From assembly GCA_021816155.1 (NCBI GenBank), contig JAKAZA010000009.1, forward strand, positions 1-49,722: DNA of 49,722 bases. Direction: 5' to 3'. The notes under the pieces are model-generated. The model was not told the DNA's origin and made no database searches. It was given only the letters and a program-made list of their open reading frames with translations. Positions 1 through 49,722 of this stretch are shown here, piece after piece (the first letter of the stretch is position 1; each line of letters begins with the position of its first letter). The translations under genes were made by a program, and so were the position numbers. The DNA comes from Pseudomonadota bacterium. Its GTDB lineage: Bacteria; Pseudomonadota; Alphaproteobacteria; Caulobacterales; Caulobacteraceae.

Positions 1-303
1 GCCGGGCTGGACGAGTAGGAATTCCGTCTCCGAGATGCGCATGGAAAGGTCATGGGGCTGCAGGTGGCGGCGCAGCGTCGCCTGCATGTTCTCGTAGACG
101 ACTTCTCGCCGGCCAACCCAGCGCGCGCCCATCCGTTCGCGTACGGCGTCGAGGCTCACGAGGCAGATCCGACCTTCGCCGATGGCGGGCGACGACTGCA
201 GCTTCGAGAGTGCTTGACGCGCGTTGGCGCTGGCGAGCCGAGTCACGACTCCGCCCGCTGGGGAGGCGGTGTCAGGCGGACTGAGGTCGGCGGCGTTTTG
301 CAT
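1..303 (-). CDS. N-terminal part of a GGDEF-like protein, cut by the window edge
   Basis: An open minus-strand frame starts with ATG at 303-301 and runs 101 codons without a stop to base 1, so only the N-terminus is present. The translation begins MQNAADLSPPDTAS. Its last third reads LRRHLQPHDLSMRISETEFLL, written here in two parts: LRRHLQPHDL then SMRISETEFLL. This resembles the run-in to a diguanylate cyclase active site, in which a DLVAR-type stretch precedes GGDEF, but here ISETEF replaces GGDEF. I infer a degenerate GGDEF domain, which would probably be non-catalytic or act as a c-di-GMP sensor or scaffold. The rest of the gene lies outside the window, so domain content and function are open. 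Confidence 0.5.
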   Translation of the reverse strand, partial: MQNAADLSPPDTASPAGGVVTRLASANARQALSKLQSSPAIGEGRICLVSLDAVRERMGARWVGRREVVYENMQATLRRHLQPHDLSMRISETEFLLVQPG

Positions 304-476
304 CGCGAACGTCTCACGGAGCGGCGTCGCTCGTCGCAAGTTCTGATTGTAGGGCGAGAGGACTGACGGAATCTTGACGCGGGATGGCCAAATTGTCGCG
401 CCCCGCCTATGCGGCTCAGTCGTTCAGGGCGACCGCGAGCCCGCGGCGCCCTGCGGACAGCGACGGGGAGGGCAGG

Positions 477-1082
477 ATGCCGGCGCCTAGGATCGTGTTC
501 ATGCCCGGCGTCGGAGCGGACCCGGAGTTCTGGAAGCCGGTCGGCGACAGGCTGCCGGCCGCCTGGGACAAGGTCTATCTGGGCTGGCCGGGCCTGGGCG
601 ACCAGCCATCCGACCCGTCGGTGAGCGGCTGGGACGACCTCCTGCGCCTGACTCTCGAGGCGGTCGGCCCCGGCACGGCCGATCTGGTGGCCCAGTCGAT
701 GGGCGGGTTCCTGGCCCTGGCCGCGACGCTGCGTCACCCTCGGCGCGTGCGGCGCCTTGTGCTCACGGCGACGTCCGGCGGCATCGATGTCGGCAGCCTC
801 GGCGCGGCCGAATGGCGCGCGACCCACCGCGCCGCGCGCCCGAACGCGCCGGCATGGATCTACCAGCAGTTGCCAGATCTCGCGCCGCGGATCGGTGACA
901 TCCGATCGCCTACGCTGCTTATCTGGGGCGACCAGGATCCGCTAAGCCCAGTGGCGGTTGGCCGGCGTCTCGCCGACCTGCTGCCGTCGGCGGCGCTCAG
1001 AATCGTGGTCGGCGGCGACCACGCCCTGGCGCTCGCTCGCGCCGCCGAGATCGCGCCGTGGATCGAGGCGCATCTGGCGTAG
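477..1082 (+). CDS. alpha/beta hydrolase
   Basis: A 201-residue protein of the alpha/beta-hydrolase fold, probably a cytosolic esterase or related hydrolase of unknown substrate. The visible triad is Ser74 in the nucleophile elbow AQSMGGF, Asp154 in WGDQDPLSP and His182 in GGDHALA. The start at 477 is preferred because GGGGAGGGCAGG lies just upstream. An in-frame ATG at 384 would add 31 residues with no obvious ribosome site. At about 200 residues the protein is short for the family and has little room for a cap domain. It stands alone between a divergent partial gene and a plus-strand gene of unknown function, so context gives no substrate hint. The family call is firm; the substrate is not known. 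Confidence 0.85.
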   Translation: MPAPRIVFMPGVGADPEFWKPVGDRLPAAWDKVYLGWPGLGDQPSDPSVSGWDDLLRLTLEAVGPGTADLVAQSMGGFLALAATLRHPRRVRRLVLTATSGGIDVGSLGAAEWRATHRAARPNAPAWIYQQLPDLAPRIGDIRSPTLLIWGDQDPLSPVAVGRRLADLLPSAALRIVVGGDHALALARAAEIAPWIEAHLA

Positions 1083-1141
1083 CCCGTCGAGAGCGCGTTC
1101 GCTAACAAGCGGCGCAAGATCAGTCTGTCGGGGAGCCGCTG

Positions 1142-1954
1142 ATGCAGCGTATCAAGGGATCGAAGCCCGCGAAATCGGGGCTGGCCCAGGCGCAGGCGAG
1201 GGGCGAGGCGCAGCCCGGCCTCGGGGCGCCAGAACTCACCTGCTATCCGCAGTGGGACCATCCCCCCGAACTCGTCCCCGGGCGCTCGGAGCGCGCGTGG
1301 ATGGACCTGACCAGCGAGCGCTACGCCTACCGCTGCATCCCGCTCTCGATGGCCAACGCCAGCGGCTGGGAGATCCGCCTGCCGTTCGTTCTCGAGGCCG
1401 GCTGGGACGGCGGCGATGGCACGGAAGCGGTCCGCTTTCGCGCCAACCATCCGCATGCCGGCCAAATGGTCACCTCCCATTTCGGTCATGGCGTGATCAC
1501 CTTTCACACCGGCTGGCTGTTCCGCACGCCGCCCGGCTGGGCCGTCTGGGCGCGCGGCGCGCCCAATACGGTGAAGGACGGAATCGTGGCGCTCGACGGT
1601 CTCGTGGAAACGGACTGGCTGCCATTCCCCTTCACGATGAACTGGCGCTTCAGCCGGCCGGGGCTCGTGCGCTTCGAGGCGGGCGAGCCCTTCTGCTTCA
1701 TCATGCTGGTCCCGCACGGCTTGCTTGACGAGGTCCAGCCGAGGATCGTCCGTCTCGACGCCGAGCCGAAGCTGAAGGCCGCGCACGATGCCTGGGCCGC
1801 CAACCGGGCCGATTTCGCCGAGCGACTCAAGGCGCGCGAGGAGGCTGCGGTCGCCGAGAAATGGCAGCGAACCTACATCCAGGGCCGCGGCGGGTTGGAC
1901 GAGGACGTGTCGACCTACCATTTGTCGAAGCGGCGGCTGAAGTCGCCGAAGTAG
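1142..1954 (+). CDS. DUF6065-like conserved protein of unknown function
   Basis: A 270-residue soluble protein with no signal peptide or membrane segment. The central region (about residues 60-200) is rich in aromatic residues and short beta-like stretches, including IPLSMANASGWEIRLP and FTMNWRFSRPG. This pattern matches what I remember of the DUF6065 family, which has no established activity. The C-terminus (about 205-270) is charged and probably helical. The ATG at 1142 is the only good start and follows GGGAGCCGCTG. The gene lies 59 bases after the hydrolase and could be co-transcribed with it. The family assignment is from memory of sequence pattern and is tentative; that the gene is real is well supported by its length and codon use. 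Confidence 0.7.
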   Translation: MQRIKGSKPAKSGLAQAQARGEAQPGLGAPELTCYPQWDHPPELVPGRSERAWMDLTSERYAYRCIPLSMANASGWEIRLPFVLEAGWDGGDGTEAVRFRANHPHAGQMVTSHFGHGVITFHTGWLFRTPPGWAVWARGAPNTVKDGIVALDGLVETDWLPFPFTMNWRFSRPGLVRFEAGEPFCFIMLVPHGLLDEVQPRIVRLDAEPKLKAAHDAWAANRADFAERLKAREEAAVAEKWQRTYIQGRGGLDEDVSTYHLSKRRLKSPK

Positions 1955-2108
1955 CCTGCAAGCGCGGGCGCCCGGCGCCGACCGGCCAGACGGCCGCGGA
2001 CAATACGACGCCTGTCCCGCGCGCGCACTCTATGCTCAAGGTCGGTGACAGGCCCCGTGGGGCCAATTAGACCCGGCCCGGGGGGGCAGCGCGGATGAAA
2101 GTCGGCGT

Positions 2109-3896
2109 GTGAGATCAGTCGCAGCCACGGCGCTCGCCCTGCTGGCCCTTCTCGTGGCCGCGCCAGCCCTCGCCGATGCGCCAAAGGCGGTGGTGCTCGG
2201 CGACCTCGATCGCACGCTGCGTCAGGAGATCCAGCGAGCGATCGGCGTGGTCAAGGCGCGTCCCGAGAACCGGGTCGACGCGCGGCGACGGGCCCGTGAG
2301 GCCGGTGAAGCGGCGATCGCGGTGCTGCGCGCGGAAGGCTACTACGACTACCTGGTCGAACCGGAGGTGGGCGAGGGCGACACGCCCGACGCCTTGGTCA
2401 AGATCACGCCCGGGCCGCGCTCGCTGCTCGGGTCGACGAGCGTGGTTTGGGATGGACCCCCGCCGGACGCGGCGACCGCCCAGGCCGCGGTGAAAGCGCT
2501 GGACCTCGTCAAAGGCGCGCCGGGCCGCGCCGCCGACGTGATCGCCGCCGAAGGACGCGTGGCTGCGCTGCTGCACGCCCGCGGCTACGCGGACGCGGTC
2601 GCGAATCCTCGCCGTGTCGTGGTCGATCATTCCGACCACACCATGCTGCCCACCTTCCACTTCGCCGCCGGGGGCTTGGTCCACCTCGACGGGCTTCGGG
2701 TGACGCAGAAGAAGGGTCGCACCCGGCTCGCGTGGATCAAACGGCTGCAGCCCTGGAAGACGGGCGACGTCTACGACCCCAAGAAGATCGCCGAACTCGA
2801 GCGCCGGCTTCGAGACGCCGGCGTGTTCGATGCGGTGACCGTCTCGCTCGCGCCGCCGTCCGAAGCGGTCGGCGGGCTGAGACCGGTGCTGGTCAGCGTA
2901 GAGGACCGGCGCCCGCACACGCTAGAGCTCGGTGGCGGCTATTCGACCAGTGAGGGCGCCGGCGTCGATGCGAAGTGGCTTTCGTACAACGTCCTTGGTC
3001 GCGCCGACACGCTCACGTTGACAGGGCGCCTAGCGCAGATTCAGCAGAAGCTTGACGCCGAACTTGACCTGCCCGACTTCGGCCGCCCCGGCCAGATCCT
3101 CAAGACGGGCGCCGATGTTTTTGCCGACAACACCTTCGCGTACGACGACAACGGCGTCGGGGCGCGCGGACTCATCGAGCGCCACTTCACCCCGACGAAC
3201 TTCATCACATATGGCGGCGCGATCGACGCGGTCGACACGCGCGAGAACATCGCGATCAACCCGAACGGCCTTCCGATCGGACAGAACCTGAAGCTGACGA
3301 TCTTCAGCCTCATCGGATCGTTCGCACTGGATCGCTCCAACGACCTCCTGAATCCCACCCGCGGCTGGCGCCTCAACGCCGAGGCGGATCCCACCTACGT
3401 CACCGGCGATCGCACGCTGCCCTATTTGAAGCTGCAGGCTCAGGCGAGCGGTTACCTGCCGCTGGAAGCGGACGCGGCCACGGTGCTGGCCGCCCGGGTC
3501 AAGCTCGGATCGATCGTCGGCGGCTCCATCCCGGACGTTCCGGCAGACCGACGCTTCTTCTCCGGCGGCGGCGGATCGGTGCGCGGCTTCGCCTATCAGG
3601 GCGTCGGGCCGCAGCTGCGCAATGGGACCCCGCTCGGCGGCGACTCGCTGTTCGAATCGTCGTTCGAGGTGCGCCAGCACGTCACCGGGCCCTGGGGCGT
3701 GGTCGGGTTCGTCGACACGGGCTCCCTGGGCCCGACGTTCGCGCCGGACTTCTCCACTATCAGCGTCGGAGCGGGCGTGGGCCTGCGCTACAATCTCGGC
3801 TTCGCTCCGCTGCGCATCGACATCGCTACGCCGGTCACGCGGCACAGCGGCGACCCCTGGGTCCAGTTCTATCTCAGTATCGGACAGAGCTTTTGA
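2109..3896 (+). CDS. tamA: outer-membrane translocation and assembly module protein TamA
   Basis: An Omp85-family beta-barrel of 595 residues, close to the usual TamA length. With TamB it forms the TAM complex, which helps insert some outer-membrane proteins and may aid lipid transport. A Sec signal peptide occupies about residues 1-22 (ALLALLVAAPALA before DAPKA). POTRA-like periplasmic domains fill about 25-265. The D15/bacterial surface antigen barrel follows, with the strand-loop signature SVRGFAYQGVGPQ near residue 490, whose VRGF is the conserved loop-6 lock. The last residue is Phe, as is usual for barrel recognition. The start is GTG at 2109; an ATG at 2095 is in another frame. The stop overlaps the tamB start, so the two are translationally coupled. 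Confidence 0.93.
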   Translation: MRSVAATALALLALLVAAPALADAPKAVVLGDLDRTLRQEIQRAIGVVKARPENRVDARRRAREAGEAAIAVLRAEGYYDYLVEPEVGEGDTPDALVKITPGPRSLLGSTSVVWDGPPPDAATAQAAVKALDLVKGAPGRAADVIAAEGRVAALLHARGYADAVANPRRVVVDHSDHTMLPTFHFAAGGLVHLDGLRVTQKKGRTRLAWIKRLQPWKTGDVYDPKKIAELERRLRDAGVFDAVTVSLAPPSEAVGGLRPVLVSVEDRRPHTLELGGGYSTSEGAGVDAKWLSYNVLGRADTLTLTGRLAQIQQKLDAELDLPDFGRPGQILKTGADVFADNTFAYDDNGVGARGLIERHFTPTNFITYGGAIDAVDTRENIAINPNGLPIGQNLKLTIFSLIGSFALDRSNDLLNPTRGWRLNAEADPTYVTGDRTLPYLKLQAQASGYLPLEADAATVLAARVKLGSIVGGSIPDVPADRRFFSGGGGSVRGFAYQGVGPQLRNGTPLGGDSLFESSFEVRQHVTGPWGVVGFVDTGSLGPTFAPDFSTISVGAGVGLRYNLGFAPLRIDIATPVTRHSGDPWVQFYLSIGQSF

Positions 3897-6800
3897 CCGA
3901 GACGCGCGCGCCCGATCTGCAGCCAGCCGCGCCGCTGCGACGGCGCAGCCGGTCACGGCTGCTCGTCGCTGGGGCGGTCCTGCTCATGATGCTGGCCGTG
4001 GTCGCGGCCCTGGTGCGGCTGGGCGCGCTGATGCCCGCTGGACGCAGCTTCGCGGAATGGGCCGTCAATGGCCTGGACGTGGGAGGCTATGGCCGACTGC
4101 ACGTCGAAGGATTGGGCGGAGACATCTGGCGCGACTTCACTATCCGGCGGCTGACGATCGACGACGGACGCGGCGCGTGGCTCGATGCTCGGTCCATTCG
4201 CGTACGGTGGAACTGGCCGGCGCTGCTCGCGCGCAGGCTTGATATCGACGACCTCGACGCGGGCCGTCTTACCTTGGTGCGAACGCCGGGGCGCCCAAAG
4301 CCGCAAGGTCCAGGAGGGCCCTCACCCCTGTCGGTCCGCGTCGCCAGGATCGGCGTGCGGCTCGAGCTGCTTCCCGCGTTTAGCACCCGCTACGGGCTCT
4401 ACGACGTCACCGGCGCGGTCGACGTTAGGCGCTCGGGAGGAGCGGCCGGTCATCTGTCGGCATCCAGCGACACCCATCGCGGCGATCACGCCGTCGCCGA
4501 TTTCGACCTCGGTCGCGACAAGACGGTCCGCCTGGCGCTGCAGGTTGTCGAAGCCGACGGCGGCGCGCTGGCCGGCGCACTCGGCCTGGCGGCCGACCGA
4601 CCTTTCCTGGTCGACGCGACCGCGAGCGGCACGACCAGCGAGGGTCAGTTCCGGGTGACGAGCCGCAGCGGCGCGCTGACGCCGATCGCGGGCTCCGGCG
4701 CGTGGACTCCACGGGGCGGCCGGGCCCAGGGGATGATCGCGCTCGCGGCGACGCGTTACCTCGCCGGCTTCCAGCAGGTGCTGGGCCCGACGCTGCAGTT
4801 CCAGGTCGCTGGAGCGCGAGCACCCGACAGCCTGGACGAACTGACATTCTCCGCCAAGTCCGACAACGTCAGCGTGAGCGGCCACGGCGAGGCTGACATC
4901 GGCCGCCTGGCGACCGGATTCCGAGGCCTCGCGCTCAATATCGTCATCCGGGATGGCGAACGGGTCCTCGGCTGGCCGGATATGGGCGGCGTGCGCTTCG
5001 CCGGCGTGCTGGGCGGCCGCAGCAGCGATTGGCGGCTCGCCGGCCCGGCGCAGATCGAGGCGCCCGCCGCGTTCGGCTACCGGCTCGCGTCGCTCTCCGG
5101 GCCCATCGAGATCGACGGGAAGGGGGGAGAGCTCAATCTCAAGGTCACCGCCGAGGGCGTCGGCGGGACGGGCGCGGGCGTCGTCCCTGCGCTGCTCGGC
5201 GCTCGGCCACACGCGACGGCGGCGGTGGCGCTGCTGCCAGGAGGCCGCGTGCTGATCCGCCAGCTCGGCGTCACCGGGGACGGCCTGAAGATTGAGGCCG
5301 CCGGCCAGCGCACGCTCCTGGGCGGGTTGCAGTTCAAGGGCCAGGCGACGTTCGGCAATCTCGGGCTCGCCCTCGCCGGCGCGCATGGGCTGATGACGGC
5401 CAGCTGGACCGCGGCCCAGTCCGGCGCCGGGCCGTGGCGGGTCAACTTCGACGGCGGGGCCAAGGGCCTCGCCACCGGGATCGCGGACCTCGACCGTTTG
5501 CTGGGGCCTGCGCCGACGATGCAGGGCGCCGGCGCGCTCGACGCCCACGGATTGCAGATCGCAAGCGCCCGTCTGGCGGGCGCCGCCGGGGCGCTGTCCG
5601 CGAGCGGCCTCGTGGGCGGCGACGGCGGCCTCTCGCTGAAGCTGGCGTGGGGCGCCAAAGGTCCGCTGGACGTCGGCCCGCTCGAGATCACCGGCGCAAT
5701 GGACGGAACCGCCCAGATCGGGGGCACGATCGCCGATCCCCGCGCCGACCTTGCGGCCACGTTCGCCTCGATCGATCTGCCGCAACTGCCGCTCACCAAT
5801 GGCCGAGCCAGTCTCAGCCTCGCGAAGGGGCCGACGGGGGTGGACGGTGCGTTCTCACTGGCGGCCACCAGCCGGTACGGTCCGGCCAAGGCGTCGACGG
5901 CTTTCCACCTTCTGACCGACGGCGTCGCCCTCGATAACCTCGATGTGGAAGCTGGCGGCGCCATGGCGCGCGGCAGCCTGGCGCTGCGCGCGGGCGCGGC
6001 GTCCGACGCCGACCTGACGTTCGATGTCGGACCGGGCGCATTCCTGGCGCGTGGCGGGGCGTCGGGCCGGCTCGTCATCGCCGACAACGAGGCGGGGGCG
6101 CGCGCCGACGTGACGCTCTCCGCCGCTGGCGCGCTCACCAGGACCGGCGACTTCATCATCCAGAACGGCAGCTTCCGGGCGAAGGGGCCGCTCTCGGCGC
6201 TGCCCTACCAGCTGCGGGCGGACGGTTTCACGCCGCACGGCAGCTGGCTCGCGGCGGGCGGGGGGACGATCACGGCGTCCGCGAGCCCGTTCAGCGCCAC
6301 GTTCCAGGGGCAGGGACGCCTTCGCACCGCCGACTTCCGGACTAGCCGGCCGGCTACGGTGCGCTGGGGCGACGGCCAGCTCCAGTTCACCGCGCAGGGC
6401 GAGCTAGGCGGCGGTCAGGCCCGCATCGAGGCGACCGACAGCCAGGGGGCGGTCCGCGCCGACGCCTCGATGACCAACGTCAGTCTCGGCCTCCTGGACC
6501 CAGATTTCGTCGGTCGTTTCGACGCCGACGTCAGCCTCGAGGGGCAAGGTTCGCGGCTCGCTGGATCGCTCGAGGCCAAGCTCGCCGGCGCAGGCGTGCG
6601 TGGCGCGGCGGGCGAGCCCACCCTCAACGGCGAAGTGAAAGCTGCGCTGAACGCCGATTCGGTGACGGTTGACGCGTCGGTCGGCAACGCCCAGGGCCTG
6701 ACCAGCAAAGCGCATCTTGTCCTGCCGGCGCACGCGTCGGCGGCGCCGTTCGACATCGCGGTCCTCGGCGATCGTCCGATGCGTGGCCAGTTCTCGGCCG

Positions 6801-8050
6801 ATGGCCAGGTGCGGCCGCTCTGGGATCTCTTGATGGGCGGGGAGCGCAGCCTCGCAGGCCTGGTCCATGCCCGCGCGACCCTCGCCGGCACGCCAAACGA
6901 CCCGATCGCCGAGGGCGAGGCGGCGATCTCGGGCGGCCAGTTCAGCGACTCGGCCTCGGGTCTCAAGCTGACCGGCGTGACCCTGATCGCCCAGCTCCAG
7001 CACGACGCTGTGGATGTCACGCAGTTCGCCGGGCAGGACGGGGCCGGCGGTAGCGTCACAGGATCCGGGGCGCTCAGTCTGGCGCGGGCGGGTGCTTCGG
7101 ACTTCCGGCTTTCGTTCAAGCACTTCCGTCTGATCGACAACGATACGGCCAGCGCCACGGCGACCGGACAGGCGACGCTGAGTCGCGCCGCGAACGGCTC
7201 GATTAAGCTGGCGGGCGCGCTATCCATCGACCGCGCCGACATCGCCGCAATCCCGCCGACGCCCTCAGGCGTGGCGGCCATGGACGTGGTCGAGGTCGGC
7301 CGCCAGCCAGGCGAGGGGGGGCATCTCCAGCGCTCCGACGCCAACGCGCCGGCCGTCGCACTCGACGTCACCCTGAAGGCGCCGCGCGGCGTCTTCATCA
7401 AGGGGCGCGGACTCGACGTCGAGCTCGCGCTCAATGCGCACGTGACCGGCACGACCGCAGCGCCCGAGCTCACGGGGACGGCGACGGTGACCCGAGGCGA
7501 CTACGACCTTGCCGGCAAGCGCTTCGTCTTCGACACGCACAGCAACGTGCGCCTCAGCGCCGATCCGAAGCTCATCCGTCTCGACCTCACCGCCACCCGG
7601 GAAGACCCCACCCTGACCGCCGTGATCCACATCCAGGGCACCGCCGCCAAACCGAACATCACGCTCTCGTCGACGCCGGTGTTGCCGAACGACGAGGTGC
7701 TCTCCCAGGTGCTGTTCGGGGCGTCGACCGCCCAGCTGTCCCCGTTCGACGCGGCTGAGCTCGCTTCGGCGATGACCTCGCTGAGCGGAGGCTCGGGTTT
7801 CGACGTGCTGGGCAACCTGCGCAGCTTCGCGCACCTGGACCGCCTGGCGCTTGGCGGGGGGCCTGGAATGGCGGTCAGCGGGGGCAAGTACATCACCGAC
7901 CGCATCTATCTGGAGGTCGGAGGCGGGCCAGCCGGTCCGCAAGGCTCGGTCGAGTGGCGCGTGCAGAAGAATCTGTCGGTGGTTTCGCGGCTGGCTGGCG
8001 GTCCGGGCGGCGACTCGCAGATCGCCGTGCGCTGGCGGAAGGACTACTGA
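3893..8050 (+). CDS. tamB: translocation and assembly module protein TamB
   Basis: A 1385-residue AsmA-like protein, the inner-membrane-anchored partner of TamA. It spans the periplasm as a long beta-taco that is thought to shield lipid or nascent outer-membrane protein. After a basic N-terminus there is one membrane segment at about residues 23-42 (LLVAGAVLLMMLAVVAALV). The body is repetitive, beta-rich and Gly/Ala-rich. The C-terminal DUF490 domain (about 1030-1385) carries LPNDEVLSQVLFG and FDVLGNLRSFAHLDRLALGG, which are typical of the family. Translation starts with TTG at 3893, sharing four bases with the tamA stop. This tight overlap and the gene order are the classic TAM arrangement. 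The call is firm. Confidence 0.93.
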   Translation: MTETRAPDLQPAAPLRRRSRSRLLVAGAVLLMMLAVVAALVRLGALMPAGRSFAEWAVNGLDVGGYGRLHVEGLGGDIWRDFTIRRLTIDDGRGAWLDARSIRVRWNWPALLARRLDIDDLDAGRLTLVRTPGRPKPQGPGGPSPLSVRVARIGVRLELLPAFSTRYGLYDVTGAVDVRRSGGAAGHLSASSDTHRGDHAVADFDLGRDKTVRLALQVVEADGGALAGALGLAADRPFLVDATASGTTSEGQFRVTSRSGALTPIAGSGAWTPRGGRAQGMIALAATRYLAGFQQVLGPTLQFQVAGARAPDSLDELTFSAKSDNVSVSGHGEADIGRLATGFRGLALNIVIRDGERVLGWPDMGGVRFAGVLGGRSSDWRLAGPAQIEAPAAFGYRLASLSGPIEIDGKGGELNLKVTAEGVGGTGAGVVPALLGARPHATAAVALLPGGRVLIRQLGVTGDGLKIEAAGQRTLLGGLQFKGQATFGNLGLALAGAHGLMTASWTAAQSGAGPWRVNFDGGAKGLATGIADLDRLLGPAPTMQGAGALDAHGLQIASARLAGAAGALSASGLVGGDGGLSLKLAWGAKGPLDVGPLEITGAMDGTAQIGGTIADPRADLAATFASIDLPQLPLTNGRASLSLAKGPTGVDGAFSLAATSRYGPAKASTAFHLLTDGVALDNLDVEAGGAMARGSLALRAGAASDADLTFDVGPGAFLARGGASGRLVIADNEAGARADVTLSAAGALTRTGDFIIQNGSFRAKGPLSALPYQLRADGFTPHGSWLAAGGGTITASASPFSATFQGQGRLRTADFRTSRPATVRWGDGQLQFTAQGELGGGQARIEATDSQGAVRADASMTNVSLGLLDPDFVGRFDADVSLEGQGSRLAGSLEAKLAGAGVRGAAGEPTLNGEVKAALNADSVTVDASVGNAQGLTSKAHLVLPAHASAAPFDIAVLGDRPMRGQFSADGQVRPLWDLLMGGERSLAGLVHARATLAGTPNDPIAEGEAAISGGQFSDSASGLKLTGVTLIAQLQHDAVDVTQFAGQDGAGGSVTGSGALSLARAGASDFRLSFKHFRLIDNDTASATATGQATLSRAANGSIKLAGALSIDRADIAAIPPTPSGVAAMDVVEVGRQPGEGGHLQRSDANAPAVALDVTLKAPRGVFIKGRGLDVELALNAHVTGTTAAPELTGTATVTRGDYDLAGKRFVFDTHSNVRLSADPKLIRLDLTATREDPTLTAVIHIQGTAAKPNITLSSTPVLPNDEVLSQVLFGASTAQLSPFDAAELASAMTSLSGGSGFDVLGNLRSFAHLDRLALGGGPGMAVSGGKYITDRIYLEVGGGPAGPQGSVEWRVQKNLSVVSRLAGGPGGDSQIAVRWRKDY

Positions 8051-8060
8051 GACCGCCGGC

Positions 8061-8510
8061 TCAGTGCGTGATCCGGGGGCGCAGGTGGTACTGGCCGTCC
8101 TCGAAGCTGTCGAAGATCAGCGATGTCTTCGGGTTCCCGACCGGCTCGCCGGTGGTGTCCGGGACCAGGTTCTGCTCGGAGACATAGGCGACGTAGCCGC
8201 CTTCGTCGTTCTCGGCCAGCAGGTGGTAGAAAGGCTGGTCCTTGCGGGGGCGCACCTCGGCGGGGATGGCCTCCCACCACTCCTCCGTGTTGGCGAACAC
8301 GGGGTCGACGTCGAAGATCACCCCGCGGAAGTCGAACACCCGGTGGCGCACTACTTGGCCGATGCCGAACTTCGCGAGCCGGATCACCGGGCCGGGCGCC
8401 GTCTCCGTCTCCGTCGCTCTGCCCACCGAGTCGCTGTGCGCGCCGGGTGTTGCAGGTCCAGGCGCCGAAGCGCCGAGCGCCCACTGCGATGGTGAGTCTC
8501 GCGTAATCAT
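8061..8510 (-). CDS. hspQ: heat shock protein HspQ
   Basis: A small cytosolic protein of the HspQ/YccV family, first described as binding hemimethylated DNA. It is also known as a specificity factor that aids Lon proteolysis. The family core is very clear: AKFGIGQVVRHRVFDFRGVI, then FDVDPVFANTEEWW, then RPRKDQPFYHLLAE, YVAYVSEQNLV and a C-terminal HLRPRITH. The start is uncertain. ATG at 8510 gives 149 residues with a long Ala/Pro/Ser-rich N-terminus. GTG at 8387-8385 gives 108 residues, close to the usual size of about 105. TTG at 8576 would be longer still. An AT-rich TGTAATATT at about 8515-8523 could be a -10 element, which would favour the short form. The gene is convergent with tamB and ten bases from it. 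Confidence 0.85.
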   Translation of the reverse strand: MITRDSPSQWALGASAPGPATPGAHSDSVGRATETETAPGPVIRLAKFGIGQVVRHRVFDFRGVIFDVDPVFANTEEWWEAIPAEVRPRKDQPFYHLLAENDEGGYVAYVSEQNLVPDTTGEPVGNPKTSLIFDSFEDGQYHLRPRITH

Positions 8511-8612
8511 GACTGGAATATTACACCCGGGCCCCTGACCAGGAGATGAACGTAAAGCCTTCCGAGGTGAGAACAAGGGTGCGTCTTCCGGTCGCGGATA
8601 CGCGTTGCTAAG

Positions 8613-9740
8613 GTGTCACCCGAGGCGGCCCCTCGCCTGACCGGCGCCGGGTCCGACGGCACAGTTTATGGGACGGCAAACGTCATGGCGGAGGCGCTCG
8701 CCGCGCTGCCGGGGCCTGTGCGAGGGCCGCGGCGCGGCGCCCGCGGGCCGACGCACTTCGCGGCGTTGGACTTGGGCACCAACAACTGCCGGCTGCTGAT
8801 CGCCGCGCCGACGGCGCGCGGCTTTCGCATCGTTGACGCCTATTCGCGGATTGTGCGGCTGGGCGAAGGCCTCAGCCAGTCCGGGCGGCTCTCCGAGGCG
8901 GCGATGGAGCGAGCGCTGGCGGCGCTGCGCGTCTGCGCCGATAAGGTGCGCCGCTACGAGCCGGTGCGGTTGCGGGCGATCGCGACGCAGGCGTGCCGCT
9001 CGGCCGAGAACGGGCTGGAGTTCCTCGCCCGTGTCGAGGAACGCACGGGGATCGCGCTCAACATCATCACGCCCCGCGAGGAGGCCCAGCTTTCTGTCGC
9101 AGGCTGCTTCAACCTAATCGACTCCGGCGCCGAAGCGGCGCTCGTGCTCGATGTCGGCGGCGGCTCGACCGAGCTAGCCTGGCTCGACCTGCGCGGGCGC
9201 CGGGGCGACGGGCCGCCGCCGATCGCGGCCTGGCTCTCTGTGCCGATCGGGGTGGTGACGCTTGCCGAACGCTTCCCCGAGGCCGAGGGGCCGCGCGATG
9301 CGTGGTTCCGCGACATGGTCGAAGCCGTGAGGTCGCCCGTCGCGGCGTTCGCAGCGGCGGAGCCGCTGCGCGAGCTTTTCACCGCTGGCCGTTCGCACCT
9401 GATCGGCACCTCGGGCGCGATCACGAGCCTTGCCGGTCTGCACCTCGAGCTGCCGCGCTATGATCGCTCCAAGGTCGACGGCCTGTGGATGTCCCGCGCC
9501 GAGTGCGAGGCGGTGCGCCGCCGCCTGGCCGCCCTCGACGCCCGCGAGCGGGCCGCCCAGCCCTGCATCGGGCCTGACCGCGCCGACTTGGTGCTGGCCG
9601 GGGCGGCCATCCTCGAGGCGGTCCAGGAGGTCTGGCCGTGCGAACGGGTGCGCGTGGCCGATCGGGGCCTGCGCGAGGGCGTGCTGATGTCGCTCATGAG
9701 CGATCGCCGCCGTCGCGGACGGCGCCGGCGGCGACGCTGA
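8613..9740 (+). CDS. ppx: Ppx/GppA family phosphatase (exopolyphosphatase-like)
   Basis: An ASKHA-fold phosphatase that hydrolyses terminal phosphate from polyphosphate and/or the gamma or 5' phosphate of pppGpp. It therefore links phosphate storage and the stringent response. Phosphate-loop motifs are visible at ALDLGTNNCRLLIA (about residue 51) and LDVGGGSTELAW (about residue 182), with GTSGAITSLAG further on. The length of 375 residues matches the short, single-module form found in alphaproteobacteria, which lacks the HD domain of E. coli Ppx. GTG at 8613 is used here; an ATG at 8685 would remove 24 poorly conserved residues and may be the true start. The C-terminus ends in a basic tail (RRRRGRRRRRR). 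rlmE follows at once, so the two are probably an operon. Confidence 0.87.
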   Translation: MSPEAAPRLTGAGSDGTVYGTANVMAEALAALPGPVRGPRRGARGPTHFAALDLGTNNCRLLIAAPTARGFRIVDAYSRIVRLGEGLSQSGRLSEAAMERALAALRVCADKVRRYEPVRLRAIATQACRSAENGLEFLARVEERTGIALNIITPREEAQLSVAGCFNLIDSGAEAALVLDVGGGSTELAWLDLRGRRGDGPPPIAAWLSVPIGVVTLAERFPEAEGPRDAWFRDMVEAVRSPVAAFAAAEPLRELFTAGRSHLIGTSGAITSLAGLHLELPRYDRSKVDGLWMSRAECEAVRRRLAALDARERAAQPCIGPDRADLVLAGAAILEAVQEVWPCERVRVADRGLREGVLMSLMSDRRRRGRRRRRR

Positions 9741-9748
9741 GCGCTCGG

Positions 9749-10447
9749 GTGGCGGATCCGCCCCGCAAGCGCATGGTGCGCCCGCCCGGCGGCGGCGGCG
9801 TCCGCGCGCCTGCCCAACGGCTGAAGACCGCCAAGGCGCGCACCGCCTCGTCGCAGGCGTGGCTCGAACGCCAGCTGAACGACCCCTTTGTCGCCGAGGC
9901 CAAGGCGCGCGGCTACCGATCGCGCGCCGCGTTCAAGCTGGCCGAGATCGACGACCGCCTGCGCCTGATCCGCCGCGGCGCGCGGGTGATCGATCTGGGC
10001 TGCGCGCCAGGCGGCTGGCTCCAGGTTCTGTTGGAACGCGGCGCCGGGGCCGTCGTGGGCGTCGACCTGTTGCCGGTCGACCCGCTGCCGCCGGCGAAGG
10101 TGCTGCAAGCCGACTTCACCGATCCGGAAGTGGGCGACCGGCTGGTGGCGATGCTGGGCGGCGCGCCCGATCTCGTGCTGTCCGACATGGCTCCCAACAC
10201 CACCGGCCACCGGCAGACCGACCACCTGCGCATCATCGCCCTGATCGAGTCTGCGGCCGAGTTCGCCGAGCAGGTCCTCAAGCCGGGCGGCGCGTTCGTG
10301 GCGAAGGCGTTCCAGGGCGGCGAGACGGCCGAGGTGATCGCCGAGCTGAAGCGCGCGTTCGTCGACGTGCGGACGCTCAAGCCGAAGGCGAGCCGGGCGG
10401 AAAGCTCGGAGGTGTACCTGACGGCGCTCGGATTCCGCGGCCGCTGA
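9749..10447 (+). CDS. rlmE: 23S rRNA (uridine-2'-O)-methyltransferase RlmE (FtsJ/RrmJ)
   Basis: A SAM-dependent 2'-O-methyltransferase expected to modify U2552 (E. coli numbering) in the A-loop of 23S rRNA during late 50S assembly. The Rossmann SAM motif is VIDLGCAPGGWLQVLLERG. DMAPNTTGH follows in the active-site region, and KPGGAFVAKAFQGG carries a catalytic Lys. Together with the Lys in ARGYRSRAAFKLAEID these fit the K-D-K-E tetrad of the family. GTG at 9749 gives 232 residues, slightly longer than E. coli RlmE because of a basic N-terminal extension. ATG at 9773 is an alternative. The gene begins 8 bases after the ppx stop and ends 3 bases before the convergent epmB. Confidence 0.92.
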   Translation: MADPPRKRMVRPPGGGGVRAPAQRLKTAKARTASSQAWLERQLNDPFVAEAKARGYRSRAAFKLAEIDDRLRLIRRGARVIDLGCAPGGWLQVLLERGAGAVVGVDLLPVDPLPPAKVLQADFTDPEVGDRLVAMLGGAPDLVLSDMAPNTTGHRQTDHLRIIALIESAAEFAEQVLKPGGAFVAKAFQGGETAEVIAELKRAFVDVRTLKPKASRAESSEVYLTALGFRGR

Positions 10448-10450
10448 CCG

Positions 10451-11494
10451 TCAGCCGGCGGGCGGATAGGCGTGCGATCCGCCCCACGGGTCCTCGACGC
10501 TGACGCAGGCGTCCAACTCGCCCGTCAGATAGCCCGGTCCGACCGGAACCTTGCCATGCCCGCCCGGCAGGTCGAGCACATAGGTTGGCTGGCAGAGGCC
10601 CGAAACGCGCCCGCGCAGGCGCCGCATCAGCGCCTGGCCCCTGGCCAGATCCACGCGGAAGTGGCTCGTTCCGGGCGCCAGGTCGCCGTGGTGCAGATAG
10701 TATGGCTTGATCCGGGTCTCGACGAAGGCGCGCATCAGCGCGACCAGCGTCTCGGCGTCGTCGTTCACGCCGGCCAGGAGCACGGTCTGGCTCACCATCG
10801 GCATGCCGGCGTCGACGATCCTGGCGCAAGCCGCGCGCGCGGCGGGCGTCAGTTCGCGGGGATGGTTCGCGTGGAGCGCGACGTAGGTCGTCTGCGTGGG
10901 GCTCTTCATGGCGGCGACCATGGCGGCGGTTATCCGCGGGGGGTCGGCGACCGGGACGCGGGTGTGAAAGCGCACGATTTTCACGTGCCGTATGGCGGCC
11001 AGGCGCCCCATCAAGTCTGCGAGGCGGCGGGCGGACAGCATCAGCGGATCCCCGCCGGTGAGGATCACCTCCCAGATCGCCGGCGTTGCCGCGATGTACG
11101 CAAGGGCGGCGTCGAGCTCCTGGGCCACCAGCGGCGCGCCCTTGCCCGGGCCAACCCGCTCGCGGCGAAAGCAGAAGCGGCAGTAGACGGCGCAGGTGTG
11201 CGTCACCTTCAGGAGCGCGCGGTCCGGATAGCGGTGAACGACGCCCGGCGCCGGGCTCATTGCGTCGTCGCCGATCGGGTCGGCCGATTCGCCCGGCGCC
11301 GGGGTCAGTTCCTGAACGCTCGGCATGAACTGGCGCGCGATCGGGTCGGCCGGATCCGACTGATCGATGAGCGCGGTCAGCGCGGGCGTCAGGGCCACGG
11401 CGTACCGCTTCGCCACCGGCTCGAGCACGGCGACCCCTCCGGCTTCCAGGAGGCCGGCGTCGGCGAGGGCTTGCGGCGAGCGGAGCGTGGTCAT
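10451..11494 (-). CDS. epmB: EF-P beta-lysylation protein EpmB, a lysine 2,3-aminomutase
   Basis: A radical-SAM, PLP-dependent aminomutase of 347 residues that converts (S)-alpha-lysine to (R)-beta-lysine for attachment to EF-P. The iron-sulfur cluster motif is C101-AVY-C105-RF-C108 inside HTCAVYCRFCFRR. Downstream are ILTGGDPLMLSARRL and FHTRVPVADPPRIT, which are typical of the KamA family. The Lys in LDLPGGHGKVPVGP near the C-terminus is at the PLP-lysine position. Starting at ATG 11494 matches the usual EpmB size. The same frame stays open much further upstream, but that stretch lies inside epmA. The ATGA overlap with the epmA stop shows translational coupling. The neighbours epmA and efp define the role as EF-P modification rather than lysine catabolism. 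Confidence 0.93.
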   Translation of the reverse strand: MTTLRSPQALADAGLLEAGGVAVLEPVAKRYAVALTPALTALIDQSDPADPIARQFMPSVQELTPAPGESADPIGDDAMSPAPGVVHRYPDRALLKVTHTCAVYCRFCFRRERVGPGKGAPLVAQELDAALAYIAATPAIWEVILTGGDPLMLSARRLADLMGRLAAIRHVKIVRFHTRVPVADPPRITAAMVAAMKSPTQTTYVALHANHPRELTPAARAACARIVDAGMPMVSQTVLLAGVNDDAETLVALMRAFVETRIKPYYLHHGDLAPGTSHFRVDLARGQALMRRLRGRVSGLCQPTYVLDLPGGHGKVPVGPGYLTGELDACVSVEDPWGGSHAYPPAG

Positions 11495-12540
11495 GGGCCG
11501 TCCGGAAGCGGTGTCCATAGCACGTCGTCGATTTTTGTCGCTCCGGTGGCCAGCATCACCAGACGGTCGAAGCCGAGCGCCGCGCCGCTGGCGGCCGGCA
11601 TGTCGGGCAGCGCGGTCAGGAAGTCCTCGTCGATCGGATAGCGCTCGCCGTAGATGCGCGCCTTCTCGTCCATGTCGGCCTCGAAACGGCGCCGCTGCTC
11701 GGCCGCATCGGTCAACTCGGCGAAGCAGTTCGCCAGCTCCACGCCGCAGACATAGACCTCGAACCGTTCGGCGACGCGCGGATCGCCCGGCTTGGCGCGC
11801 GCCAGCGCGGCCTCGGGCAGAGGATACTCGCAGAGGATCGTCGGACGCCCGATGCCAAGCGCCGGTTCGACCTTCGCCGCGATGACGCGGCTGAAGATGT
11901 CCGACCAGGTGTCGTCGTCGGCGACCCGCAGGCCGGCCGTGCACGCCGCACCGTCGAGCGCGGCCCGGTCGGGTTCGCCGCCGGGCAGGGTCGCCATCAG
12001 GTCGATGCCCGCGAACCGCTCGAACGCCTCCGCCACGGTGATCCGCTCGGGCGCGGCCAGCGGGTCGCACGCACGGCCCCGAAAACCGAACCGCCGCGTC
12101 CCCGCGGTCTCAGCGGCCAACGCGATCAGCGCCGCGCAGTCCTCCATGAGCCGCTCGTACGGCTCGCCGGCCCGATACCACTCCAGCAGAGTGAATTCGG
12201 GGTGGTGCAGCGGTCCCCGCTCGCGGCCCCGCCAAACGCGCGCCAGCTCGAAGATGCGCCGCTCGCCCGCCGACAGCAGTTTCTTGGCCGCGAACTCCGG
12301 CGAAGTCCGCAGATAGAAGGGACGCCGTTCGCCCGCAGGCGACACCCAGTCCGTGGCGAAGGCGTGCAGGTGCGTTTCGTTGCCGGGCGAGATCTGCAGG
12401 GCGGCGGTTTCCACCTCGGTGAAGGCGCGCGCCTCGAACCAGGCCCGGACGGCGCTCGTGATCCGTCCGCGCGCGATCAGGCGGGGCCGACGGTCGCGGT
12501 GGGTGTCGGCGCGCTGCCAGGCGGGTGGGGGAAGGGGCAC
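11491..12540 (-). CDS. epmA: EF-P--(R)-beta-lysine ligase EpmA (GenX/PoxA)
   Basis: A class II lysyl-tRNA-synthetase paralogue that lacks the anticodon-binding domain and ligates beta-lysine to the conserved Lys of EF-P. The catalytic core is visible: [13 protein letters not shown], then [14 protein letters not shown] and [14 protein letters not shown] (class II motif 2 region). Near the C-terminus [12 protein letters not shown] and [15 protein letters not shown] (motif 3 region) follow. The length of 349 residues, with no N-terminal OB fold, separates it from true LysRS. Translation starts with GTG at 12540, and the stop overlaps the epmB start by four bases. The 110-base gap to the divergent efp could hold promoters for both directions. 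No epmC hydroxylase is seen nearby. Confidence 0.93.
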
Positions 12541-12603
12541 GCAGCGGCCTTAGCACGGCTTTGGCGCCCGATCGCGCTGGTGATTGCGGGCCGATTGAGC
12601 TAG

Positions 12604-12615
12604 TTGCCGCGGCAA
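12604..12615. promoter_or_regulatory. perfect 12-bp palindrome upstream of efp
   Basis: TTGCCGCGGCAA is a perfect dyad in the epmA-efp divergent gap, 35 bases before the efp start. It could bind a dimeric regulator or form a small hairpin in the leader. In such GC-rich DNA a 12-bp palindrome can arise by chance, so this is only a candidate. Confidence 0.2.
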
Positions 12616-12650
12616 ACTTGGGCGATCGGCCCCGGAACCGAGGAGTTTTC

Positions 12651-13217
12651 GTGAAGGTAGCGGCCAGCTCGCTTCGCAAAGGCAGCGTCGTCGATCTAGA
12701 CGGCAAGCTGTACGTCGTGCTCACGGCGCAGAACATCCACCCGGGCAAGGGCACGCCGGTGACCCAGCTCGACATGCGGCGCATATCCGACGGCGTGAAG
12801 GTGTCGGAGCGCTACCGCACCACGGAGCAGGTGGAGCGCGCCTTCGTCGACGAGCGCGAATATTCGTTCCTCTACCAGGACGGCGAGGGCTACCACTTCA
12901 TGGAGCCCAACACCTACGATCAGGTCGCCGTGCCGGCCGAGATCATCGGCGAGGCCGACAAGTACCTGCAGGACGGCATGCTGGTGCACATCTCGACGCA
13001 TGAGGGCGTGCCGATCGCCATCGAGTTGCCGGCGCGCGTGACGCTGGAGATCGTCGAGACCGAGCCGGTGGTGAAGGGCCAGACCGCATCCGGCTCATAC
13101 AAGCCCGCGGTGCTGAACAACGGCGTGCGGATCATGATCCCAACCTACATCACGACGGGCACCAAGGTGGTCGTCCACACCGAGACCGGCGAATACATGG
13201 AGCGGGCGAAGGAATAG
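12651..13217 (+). CDS. efp: translation elongation factor P
   Basis: EF-P relieves ribosome stalling at consecutive prolines by entering the E-site region and reaching toward the peptidyl-transferase centre. The protein has exactly the typical 188 residues. Domain I (about 1-65) carries the loop HPGKGTP, whose Lys33 matches the Lys34 modified in E. coli. Two OB-like domains follow, ending with [22 protein letters not shown] at 12651 is chosen because GAGGAG lies 6-11 bases upstream and because the N-terminus [11 protein letters not shown] aligns with the family; open sequence further upstream lies in the intergenic gap. With epmA and epmB divergent and adjacent, beta-lysylation of Lys33 is a strong inference. 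Confidence 0.97.
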
Positions 13218-13226
13218 GGGCTGGCG

Positions 13227-13649
13227 GTGACGCAACCGGGTGAAGAGGCAGCGCTCGACCTCACGGGCGACTGGGTGGGCAGTTTCAACTATCCGCGCAC
13301 CCTCCCGCCGGTGGTCTTCCGCGCGACGCTCGACGACGATGGCGGTTGTCTCGTCGGCGCGACCGTTGAGCCGGGGCGGGCGACTAGGGGGGGCGCGGGC
13401 CTGATGCTGACCGCGACGCTGCAGGGACGCCGCGACGGGCGGGCCGTGCGGTTCCTGAAGACCTACGACGCCGTGACGCGGAACCTAGACGCCGTCCGCT
13501 ACGAGGGCCAACTCAGCCCGGACGGGTCGGAGATCGACGGACGCTGGACCATCGTCGGCGCGTGGTCCGGCGAATTCGTGATGGTGCGCAGGGGATTTCC
13601 TTACGCAGCGACCGCACGCAGAGCCGCCGACAAGATCGGCGCGCGGTAG
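13227..13649 (+). CDS. small beta-rich (lipocalin-like) protein of unknown function
   Basis: A 140-residue soluble protein that I do not recognise as a named family. It opens with LTGDWVGSFNYP and alternates short beta-like stretches with turns: PVVFRATLDDDGGCLVG, LMLTATLQGRR, VRYEGQLSPDGSEIDGRW and GEFVMVRRG. The pattern suggests a small beta-barrel or lipocalin-like fold that tests for a ligand. It lies 9 bases after efp and 5 bases before the dimethylformamidase-like gene, so it is probably translated together with that gene. The large protein's relative, N,N-dimethylformamidase, also works with a small subunit of similar length. I see no sequence match between this protein and what I recall of that subunit. 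A partner role is therefore only a suggestion. GTG at 13227 is the start. Confidence 0.7.
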   Translation: MTQPGEEAALDLTGDWVGSFNYPRTLPPVVFRATLDDDGGCLVGATVEPGRATRGGAGLMLTATLQGRRDGRAVRFLKTYDAVTRNLDAVRYEGQLSPDGSEIDGRWTIVGAWSGEFVMVRRGFPYAATARRAADKIGAR

Positions 13650-13654
13650 GCGGC

Positions 13655-15196
13655 GTGCCGGCCTGTTACACCGATCGTCTGAGCGTTCGCCCTGGCGAGC
13701 GCTTCGCGCTCCACGCCAGCGGCGCGTCCGGCCCCTGCGCCCTGGAGGTGACCCGTGTCGGCGCCGGCCGACAGGTGGTGCTGCTGCGCGAGGGGCTGGC
13801 GGTCGGCGACCACCCGACGCCCGAGCACGCCGATCGCGACGGCTGCGGCTGGCCCGTCGCGCTCGAGATCGAGGTGGGGGCGGACTGGGCCAGCGGTTAC
13901 TACGACATCCGGCTGGCCGACCGGGGCGGCGAAGCGGCGCACCACTTCGTCGTCGTGAAGCCGCCGAGGGCCGAACGGCGCGCCCGCGCAGCGTTCGTGC
14001 TCGCAACCAACACCTACCACGCCTACAACCACTGGGGCGGCGCCAACGCCTATTGCGACGTCGACGCGCTGATGAGCCGCCGCGCCGATCTGCCGACCGC
14101 GATGCGGGGCGCGATCGGGGTCCTCTCGACGCGCCGGCCGTTCCCCCAGATGCTGATCGCGCCCCCGGCGGACGTCCCGCGGCTGGTGAACCTGCGCGAG
14201 CGCGGCTTCGAGGAGCGGCCTTTCGCCGGCGACCGCGCCTGGCCGCGCCGCCGGGAGCTGTCGCCCTACGACTCGTCGGCGGGCTTCCTGAACAAATGGG
14301 AGCACAAGTTCGCCGCCTGGGCCGAGGAGGAAGGCCTGGCGCTCGACTACTTCACCGACGAGGATCTCGATCGGGAGCCCGGCGTTCTGGACGGCTACAC
14401 CTGCGTCATCCTCGTCGGACACAGCGAGTACTGGACCGCCGGTCAGCGCGACCAGATCGAGCGGTTCGTCGACGGTGGCGGGCGCCTGGCGGTCTTTTCG
14501 GGCAACACGTGCTTCTGGAAGGTGCGCTTCGAGGACGAGGGCGCGCGCTTCATCTGCCACAAGTGGCAAGGGTTCTCGGCCGATCCGGTGGCGGCGCGCC
14601 GCCCGCAGGAGGCGACGCACCTCTGGTCGCACCGCGCCTTCGACCGTCCCGAAGCGTCGATCACCGGGCTGAGCTTCCTGTTCGGCGGCTATCACCGGCT
14701 GGGCCTGTGCGTAGCCCGCGGCGCCGGCGGCTTCACAGTCTACGACGAGCATCACTGGTCGCTCGACGGCGCCGATCTCTTCTACGGCGACGTGATCGGG
14801 GCCGGGCTGCCGCTGATCGGCTACGAGAACGACGGCTGCCGCTTCACCTTCGCCGACGATGGACGTCTCGCGCCCGTCGCGGAGCTGGGCGTGCCAGAGA
14901 ACCTCGAGATCATCGCCGTGGCGCCAGCCGCGTTCGGCGAGGAGGAGGGCCGAGGCTACGCGCCGATCATTCCACCCGAGAATCTGGATGTCATCCTCCG
15001 CGAGGTGTTCGCCGATGAGGGCCCCGCCGCGCGCCGGCGGCTGCTGCACGGCCACGCGGTGATGGCCGCCTTCCGCAGGGGCGCTGGCGAGGTCTTCAAC
15101 GCCGGTACGACCGAGTGGGCGCACGGGCTGGCGGCCGCGGATCCGTTCGTGACGCGGATAACGCGCAACGTTCTCCGGCGCTTCGGCGCCTACTGA
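13655..15196 (+). CDS. N,N-dimethylformamidase beta-subunit-like protein
   Basis: A 513-residue protein that resembles the large subunit of N,N-dimethylformamidase. That enzyme is an iron amidase that splits dimethylformamide to dimethylamine and formate. Recognisable stretches are VLATNTYHAYNHWGGANAYC (about residue 110), EGLALDYFTDEDLD, ILVGHSEYWTAGQRDQIERF and a glutamine-amidotransferase-like core with GGGRLAVFSGNTCFWKVRFE. The N-terminal 90 residues look like a beta-sandwich, as in the family. The true enzyme is longer (about 760), so this is a short homologue and its substrate may be another small amide. GTG at 13655 is chosen because earlier in-frame starts lie inside the preceding gene. 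Family call good; substrate unknown. Confidence 0.75.
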   Translation: MPACYTDRLSVRPGERFALHASGASGPCALEVTRVGAGRQVVLLREGLAVGDHPTPEHADRDGCGWPVALEIEVGADWASGYYDIRLADRGGEAAHHFVVVKPPRAERRARAAFVLATNTYHAYNHWGGANAYCDVDALMSRRADLPTAMRGAIGVLSTRRPFPQMLIAPPADVPRLVNLRERGFEERPFAGDRAWPRRRELSPYDSSAGFLNKWEHKFAAWAEEEGLALDYFTDEDLDREPGVLDGYTCVILVGHSEYWTAGQRDQIERFVDGGGRLAVFSGNTCFWKVRFEDEGARFICHKWQGFSADPVAARRPQEATHLWSHRAFDRPEASITGLSFLFGGYHRLGLCVARGAGGFTVYDEHHWSLDGADLFYGDVIGAGLPLIGYENDGCRFTFADDGRLAPVAELGVPENLEIIAVAPAAFGEEEGRGYAPIIPPENLDVILREVFADEGPAARRRLLHGHAVMAAFRRGAGEVFNAGTTEWAHGLAAADPFVTRITRNVLRRFGAY

Positions 15197-16350
15197 TGCG
15201 ACTGCGTTTTCAGGCCGGCGCTGCTCCCGCCTGACGCGGGTGTCACGCCGAAGGCGGCGAACTGGGCGGCGATGCTCCCGTCCATGTCGTCCGCGGCGGC
15301 CACGTCGTACCGTCCGGCGCTGCGGTCGCCCGCGCAGATCTCGGCGACGCCGAGCATGAAGCGCGAAGACGCCAGCTTGGGATTGCGCCGGAGCGCAGCG
15401 TCGTATCCCGCGATCGCGGCGCGGTAGTCACCCATGCGGAACCGGACGAACGCCACCGAATCGAGTGTGTCCGCGTTGTCCGGGCGCACCTGCAGCGAGC
15501 GCTCGCAGTCGGCGAGCGCCGCGGCGAGGTCGACGTTCTCGATCGCGCGGCTCCAGCAGCGCATGTTCAGGAGGTGGGCGTCGTCGGGCTTCGCGGCGAG
15601 CGCCTTGCCGGCCTCGGCGATGGCGGCCGGATAGCGCCCGGCGTCGAAGTCGGCGTCGGCGGCGAGTCCGAACGTCCGAGCGGCGCGCGCCTGATCGCCC
15701 TTGCCGAGGTAAGCCTGGCCAGCCCCGTCCATCGCCAGCGTGAGGCGCCGATCGCGATGGAGCGCGTCGGCGAAGTCGGCCAGCGCCAGGTCCCAGCGGC
15801 GTCTCGCGAGAAAGACGAGGCCGCGGTTGGCCCACGGGTCGGCCGACGCCGGATCGAGTTCGATCGCCCGGTTCTCGTCGCGCAGCGACTGGACGAAGTC
15901 GCCGCGGCGCAGCTCGAGGACGCCGCGGTTGTTGTAGCCGGCCCACGCGTCCGGATGAAACCGGACCGCCTGGTCGAGGTCCGCCTGAGCCCGGGCCAGG
16001 TCGCCCTGGTCGAGATAGATCATTCCCTGCCCGTTCAGAGCCGCCGCGTCATGCGGGTCGCGCCGGAGGGCGCGGGCGTAGTCGTTTAGCGCGGCCGGGA
16101 GGTCGGCCTCGAGCTGATAGGCCTCGGCGCGCGCTGTCAGGGCTGCCGTCAGCTCGTCCGACCTGGCGGTGGCGATCAGCTCCGTGCAGTGGCCGATGCG
16201 CCGTTCCAGCGCCTGCTTCGACCAGGCTGGCGCCTGACACGAGGCCAGCTGCGCCGATCTGGCCGGTCCCGGCCGGCAGCCAGCGAGCGCCGCGAAAGCG
16301 AAGGCCAGCGCCGCGCAGGCCTTCCATCCATATCCGGCGCGCCCACCCAT
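15190..16350 (-). CDS. TPR-repeat lipoprotein
   Basis: A 386-residue putative lipoprotein. A hydrophobic leader (AALAFAFAALAGC) ends in a lipobox with Cys25, predicting a lipid anchor and periplasmic exposure. About eight tetratricopeptide repeats follow from about residue 60 to 340. Examples are YARALRRDPHDAAALNGQG, DLDQAVRFHPDAWAGYNNRG and NRAIELDPASADPWANRG. Such repeats make a superhelical protein-binding scaffold, so the protein probably serves an envelope complex. It is convergent with the dimethylformamidase-like gene (seven-base overlap) and divergent from guaB. Nothing shows a specific partner. The C-terminus (about 345-386) has no repeat and looks disordered. Confidence 0.8.
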   Translation of the reverse strand: MGGRAGYGWKACAALAFAFAALAGCRPGPARSAQLASCQAPAWSKQALERRIGHCTELIATARSDELTAALTARAEAYQLEADLPAALNDYARALRRDPHDAAALNGQGMIYLDQGDLARAQADLDQAVRFHPDAWAGYNNRGVLELRRGDFVQSLRDENRAIELDPASADPWANRGLVFLARRRWDLALADFADALHRDRRLTLAMDGAGQAYLGKGDQARAARTFGLAADADFDAGRYPAAIAEAGKALAAKPDDAHLLNMRCWSRAIENVDLAAALADCERSLQVRPDNADTLDSVAFVRFRMGDYRAAIAGYDAALRRNPKLASSRFMLGVAEICAGDRSAGRYDVAAADDMDGSIAAQFAAFGVTPASGGSSAGLKTQSHQ

Positions 16351-16363
16351 GCGCCGAACCTAA

Positions 16364-18321
<1,958 letters not shown>

Positions 18322-18326
18322 CGCGG

Positions 18327-18575
18327 ATGAGTCTGCTCGACGTCGCGGGTCTGATCGGAGTGGCGATGATCCTCGCCGCCTACGCGCTCGCGACCACCGG
18401 CCGGCTCGATCCGAAGCGCGCGCCGTCTCTGGCCCTGAACTTTGCAGGATCCAGTTTGATCCTGCTGTCGCTGACGCGCGCCTTCAACCTGTCGGCGGCG
18501 ATCGTGGAAGGCGCCTGGGCGTTGATCGCGCTGGCCGGGCTCGCCCGCGCCGCTCTAAGACGGCTGCGAGCCTGA
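18327..18575 (+). CDS. small membrane protein, CBU_0592-like
   Basis: An 82-residue membrane protein with three hydrophobic stretches at about residues 5-24 (VAGLIGVAMILAAYALATTG), 33-52 (LALNFAGSSLILLSLTRAF) and 55-76. The pattern of a leading DVxGLIGVAMILAAYAL and a central LNxxGSxLIL fits the CBU_0592 family of unknown function, which is usually about 80 residues. The ATG at 18327 follows the MAPEG stop by five bases. The same frame stays open upstream, but that stretch lies within the MAPEG gene. It belongs to the guaB-MAPEG-rsmB run. No function can be assigned. Confidence 0.75.
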   Translation: MSLLDVAGLIGVAMILAAYALATTGRLDPKRAPSLALNFAGSSLILLSLTRAFNLSAAIVEGAWALIALAGLARAALRRLRA

Positions 18576-18596
18576 GCATCCGGGGAGCCTGAGCCC

Positions 18597-19871
18597 TTGC
18601 GAGACGGCGGCCGCATCGCTGCGGCGATCGAAGTGCTGGCGGACATGGACGCCCGACACCGGCCCGCGCACCTGGCGCTGAGGGCCTGGGGCGAGGGCGC
18701 GCGGTACGCCGGCGCCAAGGACCGCGCCTTCGTGTCGGGTCTGGTGCTGGACGTGCTGCGGCGTCGGCGCTCGCTGGCCTGGCTGATGGGCGAGGAGACC
18801 GATCGGGCGCGGACGCTTGCCGCGCTCGGGTTCGTGTGGGGCTGGTCGCCGGAACGGCTCGCCGCGGCGGCCGGGGAAGCGCACGGTCCCGGCGGACTGA
18901 GCGCGGCCGAGCGCGCGCGCCTCGCCGATCCGACTCCGCTGGAAGGTGCGCCGGCGGCCGTGCGCGGCGACTATCCGGACTGGCTGGACGGCGCGCTGGC
19001 GCGGGTGTTCGGCGACGCCAGGGCGCTCGAGGGCGCGGCGATGGCGGCGCGAGCGCCGGTCGACGTGCGCGTCAACACGTTGAAATCGGGCCCGGCGCAC
19101 GTGCTGAAGGCGCTGGCGCCGTTCGAGCCGCGCGTGCTCGGCTTTCCCCCGCATGCCATCCGCATCGCCGCGCCGGCCGCCAGCGAGCGCGCCGCGCCGG
19201 TCGAGGCCGTGCCCGCCTTCGCTCGCGGCGCCTTCGAGGTGCAGGACGCCGGCTCCCAGATCGCCGCGCTCGCCGCCGGCGACATCGCCCGGGCCCAGGT
19301 GCTGGACTTCTGCGCAGGCGGCGGCGGCAAGACGCTCGCGCTCGCGGCGGCGATGCGCAACACCGGCCAGCTCTACGCTTACGACGCCGACGCGAGGCGC
19401 CTTGCCGACACGGTCAAGCGCGCCCAGCGCGCCGGCGTGCGCAACCTGCAGGTCCGGTCGCCGATCGACCCCAACGCCCTCGCCGGTCTGGAAGGCCGGA
19501 TGGACCTCGTTTTCGTCGACGCGCCCTGCACCGGCTCGGGCACCTGGCGCCGCCACCCGGATGCGAAGTGGCGTCTGACGCCGCAGCAGCTCGAGCGCCG
19601 TATGGCCGAGCAGGATGCGGTGCTCGCGGCCGCCGCGCCGTTCGTGCGGCCCGGCGGCCGCCTCGTATACGTCACCTGTTCGCTGCTGACGGAGGAGAAC
19701 GACGACCGGGTGGCGACGTTCCTCTCCGCGCATGCCGACTTCGCGGCCGAGCCCGTCGCGCTGTCCGGCGCCGAGCGATGGCTGGGCGGGGACGGCTTCC
19801 TGCGCCTGACGCCACGCGCGGCCGACTCGGACGGCTTCTTCGTCGCGACGTTGCGACGCGCCGCGGCCTAG
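18597..19871 (+). CDS. RsmB-family rRNA (cytosine-C5)-methyltransferase
   Basis: A 424-residue SAM-dependent RNA m5C methyltransferase of the RsmB/NOP family. The N-terminal region (about 1-130) resembles the NusB-like RNA-binding domain (YAGAKDRAFVSGLVLDVLRR). The catalytic domain shows FEVQDAGSQIAALAA, the SAM motif VLDFCAGGGGKTLALAAAM, then VDAPCTGSGTWRRHPDAKWR and YVTCSLLTEENDDRV. The two cysteines, in PCTGSG and in TCS, are the pair used for release and catalysis. The likely target is C967 of 16S rRNA or a nearby site, but paralogues differ, so I leave the symbol blank. TTG at 18597 follows GGGGAG by about ten bases. Confidence 0.88.
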   Translation: MRDGGRIAAAIEVLADMDARHRPAHLALRAWGEGARYAGAKDRAFVSGLVLDVLRRRRSLAWLMGEETDRARTLAALGFVWGWSPERLAAAAGEAHGPGGLSAAERARLADPTPLEGAPAAVRGDYPDWLDGALARVFGDARALEGAAMAARAPVDVRVNTLKSGPAHVLKALAPFEPRVLGFPPHAIRIAAPAASERAAPVEAVPAFARGAFEVQDAGSQIAALAAGDIARAQVLDFCAGGGGKTLALAAAMRNTGQLYAYDADARRLADTVKRAQRAGVRNLQVRSPIDPNALAGLEGRMDLVFVDAPCTGSGTWRRHPDAKWRLTPQQLERRMAEQDAVLAAAAPFVRPGGRLVYVTCSLLTEENDDRVATFLSAHADFAAEPVALSGAERWLGGDGFLRLTPRAADSDGFFVATLRRAAA

Positions 19872-19985
19872 GGAGGCGGCCAACGGTTTCGGTGTGTGGA
19901 AGGCGCAGCTTGCAGGACGCGATCGCGCCTCGCTAAGGGTCCATCAGTTGCGCGTCCGGGCGGGCGCGGGGGAGATTGCACCACA

Positions 19986-21173
19986 ATGACCACTTCGCTT
20001 TTCAGCGACCTGCTCGTCATCGACTGCGCGAGCTTCATCGCCGGGCCGGCTGCGGCGACCGTGATGAGCGACTTCGGCGCGCGGGTGATCAAGATCGAGC
20101 CACCCGGTCTCGGCGACTCCTACCGCAACCTCTTCCGCCTGCGCGGGACGCCCGACGACATTGACTACTTCTGGGCGCTCGACTCCCGGAACAAGGAGAG
20201 TCTCGCGCTCGACCTGAAGAAGCCGACCGCGCGGGCGGCGCTGGAGACGCTGCTGAAGAAGGCCGACGTCTTCATCACGAACTATCCGTTCCCGGTGCGC
20301 GAGCGGCTGCGGTTGCGCGCCGAGGACGTGCTGCCGCACAACGAGCGGCTGATTTACGCCTCGCTCACCCCCTACGGCGAAGCCGGTCCCGAGCGTGACC
20401 GCACCGGCTACGACACCACCGCCTGGTGGGCGCGGTCGGGGCTGATGGACATGGTGCGCTCGACACCGGAGGCGGAGATGGCGCTTTCCATGCCTGGCAT
20501 GGGCGACCATCCCACAGCCATGGCCATGTACGGAGCGATCGTCACGGCGCTCTATCGGCGACAGGTCACCGGCAAGGGCGGCGTGGTCTCGACCTCTCTG
20601 CTCGCCAACGGCGTCTGGTCGAACTCCTGCCAGGTGCAGGGTGCGCTCTGCGGCTACGAACTGACCGGGCGGCCGCCGCGCGGCCAGCGCGGCGCGATGG
20701 GCGAAGCCTACAAGACGCTCGATGGCCGCGACTTCATCCTCACCACCACCAACCCGGCGCGCGACTGGCCACTGCTGGCGCGGGCCGTCGGCCATCCTGA
20801 GTGGCTCGAGGACGAGCGTTTCGACACGCCCCAGGCGCGCATGAGCAATACGCCGGTCCTGGTCGCCCTGCTGGATGAGATCTTCGCATCCGACACCTTC
20901 GAAAGCTGGCGCACGCGCCTCGACGCCGGCGGCATCACCTTCGGCGTCGTGGGCCGCGTCGACGACCACATCTCTGATCCCCAGCTGGAGGCCATCGGCC
21001 TGCTGCCGGAGTTCGAGGACGGATACGGTCTGCGCACAGTCGACAGTCCGTTCCAGTTGGCCGGCGTCGAGAAGGTCCGTCCGAAGATGGCGCCCGCGAT
21101 CGGCCAGCACACCCGCCAGATCCTCGAAGAGTGCGGCCTCGCCCCCGGCGAGATCGACGCGCTGTCGGCGTAG
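19986..21173 (+). CDS. CaiB/BaiF family (class III) CoA-transferase
   Basis: A 395-residue family III CoA-transferase, which moves CoA between acyl groups through an aspartyl-CoA intermediate. Family landmarks are LLVIDCASFIAGPAAATVMS at the N-terminus, GARVIKIEPPGLGDSYRN, LALDLKKPTAR and RLIYASLTPYGEAGPERDRT. The Asp in TGYDTTAWWARSGLM is at the position of the catalytic Asp169 of formyl-CoA transferase. ATG at 19986 is chosen because GGGGGAGATT lies upstream; an earlier in-frame start at 19896 has no support. The sulfatase gene follows three bases after the stop, so the two are an operon. The acyl substrate cannot be read from the sequence. Confidence 0.88.
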   Translation: MTTSLFSDLLVIDCASFIAGPAAATVMSDFGARVIKIEPPGLGDSYRNLFRLRGTPDDIDYFWALDSRNKESLALDLKKPTARAALETLLKKADVFITNYPFPVRERLRLRAEDVLPHNERLIYASLTPYGEAGPERDRTGYDTTAWWARSGLMDMVRSTPEAEMALSMPGMGDHPTAMAMYGAIVTALYRRQVTGKGGVVSTSLLANGVWSNSCQVQGALCGYELTGRPPRGQRGAMGEAYKTLDGRDFILTTTNPARDWPLLARAVGHPEWLEDERFDTPQARMSNTPVLVALLDEIFASDTFESWRTRLDAGGITFGVVGRVDDHISDPQLEAIGLLPEFEDGYGLRTVDSPFQLAGVEKVRPKMAPAIGQHTRQILEECGLAPGEIDALSA

Positions 21174-21176
21174 GCC

Positions 21177-22658
21177 ATGGCCGCCCGCCCCAATCTCGTC
21201 CTCTTCATGCCGGACGAACTGCGGGCGGACGCGCTCGCCGGCTACGGCAATCCGGTGACGCGCACGCCTCACTTCGACCGGCTGGCGGCCGAGGGGGTGC
21301 GGTTCGATCAGTGCCACGTGCAGTTTCCGGTCTGCGGGGCTTCGCGCTGCAGCATGCTCACGGGCTGGCCGGCGCATGTCCGCGGCCACCGGAGTCTCTA
21401 CTATTTCCTGCGGCCCGACGAGCCGAACCTGTTCCGCGACCTCCGCCGTGCGGGCTACGACGTCTACTGGTTCGGCAAGAACGACGCCCTGGCCGCCGCG
21501 AGCTTCGCCGACAGCGTCACCGAGTGGCGCGACCGCAGCCCGCCGTTGAGCGCCGCAACGCTGGCCGAATTCGCGTCCGGCGGGCAGACGCCCGGTTCGA
21601 CGACGATGCTGTTCTCCGCGTCGGGTGACCGACGCGCCGGCGGCGACTACGCCAACCTCCAGGCGGCGATCCGTTTTCTGGAGCGCCGCGAGCGCGATCG
21701 CCCGTTCTGCATCTTCCTCGCGCTCAGCCAGCCGCACCCGCCGTACCGCGCTCCCGACGGCTTCCACGACCTCTACGATCCGGACGAACTGCCTCCGCTG
21801 GTTCCGCCGGGCCTGTCCGGCAAGCCGCCGTTCCACGCCGCGCTTCGCGGAGCCTGCAACCTGAGCGCGGTGGACGAGCGGACGTTGCGGCGGGTGAGGG
21901 CGGTCTACCTGGGTCAGGCCTGCTACTCTGACTGGTTGCTCGGCGAACTGATTGACGCGCTGGAGCGCACCGGGCACGCCGCCACGACCGCGCTCGTCGC
22001 CACGTCCGACCATGGCGATTACGCGGGTGACTACGGCCTGATCGAGAAGTGGCCCGCCGGCCAGGAGGATTGCCTGACCCGCGTGCCGCTCGTCGCGCGT
22101 CTTCCCGGCGGCGCCGCCGGCCACGTGGTCGCCGAGATGGTCGAGCTTTTCGACTTGATGCCGACGTTCCTGGAGCTCGCCGGGGGCGTCGCTTCGCACA
22201 CCCACTTCGCGCGCACGCTCGTTCGGCAGCTGAACGGCGCGCCGGGCGACACCGGCCGCGCCGCCTTCACCGAGGGCGGCTACAATCCCTACGAACCGCA
22301 GGCGTTCGAGCCGCTGCTGATGGGCGGCGTCTACGAGCCGAAAACCCGCCTGCAGAACGAACAGCCCGCCACGGTCGCCCGCTGCGCCTCGATCCGCACG
22401 CAGACCCATCGCCTCGTCGTCCGCCCCGGCGGCGGGAGCGAGCTCTACGACTGCGCCGCCGACCCCGGCCTGACGGAGAACCTGATCGAGGATCCGTCGT
22501 CGGCCGGGGTGCGCGACGCGCTCCGCGAACGTCTCCTCGGCTGGTACGTGATGACCAGCGGCGTGCCGGCGCCCGACAAGGACGCCCGCGGCCTGCCGCC
22601 CTTCCTGCGCACGCCGTCGTTCGGCGCCGCCGCCGCCGTGGCCGGCTATCTGGATTGA
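21177..22658 (+). CDS. sulfatase (alkaline-phosphatase superfamily)
   Basis: A 493-residue sulfatase-type hydrolase without a signal peptide, so probably cytosolic. The N-terminal metal-binding start is [18 protein letters not shown]. The active-site motif is C53-GASR-C58-SMLTG, a CxASR variant of the usual CxPSR in which C53 would be converted to formylglycine. [13 protein letters not shown] near residue 280 supplies metal ligands, and [15 protein letters not shown] is also typical. The substrate could be an alkyl or aryl sulfate ester or a phosphonate monoester, since close relatives do either. No formylglycine-generating enzyme is visible in the window. Coupling to a CoA-transferase suggests catabolism of a sulfated carboxylic acid, which is inference only. 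Confidence 0.87.
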
Positions 22659-22692
22659 CCTCCAAGCTGACGCGGGGCTGATTCTCCCTTAC

Positions 22693-24261
22693 ATGCCCGA
22701 CATGGCGGACCATCCCCACGAGCGCGTGCTCATCGTCGACTTCGGCAGCCAGGTGACCCAGCTGATCGCCCGGCGCGTGCGCGAAAGTGGCGTCTATTGC
22801 GAGATCCATCCGTACGACCGCGTCGAGGGCCTGCTGGATGCGTTCCGGCCGCGGGCTGTCATTCTGTCCGGCGGGCCGGCCAGCGCGCACGAAGCGGAAA
22901 GCCCGGCTGCGCCCGCCGCCATCTTCGAGCTTGGCGTGCCGGTGCTGGGCATCTGTTACGGCGAGATGACCATGTGCGCGCAGTTGGGCGGCGCGGTGGA
23001 AAGCGGCCATACGAGGGAATTCGGCCGCGCCGAGATACGCATCGCCCGCGAGAGTCCGCTGCTGGCCGGCCTGGGCGACATCGGCGACGAAGAGCCGGTT
23101 TGGATGAGCCACGGCGACAGGATCACCGCGATCCCGCCGGGCTTCGAGGTCGTCGCCACGTCGGACGGCTCACCGTTCGCCGTGATCGCCGACGAGGGGC
23201 GCCGGCTCTACGGCGTACAGTTCCATCCCGAGGTGGCCCACACGCCGCGCGGCGCGCTGATGCTGCGCAACTTCACCCACGAGATCGTCGGGCTGCGCGG
23301 CGACTGGACGATGGCGCGCTTCAAGGACGAGGCCATCGAGCGCATCCGCGCCCTGCTCGGCGGGGGGCGTGTGATCTGCGGTCTTTCCGGCGGCGTCGAC
23401 TCCTCGGTCGCGGCGGTGCTGATCCACGAGGCGATCGGCGACGCGCTGACCTGTGTCTTCGTCGACACCGGGCTGATGCGCCTCAACGAGGCCGAGGAGG
23501 TGGTGAGCCTCTTCAGGGATCACTACAATATTCCGCTCGTCCACGTTGATGCGTCGAAGGACTTCCTGGGCGAGCTGGCGGGTGTTGGCGACCCGGAGGC
23601 GAAGCGCAAGACGATCGGCCGGCTCTTCATCGACGTGTTCGACCGGGAAGCCGGCAGGATCGAAGGCGCGGCGTTCCTCGCGCAGGGTACGCTCTATCCC
23701 GACGTGATCGAGAGCGTCTCGGCGCGGGGCGGTCCGTCGGCGGTGATCAAGAGCCACCACAACGTCGGCGGTCTGCCCGAGCGCATGAAGCTGAAGCTGG
23801 TCGAGCCCTTGCGCGAGCTCTTCAAGGACGAGGTGCGCGCGCTGGGCGTCGAGCTCGGCCTGCCGCCCGCCTTCGTCGGCCGCCATCCTTTCCCGGGGCC
23901 CGGTCTCGCCATCCGCATTCCCGGCGCGGTGACGGAGGAGAAGGTCGCCACACTGCAGAAGGCCGACGCGATCTTCCTCGACGAGATACGCAAAGCCGGG
24001 CTCTACGACGCGATCTGGCAGGCGTTCGCGGTGCTGCTGCCGGTGCGCACCGTCGGCGTGATGGGCGATGCGCGCACCTACGAGGAGGTGCTGGCCCTGC
24101 GCGCGGTGACGTCGTCGGACGGCATGACGGCCGACGTCTTCGAGTTCCCCTGGGACGTGCTCACGCGGGCCGCCACCCGCATCGTCAACGAGGTGAGGGG
24201 CGTCAACCGGGTCGTCTACGACGTGACCTCGAAGCCGCCGGGGACGATCGAGTGGGAGTAG
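22693..24261 (+). CDS. guaA: GMP synthase (glutamine-hydrolysing)
   Basis: GMP synthase aminates XMP to GMP using glutamine and ATP, completing the pathway begun by guaB. The class I amidotransferase domain (about 10-200) has the nucleophile Cys88 in [17 protein letters not shown] and the His-Glu pair in [11 protein letters not shown]. In most relatives the residue after ICYG is Met or Gln; here it is Glu, a small variation. The ATP pyrophosphatase domain shows [20 protein letters not shown]. The C-terminal dimerisation domain has [13 protein letters not shown] and ends [13 protein letters not shown], the canonical tail. At 522 residues it is normal. ATG 22693 or 22702 could be used; neither has a clear Shine-Dalgarno. 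Confidence 0.97.
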
Positions 24262-24280
24262 CGGGGCCGTAGAAACCGTC

Positions 24281-24302
24281 AAAAACCAATATATTATTTG
24301 GT
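24281..24302 (-). terminator. weak intrinsic-terminator-like hairpin 3' of lysR
   Basis: Read on the minus strand, ACCAA and TTGGT form a 5-bp stem around an eight-base AT-rich loop. The stem is followed directly by TTTTT and sits 42 bases after the lysR stop. The stem is short, so termination would be weak. The AT-rich 18-bp imperfect palindrome also stands out in this GC-rich region and could instead be a protein site. Confidence 0.3.
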
Positions 24303-24343
24303 CTCGTTGATGACGTTGGCGCAGCATGATCCTGATGAAGCTC

Positions 24344-25279
24344 TCAAGTCCGCCGCGAATTACTGTCCGGTATTGAGGTTTCCGTGGCCAGCGATCGAGG
24401 CGTGACGGGCGCTGCAGACGGAAGCAGGGTTTGCAGCAACGGATTGGGAAACTGTCGATCCTGCAGGATCGCGTAGAACCGCTCCGCCAAGCCATCGATG
24501 CAGTGCAACTCGACAAGTATTCCGTTCTTGAGCTCGTCCCGAACCACGATCGGCGGCACGAGCGCGTAGGCTTGGCGTTCCCGGGCCAGTAGCCGCAGCA
24601 TGGCCATGTCGTCGACTTCGGCCATGATGACGGGCCGTACGCCGGCCAGGGTGGTAAGGTGATCGAACGCCGTACGCAGTTCGCTCTCCAGGCTCGGGAG
24701 CAGGATGGGCGCTCCATCCAGATCCTCGGGAAATCTGAAAGGCCGCGGACCCGGATGGCCGACGATGGCGACAGGTTCCTCATCGAGCAGGCGGCTGCGC
24801 AAGGCGGAGCGAGCGTCCTGGGGCGCCGGGCTGTTCGCCAGGATGACGTCGATCACATGCGCCTCGAGCTCCTGAAGCAGATCCCGAAGCGAGCCGGAGC
24901 GGACCACGAGCTCGACGTCTTCGCGTCCGACTAGGGGACGCAAGAACTCCAGCTGAAAGTTGCGCGACATGGTGGGGATCGCTCCCACCCGAAGGACCTT
25001 GCGATCGAGATCCGGGCGGCCGCGTAGCGTGTTGAGCAGTTCTTCGCCTGTCTTGAATACGGTGTCGGCGTAATCGAGCGCCACGCGTCCCGCCTCGGTG
25101 AGCCGAAGCCTCTTGCCGACGCGGTCGAAGAGTGGGTGCCCGACCTGTTGCTCCAGCTTCTGCAACTGAACCGAGAGGGCCGACGGGGCCACGTTCAGGC
25201 GCTCCGCCGCACGCGCGAGACCGCCTTCATGCGCGATCACCCAGAAGTACCGAAGGTGATTGTAGTTGAGCTGCGCCAT
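24344..25279 (-). CDS. LysR-family transcriptional regulator, NhaR-like, divergent from dabBA
   Basis: A 311-residue LysR-type regulator. The N-terminal winged helix-turn-helix reads NYNHLRYFWVIAHEGGLARA then AERLNVAPSALSVQLQKLEQ, closest in style to NhaR. The effector-binding domain (about 90-290) carries KVLRVGAIPTMSRNFQLEFL. ATG at 25279 is chosen because the HTH begins a few residues later; an in-frame start at 25348 would add 23 non-family residues. It is divergent from dabB with a 103-base gap that holds a LysR-type box. LysR genes also accompany DAB operons in sulfur-oxidising autotrophs. I infer control of dabBA, perhaps in response to CO2 limitation. The codon use looks somewhat less GC-rich than in the neighbouring guaA. 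Confidence 0.88.
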   Translation of the reverse strand: MAQLNYNHLRYFWVIAHEGGLARAAERLNVAPSALSVQLQKLEQQVGHPLFDRVGKRLRLTEAGRVALDYADTVFKTGEELLNTLRGRPDLDRKVLRVGAIPTMSRNFQLEFLRPLVGREDVELVVRSGSLRDLLQELEAHVIDVILANSPAPQDARSALRSRLLDEEPVAIVGHPGPRPFRFPEDLDGAPILLPSLESELRTAFDHLTTLAGVRPVIMAEVDDMAMLRLLARERQAYALVPPIVVRDELKNGILVELHCIDGLAERFYAILQDRQFPNPLLQTLLPSAAPVTPRSLATETSIPDSNSRRT

Positions 25280-25282
25280 GGT

Positions 25283-25299
25283 GCTTTTTCTACAAAAGC
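25283..25299. promoter_or_regulatory. inverted repeat next to the lysR start
   Basis: GCTTTT and AAAAGC flank a five-base spacer (TCTAC), giving a perfect 6-bp inverted repeat that ends four bases from the lysR ATG. The position would suit autorepression of lysR. It is distinct from the T-N11-A box 12 bases further on. Confidence 0.3.
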
Positions 25300-25310
25300 G
25301 AACGATCTGC

Positions 25311-25323
25311 TTCAAACAATGAA
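25311..25323. promoter_or_regulatory. LysR-type operator candidate (T-N11-A) in the lysR/dabB gap
   Basis: TTCAAACAATGAA has perfect TTCA/TGAA arms and the T-N11-A spacing of LysR recognition sites. It lies 59 bases before the dabB start and 31 bases from the lysR start. A possible dabB -10 (CATAAG at about 25346-25351) lies downstream, placing the box where a LysR activator would sit. The match is read by eye. Confidence 0.45.
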
Positions 25324-25382
25324 TTTCTACGAACGGTCGAGCGTGCATAAGAGAAAGGTCGCCTTCGCTGTGGAGACGACAC

Positions 25383-26933
25383 GTGACCTGGACCCCCTGG
25401 CTCGCGGCGCTTGCGCCGATCGCCTATCTCGCGGCCTCGCTCGCGCCTTCGGGCGCTTCTTCAACCAATAGGACATCGCTGGCGGCGGGCTGGCTTTCGC
25501 TGGCCGCGGCCGGCGGAGCTCTGGTCAGTGCGCTTGCCGCCGGCGCCGCAACCTCGCCGACGATAGGCGCAGCGGGCTTGGGCGCCTCGATCCGCGTCGA
25601 CGCGCTCAGCGGCGTCCTGAGCGGCCTGATCGCCTTCATCGGCCTGATCGTGGTCGCCTACAGCCGCAACTACCTGGCGGGAGATCCGGGGCAGGGCCGC
25701 TTCATGCGCCAGCTTTGCCTGACGCTGAGCCTTCTCCAGGCGCTGGTCCTGTCGGGCAATCTTGCGCAACTGGTCGTCTGCTGGATCGCCGCCAGCCTCT
25801 GCGTGAATCGGCTGCTCCTCTTCCGGTCCGAACGGCAGGCTGCGGTGCTCGCAGCACGCAAGCGGTTCCTGGTCGGCCGTCTCGCGGACGCCGCACTGAT
25901 CGCAGCCGCCATGCTCCTCTGGCGGGCGGCCGAAAGCGGCGACATCGGTGTGGTCCTGGCCGCCGCGAGGCAAAGGGCCGGGATCGAGTGGGGCCTCGCG
26001 GCGACGCTTCTGGCGCTGGCGGCGATCTTCAGCTCCGCCCAGTTGCCGTTCCATGGCTGGGTCCTGGAGGTGATGGAGACGCCGACGCCGGTGTCCGCGC
26101 TGCTTCACGCAGGGGTCGTCAACGCCGGTGGGTTCCTCGTGCTGCGCTTTGCCGAGGTGGTCGGCCCGCATCCGGCCGCCCTGTGGCTGCTGATATTGGT
26201 CGGCGGTGCGAGCGCAGTCTTCGGCTCGCTCGTTATGCTGCCGCAGACCTCGGTGAAGGTCGCTTTCGCCTATTCCACGATCGCGCAGATGGGCTTCATG
26301 CTGCTGGAGTGCGGCCTGGGCGCCTACTCGGCCGCTCTCCTGCACATCCTGGCCCATGCGCTCTATAAGGCTCACGCCTTCCTCGCGGCGGGCGGCGTCG
26401 CCGCCGCCCCAAAGCGGCGCGCTCCCGCAACCCCGGCCCCGGCGCTCGCTGTGCTCGCCGTGCCGGCCCTGGTCGCGCTCGCGGCCGTGGCGATGTGGGG
26501 GTTGGGAGCCGGTCCGACGCAGCAACCCGGTGTCTTCGTCTTGTCGGCGGTGGTGCTGCTGGGCCTTGCGCGGGCCTGGATGGACCGGCGGGACCGCGAT
26601 GGGTTGCTCGCTGCGGCGGTGCTGAGCGCGGTGGTGATCACGACCTATGCCGCCGTACAGGCGGTCTTCGCGAGGATCATCGTCGACCTGAGGCCGCAGC
26701 TGGCGACGCCGGGACCGACATCGATCGCCGTCTCGATCGGCATCGTCATCTTCATGACCGGCCTCGTCTGCCTGCAGTTGCGGGCGCCCGGGGGGACGGG
26801 TTCGGCAGCCTGGGCGCGCGCCTATGCGCTCGTCTCCAGCGGCTTCCACCTGAACACCATCGCCAATCGCTGGGTGCTGCGGTTCTGGCCCGCCGCCCCG
26901 TCCAAAGCCAACCATTCGGGAGCGGCGGCATGA
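25383..26933 (+). CDS. dabB: DabB, membrane subunit of the DAB inorganic-carbon accumulation complex
   Basis: A 516-residue polytopic protein of the proton-conducting NuoL/MrpA family. In DAB complexes the cation-gradient-driven membrane subunit DabB is paired with the carbonic-anhydrase-like DabA to hydrate CO2 and trap bicarbonate in the cytoplasm. About 13-14 hydrophobic helices are visible. The family loop METPTPVSALLHAGVVNAGG is clear, as is a Lys/His-rich transport stretch near HILAHALYKAHAFLAAGG. GTG at 25383 follows GGAGA. The stop overlaps the dabA start by four bases. The protein is shorter than true NuoL, there is no nuo operon here, and the dabA partner is adjacent, so respiratory complex I is ruled out. 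Confidence 0.9.
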   Translation: MTWTPWLAALAPIAYLAASLAPSGASSTNRTSLAAGWLSLAAAGGALVSALAAGAATSPTIGAAGLGASIRVDALSGVLSGLIAFIGLIVVAYSRNYLAGDPGQGRFMRQLCLTLSLLQALVLSGNLAQLVVCWIAASLCVNRLLLFRSERQAAVLAARKRFLVGRLADAALIAAAMLLWRAAESGDIGVVLAAARQRAGIEWGLAATLLALAAIFSSAQLPFHGWVLEVMETPTPVSALLHAGVVNAGGFLVLRFAEVVGPHPAALWLLILVGGASAVFGSLVMLPQTSVKVAFAYSTIAQMGFMLLECGLGAYSAALLHILAHALYKAHAFLAAGGVAAAPKRRAPATPAPALAVLAVPALVALAAVAMWGLGAGPTQQPGVFVLSAVVLLGLARAWMDRRDRDGLLAAAVLSAVVITTYAAVQAVFARIIVDLRPQLATPGPTSIAVSIGIVIFMTGLVCLQLRAPGGTGSAAWARAYALVSSGFHLNTIANRWVLRFWPAAPSKANHSGAAA

Positions 26934-29341
26934 GCCTCGCCTTTGAACTTGCCCTCGAGGCCTCGTCGCCCCGGCCGGACCCGGAGGCCCTCGACAGGGC
27001 GATCCAACAGGCCTGCGGCCGGATGGCGCCGGTCTGGCCGCTGTCGAGCTTCGTCGCGGTCAATCCGTTTCTCGGCTTCGCCGACATGTCGTTCGAAGAG
27101 GCGGCCGGCGAACTGCGGCGGCTGACAGGCGCCAGGATGCTTATGCCGCGGGCGTTTTACCGCGAGGCCATGAGAGAGGGCCGGATCGCGCCGAGTGATC
27201 TCGCCGCGGCCTTGGCTGAGGCGCGCGCCGCCGGTCTGACCCGGGAGAGTCTGCTTCGGGCCGTGGTCGCCGATCCAAAGCCCCCGAACCGTGTCGCGAC
27301 GGTGGCGGACGTGCTGGACGCTCTCTCCGAGGGCGATCGCCAGATCTCCCGCACAGCCTTCATGATCGACGAGATCTCCAGGTGGTGCGCCGCCTACTTC
27401 GACGAAGGTCAGGCCTCATGGCCGGCCCCCTGGCGCGCGATGGACCTCTATGAGGCTTGGCGCTGGTCCGCGCAGTTCGACGGCAACGTGCGAGCCATGG
27501 GGGTGAAAGGGCTGGCCGAGACGGTGGCCTCGCTGCCGCCCGACCCACGGGAGGCCATAGCCGCCGTTCTCAGCCGGCTCGAGATCCCCGCGGACCAATG
27601 GTCGGACTACCTCTTCCGGGCGCTCTACGACGTGCGTGGTTGGGCCGCCTATGTGCGGCGGCTCGACTGGGAGGCCGAACTCGCTGGCGAGCCGGCCGGG
27701 CTCCTGACGGAGTTCCTGGCGATCCGGCTGGTCTGGGGTTACGCCCTGTTCCGGCAACGCAGGGATAAGGCGTTCGTCTCCGCCTGGAGGGCCGCGCTGG
27801 CCGCGTCCCGCGCGAGGGGGATCGAGCGCGCGGCCGCGGAAGACCTCTCGCTCGACCTGGTTTTGCACCGGGCCTACGAACACGCCATCCAGCATCGTCT
27901 GATGGCGGAGCTGGCCGCGGGGCCTCAGGCGGACGGCGCTCAGCGACCAGACCTTCAGGCCGTCTTCTGCATCGACGTGCGTTCGGAGGTCTATCGCCGC
28001 GCCCTCGAGACCGTATGGCCGCAGGCGGACACTCTCGGCTTCGCGGGCTTTTTCGGCATGCCCTTCGCCTATGAGTGCGCAGGGGAGGCGGCCCAGGCGC
28101 ACTGCCCGGTGTTGTTGCGCCCGTCTTTCCGCGTGCGAGCGGGCGTCGCGCGCTCCGACGTGGCGCATAACGTCCGGCGCAAGGCGGGCGCCATCTGGAC
28201 AGAGCTGAAGCAGTCCGCCGTGTCTTGCTTCGCATTCGTGGAGGCCTTCGGCCTGACCTACGGCGCGAAGCTGGCGGCGGCGGCGGCCGGCGACACCTCC
28301 GCAAAGCGGCCGCCGCCGAGAGCAAGGTTGCGCGGCGACGGCCTCGATCTGGCCCAGCGTGTCAATCTCGCCGAGGGCGCGCTGCGGGGCATGTCGCTCA
28401 CGAAGAACTTCGCGCGGCTGGTTCTGCTCGTGGGGCACGGGTCGACCACGACGAACAACCCGCATGCCGCGGGGCTCGACTGTGGCGCCTGCGGAGGCCA
28501 CTGCGGCGCGCCGAACGCCCGCTTCGCGGCTACGCTTTTCAATGACTCCGAGGTCCGCCGGGCCTTGGCGAACCGCGGGATCGAGATTCCGGGCGACACC
28601 TGGTTTGCGGCGGCGCTCCACGACACCACGACCGATGCGATTTGGCTCATGGACCAGGAAGACGCGCCGGCGACCCATGCCCGCGACCTCGACGAGGCTG
28701 CAGCGAAGTTCGATCAAGCCTCCACGCTCGCGCGGGCGGAGCGGGCGCCGCTGCTCGGCCTTTCGGCCGCGGACGCCGGAAAGGTCTTCGCCCGCAGCGG
28801 AGACTGGTCGCAGGTGCGTCCGGAGTGGGGCCTCGCGCGCGCGGCGGTCTTCATCGCGGCGCCACGGGCGATCACCGCCGGCCGAAACCTCGAAGGCCGC
28901 GCGTTCCTGCACAGCTACGACCACGCGGCAGACCCTGGGCTCAAGGTGCTCGAGCTGATCATCACCGCGCCGATGGTCGTCGCGAGCTGGATCAGCCTGC
29001 AATACTACGGCTCGACGGTGGACAACGCCGCTTTCGGGGCCGGCGACAAGACGCTTCACAACGTGTGCGGCCGGGTGGGGGTGCTGGAAGGGAACGGGGG
29101 CGACCTGCGGGTGGGCCTGCCGCTGCAGTCTGTCCACGATGGCGAACGCTTAGTCCATGAGCCGGTACGGCTGAGCGTGTTTATCGGGGCAAGTCCGGAG
29201 GCGATGTCGAAGGTGCTCGCCACGCAGCCCCAGGTCCGGGCGCTGCTCGACAACGATTGGGTCTTCCTCTTCGCGCTGGATGACACCGGGCGGACCACGC
29301 ATCGGTACGCCGGCGGCCTCGCATGGGAGGCGCTGTCATGA
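26930..29341 (+). CDS. dabA: DabA, carbonic-anhydrase-like subunit (UPF0753/DUF2309)
   Basis: An 803-residue cytosolic protein distantly related to beta-carbonic anhydrases. In the studied DabA2 of Halothiobacillus, zinc is held by Cys351, Asp353, His524 and Cys539. Here the matching residues are Cys347 and Asp349 in VFCIDVRSE, His503 in LVGHGSTTTNNPHAAG, and Cys518 in GLDCGACGGHC. The 15-residue spacing of the last two ligands is the same, so an active site is likely. The N-terminus AFVAVNPF-type signature is seen as SSFVAVNPFLGFADMSFEEA. ATG at 26930 overlaps the dabB stop; longer readings of the same frame lie within dabB. With dabB it should give unidirectional hydration of CO2 to bicarbonate. 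Confidence 0.92.
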   Translation: MSLAFELALEASSPRPDPEALDRAIQQACGRMAPVWPLSSFVAVNPFLGFADMSFEEAAGELRRLTGARMLMPRAFYREAMREGRIAPSDLAAALAEARAAGLTRESLLRAVVADPKPPNRVATVADVLDALSEGDRQISRTAFMIDEISRWCAAYFDEGQASWPAPWRAMDLYEAWRWSAQFDGNVRAMGVKGLAETVASLPPDPREAIAAVLSRLEIPADQWSDYLFRALYDVRGWAAYVRRLDWEAELAGEPAGLLTEFLAIRLVWGYALFRQRRDKAFVSAWRAALAASRARGIERAAAEDLSLDLVLHRAYEHAIQHRLMAELAAGPQADGAQRPDLQAVFCIDVRSEVYRRALETVWPQADTLGFAGFFGMPFAYECAGEAAQAHCPVLLRPSFRVRAGVARSDVAHNVRRKAGAIWTELKQSAVSCFAFVEAFGLTYGAKLAAAAAGDTSAKRPPPRARLRGDGLDLAQRVNLAEGALRGMSLTKNFARLVLLVGHGSTTTNNPHAAGLDCGACGGHCGAPNARFAATLFNDSEVRRALANRGIEIPGDTWFAAALHDTTTDAIWLMDQEDAPATHARDLDEAAAKFDQASTLARAERAPLLGLSAADAGKVFARSGDWSQVRPEWGLARAAVFIAAPRAITAGRNLEGRAFLHSYDHAADPGLKVLELIITAPMVVASWISLQYYGSTVDNAAFGAGDKTLHNVCGRVGVLEGNGGDLRVGLPLQSVHDGERLVHEPVRLSVFIGASPEAMSKVLATQPQVRALLDNDWVFLFALDDTGRTTHRYAGGLAWEALS

Positions 29342-29537
29342 GCGGACGGTCTTCCGTCATTTCAAATCGGTACTGGGTGCTCGGTGGACGCTGGGTCGAT
29401 GATGCGACGCATCTGTTGTGGCCGCGCGTGTAGGGCCCTTATCGAGACTACCAGGCCGCACGCGCCAGCTGAACGACGCGGACGATCCCTGCGTCCGCTA
29501 CCTGGTCGTGGCCGACGTGCCGGAGGGGGCGGCATGA
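29338..29537 (+). pseudogene. broken DUF4170-like small gene behind dabA
   Basis: ATG at 29338 overlaps the dabA stop and opens MSGRSSVISNRYWVLGGRWV, which resembles the start of DUF4170 proteins (RYWVVGGEY). The frame meets TAG at 29431-29433. Beyond it the same frame gives GPYRDYQAARAS, matching the family's GP(Y/F) middle, then stops again at 29470. The rest continues in the frame one base earlier as RQLNDADDPCVRYLVVADVP and ends at TGA 29535-29537. One nonsense change and a net loss of one base would explain both breaks. Intact members are about 70-80 residues, like the 66-67 codons here. A sequencing error could explain one lesion but hardly both. Family call is by eye. Confidence 0.5.
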
Positions 29538-29856
29538 CCACCGCCCTGACACACTTGGGAACCTCGGGCCCGGGCAGACCGCTGGCGTGTTCCCGCACTC
29601 CAACCCGACCAAGGCCGACATCCGGGCCTACTGCCAGGCGTCAGAGGCCTGGCTTTCCGCCCCACTGACGCGCTGCGCCCGCGGAGGCTGGTTGCGCCCC
29701 AGGGGCGGAACTCCTGGACTGTGCTGCTCCGCCTGGCATCATGACCGAGATTTCATCTGCGCCGGCGCATCCGCGGGCCACGCTTGGCGCCTCTTTCCAG
29801 TCGAGGACCGTCGGTTCGACTGTCCGGCGAGGCAACCAAGGGCGAAGACGGACTCC
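29538..29856. other. 319-base stretch without a recognisable intact gene
   Basis: An ATG at 29534 opens a 44-codon frame of low-complexity Pro/Arg/Thr content. A different frame of the same DNA reads GQTAGVFPHSNPTKADIRAY then CQASEAWLSAPL, which looks more protein-like, so a second frameshifted remnant is possible. The frame then runs on without a stop into the next gene, but its middle (29680-29850) is rich in Cys/Arg/Gly and not convincing. No hairpin with a T-tract, tRNA or repeat is seen. Confidence 0.35.
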
Positions 29857-30324
29857 ATGACCGACATTCCGGACGTCGCCATGCTGACGGGCGCGGTGCA
29901 GTTGTTGATCTTCTGGGCCTTCGTGCTGGTGCTAGTGCTGGGACTGGCGCTGGGACCGAGGTTCATCCGCTCGCGCGAGCGCCAGAAGCTCTACGACGTC
30001 CTGCGCGCGGCCTACGAGCAGGGGCAATCGCCACCGCCCGAGCTTCTGGAGGCGCTGGGCCAGAGCGACGCCGCGCCGCGCGAGGGCCCGCCGCAAGACG
30101 CGCAGAGCCGCGACCTCCGCCGCGCGGTCGTGCTGATGGCCGTCGGGCTCGGGGTGGCCGGACTCGGCATGGGGCTCGGGTCCGGACTTGCTTTCGCCAG
30201 CCATGTCGCCGGCGCAATCGTGGGCGGCATCCTGGTCGGATGCGGCGCCATACCGGGGTTCATCGGCGTCGCCTATCTCATGTTGTGGCTCGTGGGTCGC
30301 GGCGGCCGCCAGGCGGACGCCTGA
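29857..30324 (+). CDS. DUF6249-like membrane protein
   Basis: A 155-residue membrane protein. An N-terminal helix (about 9-32: GAVQLLIFWAFVLVLVLGLA) is followed by the motif RSRERQKLYDVLRAAYEQGQ and PPELLEALGQ. Two further helices lie at about 88-115 and 117-145 (LMAVGLGVAGLGMGLGSGLA and AGAIVGGILVGCGAIPG). This layout, with a leading helix, a kinase-like short cytosolic stretch and a paired hairpin, fits DUF6249 proteins. As I recall, they are often encoded beside an RNA polymerase sigma factor, as here. ATG 29857 is chosen because upstream in-frame residues have no protein-like character. It probably acts with the sigma factor and the next membrane protein; the exact role is unknown. Confidence 0.75.
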   Translation: MTDIPDVAMLTGAVQLLIFWAFVLVLVLGLALGPRFIRSRERQKLYDVLRAAYEQGQSPPPELLEALGQSDAAPREGPPQDAQSRDLRRAVVLMAVGLGVAGLGMGLGSGLAFASHVAGAIVGGILVGCGAIPGFIGVAYLMLWLVGRGGRQADA

Positions 30325-30372
30325 GCCGCCGAGGGCCTCACCAGCAACGCCGACGAAGAGGAGCCAGGCCGC

Positions 30373-30969
30373 GTGGCGATGGCGCCGATCACGAGGGAGC
30401 GACTGGCAGGCGCGCACGACCTGGAGCTGACCGCCCAGGCCGCCGCCGGGGACCGCGCCGCCTTCGGCGAGCTCGTGCGGCGGCACGGTTCGGCCGTGAG
30501 GGCGCTGCTGCGCCGGATGGGCGCCGAACCCGCCGCGGCCGATGACGTGGCGCAGGACGCGTTCCTGACCGCGTTCGAGCGGATCGCCGAGTTTCGTGGC
30601 GAGGGCGCGTTCCGCGCCTGGGTGAGCCGCATCGCCGCGCGGGCCTGGGTCCGCCGCTGGCGGCGCGAGGCGCAGATCGACGTCGCCGCCGATCCCGGCG
30701 AGTTCATGCCGTCCGGGCTGGACGCCGCCGTGACGCCGGCGGCCGACACGCGCATCGATCTCGACGAGGCGCTGAAGGCCCTTTCGCCGGCCGAGCGGCT
30801 CTGCGTGTCGCTCTGCTATGGCGCAGGCTTGTCACACGGCGAGGCGGCGGCCGCCTTGAATGCGCCCCTCGGAACAGTCAAATCCCATGTCAAACGTGGT
30901 CTCGATAAGCTCCGGCAGAGGCTCTCGCCGGATGGCGACGATGGGCAGCGGAGCGCGGCAAGTGCCTGA
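30373..30969 (+). CDS. ECF-type RNA polymerase sigma factor
   Basis: A 198-residue extracytoplasmic-function sigma factor. Region 2 spans about 25-95 (DRAAFGELVRRHGSAVRALL, then ADDVAQDAFLTAFERIAEF, then FRAWVSRIAARAWVRRWRRE). Region 4 spans about 130-185 (ALSPAERLCVSLCYGAGLSH, then LGTVKSHVKRGLDKLRQRL), the helix-turn-helix for the -35 element. There is no region 3, as expected for ECF factors. GTG at 30373 follows GAGGAG; ATG at 30379 is also possible. The next gene starts eight bases before its stop, so the two are coupled, as sigma/anti-sigma pairs are. I saw no convincing GGAAC/CGTT autoregulatory promoter. Confidence 0.9.
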   Translation: MAMAPITRERLAGAHDLELTAQAAAGDRAAFGELVRRHGSAVRALLRRMGAEPAAADDVAQDAFLTAFERIAEFRGEGAFRAWVSRIAARAWVRRWRREAQIDVAADPGEFMPSGLDAAVTPAADTRIDLDEALKALSPAERLCVSLCYGAGLSHGEAAAALNAPLGTVKSHVKRGLDKLRQRLSPDGDDGQRSAASA

Positions 30970-31336
30970 CAACAGGTTTGAATTCAGGCTTGGGCGCATG
31001 TTCGCCGAGGCGCCGGCCCTTCCCGATGCGGAGCTGTTCCGCCTGCGGGTGCTCGAAAAGCTCGATCGCGGCTGGACAGCCAGGCGGCTTCTGATCGGCG
31101 TTATGGGCGCGGCGGGCGGCCTGGTCGGCGCGGTGCAGCTGGTGGGCTCCGGCGACCTCGGCGCCCTGGCCGCGTTGAGCGCGCGGTCCGACGCCTACGC
31201 GCAGCGCCTGCTTGACCAATTCGCCACGGTCGCGCCGCTCGGCGTTCCGGTGGCGGGCGAGGTTCTCTTGACGGCCGCCGTCCTGGCGATCATTGGCGCC
31301 GGCTTCGGGCTCGCCCGCCTGATCAGGGATATCTGA
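30962..31336 (+). CDS. small membrane protein, candidate anti-sigma factor
   Basis: A 124-residue protein coupled to the ECF sigma gene. The first 35 residues are cytosolic and charged, with LGRMFAEAPALPDAELFRLRVLEKLDRGW split as LGRMFAEAPALPDAE and LFRLRVLEKLDRGW. Two hydrophobic segments follow at about 38-58 (RLLIGVMGAAGGLVGAVQLV) and 95-118 (VAGEVLLTAAVLAIIGAGFG). There is no HxxxCxxC zinc anti-sigma motif. By position and topology it may hold the sigma factor at the membrane through its N-terminal helix, but no homology supports this. GTG at 30962 is preferred over earlier in-frame starts that lie deep inside the sigma gene. It ends four bases before panB. Confidence 0.7.
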   Translation: MPDNRFEFRLGRMFAEAPALPDAELFRLRVLEKLDRGWTARRLLIGVMGAAGGLVGAVQLVGSGDLGALAALSARSDAYAQRLLDQFATVAPLGVPVAGEVLLTAAVLAIIGAGFGLARLIRDI

Positions 31337-31340
31337 CCCC

Positions 31341-32171
31341 ATGTCTTCCCATCGCGAAGCCGCCATCCGACGGCTCACCACGCCGGAGATCGCCGCGCGC
31401 AAAGGCGGCGAGCCGATCGTTTGCCTCACCGCCTACACCGCGCCGATGGCGGAGATCCTCGACGAGGCCTGCGACCTGCTGCTGGTCGGCGACTCGGTGG
31501 GCATGGTGCTGCACGGCCTTCCGAACACGGTCGGCGTCACGCTGGAGATGATGATCCTGCACGGTCAGGCGGTGATGCGCGCGAGCCGCCGGGCGCTGGT
31601 GGTGGTCGACATGCCGTTCGGCACGTACGAGGGCGCGCCCGAGGCGGCCTACGCCAACGCTGCGCGGATCCTGAAGGAGACCGGCTGCCAGGCGGTGAAG
31701 GTCGAGGCCGGCCCAACCGTTCCCGCGACGATCGCCTATCTCGTGCAGCGCGGCATCCCGGTGGTCGGCCATGTCGGACTGCGGCCGCAGGCCGTGAACG
31801 TCGACGGTGCGTTCCGGGCGAAGGGGCGTTGTGAGGACGAGTGGGCGAGCGTGATCGCCGAAGCGCGCGCGACCGCCGAGGCCGGCGCCTTCTCGATCGT
31901 GGTCGAAGGCGTCGCTGAGGCTCTCGCCCGCGAGGTCACCACCGCCGTGCCGGTTCCGACCATCGGCATCGGCGCGTCAGCTGGGTGCGACGGCCAGATC
32001 CTGGTCACGGATGACATGCTGGGCATGTTCGAGTGGACGCCGAAGTTCGTGCGCCGCTATGCGAGCCTGAAGAGCGACATCGCGGCCGCGGTCGGCGCCT
32101 ATGCGAGCGACGTGCGGGCGCGACGCTTCCCGGCCAAGGCCGAGACCTACTTCGCGAAGGCGAAGGCATAG
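31341..32171 (+). CDS. panB: 3-methyl-2-oxobutanoate hydroxymethyltransferase
   Basis: PanB transfers a hydroxymethyl group from methylenetetrahydrofolate to alpha-ketoisovalerate, making ketopantoate for pantothenate and CoA. The TIM-barrel family motifs are all present: GGEPIVCLTAYTAPMAEILD, CDLLLVGDSVGMVLHGLPNT, VVVDMPFGTYEG, AVKVEAGPTVPATI and PVVGHVGLRPQAVN, then PTIGIGASAGCDGQILVTDD and MLGMFEWTPKFVRRY. At 276 residues it has normal length. Metal ligands are the Asp of GDSVGM and the Asp of VDMPFG. ATG at 31341 starts four bases after the preceding stop, so it may be read through from the sigma-factor operon. panC is not in the window. Confidence 0.96.
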   Translation: MSSHREAAIRRLTTPEIAARKGGEPIVCLTAYTAPMAEILDEACDLLLVGDSVGMVLHGLPNTVGVTLEMMILHGQAVMRASRRALVVVDMPFGTYEGAPEAAYANAARILKETGCQAVKVEAGPTVPATIAYLVQRGIPVVGHVGLRPQAVNVDGAFRAKGRCEDEWASVIAEARATAEAGAFSIVVEGVAEALAREVTTAVPVPTIGIGASAGCDGQILVTDDMLGMFEWTPKFVRRYASLKSDIAAAVGAYASDVRARRFPAKAETYFAKAKA

Positions 32172-32172
32172 A

Positions 32173-34080
32173 CTAGGCGGCGGCCAGCCGCGCGACCTCG
32201 TTCAGCAGCGCCGCAGGCGAGATCGGCTTTGCGACGACGCCGTCGATGCCGCTCGCTCGATAGACCACGATCTGGTCGGCCATCACGTTGGCGGTGGTCG
32301 CGATGATCGGCACCTGGCATTTCGGCGCGGCCATGGCTCGGATGCGTCGCGTGGCCTCAACGCCGTCCATCACCGGCATCTGGATGTCCATGAACACGAG
32401 GTCGAAGGCTCCCTCGGCGACCGCGGCGACGCCCTCGGCGCCGTTGTCGGCGGTGACGACGCTGGCGCCGAGCTGACCGAGCATGCGGGTGGCGACCATC
32501 CGGTTCACCGCGTTGTCCTCGACCACCAGCACGCGGACGCCAGCGAGCCAGTCGCCGCAGCCGGCCTCTTCCTCGTCCTGAGGCGCGGCGGCGGCCGGCG
32601 CCGATACGTCGACCCAGAACGTTGAGCCGCGGCCCACCTTGCTGGTGAACCCGACCGCGCCGCCCATCAGCTCGGCGAGGCGCCGCGTCAACGCCAGGCC
32701 GAGTCCGGGCCCGCCGTAGCGGCGTGTGACCGACGAGTCGGCCTGGGTGAACTGCTGGAACACCTGGCCTTGCGCAGCGGTCGCGATGCCGACGCCGGTG
32801 TCCTCCACCTCGAGCCGCAGGCGCCGGGACTCGCCCTCGCCGGTCGCGGTCAGCCGCACGTCGATCCGCCCCGTATGCGTGAACTTCACCGCGTTGCTGA
32901 CCAGGTGGAACATCAGCGTGCGCAGCCGTGGCGCGTCGATGGCGACCCAGCCGATGTCGTCGGCCACGGTTGCGCTCAGCGCCACGCCCTTCGTCTCGGC
33001 CTGCGAGCGGTGCATCGCAAGGATCGCGTCGAGTTGCTCGACCGGGTCTGCGGGCGCCGGCGCCAGCTGGAGGTCGCCGGTCTCCACGTCGGCGAAGTCG
33101 ATGATGTCGTTGAGCAGGCCAGCGAGCCCGGCGCCGCAGGCAAGCGCCTGATCGATCAGTCGCGCACGCTCGGCCTCGGGCGGATTGGCCTTGATCAGGT
33201 GCAGCACGCCCAGCACGCCGTTCATCGGCGTGCGCAGTTCGTGGCTGACGTTGGCCAGAAACCGGGACTTGGCTCCAGCGGCGGCGCGCGCTGCGCGCTC
33301 GCCTCGCAGCGCCGCATCGCGGGCGTTGGCGATCTCGGTGATGTCGGCGACGACGCCCAGGACGTCCCAGCGTCCGCTCGATCTTTGGCGCAGGCCCTGC
33401 CAAGCCCCCCGCACGCGGCGCCACGACCGCTGCCGGCCGACGCGCACCCGGTACTCCACCTCGCCCGGCTCCCCGGTGGCGAGCGTCTTGTGCCAGGCCG
33501 CGGCCACGGTCGCCCGATCGTCGACGTGGATGATCGTGCGCTGCGAGGCGCCGGAGCGGACGTTGGGCTGCTCGCCTCCCTGCCGCGTGAAGTCCGGATC
33601 GATCTCGTAGAAGTCGCTCTCGGCGTCGTAGCGCCAGGGGGTGACGCCGGCCGTGGCGCGCACCAGCGCCGCGACGCGGCGAGCCTGCTCGGCGTCGTGC
33701 TCGCGCAGCTGCTCCACCGTGACGTCGCGCAGGATCATCAAGATCCAGCCGTCGGCGGCGCGGACCACGTGGTGGCGCAGCCAGAGCGGCCCGCGGGATT
33801 TCGATGCGAGGCGCTGGGTGAATACCGCGCGACCGTTCGCCGGCACCGCCTCGAGGGCGTCGGTCAGCGAAGCCACGTCCTCTCGGAAGAAGAAGTCGGC
33901 ATACGACCTGCCGACAGATGCGGCGGTGCTCCAGCCCGTGATCTGGGTCCAGGTGTCGTTGGTCCAGGCCAGAACGCCATCATGCAGGCCGACGAAGGCG
34001 TCGAGGCTGTTCTGCAGGAACCAGGCCCCCGCCTTCACCGCACCGACGTCCACCAACGTCTGCTCCGGCTGCGAAGGCAT
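32173..34080 (-). CDS. soluble hybrid histidine kinase (PAS-PAS-HisKA-HATPase-REC)
   Basis: A 635-residue sensor kinase with no membrane segment, so it senses a cytosolic signal. PAS-like domains lie at about 20-130 (LAWTNDTWTQITGWS) and 155-265. The dimerisation/phosphoacceptor helix has His280 in FLANVSHELRTPMNGVLGVL. The ATPase domain shows HLVSNAVKFTHTG, EDTGVGI and GGPGLGLALTRRL. The C-terminal receiver domain (about 510-635) has phosphoacceptor Asp565 in DLVFMDIQMPVMDG and Lys in VVAKPISP. This order suits a phosphorelay, in which the REC domain passes phosphate to an unlinked HPt protein. No HPt or response regulator gene lies next to it. It converges on panB and diverges from the ABC ATPase gene. 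Confidence 0.92.
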   Translation of the reverse strand: MPSQPEQTLVDVGAVKAGAWFLQNSLDAFVGLHDGVLAWTNDTWTQITGWSTAASVGRSYADFFFREDVASLTDALEAVPANGRAVFTQRLASKSRGPLWLRHHVVRAADGWILMILRDVTVEQLREHDAEQARRVAALVRATAGVTPWRYDAESDFYEIDPDFTRQGGEQPNVRSGASQRTIIHVDDRATVAAAWHKTLATGEPGEVEYRVRVGRQRSWRRVRGAWQGLRQRSSGRWDVLGVVADITEIANARDAALRGERAARAAAGAKSRFLANVSHELRTPMNGVLGVLHLIKANPPEAERARLIDQALACGAGLAGLLNDIIDFADVETGDLQLAPAPADPVEQLDAILAMHRSQAETKGVALSATVADDIGWVAIDAPRLRTLMFHLVSNAVKFTHTGRIDVRLTATGEGESRRLRLEVEDTGVGIATAAQGQVFQQFTQADSSVTRRYGGPGLGLALTRRLAELMGGAVGFTSKVGRGSTFWVDVSAPAAAAPQDEEEAGCGDWLAGVRVLVVEDNAVNRMVATRMLGQLGASVVTADNGAEGVAAVAEGAFDLVFMDIQMPVMDGVEATRRIRAMAAPKCQVPIIATTANVMADQIVVYRASGIDGVVAKPISPAALLNEVARLAAA

Positions 34081-34207
34081 GGTTTACTCCAAGTTGTGCG
34101 TCGCAGAGATAGCCGACTGCTGGTAAATAAACGGCAAGCGGCCGGGCCCGGCGATCCGATCGACCGAGTCATTGGGCGCCGCCGCGCAGCGCGCTACACG
34201 GCGCATC

Positions 34208-35248
34208 GTGGAAGCCGCGACCGATCATACGCACACCTTGACGATCGAGGGCCTGACCAAATCGTTTGGTCGCGTGTGCGCCCTCGACCGCGTCTCGCTC
34301 TCGGCCGACCGGGAGTTCCTGGCGCTGCTTGGTCCCTCGGGCTCGGGCAAGACAACGCTGCTGCGCGTGCTGGCGGGCCTCGAGACGCCGGACGCCGGCG
34401 AGGTGTGCTTCGGCGGCGAGGACTATCTCGCGATCCCGGCGCGACAGCGGCGCGTCGGCATGGTGTTTCAGCATTATGCGCTGTTCAGACACATGACCGT
34501 AGCGCAGAACGTCGCCTTCGGCCTCGAGGTGCGGCGCGGACGCGACCGGCCGATGGACGCCGAGATCCGCCGACGCGTCTCGAACCTGCTCGATCTCGTA
34601 CATCTCGAGGGGTTGGACGGCCGCTACCCCGCCCAGCTTTCGGGCGGCCAGCGGCAGCGTGTGGCGCTGGCGCGGGCGCTCGCCATCGAGCCAAAGATGC
34701 TGCTGCTGGACGAGCCGTTCGGCGCGCTGGACGCCCAGGTGCGCCGCGACCTGCGCCGTTGGCTGCGCGATCTGCACGACCGCGCCGGCGTCACGACCGT
34801 ATTCGTGACCCACGACCAGGACGAGGCGCTGGACCTCGCCGACCGCGTGGCCATCCTCAGGGACGGCCGCCTCGTTCAGATCGGCGGGCCCCAGTCGCTT
34901 TACGACGATCCGGCGAGCGCGTTCATCTACGACTTCCTGGGACCGTCGTGCCGGCTGCCAGGCGTGGTGGCGGCAGGCGCCCTGCGCATCGGCGACTGGA
35001 CGGTCGCGGCCCCCAGCGGCGCGCCGAGCGGCGAGGTCGATGTCCTGTTCCGTCCGGACGAAGTCGATTTCGTCCCGGCGGGTGGCGTCGCGGTCCTGGT
35101 TCGCGCCGTGGCGGCGCGCGGCTCCGAGCTGCGCATAGACTGCGAGGCCGGTGGCCAGATGCTGGAGCTGCGCGCCCGCCAGCCGGCGGCGCTCGGTCCG
35201 GCGCGCGTGGCGCCCAGGCGTTTCAAGGTGTACCCGCGGACGGCCTGA
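34208..35248 (+). CDS. CysA-type ABC transporter ATP-binding protein, solitary
   Basis: A 346-residue ATPase of the sulfate/molybdate/Fe importer class. The Walker A is [16 protein letters not shown], the Q-loop is [18 protein letters not shown], the signature is [15 protein letters not shown], the Walker B is [20 protein letters not shown], and the switch is [17 protein letters not shown]. The C-terminus (about 240-346) is a TOBE-like regulatory domain with [11 protein letters not shown]. Overall it is nearest to CysA. No permease or periplasmic binding-protein gene is adjacent, so it must serve a transporter encoded elsewhere. GTG at 34208 is used; an in-frame start at 34172 is possible. 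Neither has a strong Shine-Dalgarno. The gap of 127 bases to the divergent kinase may hold promoters for both. Confidence 0.87.
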
Positions 35249-35410
35249 TCCTATTGGACCATGGCGACGCCGCCTCGCCTGCAGGCGCGCCCCGGAGGCG
35301 GGGCTTGCCCTGTTAGCGCAAGTCGGGCCAAAGCTGCAGCGCGTTGCAGTCGGGGGCGCCTGACGATAGGTTCCGCCGCTCTTTACGCCGGCTGCGCCTG
35401 GGAGTTCGGA

Positions 35411-36178
35411 TTGGTCGATCTGTTTGAAGAGGTCGAGGAGGAGCTGCGCTCCGACCGAACCGCAAAGCTGGCCCGCGGCCTGATCCCCTGGGTCAGCGGC
35501 CTCTTCGCGCTCGTCTTGGTCGGGTATCTCGCCTACTGGGGCTATACCGCTTGGCAGAGCCACAATCTGGCTGCGGCGGGGCTGGCCTATGAGAAGGGCC
35601 TGGATGCGCTCGCGCAGAATGACACCGCCGGCGCGCTCACGAACTTCGAGGCCGCCGCCAAGGCGGGCGCGCCCGGTTACCGCACGCTCGCCCTGATGCA
35701 GGAGGGCGACCTGCGCCTCGTTGCGGGCAAGCCCGACGAGGCGGCCAAGCTCTATGACCAGGCCGCGACCGGCGCACCCAACGAGATTTTCGCCGACCTG
35801 GCGCGCCTCAAGGCGGCCGAGGCGCTCATGGATACGACGCCGCTGCCGCAGATCCAGGCTCGCCTCGCACCTCTTGCGGCCCCGAATCGGCCCTACGCGC
35901 TCTACGCCAAGGAAGCGTTGGCGATGGCGGAGCTGATGGCTGGACGCACCGCCGACGCCAGGCGCGATTTCACGGGCTTGAGCCTGTCGCTGGAGGCGCC
36001 CGAGGACCTGCGCCAGAGGGCGCAGATGGCGCTGACGCTGATCAACTCCGGTGAGGCGCAGACCGCCGCGGCCGCTGCGAAGCTGGCCGCCACAATGCCG
36101 CCGCCGCCGACCGCGACTGTCGGCCCGCAAGGCGCTCCGAGCGCGCCGCCGCCCGCCGCCGCCGGAGCATCTCGATGA
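35411..36178 (+). CDS. YfgM-like tetratricopeptide membrane protein
   Basis: A 255-residue inner-membrane protein with a single N-terminal helix at about 26-48 (WVSGLFALVLVGYLAYWGYT) and a periplasmic TPR-like domain (about 50-215). The domain includes YEKGLDALAQNDTAGALTNF and EGDLRLVAGKPDEAAKLYDQ. E. coli YfgM is a periplasmic chaperone-like partner of PpiD and the Sec translocon, and is encoded in front of bamB and der, as here. TTG at 35411 is chosen because GGGAG lies six to ten bases upstream and the product starts with the family-like VDLFEEVEEELRSDR. The C-terminus (about 225-255) is Pro/Ala-rich. The stop overlaps the bamB start by four bases. Confidence 0.83.
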   Translation: MVDLFEEVEEELRSDRTAKLARGLIPWVSGLFALVLVGYLAYWGYTAWQSHNLAAAGLAYEKGLDALAQNDTAGALTNFEAAAKAGAPGYRTLALMQEGDLRLVAGKPDEAAKLYDQAATGAPNEIFADLARLKAAEALMDTTPLPQIQARLAPLAAPNRPYALYAKEALAMAELMAGRTADARRDFTGLSLSLEAPEDLRQRAQMALTLINSGEAQTAAAAAKLAATMPPPPTATVGPQGAPSAPPPAAAGASR

Positions 36179-37551
36179 CGCATCGACGCCCTGCCAGCGT
36201 CATCGCGATGGTCGCTGTCGCCGGCTTGGCGCTGGCGGCGTGCTCGACGCTCCGCCGCGTGATCCCTGCGCAGCCGCACCACGCGCCGGCCAACCCGGTC
36301 CTGAGCGAGACCAACCGCATCTCGCTGCTCGAGCTGAACGACCAACTGAAGGTGTCGCCGTCGCTGAAGGGGCAGGACTTCTACCTGCCGCCGCCGCAAC
36401 CGCAGGCCGACTGGCCAACCCCCGGCGGCACGCTCGAGAATTCGGTGGAGAATGTCTCGGCCGCGCCCGAGTTCCGCGTCGCCTGGAAGCGGCCTTTCGG
36501 TCTGCGCTCGACCGCGCACGCCCACGTCATGGCGCCGCCGGTCGCTGCTGACGGCAAAATCTTCGTCATGGACGCCAAGGCGACGGTCTCGGCCCACGAC
36601 CTGAGGACCGGCGAGCAAGTCTGGAAGACGAACCTGCAGCCCAAGTCCAAGCGCGAGCGCGACGCCTTCGGCGGCGGCATGGCCTACCAGGATGGCAAGC
36701 TCTACGTTGCGTCCGGCTTCCGCCTGGTGGCCGAACTCGACGCGGCGACCGGACGCGTCGGGTGGCTCACGCGCACGGACGCGCCCATCCATGACGCTCC
36801 GACGGTTGCCAACGGGCGCGTTTACACCATCGACGTCGACGACGAGATGCTGACCTTCAACGCCGCGAACGGCACGCCCGACTGGACCTATCAGGCGCTG
36901 ACCGAGCCGGCGCGCATGCTGGTGGCCTCAAGTCCGGCCGTGAGCAACGACACGGTGGTCGCCTCCTTCGCTTCGGGCGAGCTGGTCGCGCTGCGCTCCG
37001 ACAACGGCACTGAGCTCTGGAACAACCCCCTGTCGCACACCACCCGGACAAGCGCCTTGTCCGAGATCCGCGACATCGCGGGCCGACCGGTCGTCTACAA
37101 GGGCGACGTGTTCGCCATCAGTCACGCCGACGTCATGGCGGCCACGGACTTGCGCACCGGGCAGGTGCGCTGGACGATTCCCGTGTCCGCCTTCACCAGT
37201 CCATGGCCGGCCGGGGACGTGGTTTTCGCGATCGACGAGACGGGCCACGCGATCTGCGCTTCACGGGATTCGGGCCAGCTCTACTGGATGATCGACCTCA
37301 ATGCGGCGCCGCCGGCGACCAAGAAGCACAAGCATCCGAAGCGCGACAGCGCGGTGTGGTCGAGCCCGATCCTGGCCGACAGCAGGTTGATCACGGTCTC
37401 GGACAAGGGCGAGGCGGTGGCGATCAACGCCAAGACCGGCCAGGTCGAGCGGCGCCTGAAGATCGGTGACGACGCTCTGATCGGGCCGATCGCCGCGAAC
37501 GGACTCATTTACCTCGTGACCCAGAACGCGGACCTCATCGCCATCCGCTGA
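36175..37551 (+). CDS. bamB: outer-membrane assembly lipoprotein BamB
   Basis: BamB is a lipoprotein subunit of the BAM complex that inserts beta-barrels in the outer membrane. The signal peptide ends in a lipobox with Cys23 (GLALAACST). An eight-bladed PQQ-like beta-propeller fills about 85-458. Repeats of the form [40 protein letters not shown] and [15 protein letters not shown] are visible. At 458 residues it is longer than E. coli BamB (392), mainly in an N-terminal linker (about 25-85) that alphaproteobacterial BamB often has. ATG at 36175 overlaps the yfgM-like stop, and der follows 26 bases after. tamAB, in the same window, serves a related envelope pathway. Confidence 0.93.
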
Positions 37552-37577
37552 CCGGGAGCGCTATAGGCGGGCCCGTC

Positions 37578-39065
37578 ATGGTCAAGATCGCCATCGTGGG
37601 GCGGCCGAACGTCGGCAAGTCGACCCTGTTCAACCGGCTGGCGGGCCGGAAGCTCGCGCTTGTCGACGATCGGCCGGGTGTCACCCGAGACCGCCGGTTC
37701 GCCATGGGCCGGTTGGGCGACCTCGACCTTGAACTGATCGACACCGCCGGGTTCGAGGATGTGGCGGACGAGAGCCTGGAGGCGCGCATGCGGCGCCAGA
37801 CCGAACGTGCTCTCGACGAGGCGGACTTGGCGCTCTTCGTGATCGACGCGCGGGAAGGCGTCACGCCGCTCGACAAATCTTTCGCGACCTTGCTGCGACG
37901 CAGGGGCAAGCCGGTGATCCTGGTCGCGAACAAGGCCGAGGGCAGGGCGGGCGACGCCGGCTGGGCGGAGGCGTTCGGGCTCGGCTTCGGCGATCCCGTG
38001 GCGATCTCGGCCGAGCATGGCGAGGGGCTGTCGGAACTGTTCGACGCCATCGACGCCGCGCGTCCGGCCGAGCCCGTGCCGGAGACCGAAGGGGGCGAGC
38101 CGCCGCTCCGCATCGCCATCGTCGGGCGGCCGAACGCCGGCAAGTCCACCCTGCTCAACCGCCTGATCGGCGAGGACCGTCTGCTGACCGGGCCGGAGGC
38201 CGGCATCACGCGGGACGCCATCTCGGTCGACTGGGACTGGAACGGCCGGCGGGTGCGCCTCGTCGACACCGCCGGCTTGCGCCGCAAGGCCCGCGTCACC
38301 GAGGCGCTGGAGAAGCTCTCCACAGCCGACGCAATCCGCGCGATCACCTTCGCCGAAGTGGTCATCCTCGTGATGGATGCGACGCATCCATTCGAAACGC
38401 AGGACCTCCAGATCGCCGACCTCGTCGAGCGCGAGGGGCGGGCGCTGGTGTTCGTTCTGACCAAATGGGACTTGATCGAAGACGCGGCGGGACGCCTGAA
38501 GGCTTGCCAGGAGACCGCCGACCGCATGCTGCCGCAGTTGCGGGGCGCGCCGCTGGTGGCGCTTTCGGCGGAGACGGGGCGCGGGCTGGAGCGGTTGATG
38601 CCGGCGGTGGCCAAGGCTCACGCCGACTGGTCGACGAAGGTGAAGACCTCCGACCTCAACGCCTGGCTGCACCTGGCGATCGAACGCCATCCGCCGCCGA
38701 TGGTGAACGGTCGCCGCATCAAGCCGAAGTACGTCGCGCAGACCAAAGCTCGCCCGCCGACGTTCGTGCTCTTCGCCTCGCGCGCTGCGGCGATGACCGA
38801 CAGCTACAAGCGCTACCTGGTGAACTCGATCCGCCAGAGCTTCGATCTTCCGGGTACGCCGGTGAGACTCGCCGTGCGTGCCGGAAAAAATCCGTATGCA
38901 GATGATCTCGACGGCAAGCGGTCGTCGCCGCGCCCCCGCAAGGCGCCAAAGGCAGAGGCGGCTAAGCCCGGGCCCGGGCGTGCGCGGCCGTCCAGTCCTT
39001 CCAGGTCAGCGCGCGCTCCGGCAGGCCGGGGTCCGACGCGGCCGAAGCGAGGTCCACGATCATAG
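37578..39065 (+). CDS. der: ribosome-associated GTPase Der (EngA)
   Basis: Der has two tandem GTPase domains and a KH-like domain and is needed for 50S subunit assembly. The first G domain has [23 protein letters not shown] and NKAEG; the second has [27 protein letters not shown] and TKWDLIED. The KH-like domain (about 365-450) includes [20 protein letters not shown]. After NPYADD, where most homologues nearly end, there are about 45 extra residues of Lys/Pro/Arg/Ser-rich tail. The last 104 bases of the gene overlap the 3' end of the convergent SDR gene. The tail may be real, or a late frameshift may have replaced an earlier stop. Confidence 0.95.
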
Positions 39066-39717
39066 GTCCGATCTCGGACGGCGCGGTCAGCGTCGCAGGG
39101 TCCTCTCCGGGGAAGGCCTCAGCACGCAGGCCGGTGCGCATCTGGTTCGGGTCGACAAGCACTGCGCGGACGCCGGTGTGCTCGATCTCGTCGGCCCAGC
39201 AGCGCACCATCGCCTCGAGGCCGGCTTTCGTCGCCGCGTATATGCCCCAGAACGCCTTCGGGCGTATGGCGCGGCTCGAAGTGAGGAACAGCGCCCGCGC
39301 AGACGCGCTCTCGCGCAGCAGTGGCTCAAGCGAGCGGATCAGTCGATAGGCGCTGGTGAGGTTGGTGGCCACCACCTTGTCCCAGAGCCGTGGATCGACG
39401 TGCGCCATCGGCCATAGGCCGCCGAGCATGGCCGCGGCGTGCACGAGGACATCCAGCCGCTTATGGCGGCGGAAGATCTCGTAGCCGAGGGCGTCGATCC
39501 CGTCGCCTTCGGCAAGGTCCATCGGGACGAGAGTCGGGCGGTGGCCCCCGGCGGCCACGATCTCGTCGTCGAGCTCCTCGAGCGCGCCTTGCGTTCGTCC
39601 GACAGCGATCACGTGCGCGCCGGCCCGCGCCAGCGCGGACGCCGAGGCGCGCCCGATGCCGCGTGTGGCGCCGGTGACAAGCGCGATCCTGCCGGAGAGG
39701 GGAAGCGAGGTGGTCAT
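38962..39717 (-). CDS. SDR-family NAD(P)-dependent oxidoreductase
   Basis: A 251-residue short-chain dehydrogenase/reductase. The nucleotide-binding motif is [20 protein letters not shown], the NAG-like site is [11 protein letters not shown], and the catalytic residues are the Ser in LFLTSSRAI and the Tyr-Lys pair in [15 protein letters not shown]. After strand 2, [15 protein letters not shown] suggests NADP(H) preference because of the Arg. The substrate is not evident. It is downstream of the ProP-like transporter on the same strand (49-base gap). In Caulobacterales, as I recall, a related SDR sits right after purF, so this gene probably belonged to the purF neighbourhood. It overlaps the der 3' end by 104 bases. 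Confidence 0.9.
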
Positions 39718-39766
39718 GACGCGGCTTCTAGCGCATCGGCGCTACGCGCGCCCAGCCCGGCGCGCA

Positions 39767-41098
39767 TCATGCGCCGGACCGCGCTTCTCGGCGCGGAATT
39801 CGCTGGCCGTGCAGGCTCGCGCCGGCTGTTTCGATTGTGAAGCAGAGCGCCGCCATTCCGACCGCGCAGGACGCCATCATCGTGTACGCCGGAACGAACA
39901 GGTCATGTGTCCGTCCGATCAGCCAGGAATTGAAGACCGGCGCACCCCCGCCGAAGATCGAGGTCGCGACGTTGTAGGCGAGGGCGAACCCGGCGAAGCG
40001 GACACGCGTCGGGAACATCGCCGGGAAGGTTGCGGAGATCGTAGCGAGCTGCGGCGCGTAGAGCACGCCGAGCACGACGAACCCGACCAGCGCGCCGGCC
40101 ACGCCCGTGCTCATCATTGCGTAGATCGGAAGCGCCAGCATGAAGAGGCCTCCGAGCGAAAACCACCACATGGGCTTGCGGCCCACGCGGTCCGACAGCG
40201 CACCGGCGAACGGCAGCAGGGTCATCATGAACAGCATCCCGACGATGGGGACGGCCAGCGCCGTCTCGGTCGACAGGCGCAGCTGAAGCCGGAAGTAGGT
40301 CGGCATGTAGCTGAGCAGCGTGTAGTTCACGACGTTCAGTGCGATCACGAGCCCGCTCATGGTGAGGATCGGGCGCCAGTGCCGGGTCAACAGGCGCGTC
40401 AGCGGGACGCGGGCGGGCTCTTTCTCCGCGAGGAAGACGGGGGTCTCACCGACCCTCGACCGGAGATAGAAGCCGACGAACGCAAGGGGCGCCGCGCCGA
40501 AGAAAGGCAATCGCCAGCCCCAGTCGCGCATGGCGACCGGTCCCAGGAGCAGCGAGCCGCCCAGCATGAGCAGCGCCCCGACTGAGAAGCCGGAAAGCGT
40601 GCCGAATTCGAGAAAGCTGCCGAAGAAGCCGCGCCGCGCATCGGGCGCATGCTCCGCCATGAACGTCGCCGCGCCGCCGTACTCACCGCCGGTGGAGAAC
40701 CCCTGCAGCATCCGCAGCAGGATCAGCAGGGTCGGGGCCCAGAACCCGGCGGCGGCGTAGGTGGGCAGCAGACCGACGCCGAAGGTCGCGCCGGCCATCA
40801 GGACGATCGTGGCGGCCATCACGCCTCGTCGTCCGATGCGATCGCCAAGCGATCCCCAGAACGCCCCGCCGAGCGGGCGCATGAGAAAGGAGATTGCGAA
40901 GACGCCGAGCGCGAACAAGGTCGCCTGCTGCATCTTTCCAGGAAACAGAGCGACGGCGATGTAGGTCACGCCATAGGCGTAGATGCCGTAGTCGAACCAC
41001 TCCGTCGCGTTGCCGATGGCCGATGCGGCGACGGCGCGGCGAACATCCCGTGTGGTGGCGACGGCTGCGCCCCGGGCGCGATGATCCAGCGTCTTCAC
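39767..41098 (-). CDS. ProP-like MFS transporter (metabolite:H+ symporter family)
   Basis: A 443-residue, 12-helix transporter of the metabolite:H+ symporter branch. Family landmarks are NATEWFDYGIYAYGVTYIAV, GRRGVMAATIVLMAGATFGVG, LLRMLQGFSTGGEYGGAATF and MAEHAPDARRGFFGSFLEFG. The closest known style is E. coli ProP, which imports proline, betaine and ectoine. Unlike ProP, this protein has no C-terminal coiled coil. GTG at 41098 is chosen because GGAAAG lies upstream; an in-frame TTG at 41116 would add six residues. It follows marR by 98 bases on the same strand and diverges from ectABCD, so uptake of a compatible solute is a reasonable inference. Confidence 0.83.
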   Translation of the reverse strand: MKTLDHRARGAAVATTRDVRRAVAASAIGNATEWFDYGIYAYGVTYIAVALFPGKMQQATLFALGVFAISFLMRPLGGAFWGSLGDRIGRRGVMAATIVLMAGATFGVGLLPTYAAAGFWAPTLLILLRMLQGFSTGGEYGGAATFMAEHAPDARRGFFGSFLEFGTLSGFSVGALLMLGGSLLLGPVAMRDWGWRLPFFGAAPLAFVGFYLRSRVGETPVFLAEKEPARVPLTRLLTRHWRPILTMSGLVIALNVVNYTLLSYMPTYFRLQLRLSTETALAVPIVGMLFMMTLLPFAGALSDRVGRKPMWWFSLGGLFMLALPIYAMMSTGVAGALVGFVVLGVLYAPQLATISATFPAMFPTRVRFAGFALAYNVATSIFGGGAPVFNSWLIGRTHDLFVPAYTMMASCAVGMAALCFTIETAGASLHGQRIPRREARSGA

Positions 41099-41196
41099 CT
41101 CGTGCTTTCCTTTCAACGAAGAGGCGCGCGGCGCCGGAAGGGGCGCGGCCGATGCGTCTCGGAGACTTCGCGCATGCGGCCGCAGCGGCCAGCGCG

Positions 41197-41679
41197 TCAG
41201 ACGGTGCGGTCGGCCGCGCTGGCTTCAGCGAGGGGCGAGGCGGCCGTTTCCGTATCGTCGAGCAACTCCCCGAGCCGTTCGAGGGCGGCGAGGATCATGG
41301 CCTGCTCCCAGGGCGCCAACTCGCCGAAGCGCCTGCTGAACTGCGCACGGAGCAGGTTTGGCGCGGTCTCCAGCACCGACTTGCCCTTCGACGTGACGGC
41401 CAGCAGTTGCTGGCGTCGATCGCCCTCGTTGCGGCGTCGGCTGGCAAGGCCCTCGGCTTCGAGGCGGTCCATGATGTTGGTGACCGTCGCCTGGCTGAGC
41501 TGCAGCCGCATCGCGATGGAGCCCGGGGTCGTCTGGCCGCGACGCTCGACCTCCTGGAGGACGAGAAGCTGCGAAGCCGTGAGGCCGGTCTCCGCCGCCA
41601 GACGCCGTCCGCTGAGGTCCGCCGCGCGAAGGATGCGGCGCAGGGCTCGGAGCGCAGCGTTGGTGAGATCGGCATCCAC
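41197..41679 (-). CDS. MarR-family regulator, likely of the ectoine genes (EctR-like)
   Basis: A 160-residue winged-helix regulator of the MarR family. The recognition region reads TASQLLVLQEVERRGQTTPG, then IAMRLQLSQATVTNIMDRLE and LASRRRNEGDRRQQLLAVTS (the wing, with the DRR motif). It diverges from ectA with a 198-base gap. MarR-type repressors (EctR, CosR) control ectoine genes in several halotolerant bacteria, which supports the role. GTG at 41679 is the start; an ATG a few bases upstream is in another frame. A perfect 13-bp palindrome lies 46 bases upstream and overlaps a likely marR promoter, so autorepression is likely. The C-terminal 30 residues are Ala/Glu-rich and not conserved. 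Confidence 0.87.
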   Translation of the reverse strand: MDADLTNAALRALRRILRAADLSGRRLAAETGLTASQLLVLQEVERRGQTTPGSIAMRLQLSQATVTNIMDRLEAEGLASRRRNEGDRRQQLLAVTSKGKSVLETAPNLLRAQFSRRFGELAPWEQAMILAALERLGELLDDTETAASPLAEASAADRTV

Positions 41680-41725
41680 ACCTCATGGCTACCGCCGACC
41701 GCGCCGGGCCGCCACGGTTATTTAT

Positions 41726-41738
41726 TTCGATAATCGAA
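41726..41738. promoter_or_regulatory. 13-bp palindromic operator candidate for the MarR/EctR regulator
   Basis: TTCGATAATCGAA is a perfect dyad around one central base, set in an AT-rich patch (TTATTTATTTCGATAATCGA) in otherwise GC-rich DNA. Size and symmetry fit a MarR dimer. It lies 46 bases from the marR start and 139 from the ectA start. Confidence 0.55.
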
Positions 41739-41755
41739 GGGTGTGGCAAGGTCAA
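41727..41755 (-). promoter_or_regulatory. sigma-70-like promoter candidate for marR
   Basis: On the minus strand TTGACC (41755-41750) is followed after 17 bases by TATCGA (41732-41727). The palindrome covers this -10, which fits repression by the gene's own product. The -10 is a moderate match only. Confidence 0.35.
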
Positions 41756-41877
41756 CGCGACTGACTAACTTGTGACGCCGCCGTAACTTGCCTGTGAGTT
41801 GAGGCCGATTTGGGTTGAACCAGCGACGTCGAGCCGCATTCTAAACCTGACCCGGGCGGCTTCGTCGCAGATGCCGG

Positions 41878-42465
41878 ATGGCAAGAATTTCGGAAATGGA
41901 AATAGTGTTGGCGCGACTTGAACCTGCATGCGGCTATCGCGGCGCGCTTGGGCCGCCATTGGATCTGATGCTGCGCATGCCGCGTCCGACCGATGGGCCC
42001 GCAATCACGCGGCTGATCGCCGACTGTCCGCCGCTCGATGTCAACTCGGCCTACTGCAATCTGCTGCAGTGCGCCCACTTCGCCGACACCTGCGTGGCGG
42101 CGATCGAGGATGGCCTTCTGAAGGGGTGGATATCGGGCTATCGCCCCCCGTCCGATCCCGGGCAGATCTTCGTCTGGCAAGTCGCCGTGCACCCCGAGGC
42201 TCGAGGCCGAGGGCTTGGCGCGCGCATGCTGGGCGAGCTGGTGTCTCGCCCGTGGGTCAGCGACGCTCGCGCGCTCACCGCCACAATCACCGCCGCCAAC
42301 GCGGGATCGTGGGCGCTGTTCGCGGCGTTCGCTCGGCGGCGTGGCCTCAAGCTCACCGCGTCGCTCCGGTTTCAAGCCGACGTTCACTTCCAGGGCAGCC
42401 ACGACAGCGAATGGGAGATCTCGATCGCCCTTTCCAGCGCCTGCCCGCAGACCAAGGAGCCTTGA
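41878..42465 (+). CDS. ectA: L-2,4-diaminobutyrate N-gamma-acetyltransferase
   Basis: EctA is a GNAT acetyltransferase that makes N-gamma-acetyl-diaminobutyrate, the second step of ectoine synthesis after EctB. Family landmarks are MPRPTDGPAITRLIADCPPL, DVNSAYCNLLQCAHFADTC, the acetyl-CoA-binding WQVAVHPEARGRGLGARML and ALTATITAANAGSWALFAAF. At 195 residues it is standard. ATG at 41878 is used; ATG 41896 is also in frame and no strong Shine-Dalgarno separates them. ectB starts inside its stop codon (TGATG). A weak sigma-70-like promoter (TTGAAC at 41815, TTCTAA 18 bases on) may lie upstream, downstream of the MarR palindrome. Confidence 0.95.
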   Translation: MARISEMEIVLARLEPACGYRGALGPPLDLMLRMPRPTDGPAITRLIADCPPLDVNSAYCNLLQCAHFADTCVAAIEDGLLKGWISGYRPPSDPGQIFVWQVAVHPEARGRGLGARMLGELVSRPWVSDARALTATITAANAGSWALFAAFARRRGLKLTASLRFQADVHFQGSHDSEWEISIALSSACPQTKEP

Positions 42466-43775
42466 TGACCGTCCAGATCCGCCCCGCTCCCACGGCGTCG
42501 CCCTATGCGGGCCGCCTCTACGAGCGCCTGGAGTCGCAGGTGCGCAGCTACTCGCGGGCGATGCCGCGGCAGTTCGCCCGCGCCGAAGGCGTGTGGATGT
42601 ACGACAGCCTGGGCGGGCGGTACCTGGACTTCCTCTCGGGCTGCTCGTCGCTGAACTACGGTCACAACCATCCGGCGCTGAAGGCGGCGCTGATGGACTA
42701 CATCGCGAACGACGGGATCGCGCACAGCCTGGATCTCCACACCGAGGCGAAGGCCGCGTTCCTGCGGACGTTCGACGAGGTGATCCTGCGCCCCAGGGGG
42801 CTCGTCTATCGGGCGATGTTCACCGGGCCGACCGGTACGAACGCGGTCGAGGCGGCTCTGAAACTGGCCCGCAAGGTCACCGGCCGCACCCAGGTCGTCG
42901 CGTTCACCAACGGCTTCCACGGCATGACGCTCGGGGCCCTCTCGTGCACCGGCAACGCCGCCAAGCGCGACGGCGCGGGCGTGCCGCTGACGTACGTGAC
43001 CCACGAGCCGTATGACGGATACTTCGGGCCGGACGTCGACACTACAGCCCTGCTCGAAAGGCGCCTTCGCGACCACTCCGCCGGGCTGGACGCGCCGGCC
43101 GCGATCCTGGTCGAGGCGGTGCAAGGCGAGGGGGGGCTGCAGGCGGCATCGCCCGCCTGGCTGCTGCGGATCGCCGAGGTCGCCCGGGAGCACGGCGCGC
43201 TGCTCATCCTGGACGACATCCAGGCTGGCTGTGGCCGCACCGGCCCATTCTTCAGCTTCGAGGGCATGGGCTTCGTTCCCGATATAGTGACTATGGCCAA
43301 GTCGCTGTCAGGCATGGGCTCGCCGTTCGCGCTCACGCTGCTGCGGCCCGAGCTCGACGTCTGGAGCCCGGGCGAGCACAACGGCACTTTCCGTGGCAAC
43401 AACCATGCGTTCGTCACCGCAACTGCGGCGCTGCGCCTGTTCTGGAGCGACGGGCGCTTCGAGGCTGACGTGCGTCGCCGCGGAGGCCTGCTGGGGCGTC
43501 GGCTGGATGCGATCGCCAGGTCGCTCGGGCTCTCGGTTCGTGGACGCGGGATGATGCGCGGGCTCGTCACCGGTTCCGGCGAGATCGCCGCTGCGATCAC
43601 GCGGCTGGCGTTCGCGAAGGGCCTGATCATCGAGACCAGCGGCTCCGATGACGAGGTGGTCAAGGTGCTGGCGCCGCTCGTGATCGACGACGACGTGCTG
43701 GCGATGGGGCTGGACATCCTCGAGGACTGCGCGCGGCAGGTCTTGTCGGCGCCGTTGCGCGTGGCGGCGGAGTAG
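42465..43775 (+). CDS. ectB: diaminobutyrate--2-oxoglutarate transaminase
   Basis: EctB converts L-aspartate-beta-semialdehyde and glutamate to L-2,4-diaminobutyrate, the first committed step. It is a class III PLP aminotransferase of 436 residues. Landmarks are [60 protein letters not shown] and the Schiff-base Lys279 in [31 protein letters not shown] is characteristic of EctB. ATG 42465 is chosen because it shares a base with the ectA stop; the same frame is open further upstream but that part lies within ectA. No specialised aspartokinase (ask_ect) follows the cluster, so precursor comes from the general pathway. Confidence 0.96.
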
Positions 43776-43779
43776 CTCC

Positions 43780-44187
43780 GTGATCGTGCGCGAACTCGAG
43801 AAGGTCCGTGGCGGCGACCGCCACGTCCGGACGCCGGGCTGGGACAGCGTGCGCCTGTTGCTACAGGCCGACGGCGTGGGATTCTCGTTCCATATCACCA
43901 CGCTCTACGCCGGCCAGGAACTGACCATGTGGTACCGCCATCACATCGAGGCCGTGTACGTCGTGAGCGGGGAGGGCGAGATCGAGGATCTCGCCCAGCG
44001 AACGACGCACGCGCTGAGGCCGGGCGTCCTCTACGCTCTCGACGAGCACGACCGGCACGTCGTGCGGCCGATCACGGATATCGTCTGTGTGTGCGTGTTC
44101 AACCCGCCGGTGACTGGGCGCGAAGTGCACGATGAAACCGGAGCCTACCCTTCGCCCGCGGACATGGCGGAGGCCCGCCTTGACTGA
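43780..44187 (+). CDS. ectC: ectoine synthase
   Basis: EctC is a metal-dependent cupin that closes N-gamma-acetyl-diaminobutyrate to ectoine with loss of water. The 135-residue length is typical. Landmarks are [70 protein letters not shown] and [19 protein letters not shown]. The Glu in HIEAVYV, a Tyr in VLYALDEHD and a His in EHDRHVV match the iron-ligand positions of the studied enzyme. GTG 43780 follows GGAG by nine bases, four bases after the ectB stop. ectD begins eight bases before this gene's stop, so the four ect genes form one operon. Confidence 0.96.
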
Positions 44188-45121
44188 GCTGCGCAGAGCC
44201 ACGCCCGACCTCTATCCGTCGCGAGGGGAGCCGTCGCGGGGGCCCTCGCACCGGCTCGATCCGGTCGTGCATGGCGCTTGGCGTCCCGACGCGCCGATTT
44301 CGCTGGCGCAGGCGCGGACGTTCGAGACGGAGGGTTTCCTGGCGCTAGACGCCCTGTTCGCCCCCGACGAGGTGGCGCTGCTGCAGTCGTCGGCCGCCGG
44401 CCTGCTCGCCGATCCCGGCGCGCTGCCATCCGACGTCGTCGTCCGTGAGCCTGGCAGCGACGAGGTGCGCTCGATCTTTGATGTGCACCTTCACAGCGCC
44501 CTGATGGCGCGACTGGCTGCCGACGCCCGCATCGTCGACATCGCTCGCTTCCTGCTTGGGGACGAGGTCTACGTCCACCAGTCGCGATTGAATTACAAGC
44601 CGGGTTTCGACGGGAAGGAGTTCTACTGGCACTCCGATTTCGAGACCTGGCATGTCGAGGACGGGATGCCGCGGATGCGCGCGCTCTCAGTCCTGATCCT
44701 CCTGGCCGAGAACACCGAGCACAACGGCCCCCTCATGGTGATGCCGGGCTCGCATCGGCTTTATCTCGCCTGCGGCGGCGCGACTCCGGACGACCACTAC
44801 CTGAGCTCGCTCAAGAAGCAGGAGTACGGTGTTCCGGACCGCTTGAGCCTCGCGGAGCTGGCCAGTCGGCAGGGCATCGTCTCGATCATCGGGCGGCCCG
44901 GGCTTGTGGCGCTTTTCGATTGCAACCTGATGCACGGCTCGAACGGGAACATCACGCCTCAGCCGAGAAGCAACGCCTTTCTCGTCTACAACGCCGTGTC
45001 GAACCGGCCCGAGCGGCCGTTCGGGGCGGCGCGGGCGCGACCAGACTTCCTCGCGGCGAGGAGCGCAGAGCCGATCGAGCCGGCGCGTGGGCGGCTGACG
45101 GCGGGCGCCGCCGAGCCGTGA
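44180..45121 (+). CDS. ectD: ectoine 5-hydroxylase
   Basis: EctD is an Fe(II)/2-oxoglutarate dioxygenase that turns ectoine into 5-hydroxyectoine, a better protectant under heat and dehydration. The iron triad is His151 and Asp153 in [11 protein letters not shown], and His252 in [12 protein letters not shown]. The EctD signature of about 17 residues is present as [13 protein letters not shown] then [12 protein letters not shown]. The length of 313 residues fits. TTG at 44180 overlaps ectC by eight bases; an earlier in-frame ATG at 44132 lies well inside ectC. The C-terminal 25 residues are Ala/Arg-rich and variable. The gene ends six bases before the convergent BASS transporter. Confidence 0.95.
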
Positions 45122-45127
45122 ACCGCG

Positions 45128-46144
45128 TCAGGAAGACGCTGGGGCCGGCGATGGCCGGGCGATCGCCTCGGCCCCGCGCGGCTCGACGCCGCGCGCAGCA
45201 TAGCGTTGGGCGATCACGGCGCAGGCCATGAGCTGCAACTGGTGGAATAGCATCAGGGGCAGCACGATGAGGCCGACGCTGGCGGCGGGAAAGAGGATGC
45301 TGGCCATCGGCACGCCCGAGGCGAGGCTCTTCTTGGAGCCACAGAACACGATGGCGATCTCGTCGGCCTTGTCGAAGCCGAGGCGGCGCGCTGCGAACGC
45401 CGTCGTGACAAGTATGAACGCAAGCAGCGCCGCGCAGACGAGGATCAGGAGCCCGATCTGGGCCGCCGAGACCTTGTGCCAGATGCCCTGTACAACCGCA
45501 TCGCTGAAGGCGCCGTAGACGATGAGCAGGATCGATCCGCGGTCGACCAGCCCGACCAGCTTCGCGCGCCGCTTCATCCATCCCGCGATCCAGATGCGGG
45601 CGACCTGGCCCGCCACGAAAGGCAGGAGCAGCTGCGCTGCGATCGCCTCGGCCTCGCCGAACGGCGAGCCGGCGCCACGCACGCCCAGCACGACCGCCGC
45701 CGCGACCGGCGTGATGAAGATGCCGAACAGGTTCGAGGCCGAGGCGGCGCAGACCGCCGCCGCCACGTTGCCGCGCGCCACCGACGTGAAGGCGATCGAC
45801 GACTGCACGGTGGACGGCAGGCAGCAGAGGAAGACCACGCCGGTCGCCAGCGTGGTCGGCATGATCGCGGAGGGCAACCGCGCCAACGCGAGGCCGGCGA
45901 GCGGGAAGAGGACGAATGTCGCGGCGAGGATGACGAGGTGCAGCCGCCAATGTGTGATCCCCGCCAGCACCGCCTCGCGCGACAGTTTCGCGCCGTGAAG
46001 GAAGAAGAGCAGGGCAATCACCAGCTCGGTGATGAGCCCGAAGTTGGCCGCGACCTCCCCGCGCACGGGCAGCACGCTGGCCAGCGCCACCATGCTCACG
46101 ATCGCCAGCACGTAGCGGTCGGGCGCGAGCCAGCGCCAGTTCAC
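45128..46144 (-). CDS. bile acid:sodium symporter (BASS/SBF-like) family transporter
   Basis: A 338-residue membrane protein with about ten hydrophobic helices, of the SBF-like branch of the BASS family. Landmarks are LVIALLFFLHGAKLSREAVL, VFLCCLPSTVQSSIAFTSVA with the conserved PSTVQSS core, ASNLFGIFITPV and IVFCGSKKSLASGVPMASIL. The family carries sodium-coupled organic anions; few bacterial members have a known substrate. GTG at 46144 overlaps the purF stop (GTGA), so it is probably the last gene of radA-cvpA-purF. A link to ectoine is possible by adjacency but the genes converge. The C-terminus is Ala/Pro/Arg-rich and cytosolic. Confidence 0.87.
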   Translation of the reverse strand: MNWRWLAPDRYVLAIVSMVALASVLPVRGEVAANFGLITELVIALLFFLHGAKLSREAVLAGITHWRLHLVILAATFVLFPLAGLALARLPSAIMPTTLATGVVFLCCLPSTVQSSIAFTSVARGNVAAAVCAASASNLFGIFITPVAAAVVLGVRGAGSPFGEAEAIAAQLLLPFVAGQVARIWIAGWMKRRAKLVGLVDRGSILLIVYGAFSDAVVQGIWHKVSAAQIGLLILVCAALLAFILVTTAFAARRLGFDKADEIAIVFCGSKKSLASGVPMASILFPAASVGLIVLPLMLFHQLQLMACAVIAQRYAARGVEPRGAEAIARPSPAPASS

Positions 46145-47622
46145 GCTTCCACCAAGAACGACAGCTGCTGGTCGACCTGTTCGTTGCGTCCCTCAGCGGT
46201 TTCTCGGTCCAGAAGCCGTGTCGGATAGTCGCCGGTGAAGTAGTGGTCGGTGAACTGCGGCGTGACGGGGTCGCGAGGACCCACGCCCATCGCCCAGTAG
46301 AGGCCGTCGACCGAAAGGAACGCCAGGCTGTCCACCTGCAGATGGCGCGCCATCTCCTCGACCGATTTGTTGGCGGCCAGCAGTTCGTCGCGATCGGGCA
46401 TGTCGATGCCGTAGAAGTCGGGATAGCGGATCGCCGGGGACGCCGAGCGCAGGTGCACCTCCGCAGCGCCGGCCTCGCGCACCATGCGCACCACCCGCGC
46501 ATCGGTGGTGCCGCGCACGATCGAGTCGTCGACGAGGACGACGCGCTTGCCCGCCAGCACCGCGCGGTTGGGACTGAGCTTCATGCGCACCCCGAGCGCC
46601 CGCAGGTTCTGGTCGGGTTGGATAAACGTGCGCTTGGCGTAGTGGTTGCGGATGATGCCCATCTCGAACGGCAGACCCGCGGCCTGCGCGTAGCCGATCG
46701 CGGCTGGCACGCCGGAGTCCGGCACAGGCACGACGACGTCGGCGGCGACGGCGCTGTCCTCCGCCAGGCGCCGTCCCATGCGCTTGCGGACGTCGTACAC
46801 CGAGACGCCGTTCACCACGGAGTCGGGCATGGCGAAATAGACGTATTCGAACACGCATGGCCGCGCCCTGGCGGCCGGGAACGGACGCATGGATTCGATT
46901 CCGTCCTGCGAGATCACCACCACCTCGCCGTGCTCGATGTCGCGCACGAAACTGGCGCCCACCATGTCAAGCGCGCGGGTTTCGGAAGCCAGCACCCAGT
47001 TCTCGCCCAGCTTGCCGAGCACCAGCGGGCGGATGCCAAGCGGGTCGCGCGCGCCGACGAGCTTCTTGTTGGTCAGCGCGACCAGGGCGTAGCCCCCCTC
47101 GATCTGGCTCAGCGCGTCGATGAAGCGGTCGATGAACTTCATCTTCCGCGAGACGGCGACGAGCTGGATGATGATCTCGGAGTCCGAGGTCGACTGGAAG
47201 ATATGGCCCTCGGAGACGAGCCGTTTCCGAAGCGTAAGGAAGTTGGTCAGGTTGCCGTTGTGCGCCAGCGCGATGCCGCCCGATTCCAGGTCGGCGAACA
47301 TCGGCTGGACGTTGCGCAGGAAGCTGCCCCCTGCGGTCGAGTAGCGCGTGTGGCCGATGGCCGCCTCGCCTGGCAGCCGCTCACCGACGCCGCCGTCGGA
47401 GAAGTGGTCGGCGACTTCGCCCATGTGCCGCTCGGTATGGAAGCGCTGGCCGTCGAACGAGGCGATGCCGCAGGCCTCCTGTCCGCGGTGCTGCAGCGCG
47501 TGGAGGCCGAGGGCGGTGATCTGGGCGGCGCCCTTGGCGCCGAACACGCCGAAGACCCCGCATTCCAGCCTCGGCTTGTCGTCGTCCGGGTCGCGCCAGG
47601 AGGCGTCTCTCTTGATGCTCAA
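46141..47622 (-). CDS. purF: amidophosphoribosyltransferase
   Basis: PurF makes phosphoribosylamine from PRPP and glutamine, the first committed step of purine synthesis, which also feeds the guaB/guaA branch in this window. A propeptide of about 20 residues precedes the N-terminal nucleophile Cys21 in LECGVFGVFG, to be exposed by self-cleavage. The Ntn glutaminase domain shows HALQHRGQEACGIA, IGHTRYSTAGGS and LAHNGNLTN. The PRPP motif is VVLVDDSIVRGTT. Cysteines near the C-terminus that could bind an iron-sulfur cluster are not evident. At 493 residues it is normal. It starts with TTG at 47622, overlapping the cvpA stop. Confidence 0.96.
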   Translation of the reverse strand: MSIKRDASWRDPDDDKPRLECGVFGVFGAKGAAQITALGLHALQHRGQEACGIASFDGQRFHTERHMGEVADHFSDGGVGERLPGEAAIGHTRYSTAGGSFLRNVQPMFADLESGGIALAHNGNLTNFLTLRKRLVSEGHIFQSTSDSEIIIQLVAVSRKMKFIDRFIDALSQIEGGYALVALTNKKLVGARDPLGIRPLVLGKLGENWVLASETRALDMVGASFVRDIEHGEVVVISQDGIESMRPFPAARARPCVFEYVYFAMPDSVVNGVSVYDVRKRMGRRLAEDSAVAADVVVPVPDSGVPAAIGYAQAAGLPFEMGIIRNHYAKRTFIQPDQNLRALGVRMKLSPNRAVLAGKRVVLVDDSIVRGTTDARVVRMVREAGAAEVHLRSASPAIRYPDFYGIDMPDRDELLAANKSVEEMARHLQVDSLAFLSVDGLYWAMGVGPRDPVTPQFTDHYFTGDYPTRLLDRETAEGRNEQVDQQLSFLVEA

Positions 47623-48233
47623 CGTGAGGTCTCCGCGCGGGGCCGCGCGCCCCCGGCTGTTTCATTGTACCGGCGATTCTGATCCGCACCCTGCGCGTTG
47701 TTGTCGTAGGCGTCGCCGTTGACGATGGCCCTGCCGACGACCGGCGTGATGGCGTTGGCGAGCCTCGCGCCTTCCGGCGCGAAGGCCCGGAGAGCGTCGG
47801 CCGAGGCGGCGGTGAGAGGGTAGAGCGCGGCGCCGGTCGGCAGGCGGGCCGGCGGCGTCACCGCGGCGAGCGCCATGTTCACCAGCCCCAGGAAGACGAG
47901 CGCGCGGACCAGCCCGAACCCGGCGCCAACCGCCCGATCCAGGTTGCCGAGCACCATCGTCTGGTGCAGGCGCCGCGTCAGCGCCGCGGCCGCCACCGAG
48001 AGCAGCACGAACATCGCCGCGAATATCACGAGGATCGCCGCGACGTTCGCCACCAATGGCAGATGGATGGCGTGACGCGCGATAGGTCCCGTGAAGCGAA
48101 GCGCCATCACTGCGAGGATCGCCGCGATGACGACGGCCGCCACCCAGGCGACCTCGCGCGCGCCGCCCCGAAACCATCCGACCATCACCGAGACCACGAG
48201 CACCCCTCCCGCGCAGAGGTCGAAGAGGCTCAT
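47619..48233 (-). CDS. cvpA: CvpA-family membrane protein
   Basis: A 204-residue membrane protein of the CvpA family, named for a role in colicin V production in E. coli; its basic role is unclear, with links to envelope stress. Four hydrophobic helices lie at about 6-22, 28-46, 65-88 and 100-122. The family landmarks are FDLCAGGVLVVSVMVGWFRG, ARHAIHLPLVANVAAILVIF and LDRAVGAGFGLVRALVFLGL. ATG 48233 is chosen because it overlaps the radA stop (ATGA) and gives the family N-terminus MSLFDL; an in-frame start at 48251 is less likely. A cvpA next to purF is common in proteobacteria. The C-terminus is soluble. Confidence 0.9.
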   Translation of the reverse strand: MSLFDLCAGGVLVVSVMVGWFRGGAREVAWVAAVVIAAILAVMALRFTGPIARHAIHLPLVANVAAILVIFAAMFVLLSVAAAALTRRLHQTMVLGNLDRAVGAGFGLVRALVFLGLVNMALAAVTPPARLPTGAALYPLTAASADALRAFAPEGARLANAITPVVGRAIVNGDAYDNNAQGADQNRRYNETAGGARPRAETSR

Positions 48234-49612
48234 CTGGCGGTTTCGTCCCACGCCTGACCCTCGATCCGCGCCGTGGCGTCGACCAGCCGCGCGACACCGA
48301 GCTGCCGCACGCCCGCCGCCTCAGCGGCTCCCTGCACCGGCGCGAGCGCTCGCGAAAAGCCCAGCTTCACGGCTTCCTTCAGGCGCATCTCGGTTCTCGA
48401 CACGGGCCTGACGTCCCCCGAGAGACTGATCTCGCCGAACACTACGCAATCCTGCGGCAGCGCCGCACCGGTGGCCGACGAGACCAACGCAGCAGCCGCA
48501 GCGAGGTCCGCCGCCGGTTCGGTGACCTTCAGCCCCCCTGCGACGTTCAAGTAGACGTCGCGCGCGCCAAATCCAAGTCCACAACGCGCTTCGAGCACGG
48601 CGAGGATCATCGCCAGACGCCCCGAGTCCCAGCCCACCACGGCCCTGCGCGGCGTGCCATAGGCGGAAGGCGCAACGAGGGCCTGGAACTCAACCAGCAC
48701 CGGCCGCGAGCCCTCGACACCCGCGAACACCACCGAGCCGGCGGCCCGCTCGCCGCCCTCGCCGAGGAACAGCGCCGAGGGGTTCCGGACCTCTCGCAGC
48801 CCCGCGTCGCCCATCTCGAACACCCCGATCTCGTCAGTGGCGCCGAAGCGGTTCTTGACGCCCCGCAGGACCCGGAACGGATAGCCGCGCTCGCCTTCGA
48901 ACGAGAGCACCGCGTCGACCATGTGCTCGACGACGCGAGGGCCTGCGACCTGGCCGTCCTTGGTCACGTGGCCCACAAGCAGCATCGCGACGCCCCGCCG
49001 CTTGGCGAGGCGCACCAGTTCGCCGGCGCAGGCGCGCACCTGCGTCACCGATCCGGGCCCGGCCTCGTGCATGTCGCTCCACAGCGTCTGTACGGAGTCG
49101 ATGACCACCAGGTCGAGCGGCTCGCGCTTCAGGCCGTCGACGATGTCACGCAGCGAGGTCTCGGCGGCCAGGCGCACCGGCGCGGCGGAAAGCCCCATGC
49201 GGGCGGCCCGGCCGCGGATCTGGTCGACCGCCTCCTCACCGGACACGTAGGCGCAGGCCGCGCCCCGCTGCGCCGCCGCCGCGCACACCTGCAGCAGAAG
49301 CGTCGACTTGCCCACGCCGGGGTCGCCGGCGATCAGCAACGCGGAGCCGGGCGCGACGCCGCCGCCGCAGACGCGGTCGAACTCATCCAGCCCGGTAATC
49401 AGCCGCGCGGGTGCGGCGGTCTCGCTCGCCAGGCCCTCGAATGCGAGTCCGCGCGGTTTGGCGCCCCTGGCCGGGGCCAGCGCGCCGGGCGGGCGGCTCG
49501 TCACTTCCTCGACAAGGCTGTTCCAGGCGCTGCAGGCCGGACATTGGCCTGTCCACTTCGCGGCCGTCGCGCCGCAGGCCTGGCAGATGAAGACCGCCCC
49601 ATCACGGGCCAT
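48230..49612 (-). CDS. radA: DNA repair protein RadA (Sms)
   Basis: RadA is a RecA-like helicase that promotes branch migration in recombination. The N-terminal zinc finger uses Cys10, Cys13, Cys24 and Cys27 (FICQACGATAAKWTGQCPAC). The ATPase domain has Walker A GDPGVGKSTLL and Walker B-like LDLVVIDSVQTLW. The RadA-specific KNRFG motif is in GVKNRFGATDEIG. The C-terminal Lon-like domain (about 285-460) includes VYLNVAGGLKVTEPAADLAA. At 460 residues it is standard. ATG 49612 is chosen because the zinc finger starts right after it; an in-frame start at 49708 adds 32 non-family residues. The stop overlaps the cvpA start. Confidence 0.96.
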   Translation of the reverse strand: MARDGAVFICQACGATAAKWTGQCPACSAWNSLVEEVTSRPPGALAPARGAKPRGLAFEGLASETAAPARLITGLDEFDRVCGGGVAPGSALLIAGDPGVGKSTLLLQVCAAAAQRGAACAYVSGEEAVDQIRGRAARMGLSAAPVRLAAETSLRDIVDGLKREPLDLVVIDSVQTLWSDMHEAGPGSVTQVRACAGELVRLAKRRGVAMLLVGHVTKDGQVAGPRVVEHMVDAVLSFEGERGYPFRVLRGVKNRFGATDEIGVFEMGDAGLREVRNPSALFLGEGGERAAGSVVFAGVEGSRPVLVEFQALVAPSAYGTPRRAVVGWDSGRLAMILAVLEARCGLGFGARDVYLNVAGGLKVTEPAADLAAAAALVSSATGAALPQDCVVFGEISLSGDVRPVSRTEMRLKEAVKLGFSRALAPVQGAAEAAGVRQLGVARLVDATARIEGQAWDETAR

Positions 49613-49722
49613 GAAGCTTCGCCGATCCGTCGCAGGAAGATGAGCCGAGCCGCAATATAAGGCGCCCGCGCGATTCCGCTTGCATGACGGCCCTTGTCGG
49701 CGCCGCACAGTGCACGCAACAG

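Follow-up and report, generated by a model that had tools for sequence, protein, structure and literature searches.

A short, probably self-sufficient relative of the dimethylformamidase large subunit encoded beside an unrelated small protein in Caulobacteraceae

The window, a stretch of 49,722 nucleotides (Caulobacteraceae, contig JAKAZA010000009.1), carries two closely spaced genes (Table 1), the larger of which encodes a 513-residue protein related to the large subunit of dimethylformamidase. This protein is likely a self-sufficient short amide hydrolase of the Fe(III) type, lying beside an unrelated small protein whose family is usually encoded elsewhere. The source assembly consists of 188 contigs totalling 3.6 Mb. 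Five bases (13650-13654) separate the stop codon of the small gene from the GTG of the large gene, and nine bases the stop of efp from the small gene; the two reading frames, their sizes and their spacing are exactly those given in the preliminary description. An alternative mechanical start of the large gene yields an ORF of 544 residues, and the length of 513 is preferred because most of the 24 relatives in alignment A1 begin to match within the first five residues of the protein starting at GTG 13655. Scans of the interval 12400-15600 yielded no Rfam match and no terminator, and a single promoter-like site, on the opposite strand within the large gene.

Table 1. Features of the locus, in window positions.
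Feature	Position	Strand	Remarks
efp, mechanical ORF	12525..13217	+	homology from near 12651; same-strand neighbour upstream of the small gene
Small gene, 140 aa	13227..13649	+	GTG start; beta-rich by sequence pattern; uncharacterised family
Large gene, short DMFA2_C-family protein, 513 aa	13655..15196	+	GTG start; PF20254 match and fold match
TPR-repeat protein gene	15190..16350	-	convergent with the large gene; closes the gene run

The large protein is a homologue of the dimethylformamidase large subunit, with sequence matches far stronger than chance would give. The protein matches the Pfam family PF20254 (DMFA2_C) at E 9.3e-76, with 256.1 bits over profile positions 4-369 of 374, and passes the curated cut-off of 27 bits. 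PDB entries retrieved by the single sequence are the N-acetyl-(R)-beta-phenylalanine acylase (8i5a/8huy, E 1.2e-10) and the dimethylformamidase DmfA1A2 of Paracoccus (6lvb, E 4e-4; pAMI2 record NC_010847.2); a 25-row profile retrieves the same proteins at about 7e-22 and 1.8e-17, respectively. An AlphaFold2 model computed from 25 input sequences (pLDDT 91.6, pTM 0.93) superposes by VIA-align on 8huy_A with Z 32.9 (2.7 A, 417 residues), and on 6lvb_A with Z 32.1 (2.9 A, 418 residues), where model residues 1-513 fall on 6lvb 5-756. Matches to the acylase and dimethylformamidase range overall from Z 32 to 33 over 414-418 residues, from the first to the last residue of the model, and the runners-up are GH42 galactosidases at Z 14.5 and below. 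In a Foldseek search, ranks 1-9 are all taken by chains of these two proteins. The superposition on 6lvb reveals that the Ig-like domain I and the ThuA-like domain III are both present, and it is the fold of these domains, together with the iron-site residues (less securely for Y440), that the window protein has in common with DmfA1A2. Pfam, PDB searches and model thus agree with the earlier view of a shortened homologue of the dimethylformamidase large subunit. The acylase (8huy, 8i5a, 8i59) is the best match in both sequence and structure, and shares the His and Glu of the site. Its first and last parts match the large protein, while a middle stretch of its about 772 residues is absent from the window protein. 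Identity in the structural alignment is 25%, and the acylase is taken here as a fold relative only. Literature searches with DMFA2_C and PF20254 phrases, or for strain AJ110349, found nothing.

The dimethylformamidase large subunit is composed of domain I (residues 1-73 and 338-383), domain II (74-337), which has a pentraxin fold, and domain III (384-761; PMC7686228). The pentraxin/LamG-like domain II, found in DmfA1A2, is absent from the window protein, in which a Pfam scan found no LamG match. A LamG domain occurs at residues 109-311 of a long homologue (L080), ahead of the PF20254 domain. Since the 513 residues span 6lvb 5-756 and lack LamG, which L080 has, the 250 missing residues correspond to domain II, and no room is left for this domain because 418 of the 513 residues are already aligned. 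The short form is common. By tblastn, 118 plasmid records have one place covering at least 80% of the large protein; plasmid short forms are full-length relatives of about 500-550 residues, 33-40% identical among the 20 matches listed, several of which are already annotated as 'N,N-dimethylformamidase beta subunit family domain-containing protein'. Relatives at E <= 0.001 occur in at least 77 of 385 genomes sampled in the class, and short forms above 200 bits in at least 15; the remaining relatives among those 77 genomes are mostly weak matches, with longer open frames. The large protein thus represents a familiar protein type, in a short architecture that has yet to be characterised.

In dimethylformamidase Fe(III) is bound by Y399, Y440 and E521, a 2-Tyr-1-Glu site; mutation H519A abolishes activity, and N547 is located in the site (PMC7686228). 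In the 25-row profile alignment, Y124, H256, E258 and N284 of the window protein lie opposite positions 399, 519, 521 and 547. Conservation was scored on 72 aligned rows; as three of these are the window protein itself, 69 short-type homologues of other genomes remain. All 69 keep H256, E258 and N284, whereas Y124 is kept in 68 (the exception is a gap), and Y133 in 67 (the exceptions are one Phe and one gap). The short form of Rhodococcus erythropolis (L036) has Phe at the Y133 position, and its other site residues are intact. Y133 was not placed opposite Y440 by any of three automatic alignments, and the equivalence of the two residues is for this reason likely but unproved. It is suggested by motif spacing in two bridging homologues. 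The long homologue L080 has two tyrosines ten residues apart, the second followed by an xxHxDG motif, as is Y440; in L079 they stand nine apart, like those of the window protein, preceded by the short-type GG motif and followed by xxH. Inspection of the metal ligands by alignment, which the preliminary description had recommended, found the equivalents of Y399 and E521, along with those of H519 and N547, and left that of Y440 less secure. Y124, Y133 and E258 are probably the ligands of Fe(III), with H256 and N284 in the site of the predicted amide hydrolase.

We infer from these residues that the metal would be iron, and the reaction amide hydrolysis. The protein consists of an N-terminal Ig-like domain and a ThuA/glutamine-amidotransferase-like catalytic domain III, without domain II. 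In the mechanism proposed, a mononuclear Fe(III) would most likely be held by the phenolates of Y124 and Y133 and by Glu258. The amide carbonyl would be polarised on the metal, and His256 would help water to attack it, with release of acid and amine.

Genes surrounding the short forms provide weak clues to the substrate. Relatives of the large gene were collected at 38 loci from genome contigs, reduced to 37 by exclusion of a 33-residue fragment (L039); 28 of these are flanked on both sides by 5.8 kb or more, and the other 9 by less (minimum 1.3 kb upstream, 0.7 kb downstream). Among the 40 largest clusters of ORFs of at least 90 residues none, the large gene aside, occurs at more than five of the 37 loci. 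A Pfam survey of 15 neighbouring ORFs from nine closer relatives, chosen by length and GC3, returned a mixed set which includes an FMO-like monooxygenase, a Rieske oxygenase, hydantoinase A, a Na+/H+ antiporter, a TetR regulator and a TonB receptor. Similarly, four plasmid short forms sit beside varied genes. Plasmid surroundings include amino-acid or peptide transporters, hydantoinase/oxoprolinase genes and peptidases, in other cases an APC permease with urea-carboxylase genes beyond, and in Dinoroseobacter a CoA transferase beside conjugation genes. Such diversity, and the lack of a known substrate, would fit a protein that keeps the fold and is no longer an amidase, serving as a binding protein or performing other chemistry. 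This is unlikely, though worth keeping in mind, as Y124, H256, E258 and N284 are invariant or nearly so even in short-type relatives that share about 36% identity, the pattern that a working site would produce.

Whether a hydrolase of this kind would act alone is a separate matter. On its own, the large subunit of dimethylformamidase has no activity (PMC7686228), and by analogy the short form might need an unrecognised partner, such as an unlinked, possibly DmfA1-like, small subunit. Three long-form plasmid loci each have a gene of 132-155 residues directly upstream: in Paracoccus aminophilus pAMI2 the 141-aa dmfA1 precedes the large gene and overlaps its start, and genes of 132 and 155 residues are found in Burkholderia and Aminobacter, respectively. 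The three products align with 15 invariant columns. In the window, neither BLASTP nor profile-profile comparison found similarity to DmfA1 in the gene directly upstream of the large gene. DmfA1 has no match in the same genome even at E 10, in a search which used one distant query, had no positive control and thus carries little weight, and the 37 short-form loci lack a recurrent neighbour family, as stated above. We regard an unlinked subunit as quite improbable, and favor a short form that would dispense with a second subunit. Two observations on the long-form plasmids may be added. In pAMI2 the segment 5864-6127 of locus L159 corresponds at 100% to a PLSDB 'carbapenem' entry, the AAK-1 beta-lactamase, and lies inside an annotated IS3-family transposase gene; the label appears to be an error of the database. 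The two dimethylformamidase-type genes of Aminobacter niigataensis strain DMFA1 directly follow a gene for a flotillin-domain protein (L161, 224-1984).

The arrangement in the window, where a small gene precedes the large one, is reminiscent of DmfA1A2, in which a gene of roughly 140 residues occupies the same position, but the two genes lack the association across genomes expected of true partners. The preliminary description suggested that the pair may be a new two-component amidase; the small protein would then be a dedicated accessory subunit. In this species the gap of five bases on one strand points to co-translation, the small protein is close in size to the dmfA1 product, and the dependence of dimethylformamidase on its small subunit (PMC7686228) provides a precedent. 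The distribution of the two genes makes this proposal highly improbable. An HMM of the small family found no member at any of the 37 large-gene loci, and the small gene is likewise missing at four plasmid short-form loci (L087-L090, 8 kb flanks) and at 40 further short-form loci with flanks of up to 1.5 kb, some of whose genomes may belong to the same species as those of the 37 loci. Reciprocally, a large-family ORF was found at 2 of 52 small-gene loci, both of which are the window's own (L001, L040).

Co-occurrence was evaluated in three sets of genomes. Within the family (249 genomes) a relative of the large protein of at least 59% identity is present in at least 34 genomes, and the small protein in at least 30 at E < 1e-10, or at least 39 at the looser threshold of E <= 0.001; three genomes, including the own one, have both. 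Within the order (200 genomes) short large forms above 200 bits were detected in at least 10 genomes, the small protein (E <= 0.001) in at least 50, and both in two. In the class sample the small protein was detected by profile search in at least nine genomes, and coexists with the short large form in one. Leaving aside the own genome, observed and expected co-occurrences are 2 and 3.9 (n=248), 1 and 2.2 (n=199), 0 and 0.3 (n=384), with one-sided Fisher p of 0.93, 0.93 and 1.0 for family, order and class: no excess is seen. The samples overlap and are not phylogenetically independent, and all counts are lower bounds, part of the first-look candidates having been scored in several of the searches (per genome, three for the large and 11 for the small protein in the class, six for the large protein in the family).

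Clear copies of the two genes reside on separate contigs in G202, G206 and G135, the first two of which belong to the same genus as the window, and the same is true of G200, which enters at the looser small-protein threshold. G214 has a weak partial match to the small protein (E 5.9e-4) on the contig of the large gene, about 28 kb away. Where the large match is weak or of the long form, the small gene lies on a separate contig (G100, G127, G136), about 35 kb apart on the same contig (G657), or more than 1 Mb away (G108, G352, G764). Outside the own genome no listed pair is closer than 28 kb. The genes thus occur mostly apart, an outcome that the preliminary description had named as refuting its proposal, and a two-component amidase was set aside as the most likely reading.

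The small family is conserved in its own right. A 36-row alignment (A4) has 11 invariant columns (G14, W16, G18, F31, G44, E48, G67, K78, G94, G105, F117), and the family is widespread in the order, being present in at least 50 of the 200 genomes (loci including L041-L069 and L114-L134). At the sequence level it has neither a Pfam model above chance nor a solved relative: the protein has no match in Pfam or NCBIfam, a Pfam scan of 36 members hit six families, each through a single member (best E 0.003), and the 36-row profile found nothing credible among PDB sequences (best E 0.03). No match to plasmids was obtained by tblastn. The protein is described as beta-rich from its sequence pattern and from a single-sequence AlphaFold2 model of very low confidence (pLDDT 39.1). 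Its LTGxW start may resemble that of avidin/lipocalin-type barrels. Comparison with DmfA1 revealed no similarity (BLASTP E 42; profile-profile probability 0.5%), a further point against a two-component enzyme, and in line with the earlier statement that the small protein is unrelated in sequence to the known small subunit. DmfA1 is mostly helical (PMC7686228); the small protein is unrelated to it in sequence and is not conserved beside the large gene. That a protein of this family was newly recruited, in this lineage alone, to serve a short 2-Tyr-1-Glu iron amidase as accessory subunit, non-homologous to the helical one and taking over its role, is very improbable.

Neighbours of the small gene elsewhere differ by clade. 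At 52 loci, with flanks of about 1.5 kb, none of the 25 largest clusters occurs in more than eight loci, leaving aside ORFs that overlap the small gene. We take the clade-specific neighbours to be genes for MotB and a beta-hydroxyacid-dehydrogenase-like protein, for gamma-glutamyltransferase, for isocitrate dehydrogenase, or for PurD. Fourteen other efp loci of the same genus (L136-L149) have neither the small nor the large gene beside efp, the available downstream DNA being none at L146 and 0.4-1.5 kb at the others. Within the material covered, the order efp-small-large is thus confined to this species. As both genes are found apart in related bacteria, the small gene looks like a chance neighbour, and its product is probably not a functional partner of the large protein. 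As its family is usually encoded elsewhere, its location next to efp is best explained by an arrangement specific to the lineage.

The efp gene is divergent from epmA-like and lysine-2,3-aminomutase-like (epmB) genes (10451-13217), a group which we take to be an EF-P lysylation cassette. Genomes of the same genus carry the EF-P type of the window (70-78% identical), a second type (40-46%), or both (G202, G212). At three loci the second type is followed by an ORF that is presumably inositol-monophosphatase-like.

The large protein is best viewed as a short amide hydrolase that likely needs no second subunit. If the short form is active alone, the unusual 2-Tyr-1-carboxylate iron site would work without domain II and without a small subunit, and this simpler protein would make the chemistry and natural substrates of a common but little-studied family easier to investigate.
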